A stretch of 64,000 bases of DNA from an uncultured Pelagibacteraceae bacterium (lineage in GTDB: Bacteria > Pseudomonadota > Alphaproteobacteria > Pelagibacterales > Pelagibacteraceae), in contig CACBYE010000006.1 of NCBI GenBank assembly GCA_902543375.1, forward strand, positions 1 through 64,000, read 5' to 3'. Below, one piece after another: positions 1-64,000 of the stretch. Below the pieces are notes generated by a model. It was not told the origin of the DNA, ran no database searches, and was given only the letters and a program-made list of their open reading frames with translations. A program made the position numbers and the translations under genes. Numbering within the stretch: the stretch's first letter is position 1; every line of letters begins with the position of its first letter.

Positions 1-1892
1 GTCAAAAGCCCATTTCCAATTAAAGACGCAATTCTGTTACTTGAGTAATATTTTGTTGGAAGTCCCCTACTAAGATTTAAGCCCATTTTTGAATTCACCA
101 AAGCTTGATAGAAATTATTACCCCAAATTGGCTCTTTATTTTTAAATCCATAAAAGTCACAATTTATATCTTTTAATTTTTCAGTTAATTTATTCAAAAA
201 AACTATCCTGTTATCAATTTTGTCTGTTTTTAGAGAGGCTCTATTAACACCGTGACTCATTGCATAAAATAAATCCATTGATGGGTTTAGGTTAAATACA
301 TCAAAACACTCTATGTTTTTATCAACAGGAATAAAGAAAAAATTAACATTCTTAATTTTATAATTTTGCTTTTTTAAAATATCAGGATCGGTAGTGATGA
401 AATTATGATCAACTATATCACTGTATATAGAAATATTTTTTAAATTTTTTTTTGAGTAATCTAGAGATGGCATAATAGGATCTTCGTTCCATTGAGAAAT
501 TACCAAATTTTTATTTTGCTCTCTGATTGCTTGAATTGAATCCACATCTATATTCTTTGTATGACCAAATATAAACAAATCAGGATTATAGTTTTTAAAA
601 GTTTCTGTTAAATAATACTGGAACTTCAAATTTGAATTTAAAGAAAGAAATCTATTTTGTCGAATAAAATCTCTATCACTTATTTCAAGTACATCGTGAC
701 CATTCCTTATTAGTCCATTAGTAAACTTTTTACCTATAGAAATATTATAAAGTCTATGATTAAGTTTTTGACCAGTATTATATAGATTTATTATTCTAAG
801 TTTCTTTTTTATGAAATGTAGATTAAAATTATGAATTAATTTTGATCTGATTTCGTCTATAATTTTTGTATTTGCTTTAATGGTGTGTTTAACACCATGG
901 AAACCTTTCAATTGCATACTTTTTCTGAAATTTTTATCAATAATTAATTTTTGGATTGATTTATATAAAGTATCTGAATTTAGATTTTTCAGAATTAACG
1001 AATAATTAGTTGTTTCGGGTAAACCACCTTTGTTTGAAATTATAGTTGCACATGCTCGAGAAGACGATTCTAATGCTGTTCTTCCAAAAGGTTCTTCCCA
1101 CCTTGAGGGCACAACAGCAATTTCAGATTTATCCAAAAAATTTAAAACTTTTCTATGTTCAAGAAAACCAAGCTCATAATGTCTTGGATGATTTATATAT
1201 GGTCGATCTCTATCTTCATCACCAATAGAAAATGCTTTCCAATTTTTATATTCATCAAGTATTTTTAAGATAGCTTCTTTGTATATATCGTAACCTTTAG
1301 ATTTATTTAGCTTACCTACAAAAACAATATTTTTATCTTTTTTATAAATTTTTTTACTTTTATGAATACTTGGGTAAACAACTTCAGTCTTATCTATTAA
1401 TTTTTTATCTAATCCATCAAAAAATCTTTTCTGTGTCCACTGACTTACAAAAATTATCTTATCGACATTATTTAATAAGAATAAACGTTCAGAATTTGTC
1501 TTTGAACCCTTCATACTCAACGGATCATTGTGAAAATAAAGAATAAACTTGGTATTTATATCTTTTTTTAAGATATTAAAAATTTGTGGCCTGTTATGAA
1601 TTTCCACAATTTCAAAATTTTCATTTTTAATTTTTTTTATAAAATTTTTACAGTATTCTTTTGTTGTACTTACAAGTTTTGATTTTTTGTATTGTATAGG
1701 TATATTAATATAGTTTCTTGTAAGATAATCTTTACCCTTAGTATTACCAAATATATAATTATCTTTATTATATTTAGAATATTTAAAAAAATCACAAACC
1801 CATATAGCTGCTGCTTGTGCACTTGAATATGTGTAATTTTCTTTATAGGGTAAAATCGTAGCTATTTTAATTTTTTGATTTATTGAAGTCAT
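1..1892 (-). CDS. Two-domain glycosyltransferase (N-terminal GT4-like, C-terminal CgeB/glycosyltransferase-like), partial, runs off left edge
   Basis: Not in ORF track. Minus-strand reading from ATG at 1892 (MTSINQKIKIATILPYKENYTYSSAQAAAIWVCDFFKYSK...) is open to position 3; contains GT4-like 'VVYPSIHKSKKIYKKDKNIVFVGKLNKSKGYD' and 'VPSRWEEPFGRTALESSSRACATIISNKGGLPE', then a second domain ending 'MGLNLSRGLPTKYYSSNRIASLIGNGLL' at the edge. Confidence 0.85.
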   Translation of the reverse strand, partial: MTSINQKIKIATILPYKENYTYSSAQAAAIWVCDFFKYSKYNKDNYIFGNTKGKDYLTRNYINIPIQYKKSKLVSTTKEYCKNFIKKIKNENFEIVEIHNRPQIFNILKKDINTKFILYFHNDPLSMKGSKTNSERLFLLNNVDKIIFVSQWTQKRFFDGLDKKLIDKTEVVYPSIHKSKKIYKKDKNIVFVGKLNKSKGYDIYKEAILKILDEYKNWKAFSIGDEDRDRPYINHPRHYELGFLEHRKVLNFLDKSEIAVVPSRWEEPFGRTALESSSRACATIISNKGGLPETTNYSLILKNLNSDTLYKSIQKLIIDKNFRKSMQLKGFHGVKHTIKANTKIIDEIRSKLIHNFNLHFIKKKLRIINLYNTGQKLNHRLYNISIGKKFTNGLIRNGHDVLEISDRDFIRQNRFLSLNSNLKFQYYLTETFKNYNPDLFIFGHTKNIDVDSIQAIREQNKNLVISQWNEDPIMPSLDYSKKNLKNISIYSDIVDHNFITTDPDILKKQNYKIKNVNFFFIPVDKNIECFDVFNLNPSMDLFYAMSHGVNRASLKTDKIDNRIVFLNKLTEKLKDINCDFYGFKNKEPIWGNNFYQALVNSKMGLNLSRGLPTKYYSSNRIASLIGNGLL

Positions 1893-2130
1893 TTAATAGA
1901 GTTATTCTTTTTTTTTTGTCCTTTTTAAGACTATATTCATAAGATAAAGCATCCTTTTTATTTATAAATCTTTTCTTGTAAATAACTACCCACTTATAAC
2001 CCTTCGTTGATTTCGCACCTTTATTAGTATTATGTTTATTTAATCTTTCATCTACATCATTTGTAAAACCGACATATGTTTTGGTAGTTTTCCTATCTAT
2101 GTTTTTTAACATGTAAACAAAATAGGTCAT
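1867..2130 (-). CDS. GIY-YIG nuclease superfamily protein (UPF0213-like)
   Basis: MTYFVYMLKN...TYVGFTNDVDERLNKHN...: YVY/YVG motif and spacing typical of small GIY-YIG proteins. Confidence 0.85.
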   Translation of the reverse strand: MTYFVYMLKNIDRKTTKTYVGFTNDVDERLNKHNTNKGAKSTKGYKWVVIYKKRFINKKDALSYEYSLKKDKKKRITLLNDFNKSKN

Positions 2131-2139
2131 AATTAATGG

Positions 2140-2211
2140 CGGTCCCTAGGGGAATCGAACCCCTCTTTCGAGGATGAAAACCACGTGTCCTAACCGATAG
2201 ACGAAGGGACC
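2140..2211 (-). tRNA. tRNA-Glu (anticodon TTC)
   Basis: GGTCCCTTCGTCTATCGGTTAGGACACGTGGTTTTCATCCTCGAAAGAGGGGTTCGATTCCCCTAGGGACCG; 7-bp acceptor stem, TTCGATT T-loop. Confidence 0.95.
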
Positions 2212-2246
2212 AAGTTTGGCTCTTTTATTGTAAAAAATAAAAATTA

Positions 2247-3197
2247 TCAAGTTTTTATAGTGTCTTCTCTGAGAACAATTTTACACATATTAGAGCCTTT
2301 GTGTGTAACTAAAGTTTCTGTAATATATTTGTTATCATCGATATTTACACCTTTGACCAGATCACCGTTGGTAACCCCAGTTGCACAAAAAATTGAGTCA
2401 CCTTTTATAATTTCTTTTAAATCATATTTTTTTTCCAAATTTTCAATACCCATTTTTTTAGCTCTATAGATATCTCTATCATTATCAAAAATAAATCTTC
2501 CTTGAAATTTGCACCCATATGCATCAATAGCAGATGCTGCTAGAACTCCCTCAGGACCGCCTCCTATGCCCAAGAATATATCTACATTATATTTTGGATC
2601 TGTAACCATTAATGCTCCCGATACATCACCATCAGATATTAGTTTCATTTTTACATTCATTTCTTTAAGTTTATCGATAATTTTGCCATGTCTAGGTCGA
2701 TCTAATAAACAAGCTGTAATGTTTTTAATATCCTTGTTTAAAGAGTCAGCTATATTCTTTATATTCTTTTCAATTGAGAAATCTAAATCTGTTGCATCGT
2801 ATGGTACTTTTTTCGAAACTGTAAGTTTATCCATATAAGTCTCCGGTGCATTGAATAGATTACCTTCCTCAGCCACTGATATAACCGATAGTCCACCAGG
2901 TAAATTTTTTGCGACAAAATTTGTCCCTTCAAGTGGGTCTACCGCAATGTCAAGATTTAAATTTCCACCTAAACCTAATTTCTCTCCGATATAGAGCATA
3001 GGAGCCTCATCAAGCTCACCTTCACCAATTACAACCTTACCATTTATCTCTAATTTGTTAATTTCATCTCTCATTGTATCTGTAGCAGCTTTATCAGCAT
3101 TTCTTTTATGGTTTTTTCCAATAAATTTATGACAAGATATTGCGGCTTTGGAAGTCACATTAATAATCTTATCTATCAAATATTTATTTAACGACAC
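2247..3197 (-). CDS. glpX: Fructose-1,6-bisphosphatase class II
   Basis: Family motifs VVIGEGELDEAPMLYIGE, AVDPLEGTNFVAK, FLGIGGGPEGVLAA. Confidence 0.93.
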   Translation of the reverse strand: MSLNKYLIDKIINVTSKAAISCHKFIGKNHKRNADKAATDTMRDEINKLEINGKVVIGEGELDEAPMLYIGEKLGLGGNLNLDIAVDPLEGTNFVAKNLPGGLSVISVAEEGNLFNAPETYMDKLTVSKKVPYDATDLDFSIEKNIKNIADSLNKDIKNITACLLDRPRHGKIIDKLKEMNVKMKLISDGDVSGALMVTDPKYNVDIFLGIGGGPEGVLAASAIDAYGCKFQGRFIFDNDRDIYRAKKMGIENLEKKYDLKEIIKGDSIFCATGVTNGDLVKGVNIDDNKYITETLVTHKGSNMCKIVLREDTIKT

Positions 3198-4195
3198 TAA
3201 ATTTTTTCTTCAGATATTTGTTCTGTATTTGCTTTTAACTTATTTTCAAACTCGCTTAGTCTTTTCCAAACTGAAATTAATTCAACAATTATTGGCCAAC
3301 TTCTAACTAAATACTGAAGTGAAGTTTCAACTCTTCCAAAGGCTCTAATAATTTGTTGTACAAAACCCAGAGTAATAGCTCCAGTTACAATTGTTGGTGC
3401 TAAAGCTAGATAAGGAACAATCACCATACCTTGCAAATAGCTCCATTTTACGGCGTTAAAATATAAATAATGAAAATACATTTTATAATGTATTTTTCTA
3501 ACACCTCCATACAAACTATCGATTTTTACTGGTTGAGCACTTTCTTTAAAGTCCTCACCCAGTACTAATTCTTTTCTATAAGCAGCTTCCTCTTTTTGTA
3601 TATCATATTCAATACCAGGTAACTTTATTCCCACAGAAGCTAAAATAAATGTTCCTCCTAATGCGGAAACAATAGCAACCCATACTAATGCATGGTCTAC
3701 CTCCCCTATCCAAGGTAAAACGGTGATACTTTTGGAAAGACCCCATAAAATTGGAGTAAATGCAATTAATGTCATCACACTTCTTAAAAGTTCAGCACCT
3801 AGACCTTCCATAATTCTTGCAAATTTAAGTGTATCTTCTTGCACTCTTTGTGAAGCACCTTCTATCGATGATGCAAAATTCCATTTATCATGATAAAAAT
3901 CAGCCATTGCTGTTCTCCATCTGAAAGTCCAATGACTAGTAAAATAATCACTAAATATAACTACTAATATATAAATGGCGGCAATTTTTGCAAAAGTAAA
4001 AAGATAAGCAATAAATTCTTTTTCTGTCACTGCACCAGGTTCGGCAAGTGCTTTTTGAAGAGTATCATAAAACTCTCCAAACCATTCATTAATCCTTACG
4101 TCTAACTGAACTTGATACCAGGTTGCTGCAAGTATAAGTATCGTTCCTCCAATACTCCATAGGTGCCATTTTTTATCAGTAAAAAATTTAAACAT
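3197..4195 (-). CDS. SbmA/BacA-like transporter
   Basis: Multi-TM protein with SbmA/BacA-family features (WRTAMADFYHDKWNFASSIEGASQRVQEDTLKFARIMEGLG). Confidence 0.82.
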   Translation of the reverse strand: MFKFFTDKKWHLWSIGGTILILAATWYQVQLDVRINEWFGEFYDTLQKALAEPGAVTEKEFIAYLFTFAKIAAIYILVVIFSDYFTSHWTFRWRTAMADFYHDKWNFASSIEGASQRVQEDTLKFARIMEGLGAELLRSVMTLIAFTPILWGLSKSITVLPWIGEVDHALVWVAIVSALGGTFILASVGIKLPGIEYDIQKEEAAYRKELVLGEDFKESAQPVKIDSLYGGVRKIHYKMYFHYLYFNAVKWSYLQGMVIVPYLALAPTIVTGAITLGFVQQIIRAFGRVETSLQYLVRSWPIIVELISVWKRLSEFENKLKANTEQISEEKI

Positions 4196-4198
4196 AAT

Positions 4199-4480
4199 CT
4201 AATTTAAAAAGTTATCTGCATAAGACTTTTTAACAACTTTTCTTTTTTTGGGTTCTATTAACTCAAAATCAATTTTTTTCTTTTTAGCGTAATTTATAGC
4301 CAAATCTTTAGTAGAAAATTCCATTTTTAATTCCGAATAAGTATCTGACGAGCTCTCCCAACCCATTAAAGGATTTTTTGTCGGATTTTTAGTTTCAAAC
4401 TCTAATATCCATTTGTCTGTTTTACCAAATCCAGATTGCATAGCAGTTTTATTTGGTTTGTAAATTTTTGCTTTTTTCAT
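4199..4480 (-). CDS. NADH dehydrogenase accessory subunit, ETC complex I (NDUFS4-like) family
   Basis: KIYKPNKTAMQSG...W.LEFE...P..MGW.SS.DT..... matches NDUFS4-like family pattern. Confidence 0.85.
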   Translation of the reverse strand: MKKAKIYKPNKTAMQSGFGKTDKWILEFETKNPTKNPLMGWESSSDTYSELKMEFSTKDLAINYAKKKKIDFELIEPKKRKVVKKSYADNFLN

Positions 4481-4485
4481 ATCAA

Positions 4486-4562
<77 letters not shown>

Positions 4563-4655
4563 GAACAAGTACTAATACAGTACTTATGTATTTTTTCAAT
4601 GTATAAAGATGAGTAAAACTAGGGATTTTTAATTAGAATCTGTTATATAAGGCTT

Positions 4656-5126
4656 ATGATTATTACATGCCCATGTGGTAAAAAAAAATTTAATGTAGAT
4701 ACAAATCTAATTCCAGACAAAGGTAGACTTGTTAAGTGCGGCACTTGTGATGAAACGTGGTTTTTTAAGAAATCAGATCAAACAACTTTAGAATCAAGAG
4801 AAGATGTTGTTATAAATGAAAATTTTGAAAAACAAATACAAAATCAAATCTCATCGCCCAAAAACGATAAAACATATAATAAAATAGCAAATATTCAAAA
4901 AACCAAAGGTTCTGAATTGATAAAATATAGAGCAAAATCAAGTTTTACAATTTCAAAATTTTTGAGTTACATAATAGTATTTTTAGTAAGCTTTATTGGT
5001 GTTATAATAATTTTAGATACGTTTAAGAGTCCACTAAGTATATTTTTTCCAAGTTTAGAGTTATTACTCTACAACATGTTTGAAACTATAAAAGATTTAG
5101 TATTATTTGCAAAGGACCTTAAGTAG
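4656..5126 (+). CDS. Zinc-ribbon domain protein (MJ0042-type) with C-terminal TM
   Basis: N-terminal CPCGKKKFNVDTNLIPDKGRLVKCGTCDETWFF zinc ribbon; hydrophobic C-terminal segment. Confidence 0.8.
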   Translation: MIITCPCGKKKFNVDTNLIPDKGRLVKCGTCDETWFFKKSDQTTLESREDVVINENFEKQIQNQISSPKNDKTYNKIANIQKTKGSELIKYRAKSSFTISKFLSYIIVFLVSFIGVIIILDTFKSPLSIFFPSLELLLYNMFETIKDLVLFAKDLK

Positions 5127-6299
5127 ATGATTAATTATTTGTCCAAACCCTTTATATGGTTTTTTAAACTTGAAGCTGCAAGTGGATTGGTATTATTGTT
5201 TGCAGCTATAATTGCGTTGATAGTTAGTAATTCGGGATATTCTGAGATTTATTTTTCTACTTTAAGTGAATATTTATTTATAGGTATTAATGATTTTGGA
5301 CTTAAATTATCTGTTATCCATTGGATTAACGATGCTTTAATGGCAATTTTCTTCTTCTTCGTAACACTTGAGATTAAAAGAGAATTTTTACAAGGAGAAT
5401 TGTCAAATATTAAGCAAGCATTACTTCCAATAATTGCTGCTGTAGGTGGAATGTTGGTTCCAGCCTTATTTTATGTTTTTATAAATTTTGGTGACAGTGA
5501 AACACTAAATGGATGGGCAATACCTTCGGCAACAGATATAGCTTTTTCACTTGGAGTATTATCGTTGTTAGGAAAACGCGTACCATTATCTTTAAAAGTT
5601 TTTTTAACTGCATTGGCTATTATTGATGATTTGGGAGCTATCGTAATTATTGCTGTATTTTATTCGGGAGATTTAAGTATTAAATATTTAAGCTTAATGC
5701 TATTAGCATTTATAGCCTTATTGGTTATAAACAAATTTAATATTAAAAAATTCTTACCATACTTAATTGTTGGACTTTTTCTTTGGGATTTTACTCATAA
5801 TTCAGGCATTCATGCTACAATAGCTGGTGTTTTGTTAGCAATGACAATTCCGCATAGGAAAAAAGAAAAAGATTTCTCTCTATTAATCAAAATTGAACAT
5901 GCAATAAGCCCTTACGTTGCGTTTGGTATTATGCCTTTATTTGCTTTTGCAAATGCCGGTGTTTCATTAGAGGGTTTATCTTTTGGTTCTTTACTAGATA
6001 AAGTACCTTTAGGTATTGTGTTAGGGTTATTTCTAGGTAAACAGTTAGGTGTATTTGCTTTTTCATATCTTGCTATAAAAACAAAAATAGCTCAGATGCC
6101 AAATAACACGAGTTGGTATAATTTTTATGGTGTAGGTGTATTGACTGGTATTGGTTTCACAATGAGTCTTTTTGTTGGAAACTTAGCTTTTGTTGACAAT
6201 ATGCAATATATGGATGGTGTAAAAATCGGAGTATTAACTGGGTCATTATTATCAACTTTATTTGGCTACTTTTTGATATTACTCACCCCAAATAAGTAA
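5127..6299 (+). CDS. nhaA: Na+/H+ antiporter NhaA
   Basis: WAIPSATDIAFSLGVLSLLGKRVPLSLKVFLTALAIIDDLGAIVIIA, NhaA signature. Confidence 0.95.
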   Translation: MINYLSKPFIWFFKLEAASGLVLLFAAIIALIVSNSGYSEIYFSTLSEYLFIGINDFGLKLSVIHWINDALMAIFFFFVTLEIKREFLQGELSNIKQALLPIIAAVGGMLVPALFYVFINFGDSETLNGWAIPSATDIAFSLGVLSLLGKRVPLSLKVFLTALAIIDDLGAIVIIAVFYSGDLSIKYLSLMLLAFIALLVINKFNIKKFLPYLIVGLFLWDFTHNSGIHATIAGVLLAMTIPHRKKEKDFSLLIKIEHAISPYVAFGIMPLFAFANAGVSLEGLSFGSLLDKVPLGIVLGLFLGKQLGVFAFSYLAIKTKIAQMPNNTSWYNFYGVGVLTGIGFTMSLFVGNLAFVDNMQYMDGVKIGVLTGSLLSTLFGYFLILLTPNK

Positions 6300-6308
6300 T
6301 TTATAATA

Positions 6309-6854
6309 ATGAAAAAAATTACAATCATAGGATTAACTATATTCATGTTTTTTTTTAAAAATTCAGCAACTGCAAATTATGACAAGATTTTTTTTGACTT
6401 TAAGTTAGATAGTATCTCGGGAGAGATTATTGATTTGAATGACTATAAAAATAAAGTTGTTTTGATTGTAAATACTGCCAGTTATTGTGGTTTTACAAAA
6501 CAATATGCTGAGTTGCAAACACTTTGGGAGAAATACAAATCCAAGGGTTTAATTGTTTTAGGTATTCCATCTAATTCTTTTAACCAAGAAAAAAATTCAA
6601 ATTCCGAAATTAAAGAATTTTGTGAAGTAAATTTTGATATAGATTTTCCATTAACATCAATTACCGATGTAAAAGGTGAAAATGCTCATGAAATATATGA
6701 GTGGGCAAAAAAAAATTATGGAAAATCAGCAATTCCAAAATGGAATTTTTATAAAATTCTAATTAATCGACAAGGAAAAATTGAAAATACCTTTTCATCA
6801 TTTACAAATCCAATGTCTAATAAAATAACAAATATAATTGAAAAAATCTTATAA
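6309..6854 (+). CDS. Glutathione peroxidase family protein
   Basis: VNTASYCGFTKQYAELQTLWEKYKSKGLIVLGIPSNSFNQE (Cys form), WNFYKILINRQG. Confidence 0.92.
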   Translation: MKKITIIGLTIFMFFFKNSATANYDKIFFDFKLDSISGEIIDLNDYKNKVVLIVNTASYCGFTKQYAELQTLWEKYKSKGLIVLGIPSNSFNQEKNSNSEIKEFCEVNFDIDFPLTSITDVKGENAHEIYEWAKKNYGKSAIPKWNFYKILINRQGKIENTFSSFTNPMSNKITNIIEKIL

Positions 6855-7619
6855 GTTAATCGTTAATCCATCATGAGCAGGAATAACATTCTTTGGTAAA
6901 ACTCTCTTAAGGACATTATAATCTAACACCGGAGATAAGTTCGTTAAGATTGCTTTCTTGGGATTAAATTTTTTTATCATTGATAAAGATGCTTCTAAAT
7001 TGAAATGAGATGGGTGTGGTTTGTACCATAAACAATCAATTACCAAAAATTTGAGATTTTTGAAATATTTGTAATCTTTTTTATAAATTTTACTTACATC
7101 ACTTATATATGCAATCTTTTTATCTATTATAAAACAATTTGATTTAACTTTACCATGATCAACTTTTATTGATCTTATCTTTATAATTTTATTGTAATTT
7201 TGAACTGATAAAATTTTTTTTAGTATATGTAGTTTTAAAGTTGCTGGATATTCTCTTGAGTAACTTTTAAAAATATATGAAAAAGTTTTTTTTAAATAAT
7301 TAGAAGTGTCTTTATCAGCATATACATTAACTTGTTTTTTCGAATTCATATAAAATGCCCTTAAATCATTTATACCATGTGTTTGATCTCCATGCATGTG
7401 TGAATATAAAACTTTATCTATCTTTTTAATTTTGTGTCTTAGTAATTGATGTCTTAAATCTGGTGATGTATCGATAAGAATATTTTCGTAAGAGGTCTTT
7501 ATAAAACCAGAACACCTTGAACGATAATTTTTTTTGTTTTTTGGATCACAATTTCCAAAGAAACCATCTGGTCTTGGTACACCCATTGAACTCCCACACC
7601 CTAGAATGATAAATTTCAT
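6849..7619 (-). CDS. MBL-fold metallohydrolase (PhnP-like family)
   Basis: LGCGSSMGVPRPDG, SHMHGDQTHGINDLR, metal-binding His motif. Confidence 0.88.
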   Translation of the reverse strand: MKFIILGCGSSMGVPRPDGFFGNCDPKNKKNYRSRCSGFIKTSYENILIDTSPDLRHQLLRHKIKKIDKVLYSHMHGDQTHGINDLRAFYMNSKKQVNVYADKDTSNYLKKTFSYIFKSYSREYPATLKLHILKKILSVQNYNKIIKIRSIKVDHGKVKSNCFIIDKKIAYISDVSKIYKKDYKYFKNLKFLVIDCLWYKPHPSHFNLEASLSMIKKFNPKKAILTNLSPVLDYNVLKRVLPKNVIPAHDGLTINL

Positions 7620-7625
7620 AATATT

Positions 7626-8387
7626 TTAATTAAAGAATAATTTATTAAAGTTGTTTGAAGTGAATTCTATAAGATCCGATTTGGATACGTCTTTAATTTG
7701 TGCTAATTTTTCTGCTGTAAAATCAATAAAGGATGGTTCATTTTTTTTTCCTCGATTAGGTACAGGTGCCAAATATGGACTATCAGTTTCTATTAAAAGT
7801 TTATCTAATGGTAGAGATCTAAAGGTTTTTTGAAGATTAACTGAATTTTTAAAAGTTATAATTCCACTTGCTGAAAAATAAGAATTTAATGTAAGAAGTT
7901 TTTCTGAAAATTTTTCTGATCCAGTGAAACAATGCATCAAAATTCTTGGGTTATGTCCTTTATACTCATTGAGTATATCAAAGGTATCATCTTCTGCATT
8001 TCTTGAATGTATGATAATAGGAACGTCACAGTCTATTGCTGCTTCAATATGTGTTTTAAAACTAGTAATTTGTTTCTCTTTATCACTGTTATTATAATAA
8101 TAATCTAATCCTGTTTCTCCTATTCCAATTATTTTGGGGTTTTCTTTAAGACTTTTAACTATTTCATTTTTAGTTATTGTATTAGTGTCACTTTCATGTG
8201 GATGAATGCCTACTGTTCCATATATGATTTCATCTTTATTGACTATATCTTTAATTCTAGAAAAACTCTCAAAAGATGTAGATATAGTTAATAACTTTTT
8301 AATACCAATATTTTTGGATCTTTTAAGCACATTTGAAAGATCACTAAGTAGCGGTTCATGATCTAGATGGCAATGCGAGTCAATCAT
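7626..8387 (-). CDS. TatD family DNase
   Basis: MIDSHCHLDH, GIGETGLDYYY, LIETDSPYLAPVPNRGKKNEP. Confidence 0.93.
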   Translation of the reverse strand: MIDSHCHLDHEPLLSDLSNVLKRSKNIGIKKLLTISTSFESFSRIKDIVNKDEIIYGTVGIHPHESDTNTITKNEIVKSLKENPKIIGIGETGLDYYYNNSDKEKQITSFKTHIEAAIDCDVPIIIHSRNAEDDTFDILNEYKGHNPRILMHCFTGSEKFSEKLLTLNSYFSASGIITFKNSVNLQKTFRSLPLDKLLIETDSPYLAPVPNRGKKNEPSFIDFTAEKLAQIKDVSKSDLIEFTSNNFNKLFFN

Positions 8388-9921
8388 TTTCTTTTTCTAT
8401 TTTCTTAATTAATATATCTATCTTATTTATCATATTACCTTTAATAATAAATTCATTATTAGAAATAGTTTCTAATTTGATATCTTTTTCTGATAAATTA
8501 AAAATTTTTAATGCTTTCAATGATGTTTCGGGAATAATTGGATAAAGTAGAAAGCTAATTTTCCTGACTATTTCTAACGTTGTATAAACTATAGTATTTA
8601 ACCTAATTAAATTATCCTTTTTTTTCCATGGCTCTTGATCATTAAAGTATTTGTTTGCGTCAAACAGAGAATTAACAATGAAATCTATATAAAAATTTAA
8701 ATTTTGTTCATTTATTTTAGACCTTATAGTATCTAAATTTTCTTGAAATTTATTTAATATCTTCAAATCATCTGGTTGAAAATCAATTTTTGCAGGAACT
8801 TTTCCATCACAATTTTTCATCGCAAAAGCAGTAACTCTTTGACATAAATTACCATAATTATTTGCTAAATCGCTATTTATACAATCTTCAAGTCTTTCTT
8901 GAGAAATATTACCATCGTTTCCAAATGAAACTTCCTTAACCAAATAATATCTCAAAGGGTCTAAACCGTATTCTTCAATAATTTTTAATGGATCTAAAAT
9001 GTTTCCCTTAGATTTTGACATTTTTTCTTCACCAGATAATATCCAACCATGACCATAAACTTTTTTTGGTAATTCAATTTTAGCAGCTAAAAGAAAAGCG
9101 GGCCAATAAACTGCATGAAATCTTAAAATATCTTTACCAATCAAATGGATAGATGCTGGCCAAAATTTTTTAAAAAGTTCATCATTTGTATCTGGATAAT
9201 TTAAAGCACTTAAATAATTTGTTAATGCATCAAGCCATACATAAATAATATGTTTATCGTTACTAGGAACTGGAATTCCCCATGTAAAAGTTTTGCGACT
9301 TACAGAAAGATCTTTAAGACCACTTTTTACAAAACTAATTACCTCGTTTTTTCTAGACTCAGGTAATATAAAATCTGGATTATTTTCATAAAATTCTAAT
9401 AAAGGTTTTTGCCATTTAGAAAGTCGAAAAAAATAAGACTCCTCTTCTATCCATTCAACGTTAGATTTTGACGATTTGGCAATTTTTTTCCCATTTATTT
9501 CTTCTATTTCATCTTCATTGTAAAAAGCCTCATCTGAGACTGAATACCATCCAGAATAATTTGATAAATAAATGTCATCATTTTTTTCAAGAAGAGACCA
9601 GAGATGTTGAACTGTTTTTTTATGTCTATCCTCAGTAGTTCTTATAAAATCCGTATTAGATAAATTTAATGTTTTTGAGAGATCTTTAAATGTTTGACTA
9701 ATTTGATCGCAGAATTCCTTAGGCTTCTTACCTGCTTTTTCAGCTGATCTTTGTATCTTTAAACCATGCTCATCTGTACCAGTTAAAAAATGAACTTTAT
9801 AATCATCAATTGATTTAAATCTCGCAAAAAAGTCAGCTATAATACTCGAGTATGCATGCCCCATATGAGGTTTTCCAGATGGGTAATATATCGGAGTAGT
9901 AATATAAAAATTTTTATCCAT
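8380..9921 (-). CDS. metG: Methionyl-tRNA synthetase
   Basis: ITTPIYYPSGKPHMGHAYSS, GTDEHG, KMSKSKGN. Confidence 0.95.
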   Translation of the reverse strand: MDKNFYITTPIYYPSGKPHMGHAYSSIIADFFARFKSIDDYKVHFLTGTDEHGLKIQRSAEKAGKKPKEFCDQISQTFKDLSKTLNLSNTDFIRTTEDRHKKTVQHLWSLLEKNDDIYLSNYSGWYSVSDEAFYNEDEIEEINGKKIAKSSKSNVEWIEEESYFFRLSKWQKPLLEFYENNPDFILPESRKNEVISFVKSGLKDLSVSRKTFTWGIPVPSNDKHIIYVWLDALTNYLSALNYPDTNDELFKKFWPASIHLIGKDILRFHAVYWPAFLLAAKIELPKKVYGHGWILSGEEKMSKSKGNILDPLKIIEEYGLDPLRYYLVKEVSFGNDGNISQERLEDCINSDLANNYGNLCQRVTAFAMKNCDGKVPAKIDFQPDDLKILNKFQENLDTIRSKINEQNLNFYIDFIVNSLFDANKYFNDQEPWKKKDNLIRLNTIVYTTLEIVRKISFLLYPIIPETSLKALKIFNLSEKDIKLETISNNEFIIKGNMINKIDILIKKIEKEND

Positions 9922-10843
9922 TTAAAATTTTATTTTCAAATTCCATAAATAAAGACTCTTCATCTAAATTAAATTTTTTAGTGTCATTTATTCTCTTTAA
10001 AAAATAATCATAATATTCAAAAGTTTTTGATTTTGTTAACTTTACTTTTGTTAAAAAATAAAACTCAAAATATTGAAATATTATATCTTTAATTAAAGCA
10101 TCTTTTTTATATAAATTATCTTTAATAACAAGTTTTAGAAAACTTTTTAAATCGTAATCCTTTAAATCATGTTTCTGCATTTTAAAAAATTCAATTAAAT
10201 GATATATTTGTCCAGGTGTTAAATAATAGTTTAGCAAATCTTTATTAATAAATTTCATAATATCATTATCTAAAATCTTATTAATAACTGAAATCGAATT
10301 TTTATGATCTAAAGATATTTTAAAATTGATACATCTCGATTTTAAAGTAGGTAAAATAAATCTATCGTTATTTATCAACATAAAATAAGTGTTTGATGGT
10401 GGTTCCTCTAAAACTTTTAAAAGAGCATTAATAGATGAAATATTTAATGTTTCGATATTATCTATAATTATAAATCTTTCCTTGTTATTAAAAGATGATT
10501 TATTCAAATTATTAATCAATTCTCTAATTTGATTAATATCAATATTTTTTTTTTCACTTAAAGTATCAACTAATAATAAGTTGGGATTTGATCCATTTAT
10601 TACAAGCTTATAAGATTTATTGTCAGGATTAATTTTAGATTCTTTAATAATATAGGGATGTTCTTCGTTAATTGACAATACATAATTTACTAAATGAAAT
10701 GCTAAAGTTGACTTACCCAAACCTTTGTTACCACTAAGTAAAATTTTTGTAGGTAATTTTTTTTTCTTATAAAGATCTACAAATTCTAACAGATAGTTAT
10801 CGAGTGAAAACAAATTAGTTTGCTTTATTGGACTTAGGCTCAT
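9914..10843 (-). CDS. holB: DNA polymerase III delta' subunit
   Basis: LLSGNKGLGKSTLAFHLVNY Walker A, LLKVLEEPPSNTYFMLI, position between metG and tmk. Confidence 0.88.
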   Translation of the reverse strand: MSLSPIKQTNLFSLDNYLLEFVDLYKKKKLPTKILLSGNKGLGKSTLAFHLVNYVLSINEEHPYIIKESKINPDNKSYKLVINGSNPNLLLVDTLSEKKNIDINQIRELINNLNKSSFNNKERFIIIDNIETLNISSINALLKVLEEPPSNTYFMLINNDRFILPTLKSRCINFKISLDHKNSISVINKILDNDIMKFINKDLLNYYLTPGQIYHLIEFFKMQKHDLKDYDLKSFLKLVIKDNLYKKDALIKDIIFQYFEFYFLTKVKLTKSKTFEYYDYFLKRINDTKKFNLDEESLFMEFENKILNG

Positions 10844-11454
10844 TTTATCAATTTTTTAATTTTCTTTAAAACGTATTTTTCATTCAACTTAATATCTAAA
10901 TTTGAATCAATTATTTGGTATTTTCTTTTATTCTTATTTGATAGTTTTACAAAACCTTTTTGAACTTTATTGTAAAAATTTTTTTTGAAATTATCATACC
11001 TGTTAGTAGATTTTCTTAATCTAAGTCGCTTTACCATATTTTTATGATTTACTAGGTTTAAAAAAGTAAAAGAGACTTTAAAATTTGATAAAATGTGTTT
11101 GTTAATATTATTTATTAAATCTAAATTTACACCCATACCATAATGTTGATACGCAATAGTTGAGTCGACAAATCTATCTATTAATATAATTTTTTTTTTG
11201 TAATATTTTCTTAGTTGATTGATATTTTCACTTCTAGAAGCTAAATAAAGCAGCAAATCTGTATTTTTATTAAAATTGGATTTTTTATTAAGTATCAATT
11301 TTCTTATTTTTTCTGAATTTAAACTTCCTCCTGGTTCTCTGATCTTGATAAAAGAAAGTTTTCTTTTTTTAAGATATTTTGAAATTTTATTTAAATGATG
11401 AGTCTTCCCACTTCCTTCAATACCCTCGAAAACAATAACAGGTTTTCTAGACAT
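10840..11454 (-). CDS. tmk: Thymidylate kinase
   Basis: FEGIEGSGKTH, REPGGS, DRFVDSTIAYQ. Confidence 0.93.
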   Translation of the reverse strand: MSRKPVIVFEGIEGSGKTHHLNKISKYLKKRKLSFIKIREPGGSLNSEKIRKLILNKKSNFNKNTDLLLYLASRSENINQLRKYYKKKIILIDRFVDSTIAYQHYGMGVNLDLINNINKHILSNFKVSFTFLNLVNHKNMVKRLRLRKSTNRYDNFKKNFYNKVQKGFVKLSNKNKRKYQIIDSNLDIKLNEKYVLKKIKKLIK

Positions 11455-12598
11455 CGCCCCAGATTAAATAATTCAATGATTTAATTAATCTAGTAAAAAT
11501 ATTTACTTTTTGAACATCATTAGACGCTAATAGATCATATTCACCTATCAATTCTTGATCATATACCACCCTGTAAGTTCCAATTTTTTGATTTTTTTTA
11601 ATTGGTGCCTCTATTGGTCCGTCATATTTCAAGGATATTTTTAATAATCTTTTTTTTGCCTTTTTGATTGTTTTAAAAATATCAGTATCAACATGCACAT
11701 CAACATAGCTTTGTTTACCAAGCCATACCTCTACTTTCTCAATAGGTTTATTAGCTTTATTTATCTCAACTAGATCAAAATTTGTTAATCCATAAGTTAA
11801 TAATTTCAAACTTTCTCTTGATCTTGAACTTTTGGTTTCGAATCCGCTTCCGACAGCAATTAATCTTCTCCCCTTTCTATTAATTGATGAGGCTAATGAA
11901 TATTTTTCAACAGCTAAGTAACCTGTTTTAATACCATCGGCACCAATATTTTTGTAAAGAAGAGGATTTCTGTTACCTTGTGTAATTGGATCACCTCCTG
12001 TTCTATTCCACGTAAATTCTTTTTCTGCAAACCACTCATAATATTTTGGATGTTCTTTTATTAAGTAAGTAGACATAATTAAAATATCTCTAACGGTTGA
12101 ATAATTGTCTGGATCATTAATTCCAGATGAGTTTGCGAACCTTGTATTTTCCATACCTAGTTCTTTTGCTTTAGATGTCATTAAGATTGCAAATTCTTCC
12201 TCAGTACCAGCTATTCCTTCCGCAAGTGCAATACATGCGTCATTACCAGATGCAACAATTATACCTAATAGTAAATCCTCTACAGAAACTTCATCGCCAA
12301 CCATTATAAACATAGATGAATAACCTGCGGTTGATAATCTCCATGCTTTTTCAGAAATTATAAATTTATCATCTAAAGATAGATCACCTGATTTTATTAA
12401 ATCAAAAGCAATTATGGATGTCATTATCTTAGTCATTGAAGCTGGATAAATTGATCTATCTGGATCTTTTTCATATAAAATCTCTCCAGATAAGAAATCT
12501 TGTAATATTGCTGTTCTAGCTTTTATGTCAATCTTGGCATTAACAGAAAAAATTAGAGATAAATATAATGAGATAATGATAAAAATTTTTTTAAGCAT
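11447..12598 (-). CDS. D-alanyl-D-alanine carboxypeptidase (PBP5/6 family)
   Basis: SIYPASMTKIMT (SxxK), VASGNDACIALAEGIAG (SxN), DGIKTGYL (KTG). Confidence 0.93.
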   Translation of the reverse strand: MLKKIFIIISLYLSLIFSVNAKIDIKARTAILQDFLSGEILYEKDPDRSIYPASMTKIMTSIIAFDLIKSGDLSLDDKFIISEKAWRLSTAGYSSMFIMVGDEVSVEDLLLGIIVASGNDACIALAEGIAGTEEEFAILMTSKAKELGMENTRFANSSGINDPDNYSTVRDILIMSTYLIKEHPKYYEWFAEKEFTWNRTGGDPITQGNRNPLLYKNIGADGIKTGYLAVEKYSLASSINRKGRRLIAVGSGFETKSSRSRESLKLLTYGLTNFDLVEINKANKPIEKVEVWLGKQSYVDVHVDTDIFKTIKKAKKRLLKISLKYDGPIEAPIKKNQKIGTYRVVYDQELIGEYDLLASNDVQKVNIFTRLIKSLNYLIWGDV

Positions 12599-13343
12599 CT
12601 TTAATTATTTCTAGATTTTCAAAATACAAAGAATTCATTTTTTCAAATGAGTCTTTAAGTGACTGTATATCATTAAATGGTCCCAATAATAACCTATAAT
12701 TAGTTTTAGTAAGTTCAATGATTTTAATATTTTTCAATTTAACTTCACTTTTAATTTTATTACTCATATTTTTAGCAGATTTTTTGTAATAAAAATCAGC
12801 TACCTTAATATAATAAGAAAATTTATTATTTTTTTGTAATTTTTTTTTAGTTTTATTGGATGAGTTTAGATCACTAATTTTAATACCATCTATAGGTGCC
12901 TTTTCAGCAACTTTTTTTTCTTCCTCAAAAGTTTTAGTCTTTTTGGCGATATATGTAGAACTTTTTGAAATCAAGACTATATCTATATAAGGCTCTTTTA
13001 AATCAAGTTCTAACTCCTCAACAATTCTTTGAGTGATAATTGAATTGTAAAATGGTGAAAATTTTACTCTGTTTGATTTTACTTCTGCGATAAGTGATTT
13101 TCCATTTAAAGGATTAGAAATTTTCACATTTGATTTTCTTTTTAGATTTTTATGAAATATTGTTAATGATCTTTGATCAATTTTTTTAATTTTTAAATCG
13201 TCATTATAAATAAGAGAAAATCCGCTATTTTTATATTTTTTGTCAAATGTAATATCTAATTTCTTACTTTGATTAGTAGTAATTTGATCACAACTTAATA
13301 ACAAAAATAAGGTACTTAAAATAATAAAAATATTAAATTTCAT
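12591..13343 (-). CDS. RlpA-like lipoprotein with SPOR-like C-terminus
   Basis: Lipobox LLLSC; SNRVKFSPFYNSIITQRIVEELEL RlpA-like; C-terminal SPOR-like repeat; next to D,D-carboxypeptidase. Confidence 0.7.
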   Translation of the reverse strand: MKFNIFIILSTLFLLLSCDQITTNQSKKLDITFDKKYKNSGFSLIYNDDLKIKKIDQRSLTIFHKNLKRKSNVKISNPLNGKSLIAEVKSNRVKFSPFYNSIITQRIVEELELDLKEPYIDIVLISKSSTYIAKKTKTFEEEKKVAEKAPIDGIKISDLNSSNKTKKKLQKNNKFSYYIKVADFYYKKSAKNMSNKIKSEVKLKNIKIIELTKTNYRLLLGPFNDIQSLKDSFEKMNSLYFENLEIIKDA

Positions 13344-14334
13344 TTTTAAATTTGTCCTTTAAAGTACACACAGCAAGTGCAAATCTTAAAGATCTGTTCC
13401 ATTGTAAAATTATTTCGTAATTTTCAAAAACTATATAAGCAGGATTTAAGGTTTGTGCATCCGGTATAATATCTTTGTCTGGTGTTATAATTGCTATTTT
13501 CTGGTTTTCGTTTTTTATGTTTAATTCAGAATAATTTTTAATATATTTTTTAAAAGATTTAATTTTCTTTTTACTATGCAATTTTCTAGCTGATACGTTC
13601 AAAAGTTTAATTGGAATATTTTCATCTAATTCAATTTTCTTAAAACAAAGATCATTTTTTTTCCACCCAATCTTATTTAAATAATTAGCAGCAGATGCAT
13701 AAGCATCTTCTGGATTTTTCAAATCAATAAAATCATCCTTATTGTAGTCAAAAGCATAATTCTTTATTGTTGATGGCATAAATTGAAAAAAACCAAATGC
13801 ACCAGCCCATGAACCATACAATGTTTTATAATCTATTTGATTATCATCAATTAATTTCAATAAAGTTAAGAGTTCATTTGAAAAAAACTCTGATCTTCTT
13901 TTATCATAACTTAATGTTGCTAATGATGATATTATATCCATTTTTCCAACATAAGTGCCAAAGTTAGTCTCGATGCCCATTAAAGATAAAAGTAATTCTT
14001 TTTCAACTCCAAAATTTTTTTCAACTAAATTTATAAGATTTGAATTATTTTCATAAAAATCTACACCCTTTTTTAATTTTTTAGTTGAAGTACGTTTGCC
14101 AATATATGTTTTTGTGTCCTCATAAAACTCTGGTTGAAACCTATCGTATTCAATAACTTTAGTTAAAAATCTTGCATTTTGCATTGCTGTATCAAAAGTC
14201 TGTTCTGAAATATCATTTGCTAATGCCACTTTTTTGAAATTTTTTTTCCATTCATTGAAATTGATATTTTCACTAGAATAGCAATTCAATATTGTTATTA
14301 AAGATAAAAAAAATATTTGGCTAATTAGTTTCAT
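13333..14334 (-). CDS. Lytic murein transglycosylase (MltB family)
   Basis: LMGIETNFGTYVGKMDIISSLATL, SWAGAFGFFQFMPST. Confidence 0.92.
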   Translation of the reverse strand: MKLISQIFFLSLITILNCYSSENINFNEWKKNFKKVALANDISEQTFDTAMQNARFLTKVIEYDRFQPEFYEDTKTYIGKRTSTKKLKKGVDFYENNSNLINLVEKNFGVEKELLLSLMGIETNFGTYVGKMDIISSLATLSYDKRRSEFFSNELLTLLKLIDDNQIDYKTLYGSWAGAFGFFQFMPSTIKNYAFDYNKDDFIDLKNPEDAYASAANYLNKIGWKKNDLCFKKIELDENIPIKLLNVSARKLHSKKKIKSFKKYIKNYSELNIKNENQKIAIITPDKDIIPDAQTLNPAYIVFENYEIILQWNRSLRFALAVCTLKDKFKNEI

Positions 14335-15199
14335 AAAGATCTTTAAGATATATAATTACAGCAATCCAGATAATAATAAAACTCGCTAATTTAATTAGTG
14401 AAAAATCCTCATTGTAATAAAAGTAGCCTAAAATAAACTGTAACGTTGGCGTAATATAAAAAATCATCCCTGTAGGTCCAAGACCGATTAATTCAACACC
14501 TCTTACGTATAAAAATAAAGGAATCACAGTCATGGGTCCCGCTAATAATAGAAACATACTCAGACCTGGGTTAGACAAACTAAAATCATTTAATCCCTTA
14601 TCAAAAATAAAGTAAAAGACAATAAGAGCAAAAGGAAAAATATATAAACTCTCTATTAAAAGTCCTATATCAGTTTCTATATCAATTTTTTTTCTTACTA
14701 GATTATAAAATGCCCAACTCAAAGCTACGATTATACCAACCCATGGAAGTGTTTTTATATTAAGAAAAATCATAATCAAAATAGATATGATTACTAATAA
14801 AATTGAAAAAATTCTTTTTTTATTCAATTTTTCCTTAAAAAAAATGTATCCCAATAAAACACTTATAATTGGCATAATAAAGTAACCAAAACTAGCATCT
14901 ATTATTCTTTCCGTGGCTACAGCATAAATCCAAATAGCCCAATTAATAAATATTAATGAGCCGGAGATAAAAAGATAAAAAAGATTTTTTTTATTTGAAA
15001 TACTTTTAATAAAAAGTTTCCATTTTTTAAAAAAGAGAGTCGTCATGACTAACATAACAGCAGTCCATAAACATCTGTGAACAACTAACTCAACATGTCC
15101 TATAAAGGCAACATATTCAAAATATATAACACCAATAAAACCCCACCAAAAGGATCCTAAAGATGTAAGTATTAATCCTTTATTAAAATGCTGGTTCAT
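14321..15199 (-). CDS. RarD-like EamA family transporter
   Basis: Ten-TM DMT protein; N-terminal LTSLGSFWWGFIGVIYFEYV...HVELVVHRCLWTAV typical of RarD. Confidence 0.88.
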   Translation of the reverse strand: MNQHFNKGLILTSLGSFWWGFIGVIYFEYVAFIGHVELVVHRCLWTAVMLVMTTLFFKKWKLFIKSISNKKNLFYLFISGSLIFINWAIWIYAVATERIIDASFGYFIMPIISVLLGYIFFKEKLNKKRIFSILLVIISILIMIFLNIKTLPWVGIIVALSWAFYNLVRKKIDIETDIGLLIESLYIFPFALIVFYFIFDKGLNDFSLSNPGLSMFLLLAGPMTVIPLFLYVRGVELIGLGPTGMIFYITPTLQFILGYFYYNEDFSLIKLASFIIIWIAVIIYLKDLYETN

Positions 15200-15281
15200 A
15201 AAATAATGAAATAGATAATAAACGTTTAATAGACTATTTTATGGTTGAATTAAATAATTATAATTATAAAACCTTGCTCAA

Positions 15282-15371
15282 GGAGAGATGGCTGAGCGGT
15301 TGAAAGCACCGGTCTTGAAAACCGGCAAAGGGGCAACTCTTTCCTGGGTTCGAATCCCAGTCTCTCCGCCA
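15282..15371 (+). tRNA. tRNA-Ser (anticodon TGA), CCA encoded
   Basis: GGAGAGATGGCTGAGCGGTTGAAAGCACCGGTCTTGAAAACCGGCAAAGGGGCAACTCTTTCCTGGGTTCGAATCCCAGTCTCTCCGCCA; long variable arm. Confidence 0.96.
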
Positions 15372-15380
15372 TCAAAAGTT

Positions 15381-15638
15381 TTAATATTTAAAATTTTTAA
15401 ATAAATTATTAATCTTATTATCCTCAAATTGAACTTCTGTGTTTAAACCATTGTAGAAATTATAAAGATTATTATCATCAATCTCTAAAAGTTTTATTAA
15501 TTGATTAAGATCTTCTTCGTTTAATTGATCTAAATATTTTCTTGTGAATGCACCTAGAAGTTTATCCATTTCTTTTGTGCCACGATAATTTGATCTGTAA
15601 ATAATTTTTTTTTTAATTTGTTCTATATCAGCAGTCAT
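15381..15638 (-). CDS. sdhE: Succinate dehydrogenase assembly factor (SdhE family)
   Basis: IIYRSNYRGTKEMDKLLGAF: RSxxRGxxExD SdhE motif. Confidence 0.88.
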   Translation of the reverse strand: MTADIEQIKKKIIYRSNYRGTKEMDKLLGAFTRKYLDQLNEEDLNQLIKLLEIDDNNLYNFYNGLNTEVQFEDNKINNLFKNFKY

Positions 15639-15666
15639 AATAAGAATATAATATTAGTTTAAAGAT

Positions 15667-17712
15667 ATGAAAAGAAATTTTGAATACTTATTGTCTGATC
15701 TCAGTTTACTAAAAGGTGTAGGAACCAAAACTTCAAATTTATTAAAGAAAAAAAAGATCAATACTATTTTTGATTTATTATGGAAATTACCAAAATCTTT
15801 CACTGATAGAAGTTTATCATCTAAAATAATAGATTTAAAAATAGATGAAATACAGACAATAACCATAATTCCTCTCAAATACTCATTCCCAAGAATTAGA
15901 AACTTACCCAATAGAGTTTTATGCAAAGATGATACTGGTGAGATAGATTGTGTTTTTTTTAACAGTTATGAGGGTTATATCAAAAAAATATTACCTATTG
16001 GAAAAGAGGTTACTGTCAGCGGAAAAATTAAATATTTTAGAAATAAATATCAATTAACAAATCCAAAATATATTTCAGAGGACTCTTCGATAATTAAACA
16101 AAAGCACAATAGTTATTCATTAACTGAGGGTATTAGTGAAAAAGTTTATAATAAGATTATTTTACAAATAATAAATAATTTACCTGAAATTGAAGAATGG
16201 CATTCAAAAGATATATTAAAAAAATTCAACAATATAGGTTGGAATGACTCCATCAAAAAATTACATGAACCAGAAAATATTGGCAAATTTAAAGAAAGTT
16301 TTTATCAAAGACTCGCTTATGACGAAATTTTTTCCACTTTTTTAGTAAACTCTGAAATAAGAAAAAAGATAAAGAAAGTTAAAAAAACAAAAAAAAATTT
16401 TAATATTAATAAACAAAATGAAATTATATCTAAGCTTAATTTTTCATTAACAAAAGACCAAAATAAAACATTAAGTGAAATAAATAAAGATTTATGTTCT
16501 GAAAATAAAATGTTTAGGTTACTTCAGGGCGATGTAGGAAGTGGAAAAACAATAGTATCTTTGCTTTCTGCATTTAATACAATTAATTCAGGCTTTCAGG
16601 TAGCAGTAATGGCACCGACTGAAATACTAGCTAGACAGCATTTTCTTTTAGCTAAAAAAATATTTTCCAGAAATATTAAGATTGAATTAATTTCAGGAAA
16701 ATCTTCTTATAAAGATAAGAAAGTAATCCTCAATAAATTATCCAATAAACAAATTGATATAATTTTTGGAACACATGCACTTTTTCAAAAAAGAGTCGAA
16801 TTTAAAAAACTTGGATTAATAATAATTGATGAGCAACATAAATTTGGAGTAAGTCAAAGAAAAAAGTTATCTGATAAAGCTGGAAAAGATTGTGATGTTC
16901 TTTTGATGACTGCAACACCTATCCCTCGTACCTTAACAATGACAATATATGGCGATATGGATCTTTCAATTATTCGTGAAAAACCAAATATTCGTAAACC
17001 TGTTAAAACTTATAGTAAAAATGAAAATAAAATTGATGATGTAATAAAATTTGTAAAAAAAGAAATCAAACTAGGTAATCAAGTATTTTGGGTATGCCCA
17101 TTAATTGAAGAATCTAAAAAAATTGATCATTCCTCTGCAATTAAAAAATCTGAATATTTAAGTAAATTATTTCCTAAAGAGGTTTTTCTACTTCACGGAA
17201 AAAGCACAGCTGAAGAAAAAGAAATAATCCTAAACAAATTCTTAAAAAATGAGTTTAAGATTTTAGTTTCGACAACCATAATTGAGGTTGGTATAGATTT
17301 TCCAAATGCAAATGTAATAATTATTGAAAATGCAAATAAATTTGGTTTATCTCAGCTGCATCAACTAAGAGGCAGAGTTGGAAGAGGAAGTAAAGATTCA
17401 TCATGCATTTTAATGTTTAAATCAAATCTAAGCGATAATGCAAAAAAAAGAATTAATATATTAAAAGACTCTAATGATGGCTTCAAAATATCTGAAGAGG
17501 ATATGAAATTAAGAGGTTTTGGAGACATTTTAGGTTTTAAACAAAGTGGAATTAAAAACTTTAAATTAGCTGATCCAGTTCATAATCATAATCTTTTTAT
17601 TTTGGCTGAAAAAGAAATCAGAAGAATTGAAAATCATAATGAAGATATAAGTAAATTCAAACCATTAATTAAATTGTACGATAGAGCCGATATAATTAAT
17701 GATATTGCCTAA
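15667..17712 (+). CDS. recG: ATP-dependent DNA helicase RecG
   Basis: RLLQGDVGSGKT, IIDEQHKFGVSQR, MTATPIPRTLTMTIYGDMDLSII, QLRGRVGRG. Confidence 0.95.
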   Translation: MKRNFEYLLSDLSLLKGVGTKTSNLLKKKKINTIFDLLWKLPKSFTDRSLSSKIIDLKIDEIQTITIIPLKYSFPRIRNLPNRVLCKDDTGEIDCVFFNSYEGYIKKILPIGKEVTVSGKIKYFRNKYQLTNPKYISEDSSIIKQKHNSYSLTEGISEKVYNKIILQIINNLPEIEEWHSKDILKKFNNIGWNDSIKKLHEPENIGKFKESFYQRLAYDEIFSTFLVNSEIRKKIKKVKKTKKNFNINKQNEIISKLNFSLTKDQNKTLSEINKDLCSENKMFRLLQGDVGSGKTIVSLLSAFNTINSGFQVAVMAPTEILARQHFLLAKKIFSRNIKIELISGKSSYKDKKVILNKLSNKQIDIIFGTHALFQKRVEFKKLGLIIIDEQHKFGVSQRKKLSDKAGKDCDVLLMTATPIPRTLTMTIYGDMDLSIIREKPNIRKPVKTYSKNENKIDDVIKFVKKEIKLGNQVFWVCPLIEESKKIDHSSAIKKSEYLSKLFPKEVFLLHGKSTAEEKEIILNKFLKNEFKILVSTTIIEVGIDFPNANVIIIENANKFGLSQLHQLRGRVGRGSKDSSCILMFKSNLSDNAKKRINILKDSNDGFKISEEDMKLRGFGDILGFKQSGIKNFKLADPVHNHNLFILAEKEIRRIENHNEDISKFKPLIKLYDRADIINDIA

Positions 17713-18332
17713 TTCTTACCTGTCGACGTTCCTGCAGATACAATAAATTTAGATGCTTCCTCGAATGTCATATTTAGATATATAACTTCATCAATTGGAA
17801 ACATGAGTAAAAAACCACTGGTAGGGTTTGGTGTTGTAGGAACAAAAACGTTGATTAATTTTTTGTTTGTTTTTTCTGCCATCTCACCCTTATTTTCTTT
17901 TGTTGCAAAACCAACAGCCCAAACACCTTTTCTAGGATATTCTATTAAAACCACACTTTTTTTACCATTTTCATCTTTGTTAGAAAATGTTTCTGTCATT
18001 TGAACTATTGCAGAGTAAATAGTTCTTAAAACTGGAATTCTTTTGAAAAGATCATCAATAAGTTTAAGAATTCGTTTGCCTAAGAAAGATAAAGATAAAC
18101 CGCCTACTATAGTTATAAAAATTATCGAGATAATAATTTCAATTCCAGGAATTGCAAATGGTAGATAATTATTAGGATTTATATTTGTTGGAATTACTTT
18201 AGATGAAATTCCTATTAAAATTTTACTAAGATATAATGTAAACCCAATAGGTATTAAAACCACTACACCAGTTATAAAATAATTTCTCAGAAGTAAACTT
18301 AGTGATTTTTTTTTTTTTGACTTTGCCATCAT
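17709..18332 (-). CDS. DUF502 family membrane protein
   Basis: LLRNYFITGVVVLIPIGFTLYL, VFVPTTPNPTSGFLLMFP. Confidence 0.9.
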   Translation of the reverse strand: MMAKSKKKKSLSLLLRNYFITGVVVLIPIGFTLYLSKILIGISSKVIPTNINPNNYLPFAIPGIEIIISIIFITIVGGLSLSFLGKRILKLIDDLFKRIPVLRTIYSAIVQMTETFSNKDENGKKSVVLIEYPRKGVWAVGFATKENKGEMAEKTNKKLINVFVPTTPNPTSGFLLMFPIDEVIYLNMTFEEASKFIVSAGTSTGKN

Positions 18333-18436
18333 TTAAAACTTGAATATATTACAAAAGTTATTGCTATTATGAATAATAATAATAATATTTTATTATTTAG
18401 ATTCATATTTTAATATAATATCAAGGTCTAATAAAA

Positions 18437-19264
18437 ATGGATAGAAGAAAATTTTTGACATATGTAGGTTGTAGTTGTTGTGGAATTGTTATGAACGCTT
18501 GCTCTACAGCACCAATTACTGAGAGAAGGCAATTAAAACTCATACCTGAAGCTAAATTGAATGCCCAAGCTGCTCAAATTTATGAAAAAATAAAAGAAAA
18601 AGAAAAGTTAATTAAAGATTCTAAATCTCTTAAAGAAATAAAAGAAATTGGCGAAAAGATGGAAAATGCGATATCAATTTATTTTGATAAATCAAATCTC
18701 CCAGACCCTACAACATATTTTGATTGGGAATATATTCTAATTGATAATAAAAAAATTAAGAATGCATGGTGTATGCCAGGTGGTAAAATAGCTGTTTATA
18801 GCGGTATGTTAGATGTAACTAAAAACACTAACGGTTTAGCTGCTGTGATGGGTCATGAAATTGCTCATGCTGTTGCTAAACACTCCGTCGAAAGAGCCAG
18901 CAGAGGAGTTTTATTAAATACTGGAACTCAAGTTATAGATATTTTAAGTGGTGGTAAATTATCGAGTGTCAATCGTGTTACAGGAATGAATACAGTTGGT
19001 TTATTATCACAAATAGGAATTATGAACCCTTTTAACCGAAAACAAGAAAGTGAAGCTGATTATTTAGGAATGATTTTTTCCTCTCTCTCTGGATATGACA
19101 TCCGAGAGACTAAAAAAATTTGGGAAAGAATGAAAGAGCAAAATAAAGGCAAAGTTCAACCTGAATTTTTAAGTACTCACCCGTCTGCCGATAATAGAAT
19201 AAAAATGATTAATCAGTGGATTAATGAAATAATAATTAAGTATCCACCTCTTAAAACATCTTAA
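18437..19264 (+). CDS. M48-family metallopeptidase with twin-arginine-like lipoprotein signal
   Basis: MDRRKFLTYVGCSCCGIVMNACS; HEIAHAVAKH zinc motif; ESEADYLGM. Confidence 0.9.
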   Translation: MDRRKFLTYVGCSCCGIVMNACSTAPITERRQLKLIPEAKLNAQAAQIYEKIKEKEKLIKDSKSLKEIKEIGEKMENAISIYFDKSNLPDPTTYFDWEYILIDNKKIKNAWCMPGGKIAVYSGMLDVTKNTNGLAAVMGHEIAHAVAKHSVERASRGVLLNTGTQVIDILSGGKLSSVNRVTGMNTVGLLSQIGIMNPFNRKQESEADYLGMIFSSLSGYDIRETKKIWERMKEQNKGKVQPEFLSTHPSADNRIKMINQWINEIIIKYPPLKTS

Positions 19265-19272
19265 AAAATTTA

Positions 19273-19348
<76 letters not shown>

Positions 19349-19429
19349 ACAATTGTTACATAAGATAAAATTGTATATACATAATTATCTTAATATTTCA
19401 AACACGAATTTGTAAAAAAACTTGTTTAA

Positions 19430-20536
19430 TTACAATTTATCTATGTATTTATTGTAAAATTCATCAAATGTGTCATTTTTGATATTCTGCCTAATACCTT
19501 TCATTAACTCTTGGTAGAAATTTATATTGTGTAGAGTAAGCAGCATAGAACCTAAAATTTCGTTAGTATTGAATAAATGATTTAGATAATTTTTTGAATA
19601 CTTATTCAGATTAAAGTTGGTACAATTTGGATCTAAAGGACTGTTATCATTTTTGTATTTATTATTTTTAATGTTTATTCTACCATTCCAAGTAAAGGCT
19701 AAACCAGTACGCCCTGACCTAGAGGGTAATACACAATCGAACATATCAATACCTCTCTTAACAGCACCCAAAATATCACTCGGAGTTCCTACGCCCATTA
19801 AATAATGCGGCTTATCATTAGGCATGTGCTCTTTAATATTATCTAAAACATTAAACATTTCTTCCTGAGTTTCTCCAACCGCTAACCCTCCGAGAGCATA
19901 ACCATCAAATCCTATCCTCAATAAACCTTCTAAGGATTTAAGTCTCAAATCTTTAAATAACCCTCCTTGAATGATCCCAAATAAAGCTTTATGAGGATTG
20001 TTTCCAAAAGCTTTCTTTGATCTTTCAGCCCAGTATAATGATAGATGCATTGATTTGTTTATAATTTCATAATCATTAGTTTTTTTTGGACACTCATCCA
20101 TTATCATCACAATATCTGAATTAAGACCTAATTGAATTTTTATACTTTCTTCAGGACTTAAATAAAACTTTTTACCATCAACATGAGAATTGAAAATTGC
20201 TCCTTCTTCCTTATCAATTTTATTGATTTTAGATAATGACATGACTTGAAATCCACCAGAATCAGTAAGAATAGGAAGATCACAATTCATAAACTCATGA
20301 AGACCTCCAGCGTCACGGACTCTTTCCATTCCTGGTCTTATCATTAGATGATATGTATTAGATAAAATGATTTGGGAGCCTGTTTTTTTTATATCATCAA
20401 TAGTACAAGCTTTCACTGTAGCCTGTGTCCCAACTGGCATAAAAGCAGGAGTATCGATGTTACCTCTATGTGTTTTTATTAAACCTAATCTAGCAAATTT
20501 ATCTTTTTTTAAAATTTCAAATTCAAATTTTTTCAA
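19430..20536 (-). CDS. tgt: Queuine tRNA-ribosyltransferase
   Basis: TPAFMPVGTQATVKA, LTDSGGFQVMSL, GGLAVGE, YLMGVGTPSDIL. Confidence 0.95.
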   Translation of the reverse strand: MKKFEFEILKKDKFARLGLIKTHRGNIDTPAFMPVGTQATVKACTIDDIKKTGSQIILSNTYHLMIRPGMERVRDAGGLHEFMNCDLPILTDSGGFQVMSLSKINKIDKEEGAIFNSHVDGKKFYLSPEESIKIQLGLNSDIVMIMDECPKKTNDYEIINKSMHLSLYWAERSKKAFGNNPHKALFGIIQGGLFKDLRLKSLEGLLRIGFDGYALGGLAVGETQEEMFNVLDNIKEHMPNDKPHYLMGVGTPSDILGAVKRGIDMFDCVLPSRSGRTGLAFTWNGRINIKNNKYKNDNSPLDPNCTNFNLNKYSKNYLNHLFNTNEILGSMLLTLHNINFYQELMKGIRQNIKNDTFDEFYNKYIDKL

Positions 20537-20550
20537 TTTAATCTAAAATA

Positions 20551-21111
20551 TTATTGAGATTTAAAACTTATAATTTTATCAGGATCTGCGACTGATCCAT
20601 TGTTATTTTCATCACCTCTTTTTATTTTGTCTACAAACTCCATCCCTGCAATAACTTTACCAAAGACAGTGTATTGCTTATCAAGAAATGGAGCTGGTTT
20701 AAAACAAATAAAAAATTGGCTATTCGCACTATTTGGATCAGATGATCTAGCCATTGATAAGGTTCCCCGGTCATGAGGTAAATTACTAAATTCCTGTTTT
20801 AGATCAGGTAAATCAGAGCCTCCCATTCCAGCTCTTCTTAAATCAAAATCATTTAAACTAGAATTACCAAACTTAACATCGCCAGTTTGAGCCATAAATC
20901 CGTCAATCACTCTGTGGAATACAACATTGTCATATTTTCCTTTATCTGCTAATTCCTTAATTCTTTTTACATGGTTTGGTGCTATATCAGCAAATAACTC
21001 AATTTTTACATCACCATCCTTTAATTTTAATATCATAATGTTCTCCTCTGTAAACGATTTGTTGGTTAAAAATAAGAATATAATTATTATTTTAACTAAA
21101 AACTTATTCAT
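20551..21111 (-). CDS. Peptidyl-prolyl cis-trans isomerase, cyclophilin type, exported
   Basis: Signal peptide; VVFHRVIDGFMAQTGD, NSANSQFFICF. Confidence 0.94.
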   Translation of the reverse strand: MNKFLVKIIIIFLFLTNKSFTEENIMILKLKDGDVKIELFADIAPNHVKRIKELADKGKYDNVVFHRVIDGFMAQTGDVKFGNSSLNDFDLRRAGMGGSDLPDLKQEFSNLPHDRGTLSMARSSDPNSANSQFFICFKPAPFLDKQYTVFGKVIAGMEFVDKIKRGDENNNGSVADPDKIISFKSQ

Positions 21112-21598
21112 ATTTATTTTTTAATGCTTTTATTGTGTTTTTTGTTGTAAACTTTTTTATGTCCCCCTTAAGTTTAATAATTTCTTTTACGAATTTTGAT
21201 GATATAATTTGATTTTCTACATCTGACATTAAAAATAGTGTCTCAATATTATTATTTAACTTTCTATTCATACCAGCAAGTTGAAATTCATATTCAAAAT
21301 CTGAAACTGCTCTTAACCCCCTTAGGATTATATTTGATTTATACTTTTTACATAAAGTTGTTGTTAGAGACTTGAATGAGATGATAGTTATTTTTTTTTT
21401 ATTCATTTTAAGATCTTTAAAAAGAGCGTTTCTCACAATTTCAATTCTTTCTTCTACATCAAAGAGATAATCTTTATTTTCTCCATCTGAGATAGCTACT
21501 ACAACTTTATCAAATAATTTTAAAGATTTTTTAATTACATCTATGTGACCAAATGTAATTGGATCGAAAGTTCCTGGATAAATTGCTGTTTTCAACAT
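21104..21598 (-). CDS. coaD: Phosphopantetheine adenylyltransferase
   Basis: AIYPGTFDPITFGHIDVI, LRGLRAVSDFEYEFQLAGMN. Confidence 0.95.
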   Translation of the reverse strand: MLKTAIYPGTFDPITFGHIDVIKKSLKLFDKVVVAISDGENKDYLFDVEERIEIVRNALFKDLKMNKKKITIISFKSLTTTLCKKYKSNIILRGLRAVSDFEYEFQLAGMNRKLNNNIETLFLMSDVENQIISSKFVKEIIKLKGDIKKFTTKNTIKALKNKYE

Positions 21599-24174
21599 TA
21601 TAATAAATTATCATCAATTTTAATCGCTGAAACAACTTTTTCATCGCCAGATAATTTAATAATTCTTACTCCTTGCGTATTTCTTCCTGCTGTTCTAATT
21701 TCTTTCACAGCCAACCTTATAACTCTTCCTTTGTTGGTCGAAATCATTATCTCATCACCCTCATAAACAGGAAATGAAGAGGCAATATTGCCATTTCTTG
21801 GAGAATTTACTATTCCAATGATCCCTTTACCTCCTCTATTCGTGGTTCTGTAATCATAATGTGAAGTTTTTTTGCCATATCCATTTTCACTAATTGATAG
21901 AATAAATTTTTGTTTAGCAATTAATTCAGATTTGTCTTCCCTATTTTTAACGTTTTTCATAATCTTATTATTATCAATTATTGATAAAGACACTATTTCA
22001 TCGTTTGAGGCTAGTTCAATTCCTTTAATACCTTTTGACGATCTTCCCTTAAAAATTCTTAATTTTTTTGACTCAAATCTTATACATTTACCAAATTTGG
22101 TACTTAAAATTATATCCTGATCATCTTTACAGATTTTAACACCTATAATTTTATCATTACTATCTAATTTCATTGCGATCTTACCTGAAGTGTTAATAGA
22201 TGAAAAATCCTCTAAACTATTTTTTCTAACCTTACCTTTTGAAGTCGCAAAAACTATCTGATATTTACTTGAGTCATCATCGCTTTCAGGATACGGCATG
22301 ATTGAACTTATTGATTGATGATTTTTAAGCGGCAAGATATTAAATAATGATTTTCCTTTTGAAGAAGCTGATCCCTCTGGAATTTTCCATGCCTTAATCT
22401 TATAAACTAAACCCTCGGTTGAGAAGAAAAGGACTGAAGTATGTGTGTTTACTGATAGGGTTTGAATTACAGAATCTTCATTTCTTGTTGTAATACCAGT
22501 CTTTCCTTTACCACCTCTTTTTTGAATTTTAACTGTTTTGAGTGAACCTCTTTTTATATAACCTTGAAGAGTAACGGTTACAAGAACTGTTTCTTTTTGT
22601 ATTGTTTCCTCGATATCGTAATTTAAAACAGCATCAATAATTTTTGTTCTCCTAGGAACAGCATATTTTTCTTTGATATCTTTTAATTCATTACTAATAA
22701 CTTTTAACAATTCTTTTTTAGAGGAAATTATCTTTTTTAATTTTATAATTAATTCAGATAACTTTTTAATTTCAATTTCAATTTCATTTATACCGAGTGC
22801 TGTTAATTTTTGTAATCTTAATTCAAGAATAGCATCGACTTGTGATGAAGATAAACTATATAACTTTTTAGATTTTTTATTTTCAATTAAAGATATAGTT
22901 TTTTGAGATTTATTAATCTTCCAATTAGTTTCTAATAAAAGTTTCTTAGCATCAATTGGAGTTTTTGATCCTCGGATAATCTTTATAACTTTATCCAAAT
23001 TTTCAACAGAAACAGATAAACCAATTAGTATATGAGCTCTTTCCTCTGCTTTTTTTAAATCAAATTTTGTTTTCTTTAGGACTACATCTTCCCTAAAAGC
23101 TAAAAAATTTTCTAAAAAATCTTTTAAATTACAAGTTTTTGGTTTTCCATCGACTATAGCTAAGGTGTTAAAACCAAAAGAACTTTCAATTTGTGTGTTT
23201 TTGTATAGTTGTCTTTTAACAGTTTCAGGTTCCACACCCGTCCTTAAATCAATCGAAACTCTAATACCTTCTCTATTAGATTCATCACGTATATCTCTTA
23301 TTCCCTCTATTTTTTTTTCTCTAACAAGTTGTGCAATTCTTTCATTAAGTACTGATTTGTTAACTTGATAGGGAATTGAGTTAATCACCAGTCTATCTCG
23401 ACCACTTTTTTGAGTTTCATTTAGTATTTCTCCCCGAATTTTAAAAGAACCCCTACCTTTATTATATCCTTGTTTTATTATGTCCTTACCAATTACTATC
23501 CCTCCTGTCGGGAAGTCAGGACCTGGGATATGTTTCATTAACTCTTTTATCTTAATATCTTTGTTATCAATTAATGCTAATGTTCCATTTATGATTTCAC
23601 CCAAATTGTGTGGTGGAATACTTGTCGCCATTCCAACAGCAATACCCCCTGCTCCATTTACAAGTAAATTTGGAAATTGTGCTGGTAAAACAGTTGGCTC
23701 TTTTTCCGTTTCATCATAATTACTCTTAAATTCTATTGTATTCTTTTCAATATCATCAATTAAAAATTGAGAAACCTTTGAAAGTCTAGTTTCTGTATAT
23801 CTCATTGCAGCAGCAGGATCACCATCTATAGATCCAAAATTACCTTGACCTTCAACCAGTGGTAAACTCATTGAAAAATCTTGGACCATTCGAACTAAAG
23901 CATCATAGACAGATTGGTCTCCATGAGGATGATATTTACCAATAACATCACCAACAATTCTTGCAGATTTTCTAAATTGTTTTGACCAATCGTAACCACC
24001 TTTATACATGGCATAAAGTATTCTTCTGTGAACTGGTTTTAAGCCATCTCTTATATCTGGTAGAGCTCTACTTACAATTACGCTCATTGCATATGAGAGA
24101 TAAGATGAACTCATCTCATCATGCATTGAAATCAATTTTATTTTTTTATCAGTAGAAATTTCGTTTTTTTCCAT
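21598..24174 (-). CDS. gyrA: DNA gyrase subunit A
   Basis: [57 protein letters not shown]. Confidence 0.96.
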
Positions 24175-24179
24175 AAAGA

Positions 24180-24635
24180 TTAAAATGGTATGTCGTCGTC
24201 CATATCATTTTGTACTTGAGATAAATCCTCTGAATTATTTGAGATTTGAGAATTATCATTGGCAATTCCGCCACCTGAATTACCACCACCAAGCATAGTC
24301 AAAGAAGAGTTATATCCTTGAATAATTATTTCAGTTGAATATTTATCTTGCCCAGATTGTTCATCTTTCCATTTTCTCGTTGTTAATTGACCCTCTATAT
24401 AAATTTGAGCACCTTTTTTTAAATACTGTTGAACAACATTTACCAATCCCTCATTGAATACAACTACACGGTGCCATTCGGTTTTTTCTTTTTTCTCACC
24501 GGTATTTTTATCTTTCCAAGATTGACTAGTAGCAAGACTAAGTCTTGCAACACTTTTACCGTTAACCATTTGCTTTATTTCCGGATCTGCGCCTAAACGA
24601 CCAATTAATAGTACTTTATTTAAACTTCCAGCCAT
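24180..24635 (-). CDS. ssb: Single-stranded DNA-binding protein
   Basis: [20 protein letters not shown]-terminal DDDIPF. Confidence 0.95.
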
Positions 24636-24723
24636 AATATTTATTATTTGTTATTTTAATTATTTAATTTATATCACAATTTACTCTGAATATTAATTTT
24701 ATTAAGTCAAAGCAACAAAAAAT

Positions 24724-27579
24724 ATGATTAAAAAGATAGTTATAAAGGGTGCAAAAGAACATAATTTAAAAAATGTATCTCTAGAAATTCCTAAAGATAA
24801 ATTTGTTGTTATTACAGGCCTCTCTGGATCAGGCAAATCCTCATTAGCATTTGATACAATTTATGCCGAAGGACAAAGAAGATATGTTGAAAGTTTGTCT
24901 GCTTACGCAAGACAGTTTTTAGATAAAATGAAAAAGCCAAACGTTGATTTAATTGAAGGTTTAAGTCCAGCAATATCAATTGAACAAAAAAATACATCAA
25001 AAAATCCTAGATCAACTGTAGCTACGGTAACCGAAATATATGATTATATGAGAGTTTTGTATGCAAGAGCAGGTATTCCATATTCTCCTTTTACAGGAAA
25101 GCCTATAGAGTCGCAAACTGTCACACAAATAGTAGACAAAATTAAAGAACTACCAAAAAAGTCAACGATATATCTTTATGCTCCTGTAGTAAGAGGAAGG
25201 AAAGGAGAATATAAAAAAGAAATTTTAAATTACAAAAAAAGAGGATTTAGAAAAATTAAAATTGATAACACCTTATATGATATAGAAAAAGTCCCAGATC
25301 TTAACAAAAAAATTAAACATGATATATCTGTTCTTGTAGACAGAATAATTTTAAATTCATCATTAGGTAATCGATTGGCAGAAGGTATAGAGACATCAAT
25401 ACAATTAGCTAATGGTTTAATATTTGTAGAATACGAGGATGAGACTCTACCTAAAAAATTCAGAAAATTACAAAAATTAATATTTTCAACTAAATTTGCT
25501 TGTCCAGAAAGTGGATTTACAATTGAAGAAATTGAACCGAGATTATTTTCATTTAATAGTCCATTTGGAGCATGTGAAGAATGTGAGGGAATTGGTATAA
25601 AATTAAATGTAGATCCAAATCTAGTTATACCAAACGAAAAAAAGAGTATAAGTGATGGAGCGATAGAACCTTGGGCTAAAACAACTACTATGTATTATGC
25701 TCAGACATTAAGCTCACTAGCAAAGCATTATGAATTTTCGCTTGATGAAAAATGGTCAAAACTATCAAAAAAGATTAAAGATATCATTCTTTATGGATCC
25801 GACGATGAAGAAATAAAATTTACATATGATGATGGTTATGAAAAATACTCCCATAAAAAAACCTTTGAAGGCGTAATAAACAATTTAGAAAGAAGATACC
25901 TTGAGACAGATAGTGACTGGAAAAGAGAGGAAATCTCACAATATCAATCTGATACAAAATGTGAGAGATGTAATGGTCACAGACTTAAAGATGAGGCACT
26001 ATGTGTAAAAATTGATGGTTTACATATAAGTGAGGTCACTGAAAAATCTATTTCTGATGCAGCAATATGGTTTGAAAAATTAAAAGATAATATGGACAAA
26101 CGACAAGTTAAAATTGCTGAGCATATCTTAAAAGAAATCAATGAGAGATTAAATTTTTTATTAAACGTTGGCTTGGATTATCTAACATTATCTAGAGAGT
26201 CAGGAACATTATCTGGAGGTGAGGCTCAGAGAATTAGATTAGCTTCTCAAATAGGATCAGGTTTGACAGGCGTGTTGTATGTATTAGACGAGCCATCTAT
26301 TGGGCTTCATCAGAAAGATAATGTAAAACTTATAAATGCACTAAAAAGATTACGTGACTTAGGTAATACAGTGATAGTAGTTGAACATGATACAGAAACG
26401 ATGGAAAATGCCGATTACATTATTGACCTTGGCCCTGAAGCTGGGAACAAAGGTGGAGAGATAGTTGCACAAGGATCGATAAAAGAGATAAGTCAAAATC
26501 ATAATAGTATTACAGGAAAATATCTTTCAAATAAGTTCAAGATTAATGTGCCTGGAAAAAGGAGGTTGGCAAAAAACGGAAGATTTTTGGAAATTTCTGG
26601 AGCAACAGGGAATAATCTTGATAATGTAAATCTAAAAATACCTCTTGGAAGTTTAACTTGTGTGACCGGTGTATCAGGAAGTGGAAAATCTACTCTAGTA
26701 TTACAAACACTATACAATGCGTTAAATTTAACTTTGAACAATAATAAATCGAGAAAAATTCCAAAACCATTTAAAGGTTTCAAGGGAACAGAGCTTGTTG
26801 ATAAGATTATTGATATTGACCAATCACCTATTGGCAGAACACCAAGATCAAATCCAGCAACTTATACTGGTGCTTTTGGACCGATAAGAGATTGGTTTAC
26901 AAATTTACCAGAGTCTAAAACTAGGGGTTATAAACCTGGACGATTCTCGTTTAATGTTAAAGGTGGTAGGTGTGAGGCATGTGAAGGTGATGGTGTAATC
27001 ACCTATGAAATGCATTTTTTACCAGATGTTTATATTCAGTGTGATGAGTGCAAAGGCACTAGATATAACCGTGAGACACTTGAAATAAAATTTAAAGATA
27101 AAAGTATAGCTGATGTTTTAAATATGACTGTAGATGAAGGATGTGAATATTTTGAGAATATATCAAATATTAAGACAAAATTACTAACTTTAAAAAAAGT
27201 TGGATTGGGTTATATAAAAATTGGTCAACAAGCAACTACGCTGTCAGGTGGTGAGGCTCAAAGGATAAAGTTAGCTAAAGAGTTGTCTAAAAGATCTACT
27301 GGGCGAACGGTGTATATCTTAGACGAGCCGACAACCGGCTTACATCAACACGATATAAAGAAACTTTTAGAAATTCTTCATACCTTTGTGGCTTTAGGTA
27401 ATACAGTAGTTGTAATTGAACATAATCTTGATGTAATTAAAACAGCTGATTACATTGTAGATATGGGGCCTGAGGGAGGTGTTAAAGGTGGAAAAATTAT
27501 CGCAGAGGGAAAGCCAGAGGAAATTTGTAAAATTCATGAGAGTTATACTGGAAAATTTTTAAAACCTCTTTTAAGTTGA
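24724..27579 (+). CDS. uvrA: Excinuclease ABC subunit A
   Basis: [38 protein letters not shown]; two LSGGEAQRI signatures; CxxC zinc fingers. Confidence 0.97.
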
Positions 27580-27626
27580 AAAATTATTGTTATAATACTC
27601 AATATTAATATATATATATAAAATTA

Positions 27627-28229
27627 ATGGATAAATTGCTTTCATCATTACCTCGAACTATTCATGCTTCTTTAGCATTAGCTGTTATTGTTTTTTTTGG
27701 ATTGTTCTATCAAAATGATGGTTTTAGTTTTGATAGACTTTTTTGGTCCTGGTTGACTAGATTTTTTCATGTATTAGTCTCCATAATGTGGATTGGATTA
27801 TTATGGTACTTTAATTTTGTCCAAATTCCAAACATGAGTAAAATTCCAGATGAGCAAAAACCTGCAATTGGAAAAGTTATAGCTCCTGCTGCATTATTTT
27901 ATTTTAGATGGGCAGCTGCTTTAACCATTCTTTCAGGACTTATACTTGCGTGGTTAAACGGTTATCTTCATGATGCAATGACATTTAGCATTGGTTCTGG
28001 AGTTCCAAAACATACCGCAATTGGTATTGGAATGTGGTTAGGTGTTATAATGGCATTTAACGTTTGGTTCGTAATTTGGCCAAATCAAAAAAGAGCTTTG
28101 GGCATAGTTGAGTGTGAACCTGAATTGAAAGCTAAATCTGCAAGAACGGCTATGTTGTTCTCAAGAACGAATACTTTATTATCATTGCCAATGTTACTTT
28201 CAATGGTAGCAGCTCAAAATTTATATTAA
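27627..28229 (+). CDS. Urate hydroxylase PuuD-like membrane protein
   Basis: WLTRFFHVLVSIMWIGLLWYFNFVQIP; FNVWFVIWPNQKRALG. Confidence 0.78.
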   Translation: MDKLLSSLPRTIHASLALAVIVFFGLFYQNDGFSFDRLFWSWLTRFFHVLVSIMWIGLLWYFNFVQIPNMSKIPDEQKPAIGKVIAPAALFYFRWAAALTILSGLILAWLNGYLHDAMTFSIGSGVPKHTAIGIGMWLGVIMAFNVWFVIWPNQKRALGIVECEPELKAKSARTAMLFSRTNTLLSLPMLLSMVAAQNLY

Positions 28230-29114
28230 TTAATTCTTATCCTCTCTTAGTACTGTTTTTTGTGAAACATTAAGTCTTACCAGAACTGTATTAGCAATAT
28301 AAATTGAGGAGTATGTTCCAAAAATTACTCCAAAAATCATAGCTAAAGAAAAACCTTTTAAAACTTCACCACCAAAAAAAAATATTGATAATAACGCTAA
28401 TAGAGTTGTGATAGATGTTATTAAGGTTCTAGACAAAGTTTCATTAATTGAAATATTAGTTAACTCAAAAATTTTAATGTCTGAGTATTTTCTTAAATTT
28501 TCTCTTACTCGGTCAAAAATAACAACCGTATCATTCATTGAGTATCCAACAATTGTCAATACTGCAGCTATAATAGATAAATTAATTTCAAGACCTAGTA
28601 ATGAAAATAGCCCTAGAGTAACAATAACATCATGAAATAAAGCCATTATCGCTCCTAAACTGAACTGCCATTCAAATCTTATCCATATATAAATTAACAT
28701 TAAAGCTAGGGCAACAGATATTGCAATTACTCCAGACTTTAATAATTCATCACTTACTTTAGGACCAACATTTTCAACTCTTCTAAAATTAAAACTACTG
28801 CCAAATGATTTATCTAAATTTAGTTTTATTTGTTCAATTACGTTCTTATTTTCGTTATTTTCAAACTTTATTAAGAAATCACTCTCATTACCAAAATTTT
28901 TTACCGATATGTCACCCAAATTCATTTGGCTTAAATTATCTCTTAAAGATGAGACGTTAATTTTTGAGTCTGTTGACCTTAATTCAATAAGTGTTCCCCC
29001 TTTAAAATCTATACCAAAATTTAATCCTTTAAAAATAAGGAGTAATAAAGAAATAATTACTAATGAGGCTGAAAGAATATTAAATTTATTATAATATTTG
29101 TTAAAAGCTATCAT
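28230..29114 (-). CDS. secF: Protein translocase subunit SecF
   Basis: GLNFGIDFKGGTLIEL; TIVGYSMNDTVVIFDRVREN. Confidence 0.95.
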   Translation of the reverse strand: MIAFNKYYNKFNILSASLVIISLLLLIFKGLNFGIDFKGGTLIELRSTDSKINVSSLRDNLSQMNLGDISVKNFGNESDFLIKFENNENKNVIEQIKLNLDKSFGSSFNFRRVENVGPKVSDELLKSGVIAISVALALMLIYIWIRFEWQFSLGAIMALFHDVIVTLGLFSLLGLEINLSIIAAVLTIVGYSMNDTVVIFDRVRENLRKYSDIKIFELTNISINETLSRTLITSITTLLALLSIFFFGGEVLKGFSLAMIFGVIFGTYSSIYIANTVLVRLNVSQKTVLREDKN

Positions 29115-30668
29115 TTAAATTAGCTCCTCTTTTTCTTTATTTTTTGATACATATAAAACTGTTAATAATCTAGCTATGAAATAAACTGAAAATAATGTTG
29201 TAAAAATGCCAATACCTAGGGTTAGTGAAAATCCTTTTATTGGACCAGAGCCCATAAAAAATAATATTATTGCTGCCAACAAAGTGGTTATATTTGCATC
29301 TAAAATTGCAGTTCTTGATTTAACATAGCCACTATCGAAGGCAATTAGATTATTTTTTTCATCTTTAAGCTCCTCTTTAATTCTCTCAAAAATTAAAACA
29401 TTGGCATCAACTGCCATACCTACAGTTAAGATTATACCAGCTATACCTGGTAACGTTAGTGTTGCTTCAAATAACGTTAAGATACCAATTAAAATAAATA
29501 AATTCAAAATTAATGCAATATTTGTTATTGCTCCGAAAATTCTATATTTAACAAATATAAAAAGCACAACTAAAGCAAATCCAATTATAAGTGCAATCAT
29601 ACCCGCTTTTATTGAGTCTTGACCTAAATCAGGACCAACTGTTCTTTCTTCAATTATATTAAGAGGAGCAGGTAAAGCTCCAGATCTCAGAAGTAGAGCT
29701 AGGTCAGTTGCAGATTTAAAAGTAAAACCACCACTTATTTGTCCAGAGCCAGTTGCAATTGTATCTCTAATTACAGGTGCACTAATTATTTTTCCATCTA
29801 ATATAATTGCTAATCTTTTACCAATGCCATTTGATGTTGCTTTACCAAATCTTTTAGCTCCTACTCTGTCAAGTGAAAATGTTACAACAGTTTCATTAGT
29901 ATCATTATTCATCCTTGGCTGAGCATCCAAAAGATTATCCCCACTTAAAATGATTCTTTTGCTTACAATTGCCTCTTCTGATCCATCCTCAAATACTAAT
30001 TTTTCAGCACCAAAAGAATCTTCACTATTATTCGTAACAAATCTAAATGTTAGGTTAGCTGTTTTGCCTAATAAAGATTTTATTCTCATGGGATCATCTA
30101 AACCTGGTAATTCTACTAAAATCCTGTCATTTCCTCTTTTAAGAATATTTGGCTCATTAGTTCCAATTTCATCAATTCTTCTTCTTACGATCTCTAAAGC
30201 TTGATCTTGTGAAGAAGTTTTAAGATTAACAATGCCTTGTTTTGAGAAAGTGACTTTAAAAAAATTATCTTCCTCTAATATTTCTAATTGATGTGATTTA
30301 AACCTTGGATAATAAGGATTTATCTTACTATCCTCTGCATTAAAATCGTCTAAGATAATTTGTCTAAAATTTTTATCTGAAGTAAAAAAAAGATTTTGAT
30401 CTATTAACTTAAAATTAGTTACTCTAATGTTTTTATCTTTAAAGTAATTTCTTATTATTGCTGTTAAATTTTGAAGTTTTTGTTCAATTACAGGTTTATT
30501 ATCGATTTCCAATAAGAGATAAGATCCACCTTGTAAATCTAATCCAAGATTTATTTTTTTATTTAGAATTTCGTTATTAAATTTGAAAAAATTTGAAGAA
30601 GCAATTAAAATAAAAAATAAAGATATTACTGTAATAAAAATAATTCTTAATTTTGAGAAATATAACAC
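29115..30668 (-). CDS. secD: Protein translocase subunit SecD
   Basis: LGLDLQGGSYLLLE; GMAVDANVLIFERIKEEL. Confidence 0.95.
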   Translation of the reverse strand: MLYFSKLRIIFITVISLFFILIASSNFFKFNNEILNKKINLGLDLQGGSYLLLEIDNKPVIEQKLQNLTAIIRNYFKDKNIRVTNFKLIDQNLFFTSDKNFRQIILDDFNAEDSKINPYYPRFKSHQLEILEEDNFFKVTFSKQGIVNLKTSSQDQALEIVRRRIDEIGTNEPNILKRGNDRILVELPGLDDPMRIKSLLGKTANLTFRFVTNNSEDSFGAEKLVFEDGSEEAIVSKRIILSGDNLLDAQPRMNNDTNETVVTFSLDRVGAKRFGKATSNGIGKRLAIILDGKIISAPVIRDTIATGSGQISGGFTFKSATDLALLLRSGALPAPLNIIEERTVGPDLGQDSIKAGMIALIIGFALVVLFIFVKYRIFGAITNIALILNLFILIGILTLFEATLTLPGIAGIILTVGMAVDANVLIFERIKEELKDEKNNLIAFDSGYVKSRTAILDANITTLLAAIILFFMGSGPIKGFSLTLGIGIFTTLFSVYFIARLLTVLYVSKNKEKEELI

Positions 30669-30684
30669 TTTATATTAATAAAAA

Positions 30685-30972
30685 TTATTTTTTTACTTCT
30701 TGTGAATTCATTAAACTTTGAACTCCTGTGCCTCTTATTACTTCGACTGTAACATTTTCAGCAATTTCAACTTCAATTTTGTCATTATCGATCACTCTAG
30801 TAATTGTTCCTGTGATACCACCAGAAGTTACAATTTTGTCACCTTTTTTTAAGCCTTCAACCATGGCTTTATGTTCTTTAACTTTTTTTTGTTGAGGTCT
30901 TATTAAGAAAAAATAAAAAATAACAAAAATTAAAATTAATGGTATAAATTGACCTATTCCTGCACTATCCAT
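30685..30972 (-). CDS. yajC: Preprotein translocase subunit YajC
   Basis: FYFFLIRPQQKKVKEHKAMVEGLKKGDKIVTSGGI. Confidence 0.94.
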   Translation of the reverse strand: MDSAGIGQFIPLILIFVIFYFFLIRPQQKKVKEHKAMVEGLKKGDKIVTSGGITGTITRVIDNDKIEVEIAENVTVEVIRGTGVQSLMNSQEVKK

Positions 30973-31027
30973 AAAATCTCCTTGATTAAAATTGATTTTT
31001 TATACCATCTAAAAGATTAAAACAACT

Positions 31028-32287
31028 TTATTTGAGCGAAATTTTTTCTAAATTGTCCATATATGGTCTTAAAACTTTTGGGATTATAATCGAACCATCC
31101 TTTTGTTGATAATTTTCTAAAATAGCTATGAGAGTTCTTCCTATTGCTAAACCACTACCATTTAATGTACCAACAAAAAGCGTTTCATTTTTTTCACTTT
31201 TATATCTTGCTTTCATTCTTACTGCTTGAAATGTTGAACATGATGAACAGGAAGAGATTTCTCTATATCTATTTTCTGAGGGTAACCAGACCTCAATATC
31301 ATAAGTCTTTTCAGCACTAAAACCCATATCACCACTACACAAAATTATTTTTCTATATGGTAATTCTAAAAGATCTAAAATAGAGGTTGCACATTTTGTC
31401 ATTCTCTCTAATTCGTCCAAACATTTTTCTTGTTCTACAATACTTACCATTTCAACTTTATAGAACTGATGTTGTCTAATCATGCCTTTCGTATCTTTAC
31501 CATAGCTACCTGCCTCTTTTCTAAAACAAGGGGTAGATGCAACAAACCGCATTGGAAGATCTTTTTGATTTATAATTCTATCTTTTACAATATTGGTTAA
31601 AATTACTTCTGCTGTAGGTATTAAAAATTTTCTATCAGTTTCATTATCAAGTTTTATTTCAAATTGATCATTTTCAAATTTAGGTAGCTGACCTGTACCA
31701 AACATAGTACTCTCAGATGCTAATAAAGGTGGAGAAATTTCCTCGTAACCATTTTTTAAAATATGTGTGTCTAACATAAAGTTAGAGATAGCTCTCTCTA
31801 ACAATGCAAGTTTATTTTTAACAAAAACAAAACGTGATCCTGTAGTTTTTGTTGCTAGATCAAAATCAAGCATTCCAAGTTTTTCACCTAACTCGTAATG
31901 GGACAATGGATTAAAATCAAATTTTACTATTTGGCCTGATTTCATTATTTCTTTATTGTCATTTTCATCTTTTCCACGAGGAACATCTTTATGAGGAATG
32001 TTTGGTATAATTGATAATATTTTATCTAGCTTGTCTTTTACTGTCTTTTGATCTTTTGAAATTTTTTCAATCTCAACTGAAATTTCTTTTGATCTCTCAA
32101 ACATAGATTTATCTTTTGATTTAGATATTTCTTTTTTTTCACTTTCTAAAGTTTCCTTTTTTTGGATAAAATTTCTGTTTTGATCGTCTAAATCTTTAAG
32201 TTCATCAAAATTAATTTCAACAAATCTACTCTCAAGTGTTTTTTTAAAACTATCAAAATTTTTTCTAATTTCTTTAAGATTATGCAT
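31028..32287 (-). CDS. serS: Seryl-tRNA synthetase
   Basis: [47 protein letters not shown]. Confidence 0.95.
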
Positions 32288-33050
32288 TCGAATCTTTAAA
32301 TTTCTTATTCTCTATAAATTTTACAGAAAATATCGATAATTCATATAAAATTAATAAAGGTATAGCTAAACCGATTTGTGTTATAGGATCAGGCGGAGTA
32401 AGTAATGCAGCTGCAGTAAAAATTATAACCACTACATATTTCCTTCTTTTTTTTAAAAAATCAGAATCAACAACTCCTATTCGAGCTAGTAAACTCAGAA
32501 CAACAGGTAACTGAAAACTTATACCAAATGCAAAAATAAGTTTCATTACTAAAGAAAGATATTCATTTACCTTTGCCTCTAATTGTATAGGTAAATTTGT
32601 TGAAATACCGGTGCTCTCAAACGATAAGAAAAACTTTATAGCTAAAGGCATTATTAGATAATAAACTAACATTCCTCCTAGAAAAAATAAAACTGGAGTT
32701 AAAACAAGATAAGGTAAAATTGCAACCTTTTCATGTTTGTAGAGACCTGGTGCAATAAATTTCCATATTTGTATCAATATAAAAGGGCAAGTAACAAAAA
32801 ATGCTACGAAAAAAGAAATTTTAAGATAAGTCAGAAATGTTTCCTGAAGTGCTGTAAAAATTAATCTTCTGTCTGTACCATCATTTTTAACTGCTTGAGC
32901 AAAAGGATCAACTAAAAAACCATACAAATGTTCTGCAAAAAAATAGCATCCTATAAAAAAAATTATAAGAAAAATAAAACTGTGTATCAGTCTTTTTCTT
33001 AGTTCTGCTAAATGACTTATGAAGCCACCTTCATTTTCATCATGTTTCAT
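32280..33050 (-). CDS. tatC: Twin-arginine translocase subunit TatC
   Basis: [20 protein letters not shown] track starts at 33095, but [21 protein letters not shown] start at 33050 gives a canonical N-terminus. Confidence 0.93.
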
Positions 33051-33252
33051 CTTTATTATCTTCTTTTTTCTCTGTCTTACTTTCTTCAATGTCAATATTT
33101 GATACTTCGTTTTGAACAGAATTTATGTATTTTTTGGCTGTGCCAATCCACGATCCAACTTTTTTTAGCATGATCGGAAAATCTTTTGGGCCAAGAACAA
33201 TGATAGCAATTGTAACAACTATTAGAATCTCAAACCAACCAATAGTAGGCAT
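33040..33252 (-). CDS. tatB: Twin-arginine translocase subunit TatB
   Basis: MPTIGWFEILIVVTIAIIVLGPKDFPIMLKKVGSWIG. Confidence 0.9.
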   Translation of the reverse strand: MPTIGWFEILIVVTIAIIVLGPKDFPIMLKKVGSWIGTAKKYINSVQNEVSNIDIEESKTEKKEDNKDET

Positions 33253-33257
33253 GTGAT

Positions 33258-33458
33258 TTAATCTTTTTTGTTAGTATCTTGATTATCTTCGGAAATATTC
33301 TTAGGTTCATTGTCATCAGTCACATCTGATGCCATTCCCTTTTTAAAACTTTTAATTCCTTTAGCAACGTCACCCATTAAACTTGATATCTTGCCTCTTC
33401 CAAAAAGCAATACTACAAGTATTACAACAATTGCTATTTGCCATATTCCTATACTCAT
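33258..33458 (-). CDS. tatA: Twin-arginine translocase subunit TatA
   Basis: [42 protein letters not shown]. Confidence 0.92.
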
Positions 33459-33522
33459 AGAAAACTTATATCTCTTTTATAATCAATTTGAAAGTGACTT
33501 TTTAATACCTAAATATATTATC

Positions 33523-34227
33523 TTATTCTTTCTTGTCGGACTCTAAAGTGCCACTTAACATTTCATCAATATTTGAATAAATATCATCTTTTTTGTCATC
33601 TTGTTTTTCCTTATAAAACTTTCCCGTTCCAAAAATTGCATTATCAATATTAGTGCTATCTATTAGTCCTGCAGCGCCTAACTCATCAACAGTCGGTAAA
33701 TCGGATAATCTTTGAAGGTTAAAATGGCTTAAAAAATCGTCAGTAGTAACATATTGAATTGGTTTACCTGGGACATCTTTTCGACCACCCGGTTTGACCC
33801 AGTTTAGTTCCATCAAAATTTCAAGAGTATTTGTTCCAAAAGCAACACCTCTTATCTCTTCAATCTCAGCTCTTGTGACAGGTTGATGATAAACAATGAT
33901 TGAGAGCGTTTCTACTGCAGCTCTTGATAATTTTTTTTCAACAGTTTTTTCCTGTTTCATTATATTTGATAAATTTGGTGAGGTTCTAAATGACCATTTT
34001 TTAGAGATGCAAACTAGATTGATACCACGATCTAAATATTCGTCTTTTAATTTTAGCAAAATTTTTTCTACATCAGTTTTTTTAGAAATTTTATTTTCAA
34101 TAGTTTCAATATCTAAAGGCTCAGCAGCTGCAAAGATTATAGCCTCAATTTCTTTTTCAATCGATGATAATTTGCTTGGAAAATTTAAAATATTATTCTT
34201 TTTTCTTATATTTTTTTTATTCATCAT
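33523..34227 (-). CDS. scpB: Segregation and condensation protein B
   Basis: IEAIIFAAAEPLDIETI; AAVETLSIIVYHQPVTRAEIEEIRGV. Confidence 0.93.
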   Translation of the reverse strand: MMNKKNIRKKNNILNFPSKLSSIEKEIEAIIFAAAEPLDIETIENKISKKTDVEKILLKLKDEYLDRGINLVCISKKWSFRTSPNLSNIMKQEKTVEKKLSRAAVETLSIIVYHQPVTRAEIEEIRGVAFGTNTLEILMELNWVKPGGRKDVPGKPIQYVTTDDFLSHFNLQRLSDLPTVDELGAAGLIDSTNIDNAIFGTGKFYKEKQDDKKDDIYSNIDEMLSGTLESDKKE

Positions 34228-34961
34228 TTCTCTTTTATGTAAATTTCGTCGAAAAGATTATCTTGCTTTATATTTAAATTACCCTCTTTTACCAATTCAA
34301 GTGAACCAGCAAAAATACCTGCTTTACCAGATTTATGATGTTTTGAAACTTTTCTAAAGCCAATTGGTATTAGATCATCTAGTTTTTTCCAATCACTTAA
34401 TTTTCCAAAAAAATCTCTAATCGTTTTAATGCCCTCTTCTGCTGTAAATACAGGCAGTTTTGGGATATTAATTTTTTGAAAATCTTTTGTCATAATTATT
34501 GACGAATATGTTTTTAATAAATCAAACAAATTTAATTTGTATTCACTATTATAAATTGATTTAATACCAGCTCTCATTCCCCTGGTTCTGATCTCTCTTC
34601 CCAACCTTTTTCTTTTAAGCATCTGTTCTGATAGTAATCTGATTAATTCTAATTTTTTTAATTGCAATTTAAGTTTTTCAGCAACTTCGTGAACTTTAAA
34701 TTCTTCTTCAGGGGTTCCTGGTAAAAGAAGTTTTGATTTTAAATAGGCCAACCATGTAGCCATCAATAAATACTCAGAGGCAGTTTCTAAATTTAATTTC
34801 TTTTCTTCTGTTATAAATTTGTGAAATTGATCAGCTAGTCTAGTAATTGAAATATCTTCTAAATTAACTTTTTGTGATTTAGCTAAATCAAGAAGAACAT
34901 CTAAAGGACCGTTATAATTTTCTATATCAACATTGAATAATGATGAATCTCTTTCTACCAT
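34224..34961 (-). CDS. scpA: Segregation and condensation protein A
   Basis: FNVDIENYNGPLDVLLDLAKSQKVNLEDISITRLADQF; ASEYLLMATWLAYLKSKLLLP. Confidence 0.93.
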   Translation of the reverse strand: MVERDSSLFNVDIENYNGPLDVLLDLAKSQKVNLEDISITRLADQFHKFITEEKKLNLETASEYLLMATWLAYLKSKLLLPGTPEEEFKVHEVAEKLKLQLKKLELIRLLSEQMLKRKRLGREIRTRGMRAGIKSIYNSEYKLNLFDLLKTYSSIIMTKDFQKINIPKLPVFTAEEGIKTIRDFFGKLSDWKKLDDLIPIGFRKVSKHHKSGKAGIFAGSLELVKEGNLNIKQDNLFDEIYIKEK

Positions 34962-34970
34962 AAATTAATA

Positions 34971-35918
34971 TTAACTTATTATTTTGTAAAATTGGGATGT
35001 TTTTTTGATTATAAATTTGTTAATTATAGGTGAATTTTTACCAACAATTTCCATTTCTTTTAAGTTAGCATTGCAATATAAAACTAGATTACATCCAGCA
35101 CTAAACGCTCTAATTGTATTCTGACTTATACTATTTTTTAAGCTTTTCATTGATAAATCGTCGGATATTAAAATATTCTTAAAACCTATTTTTTTTCTTA
35201 TCAGCGATATCATCTTTTTAGAATGTGTTACTGTATTTTGAGCATCAATTTTTTTAAAAATTATATGTGCAGTCATTGCAAAAATAGAATTTTTTTTTTT
35301 AAAAGGAAAGAAATCTTTTTTTCTCAAATAATCTAATTTTTTATTAACAACAGGTGTAAAATGATGGCTATCAACCTTTGCTAGACCATGCCCAGGTATA
35401 TGTTTAATTACAGTCGCTATTCCATTTTGATGATAATTATTAATGCAAAAATCACCTATTTTAGATACAATTTTTGGATTGTACGAAAAAGATCTGTCTC
35501 CGATAATGTTAGATGATCCTTTTACTCTTAAATCAAGAACAGGAGATGTATTAATATTAACACCAATTAGCTTCAATAGTTGAGAAGTTTTATCAATAAA
35601 TAACTTATAAAAAGGACTAAACTCTTTGGAATTAGTAATGAATTTTTTACCAAAAAATTCAGATGTTAAATTATCAAAAGAGATTAAATTTTTTAACCTG
35701 TTTACTCTTCCACCCTCTTGATCGATTAGTATTGGATATTTATTATTTCTAAAAATTTTTCTTATAGAGGAAGTTAATTCTCTAGTCTGTTTAATGTTTT
35801 TGATATTTCTCGTAAATAAGATAACACCCCATGGTTTATACTTTTTAAGGAATTTTTTTTCTTTCAGTGTCAATCTAGTAGTTTTAACACCAACAATGAA
35901 GGCACGATAATTAATCAT
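34971..35918 (-). CDS. nagZ: Beta-N-acetylhexosaminidase (GH3)
   Basis: LIDQEGGRVNRL; VIKHIPGHGLAKVDSHHFTPVV; LISDDLSMKSL. Confidence 0.93.
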   Translation of the reverse strand: MINYRAFIVGVKTTRLTLKEKKFLKKYKPWGVILFTRNIKNIKQTRELTSSIRKIFRNNKYPILIDQEGGRVNRLKNLISFDNLTSEFFGKKFITNSKEFSPFYKLFIDKTSQLLKLIGVNINTSPVLDLRVKGSSNIIGDRSFSYNPKIVSKIGDFCINNYHQNGIATVIKHIPGHGLAKVDSHHFTPVVNKKLDYLRKKDFFPFKKKNSIFAMTAHIIFKKIDAQNTVTHSKKMISLIRKKIGFKNILISDDLSMKSLKNSISQNTIRAFSAGCNLVLYCNANLKEMEIVGKNSPIINKFIIKKTSQFYKIIS

Positions 35919-36174
35919 CTTGTTCTAAAAGTTCCCAAAAATTAAATTTTTTCTTCTTGTTATTATTTGATTTTTCTACATATTGGATAATATTTTTTGT
36001 GTCATTCTCTAAGATGGGAAGTTTATTTGAATATAGATCAATTTTTTTTTCAATATTGTTAAACGATCTATAAGAATTTTTTTTATTATTATCTGAAAAA
36101 TAATATTTTCCTACAAAAAAAAAGAATATGGAAATTATTATAGAAAATATTAAATATCTTAACTCTTTGAGCAT
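35911..36174 (-). CDS. Hypothetical small protein with N-terminal TM, at the usual position of a SPOR-domain gene
   Basis: ORF of 87 aa, overlaps nagZ start by 8 nt and abuts argS; N-terminal hydrophobic segment. Confidence 0.7.
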   Translation of the reverse strand: MLKELRYLIFSIIISIFFFFVGKYYFSDNNKKNSYRSFNNIEKKIDLYSNKLPILENDTKNIIQYVEKSNNNKKKKFNFWELLEQDD

Positions 36175-37904
36175 TACATTTTTTTTGGAGTTGAAACACC
36201 AACAATATTCATACCAGATTTAATTATATTCGAGATAGATTTTAAGAATATTAACTTATCATCTGATATTTCATTTTTATTATTAATAAATCTTTTTTCA
36301 GGATTTTCTTTGCCTAAATTCCAATATGAGTGAAATAAAGATGATAATTCATATAGGTATGTAGGGATTCTATGTGGCTCAAGATTATTACAAGAATTAT
36401 CTATACACTTTGGCCACTCGGAAATTTTTTTTAAAATATCAATTTCATCTTCAGAATACTCAAAGTTATAACTTTCAATTTTTAATTCTGAGTCTAAATC
36501 TTTATTGAGATGGCTAAAAACAGAAGCTATTCTCGCATAACAATATTGAACATAATAGAGAGGATTATCTTTAGATTTTTCAACAACGCTATCAAAGTCA
36601 AAATCTAGTTCAACATCACTACTTCTATTTAACATTATAAATCTTGTAGCATCTTTACCAACTTCATTTATCAAATCATCTATTGTTATGTAATCCCCTT
36701 TCCTTTTTGACATCTTAAAAGGTTTTTTATTTTTGATGAGTTTAACAAGTTGGCTTACTTTGCAAGTGAGTTTATCTTTTGAGCTCGATAGAGCCTCAAC
36801 AGATGAAGTTATTCTTTTAATATATCCAGCATGGTCAGCACCCAAAATGTTAATTAATTGATCAAATTTTCTATCTAACTTATTTTTGTGGTAAGCAACA
36901 TCGCTTGCAAAATAAGTCCACGTGCCATCAGATTTTTGTAATGCTCTATCTTTATCGTCTCCAAAATCTGTCGATCTAAAAAGTAATTGTTCTCGCTCAA
37001 TCCAATTTTTATCATTCTCACCAGCTGGTGCTTTTATTTTACCTTTATAAATAAATTTATTTTTTTCAAGAAAATCAATCACTTTTTTTACCTCATGATT
37101 TTTAACTAGTTTTTTTTCACTAATAAAATTGTCATGGTTTATACCAAGACTATTAAGATTTTTTTTAATTAAGGAAAGTGCTTCACCAATTGATAATTCG
37201 GTAAGTTTTTCGGAAATATTATCAAAATTTTTTAAATCAATATCTTTATTGGAACTCAAAATGTTTTTTGCAAAATCGATTAGATAATCACCAGGATATA
37301 AATCTTCATTATTAGGGAATGGTTCATTTAAAGAAATTTCTCGCATTCTAAAGTAAACTGATTTTGTAAAGTTAATAATTTGATTACCATAGTCATTCAC
37401 GTAATATTCTCTTGTAACTTTGTGATTATTAAACAATAGTATATTTGCGATTACGTCACCTATAATTGCTCCTCTACAATGACCAACGTGAAGAGGTCCT
37501 GTAGGATTAGCAGAGACAAATTCTATTAGATAATTTTTCTTTTTTTCTTTTGTATTAACTCCATATGTTTTAAAATTTTCGATAATTTCTTTGATGAAAT
37601 TAGTCCAAAAAATTGGTTTAAATTTTAAGTTAATAAAACCAGGTTTTACAATGTTTGCTTCTTCAATAAAATCGTCTCTTTTCTTAATTAATTTAGCGAG
37701 ATCATCAGCTAAATCCATTGGTGATTTCTTATTAATTTTTGATAAAACCATTGCAACATTTGTTGAAATATCCGAATTAAATTTTTTAGGAGGTAATTCT
37801 GTATTTATACCTTCTAAAGTATCTGGCAAAATTATTTCGCCTTTATCAGAGAGGTTCAAAATAATTATTTTAATTTTTTCTAAATATTGGTCAAAAATAT
37901 TCAT
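36174..37904 (-). CDS. argS: Arginyl-tRNA synthetase
   Basis: VEFVSANPTGPLHVGHCRGAIIGD; KMSKRKGDYITIDDL. Confidence 0.95.
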   Translation of the reverse strand: MNIFDQYLEKIKIIILNLSDKGEIILPDTLEGINTELPPKKFNSDISTNVAMVLSKINKKSPMDLADDLAKLIKKRDDFIEEANIVKPGFINLKFKPIFWTNFIKEIIENFKTYGVNTKEKKKNYLIEFVSANPTGPLHVGHCRGAIIGDVIANILLFNNHKVTREYYVNDYGNQIINFTKSVYFRMREISLNEPFPNNEDLYPGDYLIDFAKNILSSNKDIDLKNFDNISEKLTELSIGEALSLIKKNLNSLGINHDNFISEKKLVKNHEVKKVIDFLEKNKFIYKGKIKAPAGENDKNWIEREQLLFRSTDFGDDKDRALQKSDGTWTYFASDVAYHKNKLDRKFDQLINILGADHAGYIKRITSSVEALSSSKDKLTCKVSQLVKLIKNKKPFKMSKRKGDYITIDDLINEVGKDATRFIMLNRSSDVELDFDFDSVVEKSKDNPLYYVQYCYARIASVFSHLNKDLDSELKIESYNFEYSEDEIDILKKISEWPKCIDNSCNNLEPHRIPTYLYELSSLFHSYWNLGKENPEKRFINNKNEISDDKLIFLKSISNIIKSGMNIVGVSTPKKM

Positions 37905-39019
37905 TTAAAATTTTTGTGAAGGTTGATTGCATATCTATCAGTCATTCCTGAGATAAAATCTGAAATAGCTCTGTACTTATCCTTTGAAAGTTGTTTTTTT
38001 GAAATAAATTTTGTGGGATTTAATTTAATTTTTTTAAATAATCTATTTATAATTGATTTACCCTTGTTATTTTTATTGAGCACATTCTTATTATTATACA
38101 TTTTAGTTTTTAAAAAGTATCTTATTTCATTATCAGAATTTTTTATATCATCAGAAAAATCAACTATCAAAGAGGTTGTTTTATTTATATCTTTCAAACT
38201 TTGAATATTATTATCAACTAAATTTTTTTTGGTATTTCTAATTAGATCTTTTATCATTAAATCAATCGAGTCTCTTACAATTTGATATATTGCGATTTTG
38301 TAATTCTGTTTATTTATTTTTTTTTTATATTTTTTATAAATGTCTTTAAAAAAATTAATTTCCACTAACTCCTCTAATTTGAATAAATTTGCATTTATTC
38401 CGTCTTGAATATCATGGTTATTATAAGCTATATCATCTGAAATAGCAGAAATTTGAGCTTCTATCGATGGATATGTTTTAAAGTTAATCATATTTTTAAA
38501 TTTTTTAATGCCAATTAATCTATCAACCAAGTCTAGATCATCTACTGGTCCATTATGTTTTAAAAGTCCCTCTAATGTTTCAATAGATAAGTTTAAACCA
38601 TTATATTTGAGATACTTATTTTCTAAAAGCATTACAATACGCAATGTTTGTAAATTATGATCAAAACCTCCATGCTCTTCCATACATTCATTTAAAGCAT
38701 TCTCACCTGCATGACCAAAGGGCGTATGTCCTAAATCATGTGCAAGACTTAAAGTTTCAGCTAAATCTTCATTTAAATTTAAATATCGTGTTATAGATCT
38801 CGCTATTTGAGCAACTTCCATAGAATGAGTAATTCGAGTTCTATAATGATCCCCTTCAGTATTCACAAATACCTGTGTTTTATGTTTTAGTCTTCTAAAG
38901 GAAGCACTGTGAATAATACGATCCCTATCCCTTTGAAACGGACTTCTATATTTTGTTACCGATTCTTTAAATATTCTACCTTTACTTTTAAATTGACCAA
39001 TTGGTGAGTATTTTTTCAT
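37901..39019 (-). CDS. dgt: dGTP triphosphohydrolase family (HD domain)
   Basis: FQRDRDRIIHSASFRRLKHKTQVF; THSMEVAQIARSI; LAHDLGHTPFGHAGE. Confidence 0.92.
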   Translation of the reverse strand: MKKYSPIGQFKSKGRIFKESVTKYRSPFQRDRDRIIHSASFRRLKHKTQVFVNTEGDHYRTRITHSMEVAQIARSITRYLNLNEDLAETLSLAHDLGHTPFGHAGENALNECMEEHGGFDHNLQTLRIVMLLENKYLKYNGLNLSIETLEGLLKHNGPVDDLDLVDRLIGIKKFKNMINFKTYPSIEAQISAISDDIAYNNHDIQDGINANLFKLEELVEINFFKDIYKKYKKKINKQNYKIAIYQIVRDSIDLMIKDLIRNTKKNLVDNNIQSLKDINKTTSLIVDFSDDIKNSDNEIRYFLKTKMYNNKNVLNKNNKGKSIINRLFKKIKLNPTKFISKKQLSKDKYRAISDFISGMTDRYAINLHKNFK

Positions 39020-39069
39020 CCTTTAAAATAAAATTATAAGTATTATATTAGTAATACCAATGATCACTC

Positions 39070-39387
39070 ATGATAAAAGAAATTAAATTTACTGAAAAAG
39101 CCCTTAAACAGATCAATGTTTTGTTATCAAAAAAAGATAAAGGATCTTTTTTTAGAATCGCTATTAAAGGTGGTGGTTGCTCAGGCTTCCAATATGAATT
39201 TACTTTTGACAATGAAAAAGCAGCAGATGATTTAAATTATGAGAATATATTGATAGATAAGACATCTGCTGATTTATTAAAGGGGTCGGAAATAGACTAT
39301 GTTTCCGAATTAATTGGAGAACAATTCAAAATAACTAATCCACAAACCAAATCATCTTGTGGTTGTGGTGTTTCTTTTTCTCTTTAA
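39070..39387 (+). CDS. Iron-sulfur carrier protein, HesB/IscA/ErpA family
   Basis: GGGCSGFQYEF; C-terminal SSCGCGVSF. Confidence 0.94.
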   Translation: MIKEIKFTEKALKQINVLLSKKDKGSFFRIAIKGGGCSGFQYEFTFDNEKAADDLNYENILIDKTSADLLKGSEIDYVSELIGEQFKITNPQTKSSCGCGVSFSL

Positions 39388-40163
39388 TGATTATTTCCTC
39401 GTGGAATGTTAATTCTGTTCGAGCACGTATTGAAAATATTAAAAGTTATCTTCTAAAATATAAACCAGATATTTTAATGATGCAGGAAATCAAAACTGAA
39501 GAAATAAATTTTCCTTTTGATGATTTTTCTTCAATGGATTATGAAAATCATGTATTTGGTCAAAAGAGCTACAATGGTGTTGCAATAATTTCAAAAAAAA
39601 AATTGAAGAATATCAGAACAGATTTAATAAAAGATAAACTAAAACAATCGAGGATAATCTCAGCTGAACTTGAATATAAAAAGAAAAATGTTCAATTAAT
39701 TAACATTTATACTCCAAACGGTAATCCTGTTGATACTGAAAAATATGATTACAAAAAAAAATGGCTAAATGATTTAATAAAACAATTAAAAAACCTAATT
39801 AAAAAAAATCAAAATATAATTCTAGCAGGTGACTTTAATATTATTCCAGCAGCAGAAGATGTTTATAATCCAAAAAGCTTTGAAGACGATGCTTTGTTTA
39901 GATTGGAAATTAGAAAAAAACTAAGAGAAATGATTAATCTAGGTTTTAATGATGTTTATAGACATTTTAATGAGACTAAAGAAGGATATACCTTTTGGGA
40001 TTACATGAGAGGAGCGTGGCAAAAAAATAATGGTATGAGAATAGATCATTTTTTAGTGTCAAATTCTTTAATAGATCAAATTAAGTCTATAAACATAAAT
40101 AAAGATCCTAGAGGAAGAGAAAAACCCTCAGATCATACTCCAATAGAAATAACTTTAATTTAA
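39387..40163 (+). CDS. xthA: Exodeoxyribonuclease III
   Basis: IISSWNVNSVRARIENI; LMMQEIKTE; AGDFNIIPAAEDVYNP; SDHTPIEI. ATG at 39387 overlaps the previous stop (taATG); the ORF-track start at 39357 adds a non-homologous MWLWCFFFSL. Confidence 0.92.
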   Translation: MIISSWNVNSVRARIENIKSYLLKYKPDILMMQEIKTEEINFPFDDFSSMDYENHVFGQKSYNGVAIISKKKLKNIRTDLIKDKLKQSRIISAELEYKKKNVQLINIYTPNGNPVDTEKYDYKKKWLNDLIKQLKNLIKKNQNIILAGDFNIIPAAEDVYNPKSFEDDALFRLEIRKKLREMINLGFNDVYRHFNETKEGYTFWDYMRGAWQKNNGMRIDHFLVSNSLIDQIKSININKDPRGREKPSDHTPIEITLI

Positions 40164-41218
40164 CAACCTTTGAAAGATTTTGACATGTTTCCGATCAATT
40201 GAAAATATAAATCTTTACCAGGGTCAAGTGTAGCTCCTAACGGATCTATAACTCCTGTTGCAATATTCGTATCTTTTGCAACTGCCTTGATAATATCTGG
40301 ATTGAATTGAGGTTCTGAAAATATACAACTCACTTTATCATGTTCAATTATTTCTCTAATTTCAGCTAATTGTTCGGCTCCAGGCATTACATCTGTATTA
40401 ACAGTAAATGCTCCTAGAATATTTACACCAAATCTTTTTTCGAAATATTGATATGCATCATGAAAAACAATTGATCTAAAATCTTTATTTAAATCGGATT
40501 TTACTTTTTTAGTAAGCTTATCTAAATCTTTGTGAGCTTTTTTAAGGTTGGCTTTATATTTCGTCTCATTCTTTTTGTCATTTTCGATCAGATGTTCTGC
40601 CATTTCACTCAAAATTACTTTTGCATTCATAGGATCTAACCAAATGTGTGGATCAAATTCACCGTGCGCATGACCTTCGTGTCCGTGACCATGATCATCA
40701 TGGTCGTCTTCTTTATGCCCCTCTTTGTCATGATCATCATCATGTCCATGTTCTTTATCTTTATCATGGTCGTGATCGTCGTGATCATCCTCTTTTTTCG
40801 CATGATCATCATGATCATCCTCTTTGTGCCCATGATCATCATGTTCCTCAAAAATATTTCTTTCTCTAAATTTAAGTTTAGTTAAACCTTTAATTTCCAT
40901 TAACTCAATTTTTTCAGCTTTTTTTGCAATAGACTTCAGTGGTTTTTCTAAGAAACTTTCTATATCTTCACCAACCCAAAATATAATGTCTGCATTTTGG
41001 ATCATTTTTGCATGTGATGGCTTAAGTGCAAATCCATGTGGGGAGGCGTAACCATCAACAATTAAATCTGGTTTCCCAACACCATCCATCAGATAACTTG
41101 CAAGAGAATGAATTGGTTTAATTGTTGCTACAACTTTGATTTCAGCATTAACGGGTGTAAAAATTGTTAAGAATGATAATAATGATAATAATAATGGAAG
41201 TTTTTTAAAAGTTTTCAT
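40160..41218 (-). CDS. znuA: Zinc ABC transporter substrate-binding protein with long His/Asp-rich loop
   Basis: IKVVATIKPIHSLASYLMDGVGKPDLIVDGYASPHGFALKPSHAKMIQNADIIFWVG; His-rich stretch; next to znuCB/zur. Confidence 0.94.
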   Translation of the reverse strand: MKTFKKLPLLLSLLSFLTIFTPVNAEIKVVATIKPIHSLASYLMDGVGKPDLIVDGYASPHGFALKPSHAKMIQNADIIFWVGEDIESFLEKPLKSIAKKAEKIELMEIKGLTKLKFRERNIFEEHDDHGHKEDDHDDHAKKEDDHDDHDHDKDKEHGHDDDHDKEGHKEDDHDDHGHGHEGHAHGEFDPHIWLDPMNAKVILSEMAEHLIENDKKNETKYKANLKKAHKDLDKLTKKVKSDLNKDFRSIVFHDAYQYFEKRFGVNILGAFTVNTDVMPGAEQLAEIREIIEHDKVSCIFSEPQFNPDIIKAVAKDTNIATGVIDPLGATLDPGKDLYFQLIGNMSKSFKGC

Positions 41219-41236
41219 AGTTTAATTAAGTTAAAT

Positions 41237-41251
41237 TGTTATAATATAACA
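41237..41251. promoter_or_regulatory. Zur-box-like palindrome 1
   Basis: TGTTATA-A-TATAACA, perfect 7-1-7 palindrome matching known Zur operator pattern (GTTATANTATAAC), between znuA and znuC. Confidence 0.88.
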
Positions 41252-41254
41252 TTT

Positions 41255-41269
41255 TGTAATAATATAACG
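41255..41269. promoter_or_regulatory. Zur-box-like palindrome 2
   Basis: TGTAATA-A-TATAACG, imperfect copy centred 18 bp from box 1. Confidence 0.7.
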
Positions 41270-41289
41270 TTTGTAAGTCAAGAGATAAA

Positions 41290-42036
41290 ATGAGTTCTAA
41301 TCAAAATATATTGGTCAAATTGAAAGATGCCGGCTTTAAAATAAATGACAAATGGCTTGTCCAAGGAGTTTCATTTCAAGTTGAAAAAGGTAAAATAGTT
41401 ACTCTCATTGGACCGAATGGGTCAGGAAAAAGCACCACTGCAAAAATTGCTTTAGGAATTTATAAAAAAATCGAGGGCGCAGTTGAAAAATTCACTAATA
41501 AGGTTGGATATGTTCCCCAAAAAATTTCAATTGATTGGACGTTACCACTTAGAGTTAATGATTTCATGGTACTTACTGAAAATCTTAAGTCTGAAACAAT
41601 AGATGAAGCTTTATCGTTAACTGGTGTTATTCATTTAAAAGATAAAAATTTAGGTGATTTATCTGGTGGTGAATTTCAAAGAGTATTGCTTGCTAGAGCT
41701 ATATCAAAAAAACCTGACTTGCTGGTACTTGATGAGCCAGTTCAAGGCGTAGATTTTACTGGTGAAATAGCATTATACGAACTAATCAAGAAAATTTCTG
41801 ATGAACTTAATTGTGGTATTTTATTAATCTCTCATGACTTACATACTGTAATGAGTGCTACAGACCATGTGGTTTGTCTAAATGGTCATGTATGTTGCTC
41901 GGGATCACCTATAGATGTTGCAAAAAATAACGAATATAAAGCGCTATTTGGTGAGCAAGCTTCACAAATATTGTCAAGGTATGAACATAAACACGATCAT
42001 ATTCATACTAATGAAGGAAAAATTAAAAAAAATTAA
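41290..42036 (+). CDS. znuC: Zinc ABC transporter ATP-binding protein
   Basis: LIGPNGSGKSTT Walker A; LSGGEFQRVLLARAI; C-terminal His-containing tail KHDHIHTNEG. Confidence 0.93.
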   Translation: MSSNQNILVKLKDAGFKINDKWLVQGVSFQVEKGKIVTLIGPNGSGKSTTAKIALGIYKKIEGAVEKFTNKVGYVPQKISIDWTLPLRVNDFMVLTENLKSETIDEALSLTGVIHLKDKNLGDLSGGEFQRVLLARAISKKPDLLVLDEPVQGVDFTGEIALYELIKKISDELNCGILLISHDLHTVMSATDHVVCLNGHVCCSGSPIDVAKNNEYKALFGEQASQILSRYEHKHDHIHTNEGKIKKN

Positions 42037-42840
42037 ATGTTTGATGATTTTTTTATAAGAGCTTTAGTAGCAGGAATTGGAGTTGCTTTAGTAACCGGAC
42101 CTCTTGGTTGTTTTGTAGTTTGGAGAAGGTTATCATACTTTGGTGATACTCTGGCCCACTCTGCTTTATTGGGAGTAACATTAGCCTTTACAATGGAATT
42201 CAACATTGCAATATCTGTATTTATAATTTCTTCCTTAATAGCGTTAACTTTAATACAACTTCAAAAAAGAACTAATCTTCCAGGAGATGCCTTGCTTGGA
42301 CTTTTAGCTCACTCATCTTTAGCAGTTGGGCTTGTTGTCATAGGTTTTTTAACATTTATTAGATTTGATATCATGGGATTATTGTTTGGTGACATATTAG
42401 CAGTGACGGTAGATGATTTATTAATCATATGGATTGGAGGAGCTATAATTCTCTTAATTCTAAAGTTGATTTGGAAGCCCTTATTTGCATCAACAGTTAA
42501 TTATGAATTAGCGGAAGCTGAAGGTTTAAATCCTGATAGAGCTAAAGCTATATTCACAATTTTAATGGCAGCAATCATTGCTATATCAATTAAAATGGTC
42601 GGATTATTATTGATTACTGGAATGTTAATTATACCTGCAGCAATGGCTCGAAATATTTCAACGAGTCCACAAAAAATGGTTGTCTACTCAATTATAGGAG
42701 GTTTGTTGTCAGTAATTTTAGGATTATTTTCCTCACTGGAGTTTAACACTTCATCAGGACCTTCAATTATAACTGCTGCTTTTTTGTTGTTTATAATCTC
42801 ATTATTTAGAATCAAACAAACAATTAAATTGAAAAATTAA
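42037..42840 (+). CDS. znuB: Zinc ABC transporter permease
   Basis: GPLGCFVVWRRLSYFGDTLAHSALLGV ABC-3 family. Confidence 0.94.
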   Translation: MFDDFFIRALVAGIGVALVTGPLGCFVVWRRLSYFGDTLAHSALLGVTLAFTMEFNIAISVFIISSLIALTLIQLQKRTNLPGDALLGLLAHSSLAVGLVVIGFLTFIRFDIMGLLFGDILAVTVDDLLIIWIGGAIILLILKLIWKPLFASTVNYELAEAEGLNPDRAKAIFTILMAAIIAISIKMVGLLLITGMLIIPAAMARNISTSPQKMVVYSIIGGLLSVILGLFSSLEFNTSSGPSIITAAFLLFIISLFRIKQTIKLKN

Positions 42841-42856
42841 TTAGGAAAATGTAAAA

Positions 42857-43261
42857 ATGAGTAAAATGCAAAATCTCTCAAAAAATCAACAAATTATTTT
42901 TGATTTAATCGATAAATCTCCAGAACCTCTAAAAGCTTATTCAATACTATTTAATGTGCAAAAAAGAGGTATTAAAGCCCCATTACAAGTTTATAGAGCA
43001 TTAGACAAATTAGTTGAAATTGGAAAAATTCATAAAATTGAAAGCAGAAACGCTTTCATTGCCTGTCAAAATTCAAGTTGTCAAATCTCAAAAGCTACAG
43101 CTTTTTCAATATGTGAAAGTTGTGAAAAAGTTACAGAGATTAATAATTCTAATCTTTCAAAATATCTTACAGGGTTTAAAGATAAAAATGGAATGAAATA
43201 TAACAAATATAACCTTGAATTTTTTGGATTATGCAAAAAATGTGTATCTAAAAAAAGTTAA
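42857..43261 (+). CDS. zur: Fur-family transcriptional regulator, probable Zur
   Basis: Fur-like winged helix (APLQVYRALDKLVEIGKIHKIESRNAFIAC), CxxC motifs, genomic context with znu genes. Confidence 0.87.
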   Translation: MSKMQNLSKNQQIIFDLIDKSPEPLKAYSILFNVQKRGIKAPLQVYRALDKLVEIGKIHKIESRNAFIACQNSSCQISKATAFSICESCEKVTEINNSNLSKYLTGFKDKNGMKYNKYNLEFFGLCKKCVSKKS

Positions 43262-43269
43262 AGCCATTA

Positions 43270-43608
43270 ATGATATTTTTTACTTTAAAGATTGTGCTTG
43301 CTGCAATCATAATAGCCTTTGCTAGCTGGCTTTCAGGTCAAAATCCAAAAATTGCAGGTTTTATTATTGCTTTACCTCTTGTATCACTAATAGCTATAGC
43401 TTTGTCTTACTACGAGCATAATGATGTTGAAAAAACAGTTCTTTTCACCAAAAGTATATTAATTGCAGTACCTGTAAGCTATTTATTTTTTTTACCATTC
43501 TTTTTTTCAAAATCTTTAAATATGAATTTTTTCTTAATGTATGGTGCAGGATTAGGTTTGTTAATTATCGGTTTTTTTATTCATAAATATATAACTAATT
43601 TTCTTTAA
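43270..43608 (+). CDS. Small membrane protein, DUF3147-like
   Basis: Four predicted hydrophobic segments; immediately follows zur. Confidence 0.65.
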   Translation: MIFFTLKIVLAAIIIAFASWLSGQNPKIAGFIIALPLVSLIAIALSYYEHNDVEKTVLFTKSILIAVPVSYLFFLPFFFSKSLNMNFFLMYGAGLGLLIIGFFIHKYITNFL

Positions 43609-43654
43609 TACATTTAATCTAAAATAAACTTGTACAAATAATAAAAAATAGAAT

Positions 43655-45097
43655 TTATTCTACTATCAAGGTGTCTTTAGATCCACCACCTTGAGAACTA
43701 TTTACAATTGTGCTTCCTTTTCTAAGTGCAACTCTTGTCAGACCACCAGTTGTAACATAGCTTGTTTTACCACTTAAAACGAAAGGTCTTAAATCTAGAT
43801 GTCTAGGTTCTATGTTTTTTTCAGTGATAGTTGGCGCTGTTGATAAAGTTTCTAAAGGTTGTGCAATATATTCCCTTGGATTTTTTTTAATTTTTTGTGC
43901 TACTTCTTCTCTCTCTTTTGTGGAAGCCTTAGGACCTATCATTATCCCATACCCACCTGAAGCATTAGCTGGTTTTACAACTAATCTAGACATATTTTCT
44001 AATACATACTCTCTTTGTTTTTTGTCATGACACAAATAGGTTTCAACTTGATTCAATGTAGGTTGCTCACCTAAATAATAAACAATCATCTTATTTACAT
44101 ATGAATAAACTACTTTATCATCAGCTACACCTGTCCCTATTGCATTAAAAATACCTACATTTTTTTTCAACCAGCATTTAAAAAGTCCTGGAACACCAAT
44201 TAAAGAGTCTTTATTAAAGGCTTTAGGGTCTAAGAAATTATCATCTAGTCTTCTATAGATGCAGTCAACTTTTAAAGGACCTTTTACAGTTTTCATGTAA
44301 ACCATATCGTTTTCTACAAAAAGATCTTTTCCCTCTACCAATGCAATACCCATTTGCTCAGCTAAAAAAGAATGTTCAAAGTAAGCAGAATTATAAATAC
44401 CTGGCGTTAATACTACCATGTGTGGATGAGCAGTTTTTTTAGGTATACATTCATTCATACAATTAAAAAGTTTGTTAGTATATTGATGTATTGATGCAAC
44501 TTTATACCTAGTAAAAAGTTCAGGAAAAACATCTCTCATAACCATTCTGTTTTCAAGCATATACGAAACTCCTGAGGGTACTCTAAGATTATCCTCCAAA
44601 ACTAAATAATCCCCATTTTTATTCCTGATTAAATCTACTCCAGATATATTTGCCCAAGATTTATATTTAGGTGAAAATCCTTCACATTCTTTAACATAAT
44701 AAGGTGAATTAAAAATAATTTCTCTTGGTACAACATTGTCTTTAAAAATTTTCTTTTGATTATAAACATCATCAATAAACAAGTTTAAGGCTTTAACTCT
44801 TTGTTTAAGACCTTTGGTTACTTTGTTCCATTGTGCTTTTGGTATAATTCTTGGAATTATATCTAGGGGCCATTTTTTTTCCTCCGCCCTATTGTTAGCA
44901 GCATAAACTCTAAAATTAATCCCTCTAGCACTTATTGTACTTTGGCAATTTTTTTCAATTTCTTGAAGTTTATCTTTTCCGTATCTTTCTAAAATATTTG
45001 AAATTATAACCGCATGTTTTCGTAGTTTATTTTCACTAGTAAAATAGCCATCGTATGCTTTTGTAGCATTGTAGTTATCCCAGAGTTTCCCCGCCAT
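43655..45097 (-). CDS. Circularly permuted ATP-grasp protein (type 2; DUF404/DUF407)
   Basis: NISGVDLIRNKNGDYLVLEDNLRVPSGVSYMLENR; VVLTPGIYNSAYFEHSFLAEQMGI; VVKPANASGGYGIMIGP. Confidence 0.92.
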   Translation of the reverse strand: MAGKLWDNYNATKAYDGYFTSENKLRKHAVIISNILERYGKDKLQEIEKNCQSTISARGINFRVYAANNRAEEKKWPLDIIPRIIPKAQWNKVTKGLKQRVKALNLFIDDVYNQKKIFKDNVVPREIIFNSPYYVKECEGFSPKYKSWANISGVDLIRNKNGDYLVLEDNLRVPSGVSYMLENRMVMRDVFPELFTRYKVASIHQYTNKLFNCMNECIPKKTAHPHMVVLTPGIYNSAYFEHSFLAEQMGIALVEGKDLFVENDMVYMKTVKGPLKVDCIYRRLDDNFLDPKAFNKDSLIGVPGLFKCWLKKNVGIFNAIGTGVADDKVVYSYVNKMIVYYLGEQPTLNQVETYLCHDKKQREYVLENMSRLVVKPANASGGYGIMIGPKASTKEREEVAQKIKKNPREYIAQPLETLSTAPTITEKNIEPRHLDLRPFVLSGKTSYVTTGGLTRVALRKGSTIVNSSQGGGSKDTLIVE

Positions 45098-45202
45098 ACA
45101 ACAATTCTTTAATAATTAACCTAAATATTCAAATGCGTTATAGTTATATCAGATATGCTTGATTTTAAATATATGATAGATAAATAAGGTTTATTAATAG
45201 TT

Positions 45203-45931
45203 ATGACTTATTGTGTTGGCATTAAAGCTCAAGACGGAATTGTATTTGCATCAGATTCTAGAACAAACGCTGGATTAGACAATGTTAACATTTATTCAAA
45301 AATGTTTGTTCATGATGTTGGTGATAGAAGTGTCATTATAGTTACTTCTGGAAACTTAGGTACATCTCAAGCAGTTTATAAATCTATTGAAAAAGATCTT
45401 AAAGGTGACAGTGGAACAAATTTAAATACTTGTAAAGATTTCGATCAGATCGCATCCTATATTGGATCATTAAACATTAAACATTCAGCACCTAAAGGAA
45501 TAAACACAGATACAGTTTTATTAGGTTCCTCATTTTTAGTTGGTGGTCAGATTAAAGGTCAACCATTAGAATTATACTTAGTGTACTCTCAAGGAAATTA
45601 TATTAAGCCAGCTGATAGCAAACCTTATCTAGTTATTGGTGAAGTAAAATACGGCAAACCTATTTTAGATAGAGTTATAAAACCAAGCGTATCTATTGGT
45701 GATGCATCACGTTGTGCCCTAATCTCAATGGACTCAACATTAAAAAGTGATTTAACCGTAGGCCCTCCTATCGATTTTGCTGTCTATAAAAAAGATGAAT
45801 ATAAAATTGCCTCACAAAAATGCTTAAATATCACTGATACTGAATATTCTAAGGTCTGTGATCAATGGTCAGATGGTATCTTTAAGATTTTTGACTCTTT
45901 TCCAAGATTTGATTGGGAAAACAATAAATAA
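45203..45931 (+). CDS. Proteasome-type protease, Anbu family
   Basis: MTYCVGIKAQDGIVFASDSRTNAGLDNVNIYSKMFVHD (N-terminal Thr nucleophile after Met); neighbour of circularly permuted ATP-grasp. Confidence 0.92.
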   Translation: MTYCVGIKAQDGIVFASDSRTNAGLDNVNIYSKMFVHDVGDRSVIIVTSGNLGTSQAVYKSIEKDLKGDSGTNLNTCKDFDQIASYIGSLNIKHSAPKGINTDTVLLGSSFLVGGQIKGQPLELYLVYSQGNYIKPADSKPYLVIGEVKYGKPILDRVIKPSVSIGDASRCALISMDSTLKSDLTVGPPIDFAVYKKDEYKIASQKCLNITDTEYSKVCDQWSDGIFKIFDSFPRFDWENNK

Positions 45932-45949
45932 AATTATTTTTCCTATAAA

Positions 45950-45978
45950 CTGTAATAAATTCTTAACATAACTGAAAT
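45950..45978 (+). promoter_or_regulatory. Putative degenerate Pho box upstream of the arsenic module
   Basis: CTGTAAT-AAAT-TCTTAAC-ATAA-CTGAAAT, three 7-mers at 11-bp spacing; possible -10 AATAAT overlaps the third repeat. Confidence 0.4.
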
Positions 45979-46000
45979 AATAACAACGAAAGGGGATTTT

Positions 46001-46222
46001 ATGTTTATAAAAAAATATCTAAAGTGGATCAGTACTTTTTTAGTTTTAGTAGGAATACTTCTTACAAACTTAAATATATATCCATTAAATATATATTTTC
46101 ATGGATTAGGAGTTGTCGGATGGACTATCGCTGGATTTATTAGCAAAGATAAAGCGATACTTACTAACTTTGGATTACAAATTCCATTATTTGTTATTGG
46201 AATTTATAAGATTATTTTTTAA
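46001..46222 (+). CDS. Small membrane protein, unknown function
   Basis: Strong SD (AAAGGGG) before ATG; hydrophobic 73 aa; stop abuts arsC start. Confidence 0.75.
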   Translation: MFIKKYLKWISTFLVLVGILLTNLNIYPLNIYFHGLGVVGWTIAGFISKDKAILTNFGLQIPLFVIGIYKIIF

Positions 46223-46654
46223 ATGAAGAATATTTTGTTTGTATGCACAGGTAATTCAGCAAGAAGTATTATTGCTGAAAGTATAATAAATAACGAGTAT
46301 GACGATAAGTATAAAGGTTTTAGTGCTGGGAGTAATCCAACAGGAAAAATTAATGAGGATGTGAAGAATTATTTATTATCAAAACATTATGATCTTTCAA
46401 ATTATAGATCTAAAAATTTTAATACGTTCGTTGATAGTCAAATTAAAATGGATTATGTGATTACAGTTTGTAATAATGCCAATAACGAAGTCTGTCCTAT
46501 TTGGCCAAATAAAGATCAGATAATTCATTGGGACATAGTGGATCCTGTTAAATTACTTAATGAAACAAACGACTTAAATAAAAAAGATGAAATAATAGAA
46601 AAAGTTTACAATAATATTCATAAAAGAATAAAGGAACTGCTTTATGAAAAATAA
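46223..46654 (+). CDS. arsC: Arsenate reductase, low-molecular-weight phosphatase-like
   Basis: ILFVCTGNSARSIIAESIIN P-loop; HWDIVDPV. Confidence 0.88.
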   Translation: MKNILFVCTGNSARSIIAESIINNEYDDKYKGFSAGSNPTGKINEDVKNYLLSKHYDLSNYRSKNFNTFVDSQIKMDYVITVCNNANNEVCPIWPNKDQIIHWDIVDPVKLLNETNDLNKKDEIIEKVYNNIHKRIKELLYEK

Positions 46655-47303
46655 AAGCCGCTATTTTCTTGCTGAACTATTAGGCAGTTGTTTTTTAGTA
46701 ATGATTATTGTTGGTTCAGGTTTAATGGCTGAAAACTTAACTAATGATGTTGCTGTGATGTTAATAGCTAATACTATAGCAACAGGAGCAGGTTTATTTG
46801 TGCTCATTACAGTATTTGCTGATGTATCAGGAGCTCACTTTAATCCATTTGTAAGTATCGCAATGACAATAACAGGTAAATTAAAAAAGAAACTATTACC
46901 CTACTATATCATTGCTCAATTAGTTGGTTGCTTAATTGGTGTTGGTTTAGCTAATTTCTTTTTTGAACATGAGATTTATGAATTATCTACTAAGTCAAGA
47001 GATGGGATTTACATATTCACATCTGAGGTAATAGCAACATTAGGGCTTATAACAATAATTTTTGGTTCAATGAAGTCAGGTAAAATTGCTGTTGCTGCTA
47101 GTGTTGGGCTTTACATTACTGCAGGTTATTGGTTTACTTCCTCAACCTCTTTTGCAAATCCAGCTGTTGCTATTGCTAGAACATTTACAGAGTCTTTTAC
47201 TGGTATTAGTTATTTAAATACTCCTTATTATATTTTAGCTGAGCTTATTGGAATGTTAATTGCTGTACTTATTGTTAAAAAGTTATTTTTAGAAAAAAAT
47301 TGA
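46644..47303 (+). CDS. MIP/aquaporin family channel (AqpS-like)
   Basis: SGAHFNPFVSIAMT (NPx motif 1) and SFANPAVAIARTFTESFTGI (NPA motif 2); overlaps arsC by 11 nt. Confidence 0.88.
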   Translation: MKNKSRYFLAELLGSCFLVMIIVGSGLMAENLTNDVAVMLIANTIATGAGLFVLITVFADVSGAHFNPFVSIAMTITGKLKKKLLPYYIIAQLVGCLIGVGLANFFFEHEIYELSTKSRDGIYIFTSEVIATLGLITIIFGSMKSGKIAVAASVGLYITAGYWFTSSTSFANPAVAIARTFTESFTGISYLNTPYYILAELIGMLIAVLIVKKLFLEKN

Positions 47304-47791
47304 AAAATATAAAACTTACCAATCGAATAAGTTTAATTAACAAAAAATTTAAAAAAAAAGAGTTTTATCATTATCTTAAAACTTCTAATCTTTCATTAGT
47401 AATACCTAAGATTAAAGACAAATATGTAGTAGTTTCCCAAAAAAGAGTTCCAATTAATAAAATTAATTACGAGTTTCCTTCTGGCATAGTGGAAAAAAAG
47501 GAAACAACTCTGCAATCAGCATATAAGGAATTAAGAGAAGAAACAGGATATAGATCAAGATCAAAATTGAGTAAAATAATAACTTTTTATACTGAACCTG
47601 GAAGACTAACTACTAAAATTACTGGTTATTACACAGAAGACTTAATTAAAATTTCGAAACCAGAACAAGGTATTAGAATTCATCTTTTTAATCAAAGAGA
47701 GATATTTAAATTAATATTAAATCAAAAATTCAATAATAGTTCTCATATAGCAATGTTTTTTTATTTTATAACAGGTCTTAAAAAACTATAA
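47300..47791 (+). CDS. NUDIX hydrolase, TTG start
   Basis: Nudix box-like PSGIVEKKETTLQSAYKELREETGY; TTG start overlapping previous stop. Confidence 0.85.
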   Translation: MKNIKLTNRISLINKKFKKKEFYHYLKTSNLSLVIPKIKDKYVVVSQKRVPINKINYEFPSGIVEKKETTLQSAYKELREETGYRSRSKLSKIITFYTEPGRLTTKITGYYTEDLIKISKPEQGIRIHLFNQREIFKLILNQKFNNSSHIAMFFYFITGLKKL

Positions 47792-47870
47792 ACTATAGGT
47801 TGTAACAAAATATCCTTTTTATTTTAGGATTATATGATTAAATTAAGTATCAAATAATTCGGAGGCAGTA

Positions 47871-48080
47871 ATGAGAAAAAAACTAAAAAAGAATGAAAAG
47901 AAAAAAACAAAAATATTAAAATCAATTGATAAACTTAAAAATAAAATTACAGCTAAAGAAAAAAAATTATCAAGCCTTAATATTAAAATTGCTGGTCTAG
48001 AAAAAAAGGTTGCTGAAAAAAAAGCAAAAAAACTTGCTAAGAAGAATGCAGAGCAGTCTCCTGCATCTATAAATAATTAA
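47871..48080 (+). CDS. Small Lys-rich predicted coiled-coil protein
   Basis: Strong SD (GGAGG) 6 nt before ATG; 69 aa, Lys-rich heptad-like pattern. Confidence 0.7.
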   Translation: MRKKLKKNEKKKTKILKSIDKLKNKITAKEKKLSSLNIKIAGLEKKVAEKKAKKLAKKNAEQSPASINN

Positions 48081-48090
48081 TTCCAAATTG

Positions 48091-48126
48091 TCTTTCTTCC
48101 TTCTCTTAAATGAGAAGGAAGAAAGA
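48091..48126. terminator. 15-bp perfect hairpin (possible terminator or structured RNA element)
   Basis: TCTTTCTTCCTTCTC-TTAAAT-GAGAAGGAAGAAAGA just after the 47871..48080 ORF; no clear poly-U tail on + strand. Confidence 0.5.
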
Positions 48127-48135
48127 AGCTAATTA

Positions 48136-48180
48136 ACAAAATTTAAACAGGGGAAAAAATAATAAATATTTAAATTTTGT
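48136..48180. repeat. 12-bp perfect inverted repeat
   Basis: ACAAAATTTAAA (48136-48147) ... TTTAAATTTTGT (48169-48180). Confidence 0.6.
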
Positions 48181-48246
48181 AGATTATCTTAAAAAGATTA
48201 AGTTACAGAAATATTTACTTATTATTAAAGTTTAATTAATTTAAGT

Positions 48247-49758
48247 TTATTTTGAATTATTTGAATAAATTACTCTTGGCTCTAAAAATAATTCTCTAGC
48301 AAGAGCTTTAAATCTTTTGGTAACTTGTTTTGAGATTATTTCTTGATGTTGTGATGGAATTTTTAAAAATACAGCATTACCTCTTTTATACAATTTAAAC
48401 TCTTCAAGAAATATCGTAGATATCGAGGTCAATGATTGTGAAAATCTCAATGCTGCACCAACTTGTTTGCTTGAAAAAATTTCATTATTATTCAAAAAAG
48501 TTAAATACTCGATCTTTGGATTATACTTGATACTACAGTACCGCCAATAGCATGACAAAGCTAATTGTATTCTTTCTTTATGAGTCAATCTAAGTAAAGG
48601 AGTATTTATCGTTTCTTGAAATACCAATTCAGCTTTTTGAAATGCTCCCAATCCCCAATCCATATGACTTAATACACATGCCAGATATAATAATTTCTTA
48701 TTAAAGTGCTCATTACCTTCAAAAACTGGATGAATAAAATCATAATATTTTTTATAATTTGACCCTAAATCACCTCTTTTTTGCGCAACCTTCTCAATTG
48801 CTTTGTAAAAAATTTCAGATTCTTTTACATCTTTAAAATGGTCAATTGATAAAGATCCTTCACGCAAACCACTGATAGAACAAATAATTTTTTTTGGATT
48901 TGAAACTTTCATAATTTCATCAAGTATAATACAGCTATAAGGTAAATATGGTGTTCTAGATTTTGAAATATACTCAACTGTTTTAAGTTTGGATTTATTA
49001 AAAGAAGAAACTTTTTCAACAAACTTAGATAAAACATTATTATCAATACTATATTGATGAATTATGTGTACTGGATGATTATTTTGAAAAAGATGTAATT
49101 TAAATAATGCACGCCAAGTACCTCCAACTAAATATAAATTATTAAATTTCTTTTTTGAGAGCCATTTTTCATCTCTTAATAATTTTTTAATATATTTTGC
49201 TAAATTTCTTTTTTTAACTATAGGATTATTCATTAATCTTAAAACACCAACAGGTAATGAGGTTTTATTGGTTACTATATTGTTTTCAACTCGGGCTAAC
49301 TCCAAGCTACCACCGCCAAGGTCAGCAACTAATCCATCAACATTTTCAAAACCTATTTTTACTCCCTCAGCTGTGCATTTAGCTTCTTCTTCGCCTGATA
49401 ATATATTAATCTTAGTTTTAAAAAGTTTTTCAACTTCATCAATAAAAGGTTTTGTATCAGTTGCTTCTCTCATAACTGCTGTTGCAATAATCTTTAGATT
49501 TGTGATTTTTGAAACATTTAAAATTTCAGAAAATCTTTTTAAAACTTTTAAAGCATATTCAGTACCAGATCTGTGAAGTTTTCTCGATTTATCTAAATTT
49601 TTTCCAAGTTCACAAACTGCTTTTTCATTAAAAAAAGGCACACGAGAAGAACTGAAATCTTCATAAATTAGCATTCTTATAGAGTTTGATCCAATGTCTA
49701 TTATAGCTAATTTTGCCTGATTTAATTTTAAACTATTTTTACTTTTAATTACTTCCAC
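48247..49758 (-). CDS. ppx: Exopolyphosphatase / Ppx-GppA family
   Basis: LAIIDIGSNSIRMLIYE; VADLGGGSLELARV; followed by HD-like domain. Confidence 0.92.
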   Translation of the reverse strand: MEVIKSKNSLKLNQAKLAIIDIGSNSIRMLIYEDFSSSRVPFFNEKAVCELGKNLDKSRKLHRSGTEYALKVLKRFSEILNVSKITNLKIIATAVMREATDTKPFIDEVEKLFKTKINILSGEEEAKCTAEGVKIGFENVDGLVADLGGGSLELARVENNIVTNKTSLPVGVLRLMNNPIVKKRNLAKYIKKLLRDEKWLSKKKFNNLYLVGGTWRALFKLHLFQNNHPVHIIHQYSIDNNVLSKFVEKVSSFNKSKLKTVEYISKSRTPYLPYSCIILDEIMKVSNPKKIICSISGLREGSLSIDHFKDVKESEIFYKAIEKVAQKRGDLGSNYKKYYDFIHPVFEGNEHFNKKLLYLACVLSHMDWGLGAFQKAELVFQETINTPLLRLTHKERIQLALSCYWRYCSIKYNPKIEYLTFLNNNEIFSSKQVGAALRFSQSLTSISTIFLEEFKLYKRGNAVFLKIPSQHQEIISKQVTKRFKALARELFLEPRVIYSNNSK

Positions 49759-51901
49759 TTTTAATCAATCTTAAGTGCAGTTGTTTAGGCTGCATTCTTA
49801 GTTTAGCTTTACCTCTTCCAGATAAGCTCGGATTATTCATAAAATATTCATGAGCTGAAAAGGAATCGCTCTTACTATATTTAATTTTTTTATAATTACC
49901 ATCAGCTTCAAGTTCCCAGCTCTGATTAGTATCAAGATAATTTGCCAACATTATTTGATCTAAGATCTGTTCATGAACAGTCTCATTTTCAATTGGGACT
50001 AGAAGTTCTACCCTTCGATTTAAATTTCTTGGCATTAAATCAGCTGACGAAATATATACTTTTGCATTTCTATTAGGCATTTTTTTTGTGCCATTACTAA
50101 AGCAGTAAATTCTAGAATGCTCTAAAAATCTTCCTATGATACTTTTTACAAATATGTTTTCTGATCTATCTTTTACTCCTGGTCTTAAACAACAAACACC
50201 CCTTACAAATAAATGAATTTTTACACCAGCATTCGAAGCTTCATAAAATTTATCAATAATTTCTGGATCTACTAAAGAGTTCATTTTTGCCCAAATAGCT
50301 GCAAATTTTCCATTTTTAGAATTTTTAATTTCAGCATCAATATTTTCATTTAAGGTTTGTCTCATATTTACTGGCGAAATAGAAATTTTATTTAAATTTT
50401 TTGGTTTTGCGTATCCTGTTACATAATTGAAAAACTTTTCAACATCTGATGCCATTTTCTTATCACAACTAAATAAAGACAAATCAGTATAAATTTTAGC
50501 ATTTACTGGATGATAATTGCCAGTTCCTAAATGAAAATAAGTTTGTATTTTACCCTGTTCTCTTCTTAAAACTAATGATGATTTTGCATGAGTTTTATAT
50601 TTAGCAAAACCATAAACAATTTGAACACCTACTTTTTCTAAACTTCTTGATAGTTGAATATTAGCTTCCTCATCAAATCTAGCTTTAATTTCAATTAAAG
50701 CGGTAACTGTTTTTCCGTTTTCTGCAGCTGTTATTAAAGCTTTAACAATAGGTGAGTCTAGAGTTGTTCTATATAGAGTTTGTTTTATAGCTATAACTTT
50801 TTTATCATTTGCTGCTTGGTTTAAAAATTCAATTACTGAGTCAAATGTTTCAAAAGGATGATGAACAACTAAATCTTTCTTTTTAATAGTTTCAAAAAAA
50901 TTATCATTATATTCTTTTAATCTTTCAACTTCTCTAGGTGTAAAATGTTTAAATCTTAATTTTGGATTTTTTACTTTACATATTTGATCTATATCTTGAA
51001 TTCCAACAAGGCCAGCAACATCATAAATATAGTCAGGATTTATATCTAATTTATTAGTTATAAATCTTATCAATTCGTTATCACTATTTTCAAGAACCTC
51101 TAAACGAACAATATCACCCGTTCTACGTCTTTTTAAAGCCAATTCAAAAGATCTAACCAAATCTTCTGCTTCCTCTTGAATCTCTACATCGCTGTCTCTT
51201 ATTACTCTAAAAATCATTTTCTTTTCTAAATCATGATCTGGAAAAATTTCATTAGCAAAAAAACTTATTACATCATCTAGAATCACAAATTTCTTATGAT
51301 TTTTTGAAGACTCAATTTCAATAAATCTAGATAATGCTTTTGGTATTACTATTATTGAGTTTAAAATCCTTTTTTTATTTTTTTTTCTTAGCTTCATTAC
51401 AATTGCTCTTCCTTGATTGATTATAAATGGAAATGGATGTGCAGGATCAATTGCTGATGGTGTTAATAAAGGGTAAATCTCTTCTTTAAATATTTCTAAA
51501 AGTTTTTTTTTATCCTTAGTATTTAAATTAACTGGTTTAACTAAATTGATATTATTTTTTTTTAATTCCATAATCAGTTGAATAAAAATTTTGTTCTGTT
51601 TTTTTAATAGATTCTTAGTTTCAAGCACTACCTCATCCATTTGCTCTTCAGGTGTCAAACCATCAGAGCTTAGTGAGTCAACTTCTTGTTTTATTTGACT
51701 ATATAACCCAGCTACACGGACCATAAAAAATTCATCTAGATTAGACCCAGCAATTGATAAAAACTTTACTCTTTCATATAGAGGATTTTCGATATTTTGC
51801 GCCTCTAAAAGTACTCTATCGTTGAATTTTAACCAAGAAAGCTCTCTATTTATATATTTAGATTTCAACTCTTCTTTATGTTGTTTTTTTAAAGCAGTCA
51901 T
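49745..51901 (-). CDS. ppk1: Polyphosphate kinase 1
   Basis: YINRELSWLKFNDRVLLEA; HHPFETFDSVIEFLNQAA; YFHLGTGNYHPVNAKIYTDLSLFSCD. Confidence 0.95.
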   Translation of the reverse strand: MTALKKQHKEELKSKYINRELSWLKFNDRVLLEAQNIENPLYERVKFLSIAGSNLDEFFMVRVAGLYSQIKQEVDSLSSDGLTPEEQMDEVVLETKNLLKKQNKIFIQLIMELKKNNINLVKPVNLNTKDKKKLLEIFKEEIYPLLTPSAIDPAHPFPFIINQGRAIVMKLRKKNKKRILNSIIVIPKALSRFIEIESSKNHKKFVILDDVISFFANEIFPDHDLEKKMIFRVIRDSDVEIQEEAEDLVRSFELALKRRRTGDIVRLEVLENSDNELIRFITNKLDINPDYIYDVAGLVGIQDIDQICKVKNPKLRFKHFTPREVERLKEYNDNFFETIKKKDLVVHHPFETFDSVIEFLNQAANDKKVIAIKQTLYRTTLDSPIVKALITAAENGKTVTALIEIKARFDEEANIQLSRSLEKVGVQIVYGFAKYKTHAKSSLVLRREQGKIQTYFHLGTGNYHPVNAKIYTDLSLFSCDKKMASDVEKFFNYVTGYAKPKNLNKISISPVNMRQTLNENIDAEIKNSKNGKFAAIWAKMNSLVDPEIIDKFYEASNAGVKIHLFVRGVCCLRPGVKDRSENIFVKSIIGRFLEHSRIYCFSNGTKKMPNRNAKVYISSADLMPRNLNRRVELLVPIENETVHEQILDQIMLANYLDTNQSWELEADGNYKKIKYSKSDSFSAHEYFMNNPSLSGRGKAKLRMQPKQLHLRLIKSGSN

Positions 51902-51914
51902 ATATTTAGATTTT

Positions 51915-52439
51915 ATGTATCAATTATACGTCATGAGACACGCAAAATCTAGTTGGGATGATTTAAGTATTAATGATTTTGATAGACCACTTACTAAAAG
52001 AGGCAAGAAAAATGCAAAAATGATTTGTGAATTTTTTGTTAAAAAAAAATTTGAATTTGATTATGCATTAATTTCATCATCAAAAAGAACAAAAAAAACT
52101 TTTCAAATTTTATCCAAGAAAATTAATAAGCCAAAAAAAGTTAATTTTTCAAAAGATTTATATTTAGTTGATGAGAATGCAATTGTAAAAAAAATTAAAG
52201 AAATATCCAGTGAATATAAATCAATTTTGATTATAAACCATGAACCATCAGTGAAAAATTTAGTACGAAATCTTACAAAAAATCATAATACGAATAATTT
52301 TAAACTAATGAATTATAAATTCCCAACAGCAGCATTTGCAAAAATTGAGTTTGATATTAAATCCTGGAATGAAGTTGAGAAAAAGGGAGTATTAAAAAAA
52401 TTTATAAGACCCAAAGATCTTCAAGATTCTAAAGAATAA
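51915..52439 (+). CDS. SixA-like phosphohistidine phosphatase
   Basis: MYQLYVMRHAKSSWDDLSINDFDRPLTKRGKKNAK; RHG motif; ORF-track start (51822) lies inside ppk1, the ATG at 51915 fits better. Confidence 0.9.
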   Translation: MYQLYVMRHAKSSWDDLSINDFDRPLTKRGKKNAKMICEFFVKKKFEFDYALISSSKRTKKTFQILSKKINKPKKVNFSKDLYLVDENAIVKKIKEISSEYKSILIINHEPSVKNLVRNLTKNHNTNNFKLMNYKFPTAAFAKIEFDIKSWNEVEKKGVLKKFIRPKDLQDSKE

Positions 52440-53104
52440 CCAGCTGATCTTACTGTTCTAATTAAAGGTTTTGTATTTTGTATGTTAATTGCTTGTCTTA
52501 ATCTTCTAATATGAACATCAACTGTTCTAGACTCAACATATATATTTTCTCCCCAAACATTGTTTAAGAGTTGTTCTCTTGAATAAACTCTTTTTGGATT
52601 TTTGATAAAAAAATCTAAGAGTTTAAATTCAGTTGGACCCAAAGTAATTTCTTTATCTTTTCTATAAACTCTTTTTGTAATCCGATCTATTTTTAAATCA
52701 GTAAATTCTACAATGTCTGATGATGATTGAGGTTTAGATCTTCTCAATAAAGATTTAATTCTAGCATTCAATTCTTTTTGACTAAAAGGTTTAGTTACAT
52801 AATCATCTGCACCTGTATCAAATGCTTTTAATTTGTCTTCTTCCTCTCCTTTTGCAGTTAACATAATGACAGGAATATCATTAAACTTATTATCTTTTTT
52901 TAAGTTTTTACAAATTTCAACACCAGATAATTCTGGTAACATCCAATCCATTAATATTAAATCTGGCTGTTTTAATTTTATTTGTTTAAGAGCATCTTCT
53001 CCATTTTCTGAATGACTGACTTTATAACCTTCTTTTTCAAGATTGTACTTTAACAAACTAACAATTGATGCTTCATCTTCAGCTATGAAAACATGAGCTG
53101 ACAT
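52421..53104 (-). CDS. phoB: Phosphate regulon response regulator
   Basis: Receiver domain (LILMDWMLPELSG, MLTAKGEEEDKLKAFDTGADDYVTKPF) + OmpR-type wHTH; adjacent to phoU/pst. Confidence 0.94.
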   Translation of the reverse strand: MSAHVFIAEDEASIVSLLKYNLEKEGYKVSHSENGEDALKQIKLKQPDLILMDWMLPELSGVEICKNLKKDNKFNDIPVIMLTAKGEEEDKLKAFDTGADDYVTKPFSQKELNARIKSLLRRSKPQSSSDIVEFTDLKIDRITKRVYRKDKEITLGPTEFKLLDFFIKNPKRVYSREQLLNNVWGENIYVESRTVDVHIRRLRQAINIQNTKPLIRTVRSAGYSLES

Positions 53105-53107
53105 AAA

Positions 53108-53815
53108 TCATTTTTCTCCGGTTACAATTGGCTCTGTTCCCTTGGGTCTATCACCTTCTAAATATTCGCCTTTAACTAAATAATAAACTTGTTCTGCAAC
53201 ATTTGTAGTATGATCACCAATACGCTCTATGTTTTTAGTTACAAACAATAAATGGGTTCCATCTTCTAAATTTTTTTCATTTTCTTTAAGATATTTTATA
53301 ACTTCTTGCATACAAAGATTTGTTAGATCATCTATTTGCTCATCACCTTCCCAAACATTTACTGCCATTGGCGCAGATCTTTCTAGATAAGCATCTAATG
53401 TTGATTTTAATTGTTTTTGAACATTGGTAGATACTCTATTCAATGAGTCTACCAAGTTCTTTGGAAGATTTTCGTTAAGCAAAAGTGTTCTCTTGGATAT
53501 ATTTTTTGCTAAATCACCTATTCTTTCTAAATCTGAAGACATCTTCAAAGCCGTTACTGTCTCTCTTAAATCAATTGCCATAGGTTGTCTTAAAGCAATT
53601 AAATTCACAACTTGCTGTTCAATTAAAGTCTCATATTTATCTATTTTTTCATCTTCTTGAATAACAGCTTCTGCAATATTATTATCTCTTGTTGTAATGG
53701 CTTGAATTGCTTTACCTAAAGAATCTTCACATGCACTTCCCATTTTAATTATATTAGCATTAAGATTTTTTAGTTCTTCTTCGTAAGATTTGACTGTATG
53801 TGGTGCTTCAGACAT
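53108..53815 (-). CDS. phoU: Phosphate signalling protein PhoU
   Basis: Duplicated helical PhoU motifs (MSSDLERIGDLAKNI; KNIERIGDHTTNVAE). Confidence 0.95.
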   Translation of the reverse strand: MSEAPHTVKSYEEELKNLNANIIKMGSACEDSLGKAIQAITTRDNNIAEAVIQEDEKIDKYETLIEQQVVNLIALRQPMAIDLRETVTALKMSSDLERIGDLAKNISKRTLLLNENLPKNLVDSLNRVSTNVQKQLKSTLDAYLERSAPMAVNVWEGDEQIDDLTNLCMQEVIKYLKENEKNLEDGTHLLFVTKNIERIGDHTTNVAEQVYYLVKGEYLEGDRPKGTEPIVTGEK

Positions 53816-54570
53816 TATCCAAACCTCCCTGTTATATAATCTTGCGTTTTTTTATTATCAGGATTCTTAAATATTTTATCAGTAGATCCATGCTCAATCA
53901 ATTGTCCTAAATGAAAAAAACCTGTATTTTGAGAAACACGTGCTGCTTGAGCCATAGAATGAGTTACAATTATTATTGTGTGCTCTTTTTTTAACTCATC
54001 AATCAATTCTTCAATTTGTGCTGTTGCTATTGGATCTAATGCTGAACAAGGTTCATCCATTAATATAACTTCAGGTCTTACAGAAATCGCTCTAGCAATA
54101 CAAAGTCTTTGCTGTTGTCCTCCAGATAATCCAGTTCCAGGTTCATGCAACCTATCTTTTACCTCTTCCCATAGTGCAGCCTTTTTCAAACTAGTTTCAA
54201 CAATTTCATCCATTTCTTGTTTTGATTGAGCCATACCATGAATTGTTGGACCATAAGACACATTTTCATATAAAGTTTTTGGGAAAGGATTGGGTTTTTG
54301 AAAAACCATACCAATTTTTTCTCTTAGTCTTACGACATCACAACTTTTATCATTGATATTAAAATCATTAATTAAAATTTCTCCTTTAACACTACAGATA
54401 TCAATTACATCATTCATTCTATTAAGACATCTTAGGAAAGTTGATTTACCACAACCAGATGGACCAATTAATGCCGTTACTTGATTTTCCTCAATATCTA
54501 AACTTATATTAAAGAGCGCTTGTTTTTTTCCATAAAAAACATCAACATCTTTTGCTTTAATCTTTATCAT
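53815..54570 (-). CDS. pstB: Phosphate ABC transporter ATP-binding protein
   Basis: [36 protein letters not shown]; start at 54570 avoids overlap with pstA (ORF track 54591). Confidence 0.95.
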
Positions 54571-54571
54571 T

Positions 54572-55840
54572 TTAACTCCATTTTTTCTCAAACTTATGTC
54601 TTATTATTTGGGCAAATAAATTCATTATTATTAAAAAGCCAAGTAAGACCATTATACATGCCGAAACTTTTTCTACAAATCCCCTTTCAGCACTTTCAGC
54701 CCAAATATAAATTTGAACTGGTAAGCTTGCAGCAGGATCCATGGGTGATCCAGGTATCGTGTTAACAAAAGCAACCATTCCAATTAAAATTAAGGGTGCA
54801 GTTTCTCCTAAAGCTTGAGCTAAACCAATTATTGTTCCTGATAACGTGCCAGGCATAGAAAGAGGAACTGTATGATGCATTGTGGTTTGCATTCGACTTG
54901 CTCCCATAGCAAGTGCTGCCTCTCTTATACTTGGTGGAACTGCTTTTAAAGATGCTCTAGCAGCTATAATTATTGTTGGTAAGGTCATTAAGGACAAAGT
55001 GATACCTCCAACTAATGGGGTAGACCTTGGTAATTGAAATATAGCCAATAAAACTCCTAACCCTAATAGACCAAAAACTATAGATGGAACCGCTGCTAAG
55101 TTGTTTATATTAACTTCAATAAAATCAGTAAATCTATTTTTAGGGGCAAATTCTTCAAGATAGATTGCAGCTAGAACCGCAACAGGAAAAGCTATCATTA
55201 AACAAACAAGTATAGAAAAAATTGAGCCCATAAATGAACTTGCTATTCCAGCTAGCTCAGCTTCTCTTGAGTCAGCATTTGTAAAAAAACTTATATTAAA
55301 TTTACTTTCAACCTTACCATTTGCAACAAGTTGATCAAAAATTTTTAATTGATAATCGCTTACTCTTCTTTGGTCTTCAGGTAAATCTCTTGGATAATTT
55401 CCTTTAAAGACTTGGTCTAAATCATCTGAAGCAGTTAGATAAACTTCCTTTGTTTTTCCTATTAAATTAGGGTCATTTAAAAGTTCATTTTTAATTTCTT
55501 TTTCAAAAAAATAAGACACCATTCTCTTCAATTCATTTTCTTGATCTTCATTGGCGTTTGGATCTAAATCAGCCATTGATTTTAATGCTATATCGTAATA
55601 ATCAGCGTCCTGTAAATCTTCTTTAGAAGGATTTTGGTCTAACATCATTAATTCAGCATCGAAAGTTACTGGAACAATAAGCCATGTTTTTTGAAAAGCT
55701 GAATAGCCAGTTGAAAAAATTTTAAAAATAAAGATTGTTAAAAATAAAAGTGCCATAAAAATTGCACTCAGACCGTATAAGCGAAATCGCTGTTCAGCTT
55801 TATATCTTTTATTTAATAATTGTTCTTTATTTTTATTCAT
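54572..55840 (-). CDS. pstA: Phosphate ABC transporter permease PstA, with N-terminal extra domain
   Basis: [47 protein letters not shown]; extended N-terminal region. Confidence 0.93.
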
Positions 55841-57218
55841 ATTTTTCTCTATATTTTTTAACTACTCTCAAGGCCACAATATTTAAACAAAGTGTTACTA
55901 AAAATAATGACATACCTAAAGCAAAAGCAGCTTGCGTTTTTGGGTCGCCAAAAGCTTGGTCACCAATTAGAATAACTACAATTTGAGCTGTAATCGTTGA
56001 AGTAGACTCTAAAGGATTTAAAGTTAAATTAGCAGCTAAACCAGAGGCCATAACAACTATCATTGTTTCTCCAATAGCTCTTGAAACACCAAGTAAAATA
56101 GATCCAACTATCCCCGGCAATGCCGCGGGAAAAATAACTCTCTTAATTGTTTCTGATTTAGTTGCTCCCATAGCGTAACTTCCATCTCTTAAACTTTGAG
56201 GCACACTTGTAATGACATCGTCACTTAAACTTGAAATAAATGGTATAATCATAATACCCATTACCCCTCCTGCTGCTAAAGCACTTTCAGCTGAAACTTC
56301 AAGACCCATTGAAGTTCCTAATTCTTTCAAAAATGGTCCAACAGTTAGGGCAGCAAAAAAACCATAAACAACTGTTGGTATACCAGCTAAAATTTCAATT
56401 AATGGTTTTGCATATTGTCTAACTTTAGTTGATGCATATTCAGCTAAATAAATTCCACTCATTAATCCAATTGGGATAGCAACGCACATAGCAATAAATG
56501 CAATAAAAAAAGTACCTGCAAAAATAGGGACTGCTCCAAAAGTATCTGAATACATTGTCGGATCTAAAGCCTCAGAAGAATCTCTAACAAAAGCTTTTGC
56601 TGGATACCAGTGAGTTCCAAAGACAAAATCAAATAATGGAATTACTTTAAAAAAATCTATAGTTTGAAATATAAGTGAGAAAACTATTCCAACAGTAGTT
56701 AATATTGCAGCTAAAGAAGCTGTAAATAAAACTGCGTTCAAAAATTTTTCAACTGGTTCTCTTGTTCTAGAATTAGATGAAATTCTTTTATACGCATAAG
56801 CAACAGAGGCAATAATTGCAGATAATACTATAACAACTTTTGAACTTTGAGCTATTGATCGAAGACTTAAATATTTTTCAGCTGAAGCTTCAATAAAAGG
56901 TGTAATTTCTCCAGTGAATTGCCCTCGAGACAATGCTTTTGATTTTTCGTATAATAAATTTAATTCATCATCAAGATAACCTTGATTTGAATAATCACTT
57001 AAGATTAATAGTTTTACAATTGTGGGCTCAAAAATTGCCCATAATGAAAAAATTATAAAGGCTGGTATTGCACACCAGATTGCAAGATAATAACCATAAA
57101 ACTGTGGTAATGCGGTTAATCTTTTTTTTGTAGATTGAATTGTATATGCTTTTTTGCGTCCAAAATAATAGCTTGTGAAACCTAGAAGAACAATAAATGT
57201 AAATAATATTAAGTTCAC
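55833..57218 (-). CDS. pstC: Phosphate ABC transporter permease PstC
   Basis: EILAGIPTVVYGFFAALTVGP; GSYAMGATKSETIKRVIFPAALPGIVGSILLGVSRAIGETM. Confidence 0.93.
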   Translation of the reverse strand: MNLILFTFIVLLGFTSYYFGRKKAYTIQSTKKRLTALPQFYGYYLAIWCAIPAFIIFSLWAIFEPTIVKLLILSDYSNQGYLDDELNLLYEKSKALSRGQFTGEITPFIEASAEKYLSLRSIAQSSKVVIVLSAIIASVAYAYKRISSNSRTREPVEKFLNAVLFTASLAAILTTVGIVFSLIFQTIDFFKVIPLFDFVFGTHWYPAKAFVRDSSEALDPTMYSDTFGAVPIFAGTFFIAFIAMCVAIPIGLMSGIYLAEYASTKVRQYAKPLIEILAGIPTVVYGFFAALTVGPFLKELGTSMGLEVSAESALAAGGVMGIMIIPFISSLSDDVITSVPQSLRDGSYAMGATKSETIKRVIFPAALPGIVGSILLGVSRAIGETMIVVMASGLAANLTLNPLESTSTITAQIVVILIGDQAFGDPKTQAAFALGMSLFLVTLCLNIVALRVVKKYREKYE

Positions 57219-57253
57219 AGAATCTCCTTAAGTGAGGACTTTACTCTTTTTTT

Positions 57254-57285
57254 AAAAAAAAGGGGTCTAAAAAGACCCCCTTTTT
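57254..57285 (-). terminator. Intra-operon terminator/attenuator between pstS and pstC
   Basis: Inverted repeat AAAAAGGGGTC / GACCCCCTTTTT flanked by A- and T-tracts, downstream of pstS stop. Confidence 0.8.
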
Positions 57286-57309
57286 AATCATTTGTTAACT
57301 GAGGAATAA

Positions 57310-58341
57310 TTAATTACCCATAGCAACTAGCTTCGTAGCATTAGTTCTAGTTGTTTTATACAACTTAGAGTCTAATGGCACTAAACCAATGTCTGCTAAG
57401 TAACCACCTTTTCCAATAGCTTTCTTAGTTGTGAATTCTTTCACAAACTCATGTAAGCCTGGAATTACTCCAACGTGTGCTTTTTTCACGTAGAAGAATA
57501 AAGGTCTAGCAACAGCATAACTGTAGTCTTGAATAGACTTTAATGACGGTTGTCCACCATCAATACTTGCTGCTTGCAATTTATCTTTTGCAGCTAAGAA
57601 ATAACTGAAACCAAAGAAACCAAACATTTCTTTATCTTGAGTTAACTTTTGGATGATTAAACTATCGTTTTCTCCAACTTCAATAGCAGCACCATCTTCT
57701 CTGTAAAGTTTTTGAGGTTTTTTGTATTTTTTATTTCCAGCTTCAAAACCAGCTTTATAAAGAGCTTTAGCTTCTTTAGTCATACCTTTTTTCATTACTA
57801 AAGAATTCCAAGCATCTCTAGTTCCTGATGTTCCTGGTGGGATCATCACTGAAATTTTTTGTTTTGGTAAGCTAGGGTCAATTTGGTCCCAAGTTTTATA
57901 AATATTTGGAACTAATTTACCATCAACAACTGTATGAGCAGCAAGTGCTAAATATAATTGTTCTTTAGTAAAGTTTACTGGTTTTGCATCTTTGCTGTAA
58001 GCTAATGTAATACCATCGTTACCAATTACGATCTCAACGATATCATTAACACCATTTTTCTTACATAGAGCTTTTTCTTTATCTTTCATAGCTCTTGATG
58101 CATTTGTAATATCTGGATGTTGTTCACCTACACCAGCACAGAATAGTTTAGCTCCACCACCAGTACCAGTAGACTCGATTACAGGAGTTTTAAATCCTGA
58201 ACCACCAAATCTTTCAGCAACAACTGTTGCATAAGGGAATACTGTAGAAGAACCAACTATCTTAATTTGATCTCTTGCTTGAGCAACAGTTGCAATTGAA
58301 AGTGCAACTAAAGAAGCAATTACTATAGTTAGTTTTTTCAT
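57310..58341 (-). CDS. pstS: Phosphate ABC transporter substrate-binding protein
   Basis: Signal peptide, QIKIVGSSTVFPYATVVAERFG; PPGTSGTRDAWNSLV; SD AAAGGA. Confidence 0.94.
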   Translation of the reverse strand: MKKLTIVIASLVALSIATVAQARDQIKIVGSSTVFPYATVVAERFGGSGFKTPVIESTGTGGGAKLFCAGVGEQHPDITNASRAMKDKEKALCKKNGVNDIVEIVIGNDGITLAYSKDAKPVNFTKEQLYLALAAHTVVDGKLVPNIYKTWDQIDPSLPKQKISVMIPPGTSGTRDAWNSLVMKKGMTKEAKALYKAGFEAGNKKYKKPQKLYREDGAAIEVGENDSLIIQKLTQDKEMFGFFGFSYFLAAKDKLQAASIDGGQPSLKSIQDYSYAVARPLFFYVKKAHVGVIPGLHEFVKEFTTKKAIGKGGYLADIGLVPLDSKLYKTTRTNATKLVAMGN

Positions 58342-58409
58342 TTTTTAATCCTTTCGTTATTTATTAATTAAAAGATGATTGACTCGTATAAATTTTTTGA
58401 ATCTTTAAT

Positions 58410-58438
58410 ATTACAGAATTGTTACACTTTTGTTAAAA
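58410..58438 (-). promoter_or_regulatory. Pho-box-like triple repeat upstream of pstS
   Basis: Minus strand TTTTAAC-AAAA-GTGTAAC-AATT-CTGTAAT: three 7-mers with 11-bp phasing. Confidence 0.8.
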
Positions 58439-58448
58439 AGGTAACTTT

Positions 58449-59057
58449 TTAGTTGTATTTTTTTGATATAATTATTTGATCAATATCAGTTTCTAAGCCA
58501 CCAATACATGAAACAGGGTTTACCTGTTCATTAAGAGCTAGTTCTTTGGTTGGACGTAAAGTTATTTCTAGTTTTACTAAGTTTACTAATTCCTCTCTAA
58601 TTTCTTCATCATATCTCCAGCTTGGCCATGAACTTGGGGTTGAAAATATAGAGGTTAAATAGCTTGTAGCCATAGTATATCTATAATTACTCAAATTTTC
58701 ATTCCTCAATAAAAAATCTCTTACAGAATTAAAAATATTCCTACATCTAAAAGAATCTGAAAAATAATTTTCCTTCTTGAGATTTCTATTCATAGGAACA
58801 GAAACAATTAAATCAATTGAATTTTTAGAATACGAGGTAACTACGTCTGTATAAAATTCAGCTTCAGTAACTTCTAAATGATCTTTAATAGAAGGATATG
58901 AAGTTTTCAAATCTGCCTCTAATCTAAAAATTCCAATATCAAAAACTGTAAGTTGCTGATTTCTTAATAATGTTGTGATATCTTTAGAAAAAACACTTGT
59001 TGTTATAGAGCTTAATAAAAAAGCAAAAATCAAAATATTTTTGAATATTTTAACCAT
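58449..59057 (-). CDS. Secreted protein of unknown function within the pst-pho locus
   Basis: 202 aa, N-terminal signal peptide (FKNILIFAFLLSSITTSVFS), no family recognised. Confidence 0.8.
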   Translation of the reverse strand: MVKIFKNILIFAFLLSSITTSVFSKDITTLLRNQQLTVFDIGIFRLEADLKTSYPSIKDHLEVTEAEFYTDVVTSYSKNSIDLIVSVPMNRNLKKENYFSDSFRCRNIFNSVRDFLLRNENLSNYRYTMATSYLTSIFSTPSSWPSWRYDEEIREELVNLVKLEITLRPTKELALNEQVNPVSCIGGLETDIDQIIISKKYN

Positions 59058-59091
59058 ATAAAAAAATTAATTAAAAGATTAACATTAATCA

Positions 59092-59109
59092 AGTAAAGAA
59101 TTGTTAAAA
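59092..59109 (-). promoter_or_regulatory. Weak Pho-box-like repeat upstream of the unknown secreted protein
   Basis: Minus strand TTTTAAC-AATT-CTTTACT, 11-bp phasing; second half degenerate. Confidence 0.35.
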
Positions 59110-59148
59110 AAACCTTCTAAAACTATTACAATATAATATTTTTTAAAT

Positions 59149-60294
59149 TTAAGTTTTCGCTGGTAAATAAATTTGAATTTCAGTTCCTTGGTTTTCCTCA
59201 CTTAGAATCTCATAGTGTCCACGATGTTGAGTAACTATATGTTTAACAATAGCTAATCCTAAACCGGTTCCACCAACCTTGTTACTTTGTTCAAGATCTA
59301 CCCTAAAAAATCTTTCTGTAATTCTAGAAATATATCTTTGAGGAATGCCAACACCTTCGTCTTTAATACTGATCATAAAATTTTTTTCTAACAATTTACC
59401 GTCGCTAATTTTGCTTGATATAAAAATAGACTTATTTTCCTTTGAATACTTAATTGCATTATCTAAAAGATTAGAAAAAACAGTTTGTAAATTTTTTTCA
59501 TCTCCAATAACAACTGTTGGATTGGCGAGAGATAAATTAATATTTAATTTCTTTCTTTTTAAAATAATCTCAAAATTACTGATGATTGTTTTGAAAAGAT
59601 CATTTATATCAACTAAAAAGTTTGGCCTTATGTGTTCTTCTAATTCAATTCTTGTGAGTATTAAAAGATCATTAATTAAATTTTCCATTCTATTTGATTG
59701 ATCAGTCATTATTTTCATAAATTTTTTTTTAGCCTTTTCATCATCTGACGCTGGGCCCTCAATTGTTTCTAGTGATCCTTTGATTGCCATTAAAGGTGTT
59801 CTTAATTCATGGCTTACATTTGCTACAAAATCAGTTTTAAATTTTTGTGCTTTTGTAATTTCAGTAAAATCTTTTAAAAATAACACAACGGAGTCTGGTT
59901 CAGTAAACAAATGAGTTGGGCCAGGAATAATATAAATTTTATAGAATTGATATGATGGGAGGTCTATTTCAACATCGATATTTTTTGTTTTATTTTCTAC
60001 GATAGCTTTTTCAATATTTTCTATTAATTCTGGTTTTCGAATTATAGAAGATATGTTTTTATCAATTAAATTACTTCCAAATCTTTTTAATGCACTTGGA
60101 TTGGCATATTTAATTATGTTAAATTTATTTAATGCAAAAAATTGATCTTCAAGCTCATCAATAATTACTCTTTTTGTTTTTTCTTCTCTTTTATTAACTA
60201 TTGTAGCGGTATTTATTGATTTATTTTTTTTTTGATTAAGTAAATAGAGAAGATAAACTATCACAACTATAAGTAGAATGACGAAATATTCCAT
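59149..60294 (-). CDS. phoR: Phosphate regulon sensor histidine kinase
   Basis: N-terminal TM, PAS-like, FVANVSHELRTPLMAIKGSLE (H box), FRVDLEQSNKVGGTGLGLAIVKHIV. Confidence 0.92.
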   Translation of the reverse strand: MEYFVILLIVVIVYLLYLLNQKKNKSINTATIVNKREEKTKRVIIDELEDQFFALNKFNIIKYANPSALKRFGSNLIDKNISSIIRKPELIENIEKAIVENKTKNIDVEIDLPSYQFYKIYIIPGPTHLFTEPDSVVLFLKDFTEITKAQKFKTDFVANVSHELRTPLMAIKGSLETIEGPASDDEKAKKKFMKIMTDQSNRMENLINDLLILTRIELEEHIRPNFLVDINDLFKTIISNFEIILKRKKLNINLSLANPTVVIGDEKNLQTVFSNLLDNAIKYSKENKSIFISSKISDGKLLEKNFMISIKDEGVGIPQRYISRITERFFRVDLEQSNKVGGTGLGLAIVKHIVTQHRGHYEILSEENQGTEIQIYLPAKT

Positions 60295-60359
60295 AAATTT
60301 AGATGGCTTAATTTTGCATCATTACACTTTTTAATGCAAATAAATTAAGGAAAAATTAA

Positions 60360-61367
60360 CTAATGATTTGGTGAAATATTGTTAAAAAATATTTTTGCTG
60401 TTTCTTCCCAAGTGAATTTTTTTGCAAATTCAAGACAATCATTTCTGTCAACTTTTAAAGCTTTTTGTGCTGATACTTTAAGATCATCATCTAAACAATT
60501 TATTTTGGATCCTTCAAATATATCTTTAGGGCCTGGAACAGGATACGCAGCAACAGGTGTTCCGCAATTTAAAGCTTCTGTAACTACAATTCCAAATGTA
60601 TCTGTTTTACTAGGGAAAACAAAAACATCAGAGGATGCAAAATGTGATGCTAATTCACCATTTGTTTTTTCTCCTAAAAAAATATCTTTAGGGAATTCTT
60701 TTTTCAATTTTTTTAAATCAGGTCCTTTTCCTATAATTATTTTTGTACCTTCTAAATCACATTCTAAAAAAGCTCTTATGTTTTTTTCAACTGCAACTCT
60801 TCCAACATAAATCCAAATAGGTCTTTTATGAGGTAAATCAATTTTTTTAGGGTTCTTAAAAGCTCCATGATTTCCTCCTCTAGTCCAAGTAATCATTTTA
60901 TTGTCATCTATACCTATATCGATTAATTCTTTTCTCATAGACTCTGTAGTTACTAAAATTCTCTCAGCCTTATTATGAAAATTTGCTAAGAATTTTTCAG
61001 CCCATTTTGCTGGTATAATAGGAAAGTAAAGTTTTAGATATTTATCAAATCTTGTATGGAAACTCGTAGTAAACTTTAGATTATTTTTTAAACAATATCT
61101 TCTTGCCATAGTGCCTATCGGGCCTTCGGTAGCGATATGAATTGCATCTGGATTGATTTTCTTTATTAAATTACCAACTCTTGGCCATACATTTATAGAC
61201 AACTTAATTTCATTATATTTCGGCATCGGAAAAGTAAAAAATAAGTCAGGTGTAATATATTCTATTCTATGACCTTGTTCTTTTAATACATTACCTGTTT
61301 CATGTAAGGTTCTTACGACACCATTTACTTGTGGAAAATATGCATCTGTAGCAATTAAAATTTTCAT
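60360..61367 (-). CDS. GT4 glycosyltransferase, candidate diacylglycerol glycosyltransferase (Agt-like)
   Basis: ATDAYFPQVNGVVRTLHETGNVLKEQGH; SFHTRFDKYLKLYFP; VFPSKTDTFGIVVTEALNCGTPVAAYPVPGPKD; 3 nt from PlcP-like gene. Confidence 0.85.
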   Translation of the reverse strand: MKILIATDAYFPQVNGVVRTLHETGNVLKEQGHRIEYITPDLFFTFPMPKYNEIKLSINVWPRVGNLIKKINPDAIHIATEGPIGTMARRYCLKNNLKFTTSFHTRFDKYLKLYFPIIPAKWAEKFLANFHNKAERILVTTESMRKELIDIGIDDNKMITWTRGGNHGAFKNPKKIDLPHKRPIWIYVGRVAVEKNIRAFLECDLEGTKIIIGKGPDLKKLKKEFPKDIFLGEKTNGELASHFASSDVFVFPSKTDTFGIVVTEALNCGTPVAAYPVPGPKDIFEGSKINCLDDDLKVSAQKALKVDRNDCLEFAKKFTWEETAKIFFNNISPNH

Positions 61368-61370
61368 TAA

Positions 61371-62183
61371 TTATGAAGCTTTTTTTAATTCTTCAGTTTT
61401 AATTGGTTTAATTATTTCTTTATCGTCTAAATATTGTTCTCTTATTTTGTCCCAATATAATATTTCAAAACTACCATCATAATTTTCGGCTAATGCGGTA
61501 CAAGATTCAACCCAGTCTCCACAATTTAAATAATTGACCCCATTAAAGTCTCTATCCTCAGCATGATGGATGTGGCCACAAATAATTCCATCAAATTTTT
61601 TTCTTTTTGCATAATCTGAAAGTGTTTTTTCATATTCACCAATATATTTAACTGCATTTTTGACTTTATACTTTAAAAATTTTGCAAGAGACCAATATTC
61701 TTTTCCTCTCAATCTTCTAAAAAAGTTAATTATTACATTTAATTTTAATAGTAAATTATAGGCTATTGATCCAAGTTTAGATAACCATTTAGCATGTTTC
61801 ATAACACCATCCCAAGCATCACCATGAACAACAACATATTTTTTTCCTGCATTTGTTTCATGAATAACTCTATTAACCATATGGATGTCACCAAAATGCA
61901 TTGGAATAAATTTTCTTAACATTTCGTCATGATTACCCATTATGTAGAAAACTTTGGTACCATGTCTAGCTTTTCTTAAAATTTTTTGGATTACATCATT
62001 ATGTTCTTGAGGCCAAAAAAAACTTTTTTGCATTTCCCAGATATCTATAATGTCCCCTACAAGATAAAGATTTTCGGATCTTGAGTTTTTAAAAAACTCT
62101 AAAAGTTTTTTCGCCTGACAACCCTTGGTACCTAAATGAACATCAGAAATAAATATACTTTTATATTTAAGTAAATTAGGCAT
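61371..62183 (-). CDS. Metallophosphoesterase, candidate PlcP-type phospholipase C (often annotated UDP-2,3-diacylglucosamine diphosphatase)
   Basis: FISDVHLGTKGCQAKKLLEFF; LVGDIIDIWEM; IMGNHDEMLRK; VVHGDAWD; IICGHIHHAE. Confidence 0.87.
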   Translation of the reverse strand: MPNLLKYKSIFISDVHLGTKGCQAKKLLEFFKNSRSENLYLVGDIIDIWEMQKSFFWPQEHNDVIQKILRKARHGTKVFYIMGNHDEMLRKFIPMHFGDIHMVNRVIHETNAGKKYVVVHGDAWDGVMKHAKWLSKLGSIAYNLLLKLNVIINFFRRLRGKEYWSLAKFLKYKVKNAVKYIGEYEKTLSDYAKRKKFDGIICGHIHHAEDRDFNGVNYLNCGDWVESCTALAENYDGSFEILYWDKIREQYLDDKEIIKPIKTEELKKAS

Positions 62184-62196
62184 TTAAAGACCTATA

Positions 62197-62214
62197 TTTT
62201 AATACAACTGTAAC
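62197..62214 (+). promoter_or_regulatory. Pho-box-like repeat for the lipid-kinase gene
   Basis: TTTTAAT-ACAA-CTGTAAC on + strand. Confidence 0.6.
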
Positions 62215-62245
62215 ACGAATCATGTACTTCTTATTTCATTTGAAT

Positions 62246-62263
62246 GTTACAAATTTGTTAAAA
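62246..62263 (-). promoter_or_regulatory. Pho-box-like repeat for the PlcP-like gene
   Basis: Minus strand TTTTAAC-AAAT-TTGTAAC, close match to pstS TTTTAAC-AAAA-GTGTAAC. Confidence 0.68.
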
Positions 62264-62281
62264 ATTTTTTAAGGATTAATT

Positions 62282-63166
62282 ATGTTATGTTGTTTGATTT
62301 ATAATTTGAATTCTTCCTCTGGAAGAAAATCTATATTCATAAATAGGATTTTATCTAAGTTAAAAGAGAATATTTCTGTAGACTACTTTGAAACAAAAAC
62401 AATAAATCAAGCTAAGAAAATTTTCAAAAATTTTAATCAAAAAAATTATGATCGACTAATAGTAGCTGGTGGTGATGGTTCAGTTTCTTTTGCAATTAAT
62501 GAATTAATTAAAAATAATTTTGATTTTAAAGACAATTTTGCCATAGGTTATATTCCTGCTGGCACTGCAAATTTGCTTCAAGCTGAATTATCAATGAATA
62601 AAAAAGTTGATGATATAGTAAATGTGTTGGTTTCTAATAATTATAAATCCTCTAATCTTGTAAAAATTAACGATAATTATTTCTTTTTAATGGCTGGTAT
62701 AGGATGGGATGCAAAAATTGTTCATTCAATTAATTCAAAAATTAAAAAGATTCTAGGTAAAATTATATTTGGTATCAAAGGTTTTCAATATTTCTTGTTT
62801 ATGAATAATAAAAAGTTAAATGTCACTTTTGATGGTCAATTTTATCAAGCAGACTGGATATTATCTTCAAATACCAAATATTACGCTGGACATCATAAAA
62901 TAAATAAAACAAATATTTTTGAAGAGAAATTAGTCACCTATATATTTAAAGATTTGACTAGGATTAGTTTATTATATTCAATTTTTTTAATAATTCTTAA
63001 TGGTGATTTAAGTAAAAATAAAAATGTTATTACTACTTATGCACAAAACATTACAATTGATGGAAATGATTTGATACCTGTTCAAATTGATGGAGATAAT
63101 TTTGGTTCATATAAAAAAATTCATTTAAATCTATCAAATAAAAAAGTGAATTTTCTTGTAAAATAA
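62282..63166 (+). CDS. Diacylglycerol/lipid kinase family protein
   Basis: LIVAGGDGSVSFAINEL; GYIPAGTANLLQAEL DAGK catalytic motifs. Confidence 0.9.
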   Translation: MLCCLIYNLNSSSGRKSIFINRILSKLKENISVDYFETKTINQAKKIFKNFNQKNYDRLIVAGGDGSVSFAINELIKNNFDFKDNFAIGYIPAGTANLLQAELSMNKKVDDIVNVLVSNNYKSSNLVKINDNYFFLMAGIGWDAKIVHSINSKIKKILGKIIFGIKGFQYFLFMNNKKLNVTFDGQFYQADWILSSNTKYYAGHHKINKTNIFEEKLVTYIFKDLTRISLLYSIFLIILNGDLSKNKNVITTYAQNITIDGNDLIPVQIDGDNFGSYKKIHLNLSNKKVNFLVK

Positions 63167-64000
63167 TTATTTTATTCTTCCATAAATATCTTGGTATCTA
63201 ACTATATCAGTTTCTTTTAAAATTGAGCCTACTTGTGCTTCAATTATTTTTACTGGTTTTTTATATGGGTTTTCTATTCTATGGATTGCACCTAATGGTA
63301 TAAAAATAGTTTCATCAGGTTTCATGGTAAAATATTTTTTATCTAACGTAATTTTAGGTTTACCTTGGGTTACTACCCAGTGTTCAGCTCTATGATGATG
63401 TTTCTGAAGACTTAATATACCTTTAGGTTTTACATATAGTTCTTTTATCAAGAATTCTTTACCATTAAATAAATTAACATAACTACCCCAAGGTTTATGG
63501 AATACATTTTTCTTTTTATAATAATGTTTCTTATTTCTTCCGTACATTTTACAGATTTCTTTCCAAGATCCTAAATCAGACCAAGGAATATCCAACTTGA
63601 TAGCATTTATATCTTTAGTTTTTTCTAATATTGCATAGTCAAAAGACTTAGCTGTTGCTTTGGTGAATGCTTGTTTGTTTAAATAATACACGTTACTTTT
63701 ATATTTTGCTTTTATTAAAGCGTTATTGCAGTTTCGATAAATATTTGGCTGGTATTTCTTAAAATTATTAATTATTGAGTCTTTTCTCAAATAAAACATT
63801 CCAGAATTCCAATAACCTTTTTTACTAATTATTTGTTTAGCTTTAGCCACTTTTGGTTTTTCTACAAATCTAGATACTTTGTTATTTCTGGTTAAAAAAT
63901 AACCAAATTCACTAGAGGGCATTTTGGGTTTAATCCCAAAGATAAAAATATTGTTTTGAGTAAGTTTCTTTTGATTTTTTTTGATAGCTTTATTAAATAA
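63167..64000 (-). CDS. Mannose-1-phosphate guanylyltransferase / mannose-6-phosphate isomerase, partial, runs off right edge
   Basis: RFVEKP; GYWNSGMFYLRKD; W.DLGSW; cupin part PWGSYVNL...LSLQKHHHRAEHWVV; frame open upstream of the ORF-track Met (63922) to the window end. Confidence 0.92.
   Translation of the reverse strand, partial: LFNKAIKKNQKKLTQNNIFIFGIKPKMPSSEFGYFLTRNNKVSRFVEKPKVAKAKQIISKKGYWNSGMFYLRKDSIINNFKKYQPNIYRNCNNALIKAKYKSNVYYLNKQAFTKATAKSFDYAILEKTKDINAIKLDIPWSDLGSWKEICKMYGRNKKHYYKKKNVFHKPWGSYVNLFNGKEFLIKELYVKPKGILSLQKHHHRAEHWVVTQGKPKITLDKKYFTMKPDETIFIPLGAIHRIENPYKKPVKIIEAQVGSILKETDIVRYQDIYGRIK

Follow-up and report, generated by a model that had tools for sequence, protein, structure and literature searches.

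The 98-bp spacer between a plcP-like gene (start at 62183, minus strand) and a lipid kinase gene (start at 62282, plus strand) carries two opposed repeats that resemble Pho boxes, and we propose that it is a bidirectional, PhoB-controlled promoter that would serve plcP-agt on one side and a diacylglycerol (DAG) kinase on the other, from promoters that would compete. We give this reading, taken as a whole, a probability of about two in three. The spacer sites probably turn on both plcP and the kinase under phosphate starvation. In low phosphate, PhoB on the minus-strand box would switch on plcP-agt, and possibly the downstream phoR-pst genes as well, and PhoB on the plus-strand box would switch on the kinase. 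PlcP would convert phospholipids to DAG, and Agt would convert DAG to glycolipid. The kinase would convert surplus DAG to phosphatidic acid, which would limit the build-up of DAG and maintain a supply for the remaining phospholipids. Whichever promoter wins the competition would set the balance between degrading and rebuilding phospholipids.

SAR11 bacteria are among the most abundant bacteria in the ocean, and exchanging phospholipids for glycolipids is a way to live on little phosphorus. If our reading is true, then the current model of remodelling misses a kinase that rephosphorylates DAG and that co-occurs with PlcP throughout our sample of the genus.

Below, "the window" is the entire stretch of 64,000 nucleotides that was analyzed. 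It belongs to a SAR11 genome, the assembly of which has 1.07 Mb in 20 contigs, and statements about the whole genome are from pattern and family searches. Coordinates are in Table 1.

Table 1. Features of the window (Pho boxes and gene functions are predictions; G163 is a related genome).
Feature	Position	Strand	Remarks
Divergent spacer plcP/kinase	62184–62281	.	98 bp; ortholog alignment
plcP-facing Pho box, TTTTAAC-AAAT-TTGTAAC	62246–62263	-	62 bp before plcP ATG; ancestral
Kinase-facing Pho box, TTTTAAT-ACAA-CTGTAAC	62197–62214	+	67 bp before kinase ATG; derived, one clade
DAGK_cat (PF00781) lipid kinase, 294 aa, DgkB-like	62282–63166	+	Sole PF00781 match in genome
plcP-like metallophosphoesterase, 270 aa	61371–62183	-	PF00149; 80% identical to G163 homologue
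agt-like GT4 glycosyltransferase, 335 aa	60360–61367	-	81% identical to G163 homologue
phoR-like sensor kinase	59149–60294	-	TIGR02966 280 bits, under cut-off 334
202-aa protein between phoR and pstS	58449–59057	-	No Pfam match
pstS Pho box, three heptamers, 11-bp period	58410–58438	-	Conserved across genus
pstS	57310–58341	-
pstC, pstA, pstB, phoU	53108–57218	-
phoB	52421–53104	-	TIGR02154 above cut-off

The gene neighborhood and related systems

On the minus strand, the genes are in the order plcP, agt, phoR, the 202-aa unknown, pstS, pstC, pstA, pstB, phoU, and phoB, so that PhoB, PhoU, and PstABC are all encoded in the same window as the spacer. The kinase gene and plcP are transcribed divergently, and on its other side the kinase gene converges with a manC-like gene. 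The original prediction had named PlcP and Agt as the SAR11 pair that replaces phospholipids with glycolipids, and this agrees both with the order of the genes here, plcP and then agt, and with the established functions of the two SAR11 proteins (PMC4796936). Pho boxes near plcP clusters were reported in the same study, which places the plcP-agt type in SAR11 HTCC7211 (type 2 clusters). The published SAR11 cluster matches ours in having plcP-agt order, adjoining Pho genes, and a Pho box upstream of plcP. It differs in that the main text of PMC4796936 has no kinase, whereas we see the kinase as an invariant, divergent neighbor that, in one clade, has a second box facing it.

In Pseudomonas putida, DagK is listed with PlcP among the phosphate-responsive proteins for lipid remodelling (PMC5082522), so there too a DAG kinase is grouped with PlcP. 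In the part of that report cited here, no divergent spacer is described, the family of DagK is not stated, and the linked genes named for surrogate lipids are for ornithine lipids (OlsA and OlsB), instead of the Agt glycolipids. The literature already contains both elements: Pho boxes close to plcP in SAR11 and, in Pseudomonas, a Pho-responsive DagK. We found no paper on the SAR11 kinase in the open-licence literature that we searched.

The 202-aa protein recurs in two other plcP genomes that we examined, and we saw it in none of the three examined loci that lack plcP. Reading by eye, we also saw a long polyphosphate kinase-like open reading frame near phoB (49745–51901, minus strand).

The spacer repeats resemble the Pho box of pstS

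In E. coli, the Pho box consists of 7-4-7 direct repeats that are bound by PhoB. The original prediction described two repeats of this form in the spacer, in opposite orientations, and noted their resemblance to a repeat upstream of pstS; both are present at the positions it gave, as is the pstS repeat. Because the spacer sites must not be judged by their own consensus, we built a scoring matrix from the pstS promoters of relatives (including genomes that lack plcP) and excluded spacer sequences. In these promoters, the repeat is conserved as TTKTAAC-AAAA-STKTAAC. The window's own pstS site is TTTTAAC-AAAA-GTGTAAC (58438–58421), and a third heptamer, CTGTAAT, extends it. Like the E. coli box, the SAR11 box has two heptamers with an 11-bp period and lies upstream of pstS, but the SAR11 consensus is TTKTAAC-N4-STKTAAC and the E. 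coli repeats are CTGTCAT.

When the 127,966 positions in the window (both strands) were ranked with this matrix, the pstS site was first and the spacer sites were directly behind it: the plus box was second (17.6 bits) and the minus box was third (15.5 bits). The resemblance to the pstS repeat was thus borne out by the scan that the original prediction had proposed, which supports the identification of both repeats as Pho boxes by an independent comparison. If the matrix is built solely from the distant pstS boxes, those of relatives without plcP, then the spacer sites drop to ranks 6 and 23, and the top site is at 42971–42988, inside a coding open reading frame; this site is fourth with the full matrix. 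With at most one mismatch, there are six matches in the 1.07-Mb genome: the two spacer sites, the pstS site, and three within coding sequences.

We considered whether only plcP is under Pho control, with the plus-strand repeat being a by-product of AT-richness and shared ancestry. Matches to a loose consensus (two mismatches) number 9 in the window, against 9.5 expected; this lack of enrichment fits the explanation and is also why we dropped the loose scan in favor of the pstS-derived matrix; furthermore, most of the plus-box sequences are from close relatives. Yet the plus box ranks second of the 127,966 positions with a matrix that is blind to the spacer, and a clade whose kinases are 73–76% identical to the window's retains it in a form nearer to the consensus (TTGTAAC-ACAA-CTGTAAC). 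The plus box is also constrained: diversity in the box heptamers is 0.035, as compared to 0.121 at the third codon positions of the kinase (P = 0.0008, resampling), and the heptamers are less diverse than random spacer columns as well (P = 0.04). We therefore consider it very unlikely that the plus-strand repeat is a by-product.

A weaker Pho-box-like site, TTTTAACAATTCTTTACT, lies between phoR and the gene for the 202-aa protein (59092–59109, minus strand) and is sixth in the ranking by the pstS matrix. Separately, GANTC is rare in the window (97 found versus 179 expected), yet it recurs in the Pho promoters, at 62217, 58381, and 58399. GAATC is nearly invariant among the spacer orthologues, and the pstS promoters retain GANTC sites with varying N. 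GcrA is present.

The kinase is inseparable from plcP

In our sample of 151 genomes from the genus, plcP is present in 45. In exactly these 45, the kinase is present too, whole or as a fragment at the edge of a contig. There was one further strong match to the kinase, in G069, which is truncated at the end of its contig. (We disregarded two other kinase hits, with E = 4e-4 and 9e-4, because both are weak and lie in far longer frames.) In every locus of the genus sample that holds both genes, they are adjacent and divergent. The layout is the same in two sister genera, where the kinase is about 50% identical. These observations support the view that the kinase is inseparable from plcP and belongs to the lipid-remodelling module. 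In a second family of the order, plcP is present and no PF00781 match was above the cut-off.

We noticed some variation around this locus. In one member of another genus (L260, from G200), the divergent neighbor of plcP is a 223-aa protein, probably of the membrane (by eye), and a Pho-box-like site points toward it. L270 (G381) has a PF00781 kinase that is distantly related (32% identical); it is divergent to phoR and does not adjoin plcP. In L265 (G297), the block from plcP through the spacer to the kinase is 60–87% identical to 61000–63600 of the window, while the flanks are nearly identical to it (94% on the agt side and 95–98% on the manC side), as would result from an exchange of the block by homologous recombination.

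The kinase-facing box arose in one clade

All lineages of the genus have the plcP-facing box, and so do the sister genera; its sequence is often TTTTAA[CT]-N4-CTGTAAC, although it scores low in a few (5.7–8.8 bits in L041, L262, and L266). Judging from these sequences, this box is ancestral for the family as a whole. In contrast, the kinase-facing box is confined to one clade, in which the kinases are 73–100% identical to the window's. All 80 of the named relatives that we retrieved (the nearest are single-cell genomes of uncultured Pelagibacteraceae) lie within this clade, and both boxes are at fixed spacing in 80/80 of them. The plus box is 67 bp from the kinase ATG across the clade, except in L266, where it is 64 bp away. 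On the kinase tree, the plus box maps to a single branch (support 100/100). No plus box was found in the other clades of the genus, including in G163 (1,456,888 bp; presumably HTCC7211), or in the two sister genera, and the kinase still adjoins plcP in these. This distribution indicates a single, recent gain of the kinase-facing box, in one branch of the group.

Because the plus box is absent from the other lineages, the divergent pair of Pho boxes is a single derived gain rather than something that the module has conserved. The original prediction, in which the kinase was a divergent member of the Pho regulon, holds up for the plus-box clade, on the motif and its spacing, but not for the module in general; similarly, its expectation that the motif would be conserved in orthologous spacers is correct for the minus box, across three genera, and fails for the plus box outside of one clade. 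The absence of the plus box from several lineages that have both kinase and plcP also counts against our preferred reading, as the function of the module does not require this box.

The start of the kinase gene differs as well. Where the plus box is lacking, the minus box is in most lineages followed by the kinase ATG after 0–6 bp (18–19 bp in L049 and L267). The plus-box clade has 15–18 bp at this place, and its main clade has an AAGGA-like sequence there. We infer that the kinase underwent a change of promoter in the plus-box clade. Pho control of the kinase is probably a lineage-specific rewiring, because other lineages lack a kinase-facing box and often have the kinase start codon right beside the box of plcP. 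At an earlier stage, prior to the gain of the plus box, PhoB may have blocked the kinase rather than activating it.

Could PhoB still block the kinase in the window's lineage? In such a scheme, PhoB would activate plcP and shut off the kinase, the two would be expressed at opposite times, and the plus box would be a roadblock or competition site instead of an activator. Two points favor this scheme: in most of the lineages that lack the plus box, the kinase start, at 0–6 bp from the minus box, would be covered by PhoB, and PlcP and the kinase are expected to catalyze opposite reactions. But in the window's lineage, the plus box is correctly oriented and at a fixed 67 bp from the ATG, and the minus box is followed by an 18-bp stretch in which the main clade has an AAGGA-like ribosome site; also, a directional box would be superfluous for blocking alone. 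We view continued blocking as unlikely.

Our preferred reading, activation in both directions, makes a prediction from the geometry of the spacer. The plus box is nearer to plcP and the minus box is nearer to the kinase, so that the boxes face one another with 31 bp between them. In E. coli-like spacing, the -10 element is about 10 bp past the box. With such spacing, each start site would be just upstream of the other box, and PhoB on one box would occupy roughly positions +9 to +27 of the opposing transcript. Since the boxes are face to face and each is downstream of the other's predicted start, the promoters would overlap, and competition between them is predicted. The predicted -10 hexamers are weak, so the assignment of start sites is uncertain.

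A more elaborate history is possible, and we offer it tentatively: in one SAR11 clade, a new Pho box might have turned a PhoB-silenced kinase into a PhoB-activated one with competing promoters, and plcP, spacer, and kinase might form a cassette that is exchanged between strains. Strains with and without the plus box amount to a natural experiment on whether the rebuilding of phospholipids is coupled or opposed to their degradation, and genomes of both types are publicly available.

The family and substrate of the kinase

The kinase matches PF00781 with 75.4 bits (cut-off 23.6; E = 4e-21). A solved structure of DgkB (PDB 2qv7) matches residues 6–285 (E = 9e-21), and although the two are remote in sequence, this nearly full-length match fixes the fold family. 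The GGDG motif is shared with DgkB, and GGDGS is invariant among the aligned kinases of the genus. The kinase has IFD/E at the position of DgkB's DDG. Searches of its own genome found no further PF00781 protein and no PF01219 protein.

DAG is a plausible substrate, because DgkB is the closest solved relative, no other DAG kinase family was found in the genome, and DgkA is found at the same spot in some plcP-less relatives. Three points run counter to our preferred reading. First, making phosphatidic acid spends phosphate exactly when it is scarce. Second, DgkB-type kinases have a glutamate as the base catalyst, in DGE; the sister genera have DGE as well, but the genus has DGD. Third, the kinase scores below the cut-off for TIGR00147 (YegS/Rv2252/BmrU; 99.1 bits versus 118.65).

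The last two points would also fit a kinase that is under Pho control but acts on another lipid, such as a glycolipid or a lipid alcohol, to make an anionic phospho-lipid, with no recycling of DAG. DAGK_cat proteins include kinases of several different lipids. Given that the best solved relative is DgkB, that the product of the linked enzyme is DAG, and that some plcP-less relatives have DgkA in the same place, after manC, we think that another substrate is doubtful, and we prefer DAG.

In some plcP-less genomes of the genus, dgkA (PF01219) is directly after manC (L216:6722–7051 and L247–L251). We asked if DgkA and the kinase exclude each other, but with six DgkA genomes, none of which has plcP, about two overlaps would be expected, so this is not significant. 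In G012, DgkA sits between manC and phoR, where the kinase-plcP-agt block stands elsewhere. The presence of DgkA at the kinase locus in plcP-less relatives fits a role for the kinase in phosphorylating DAG, without proving it.
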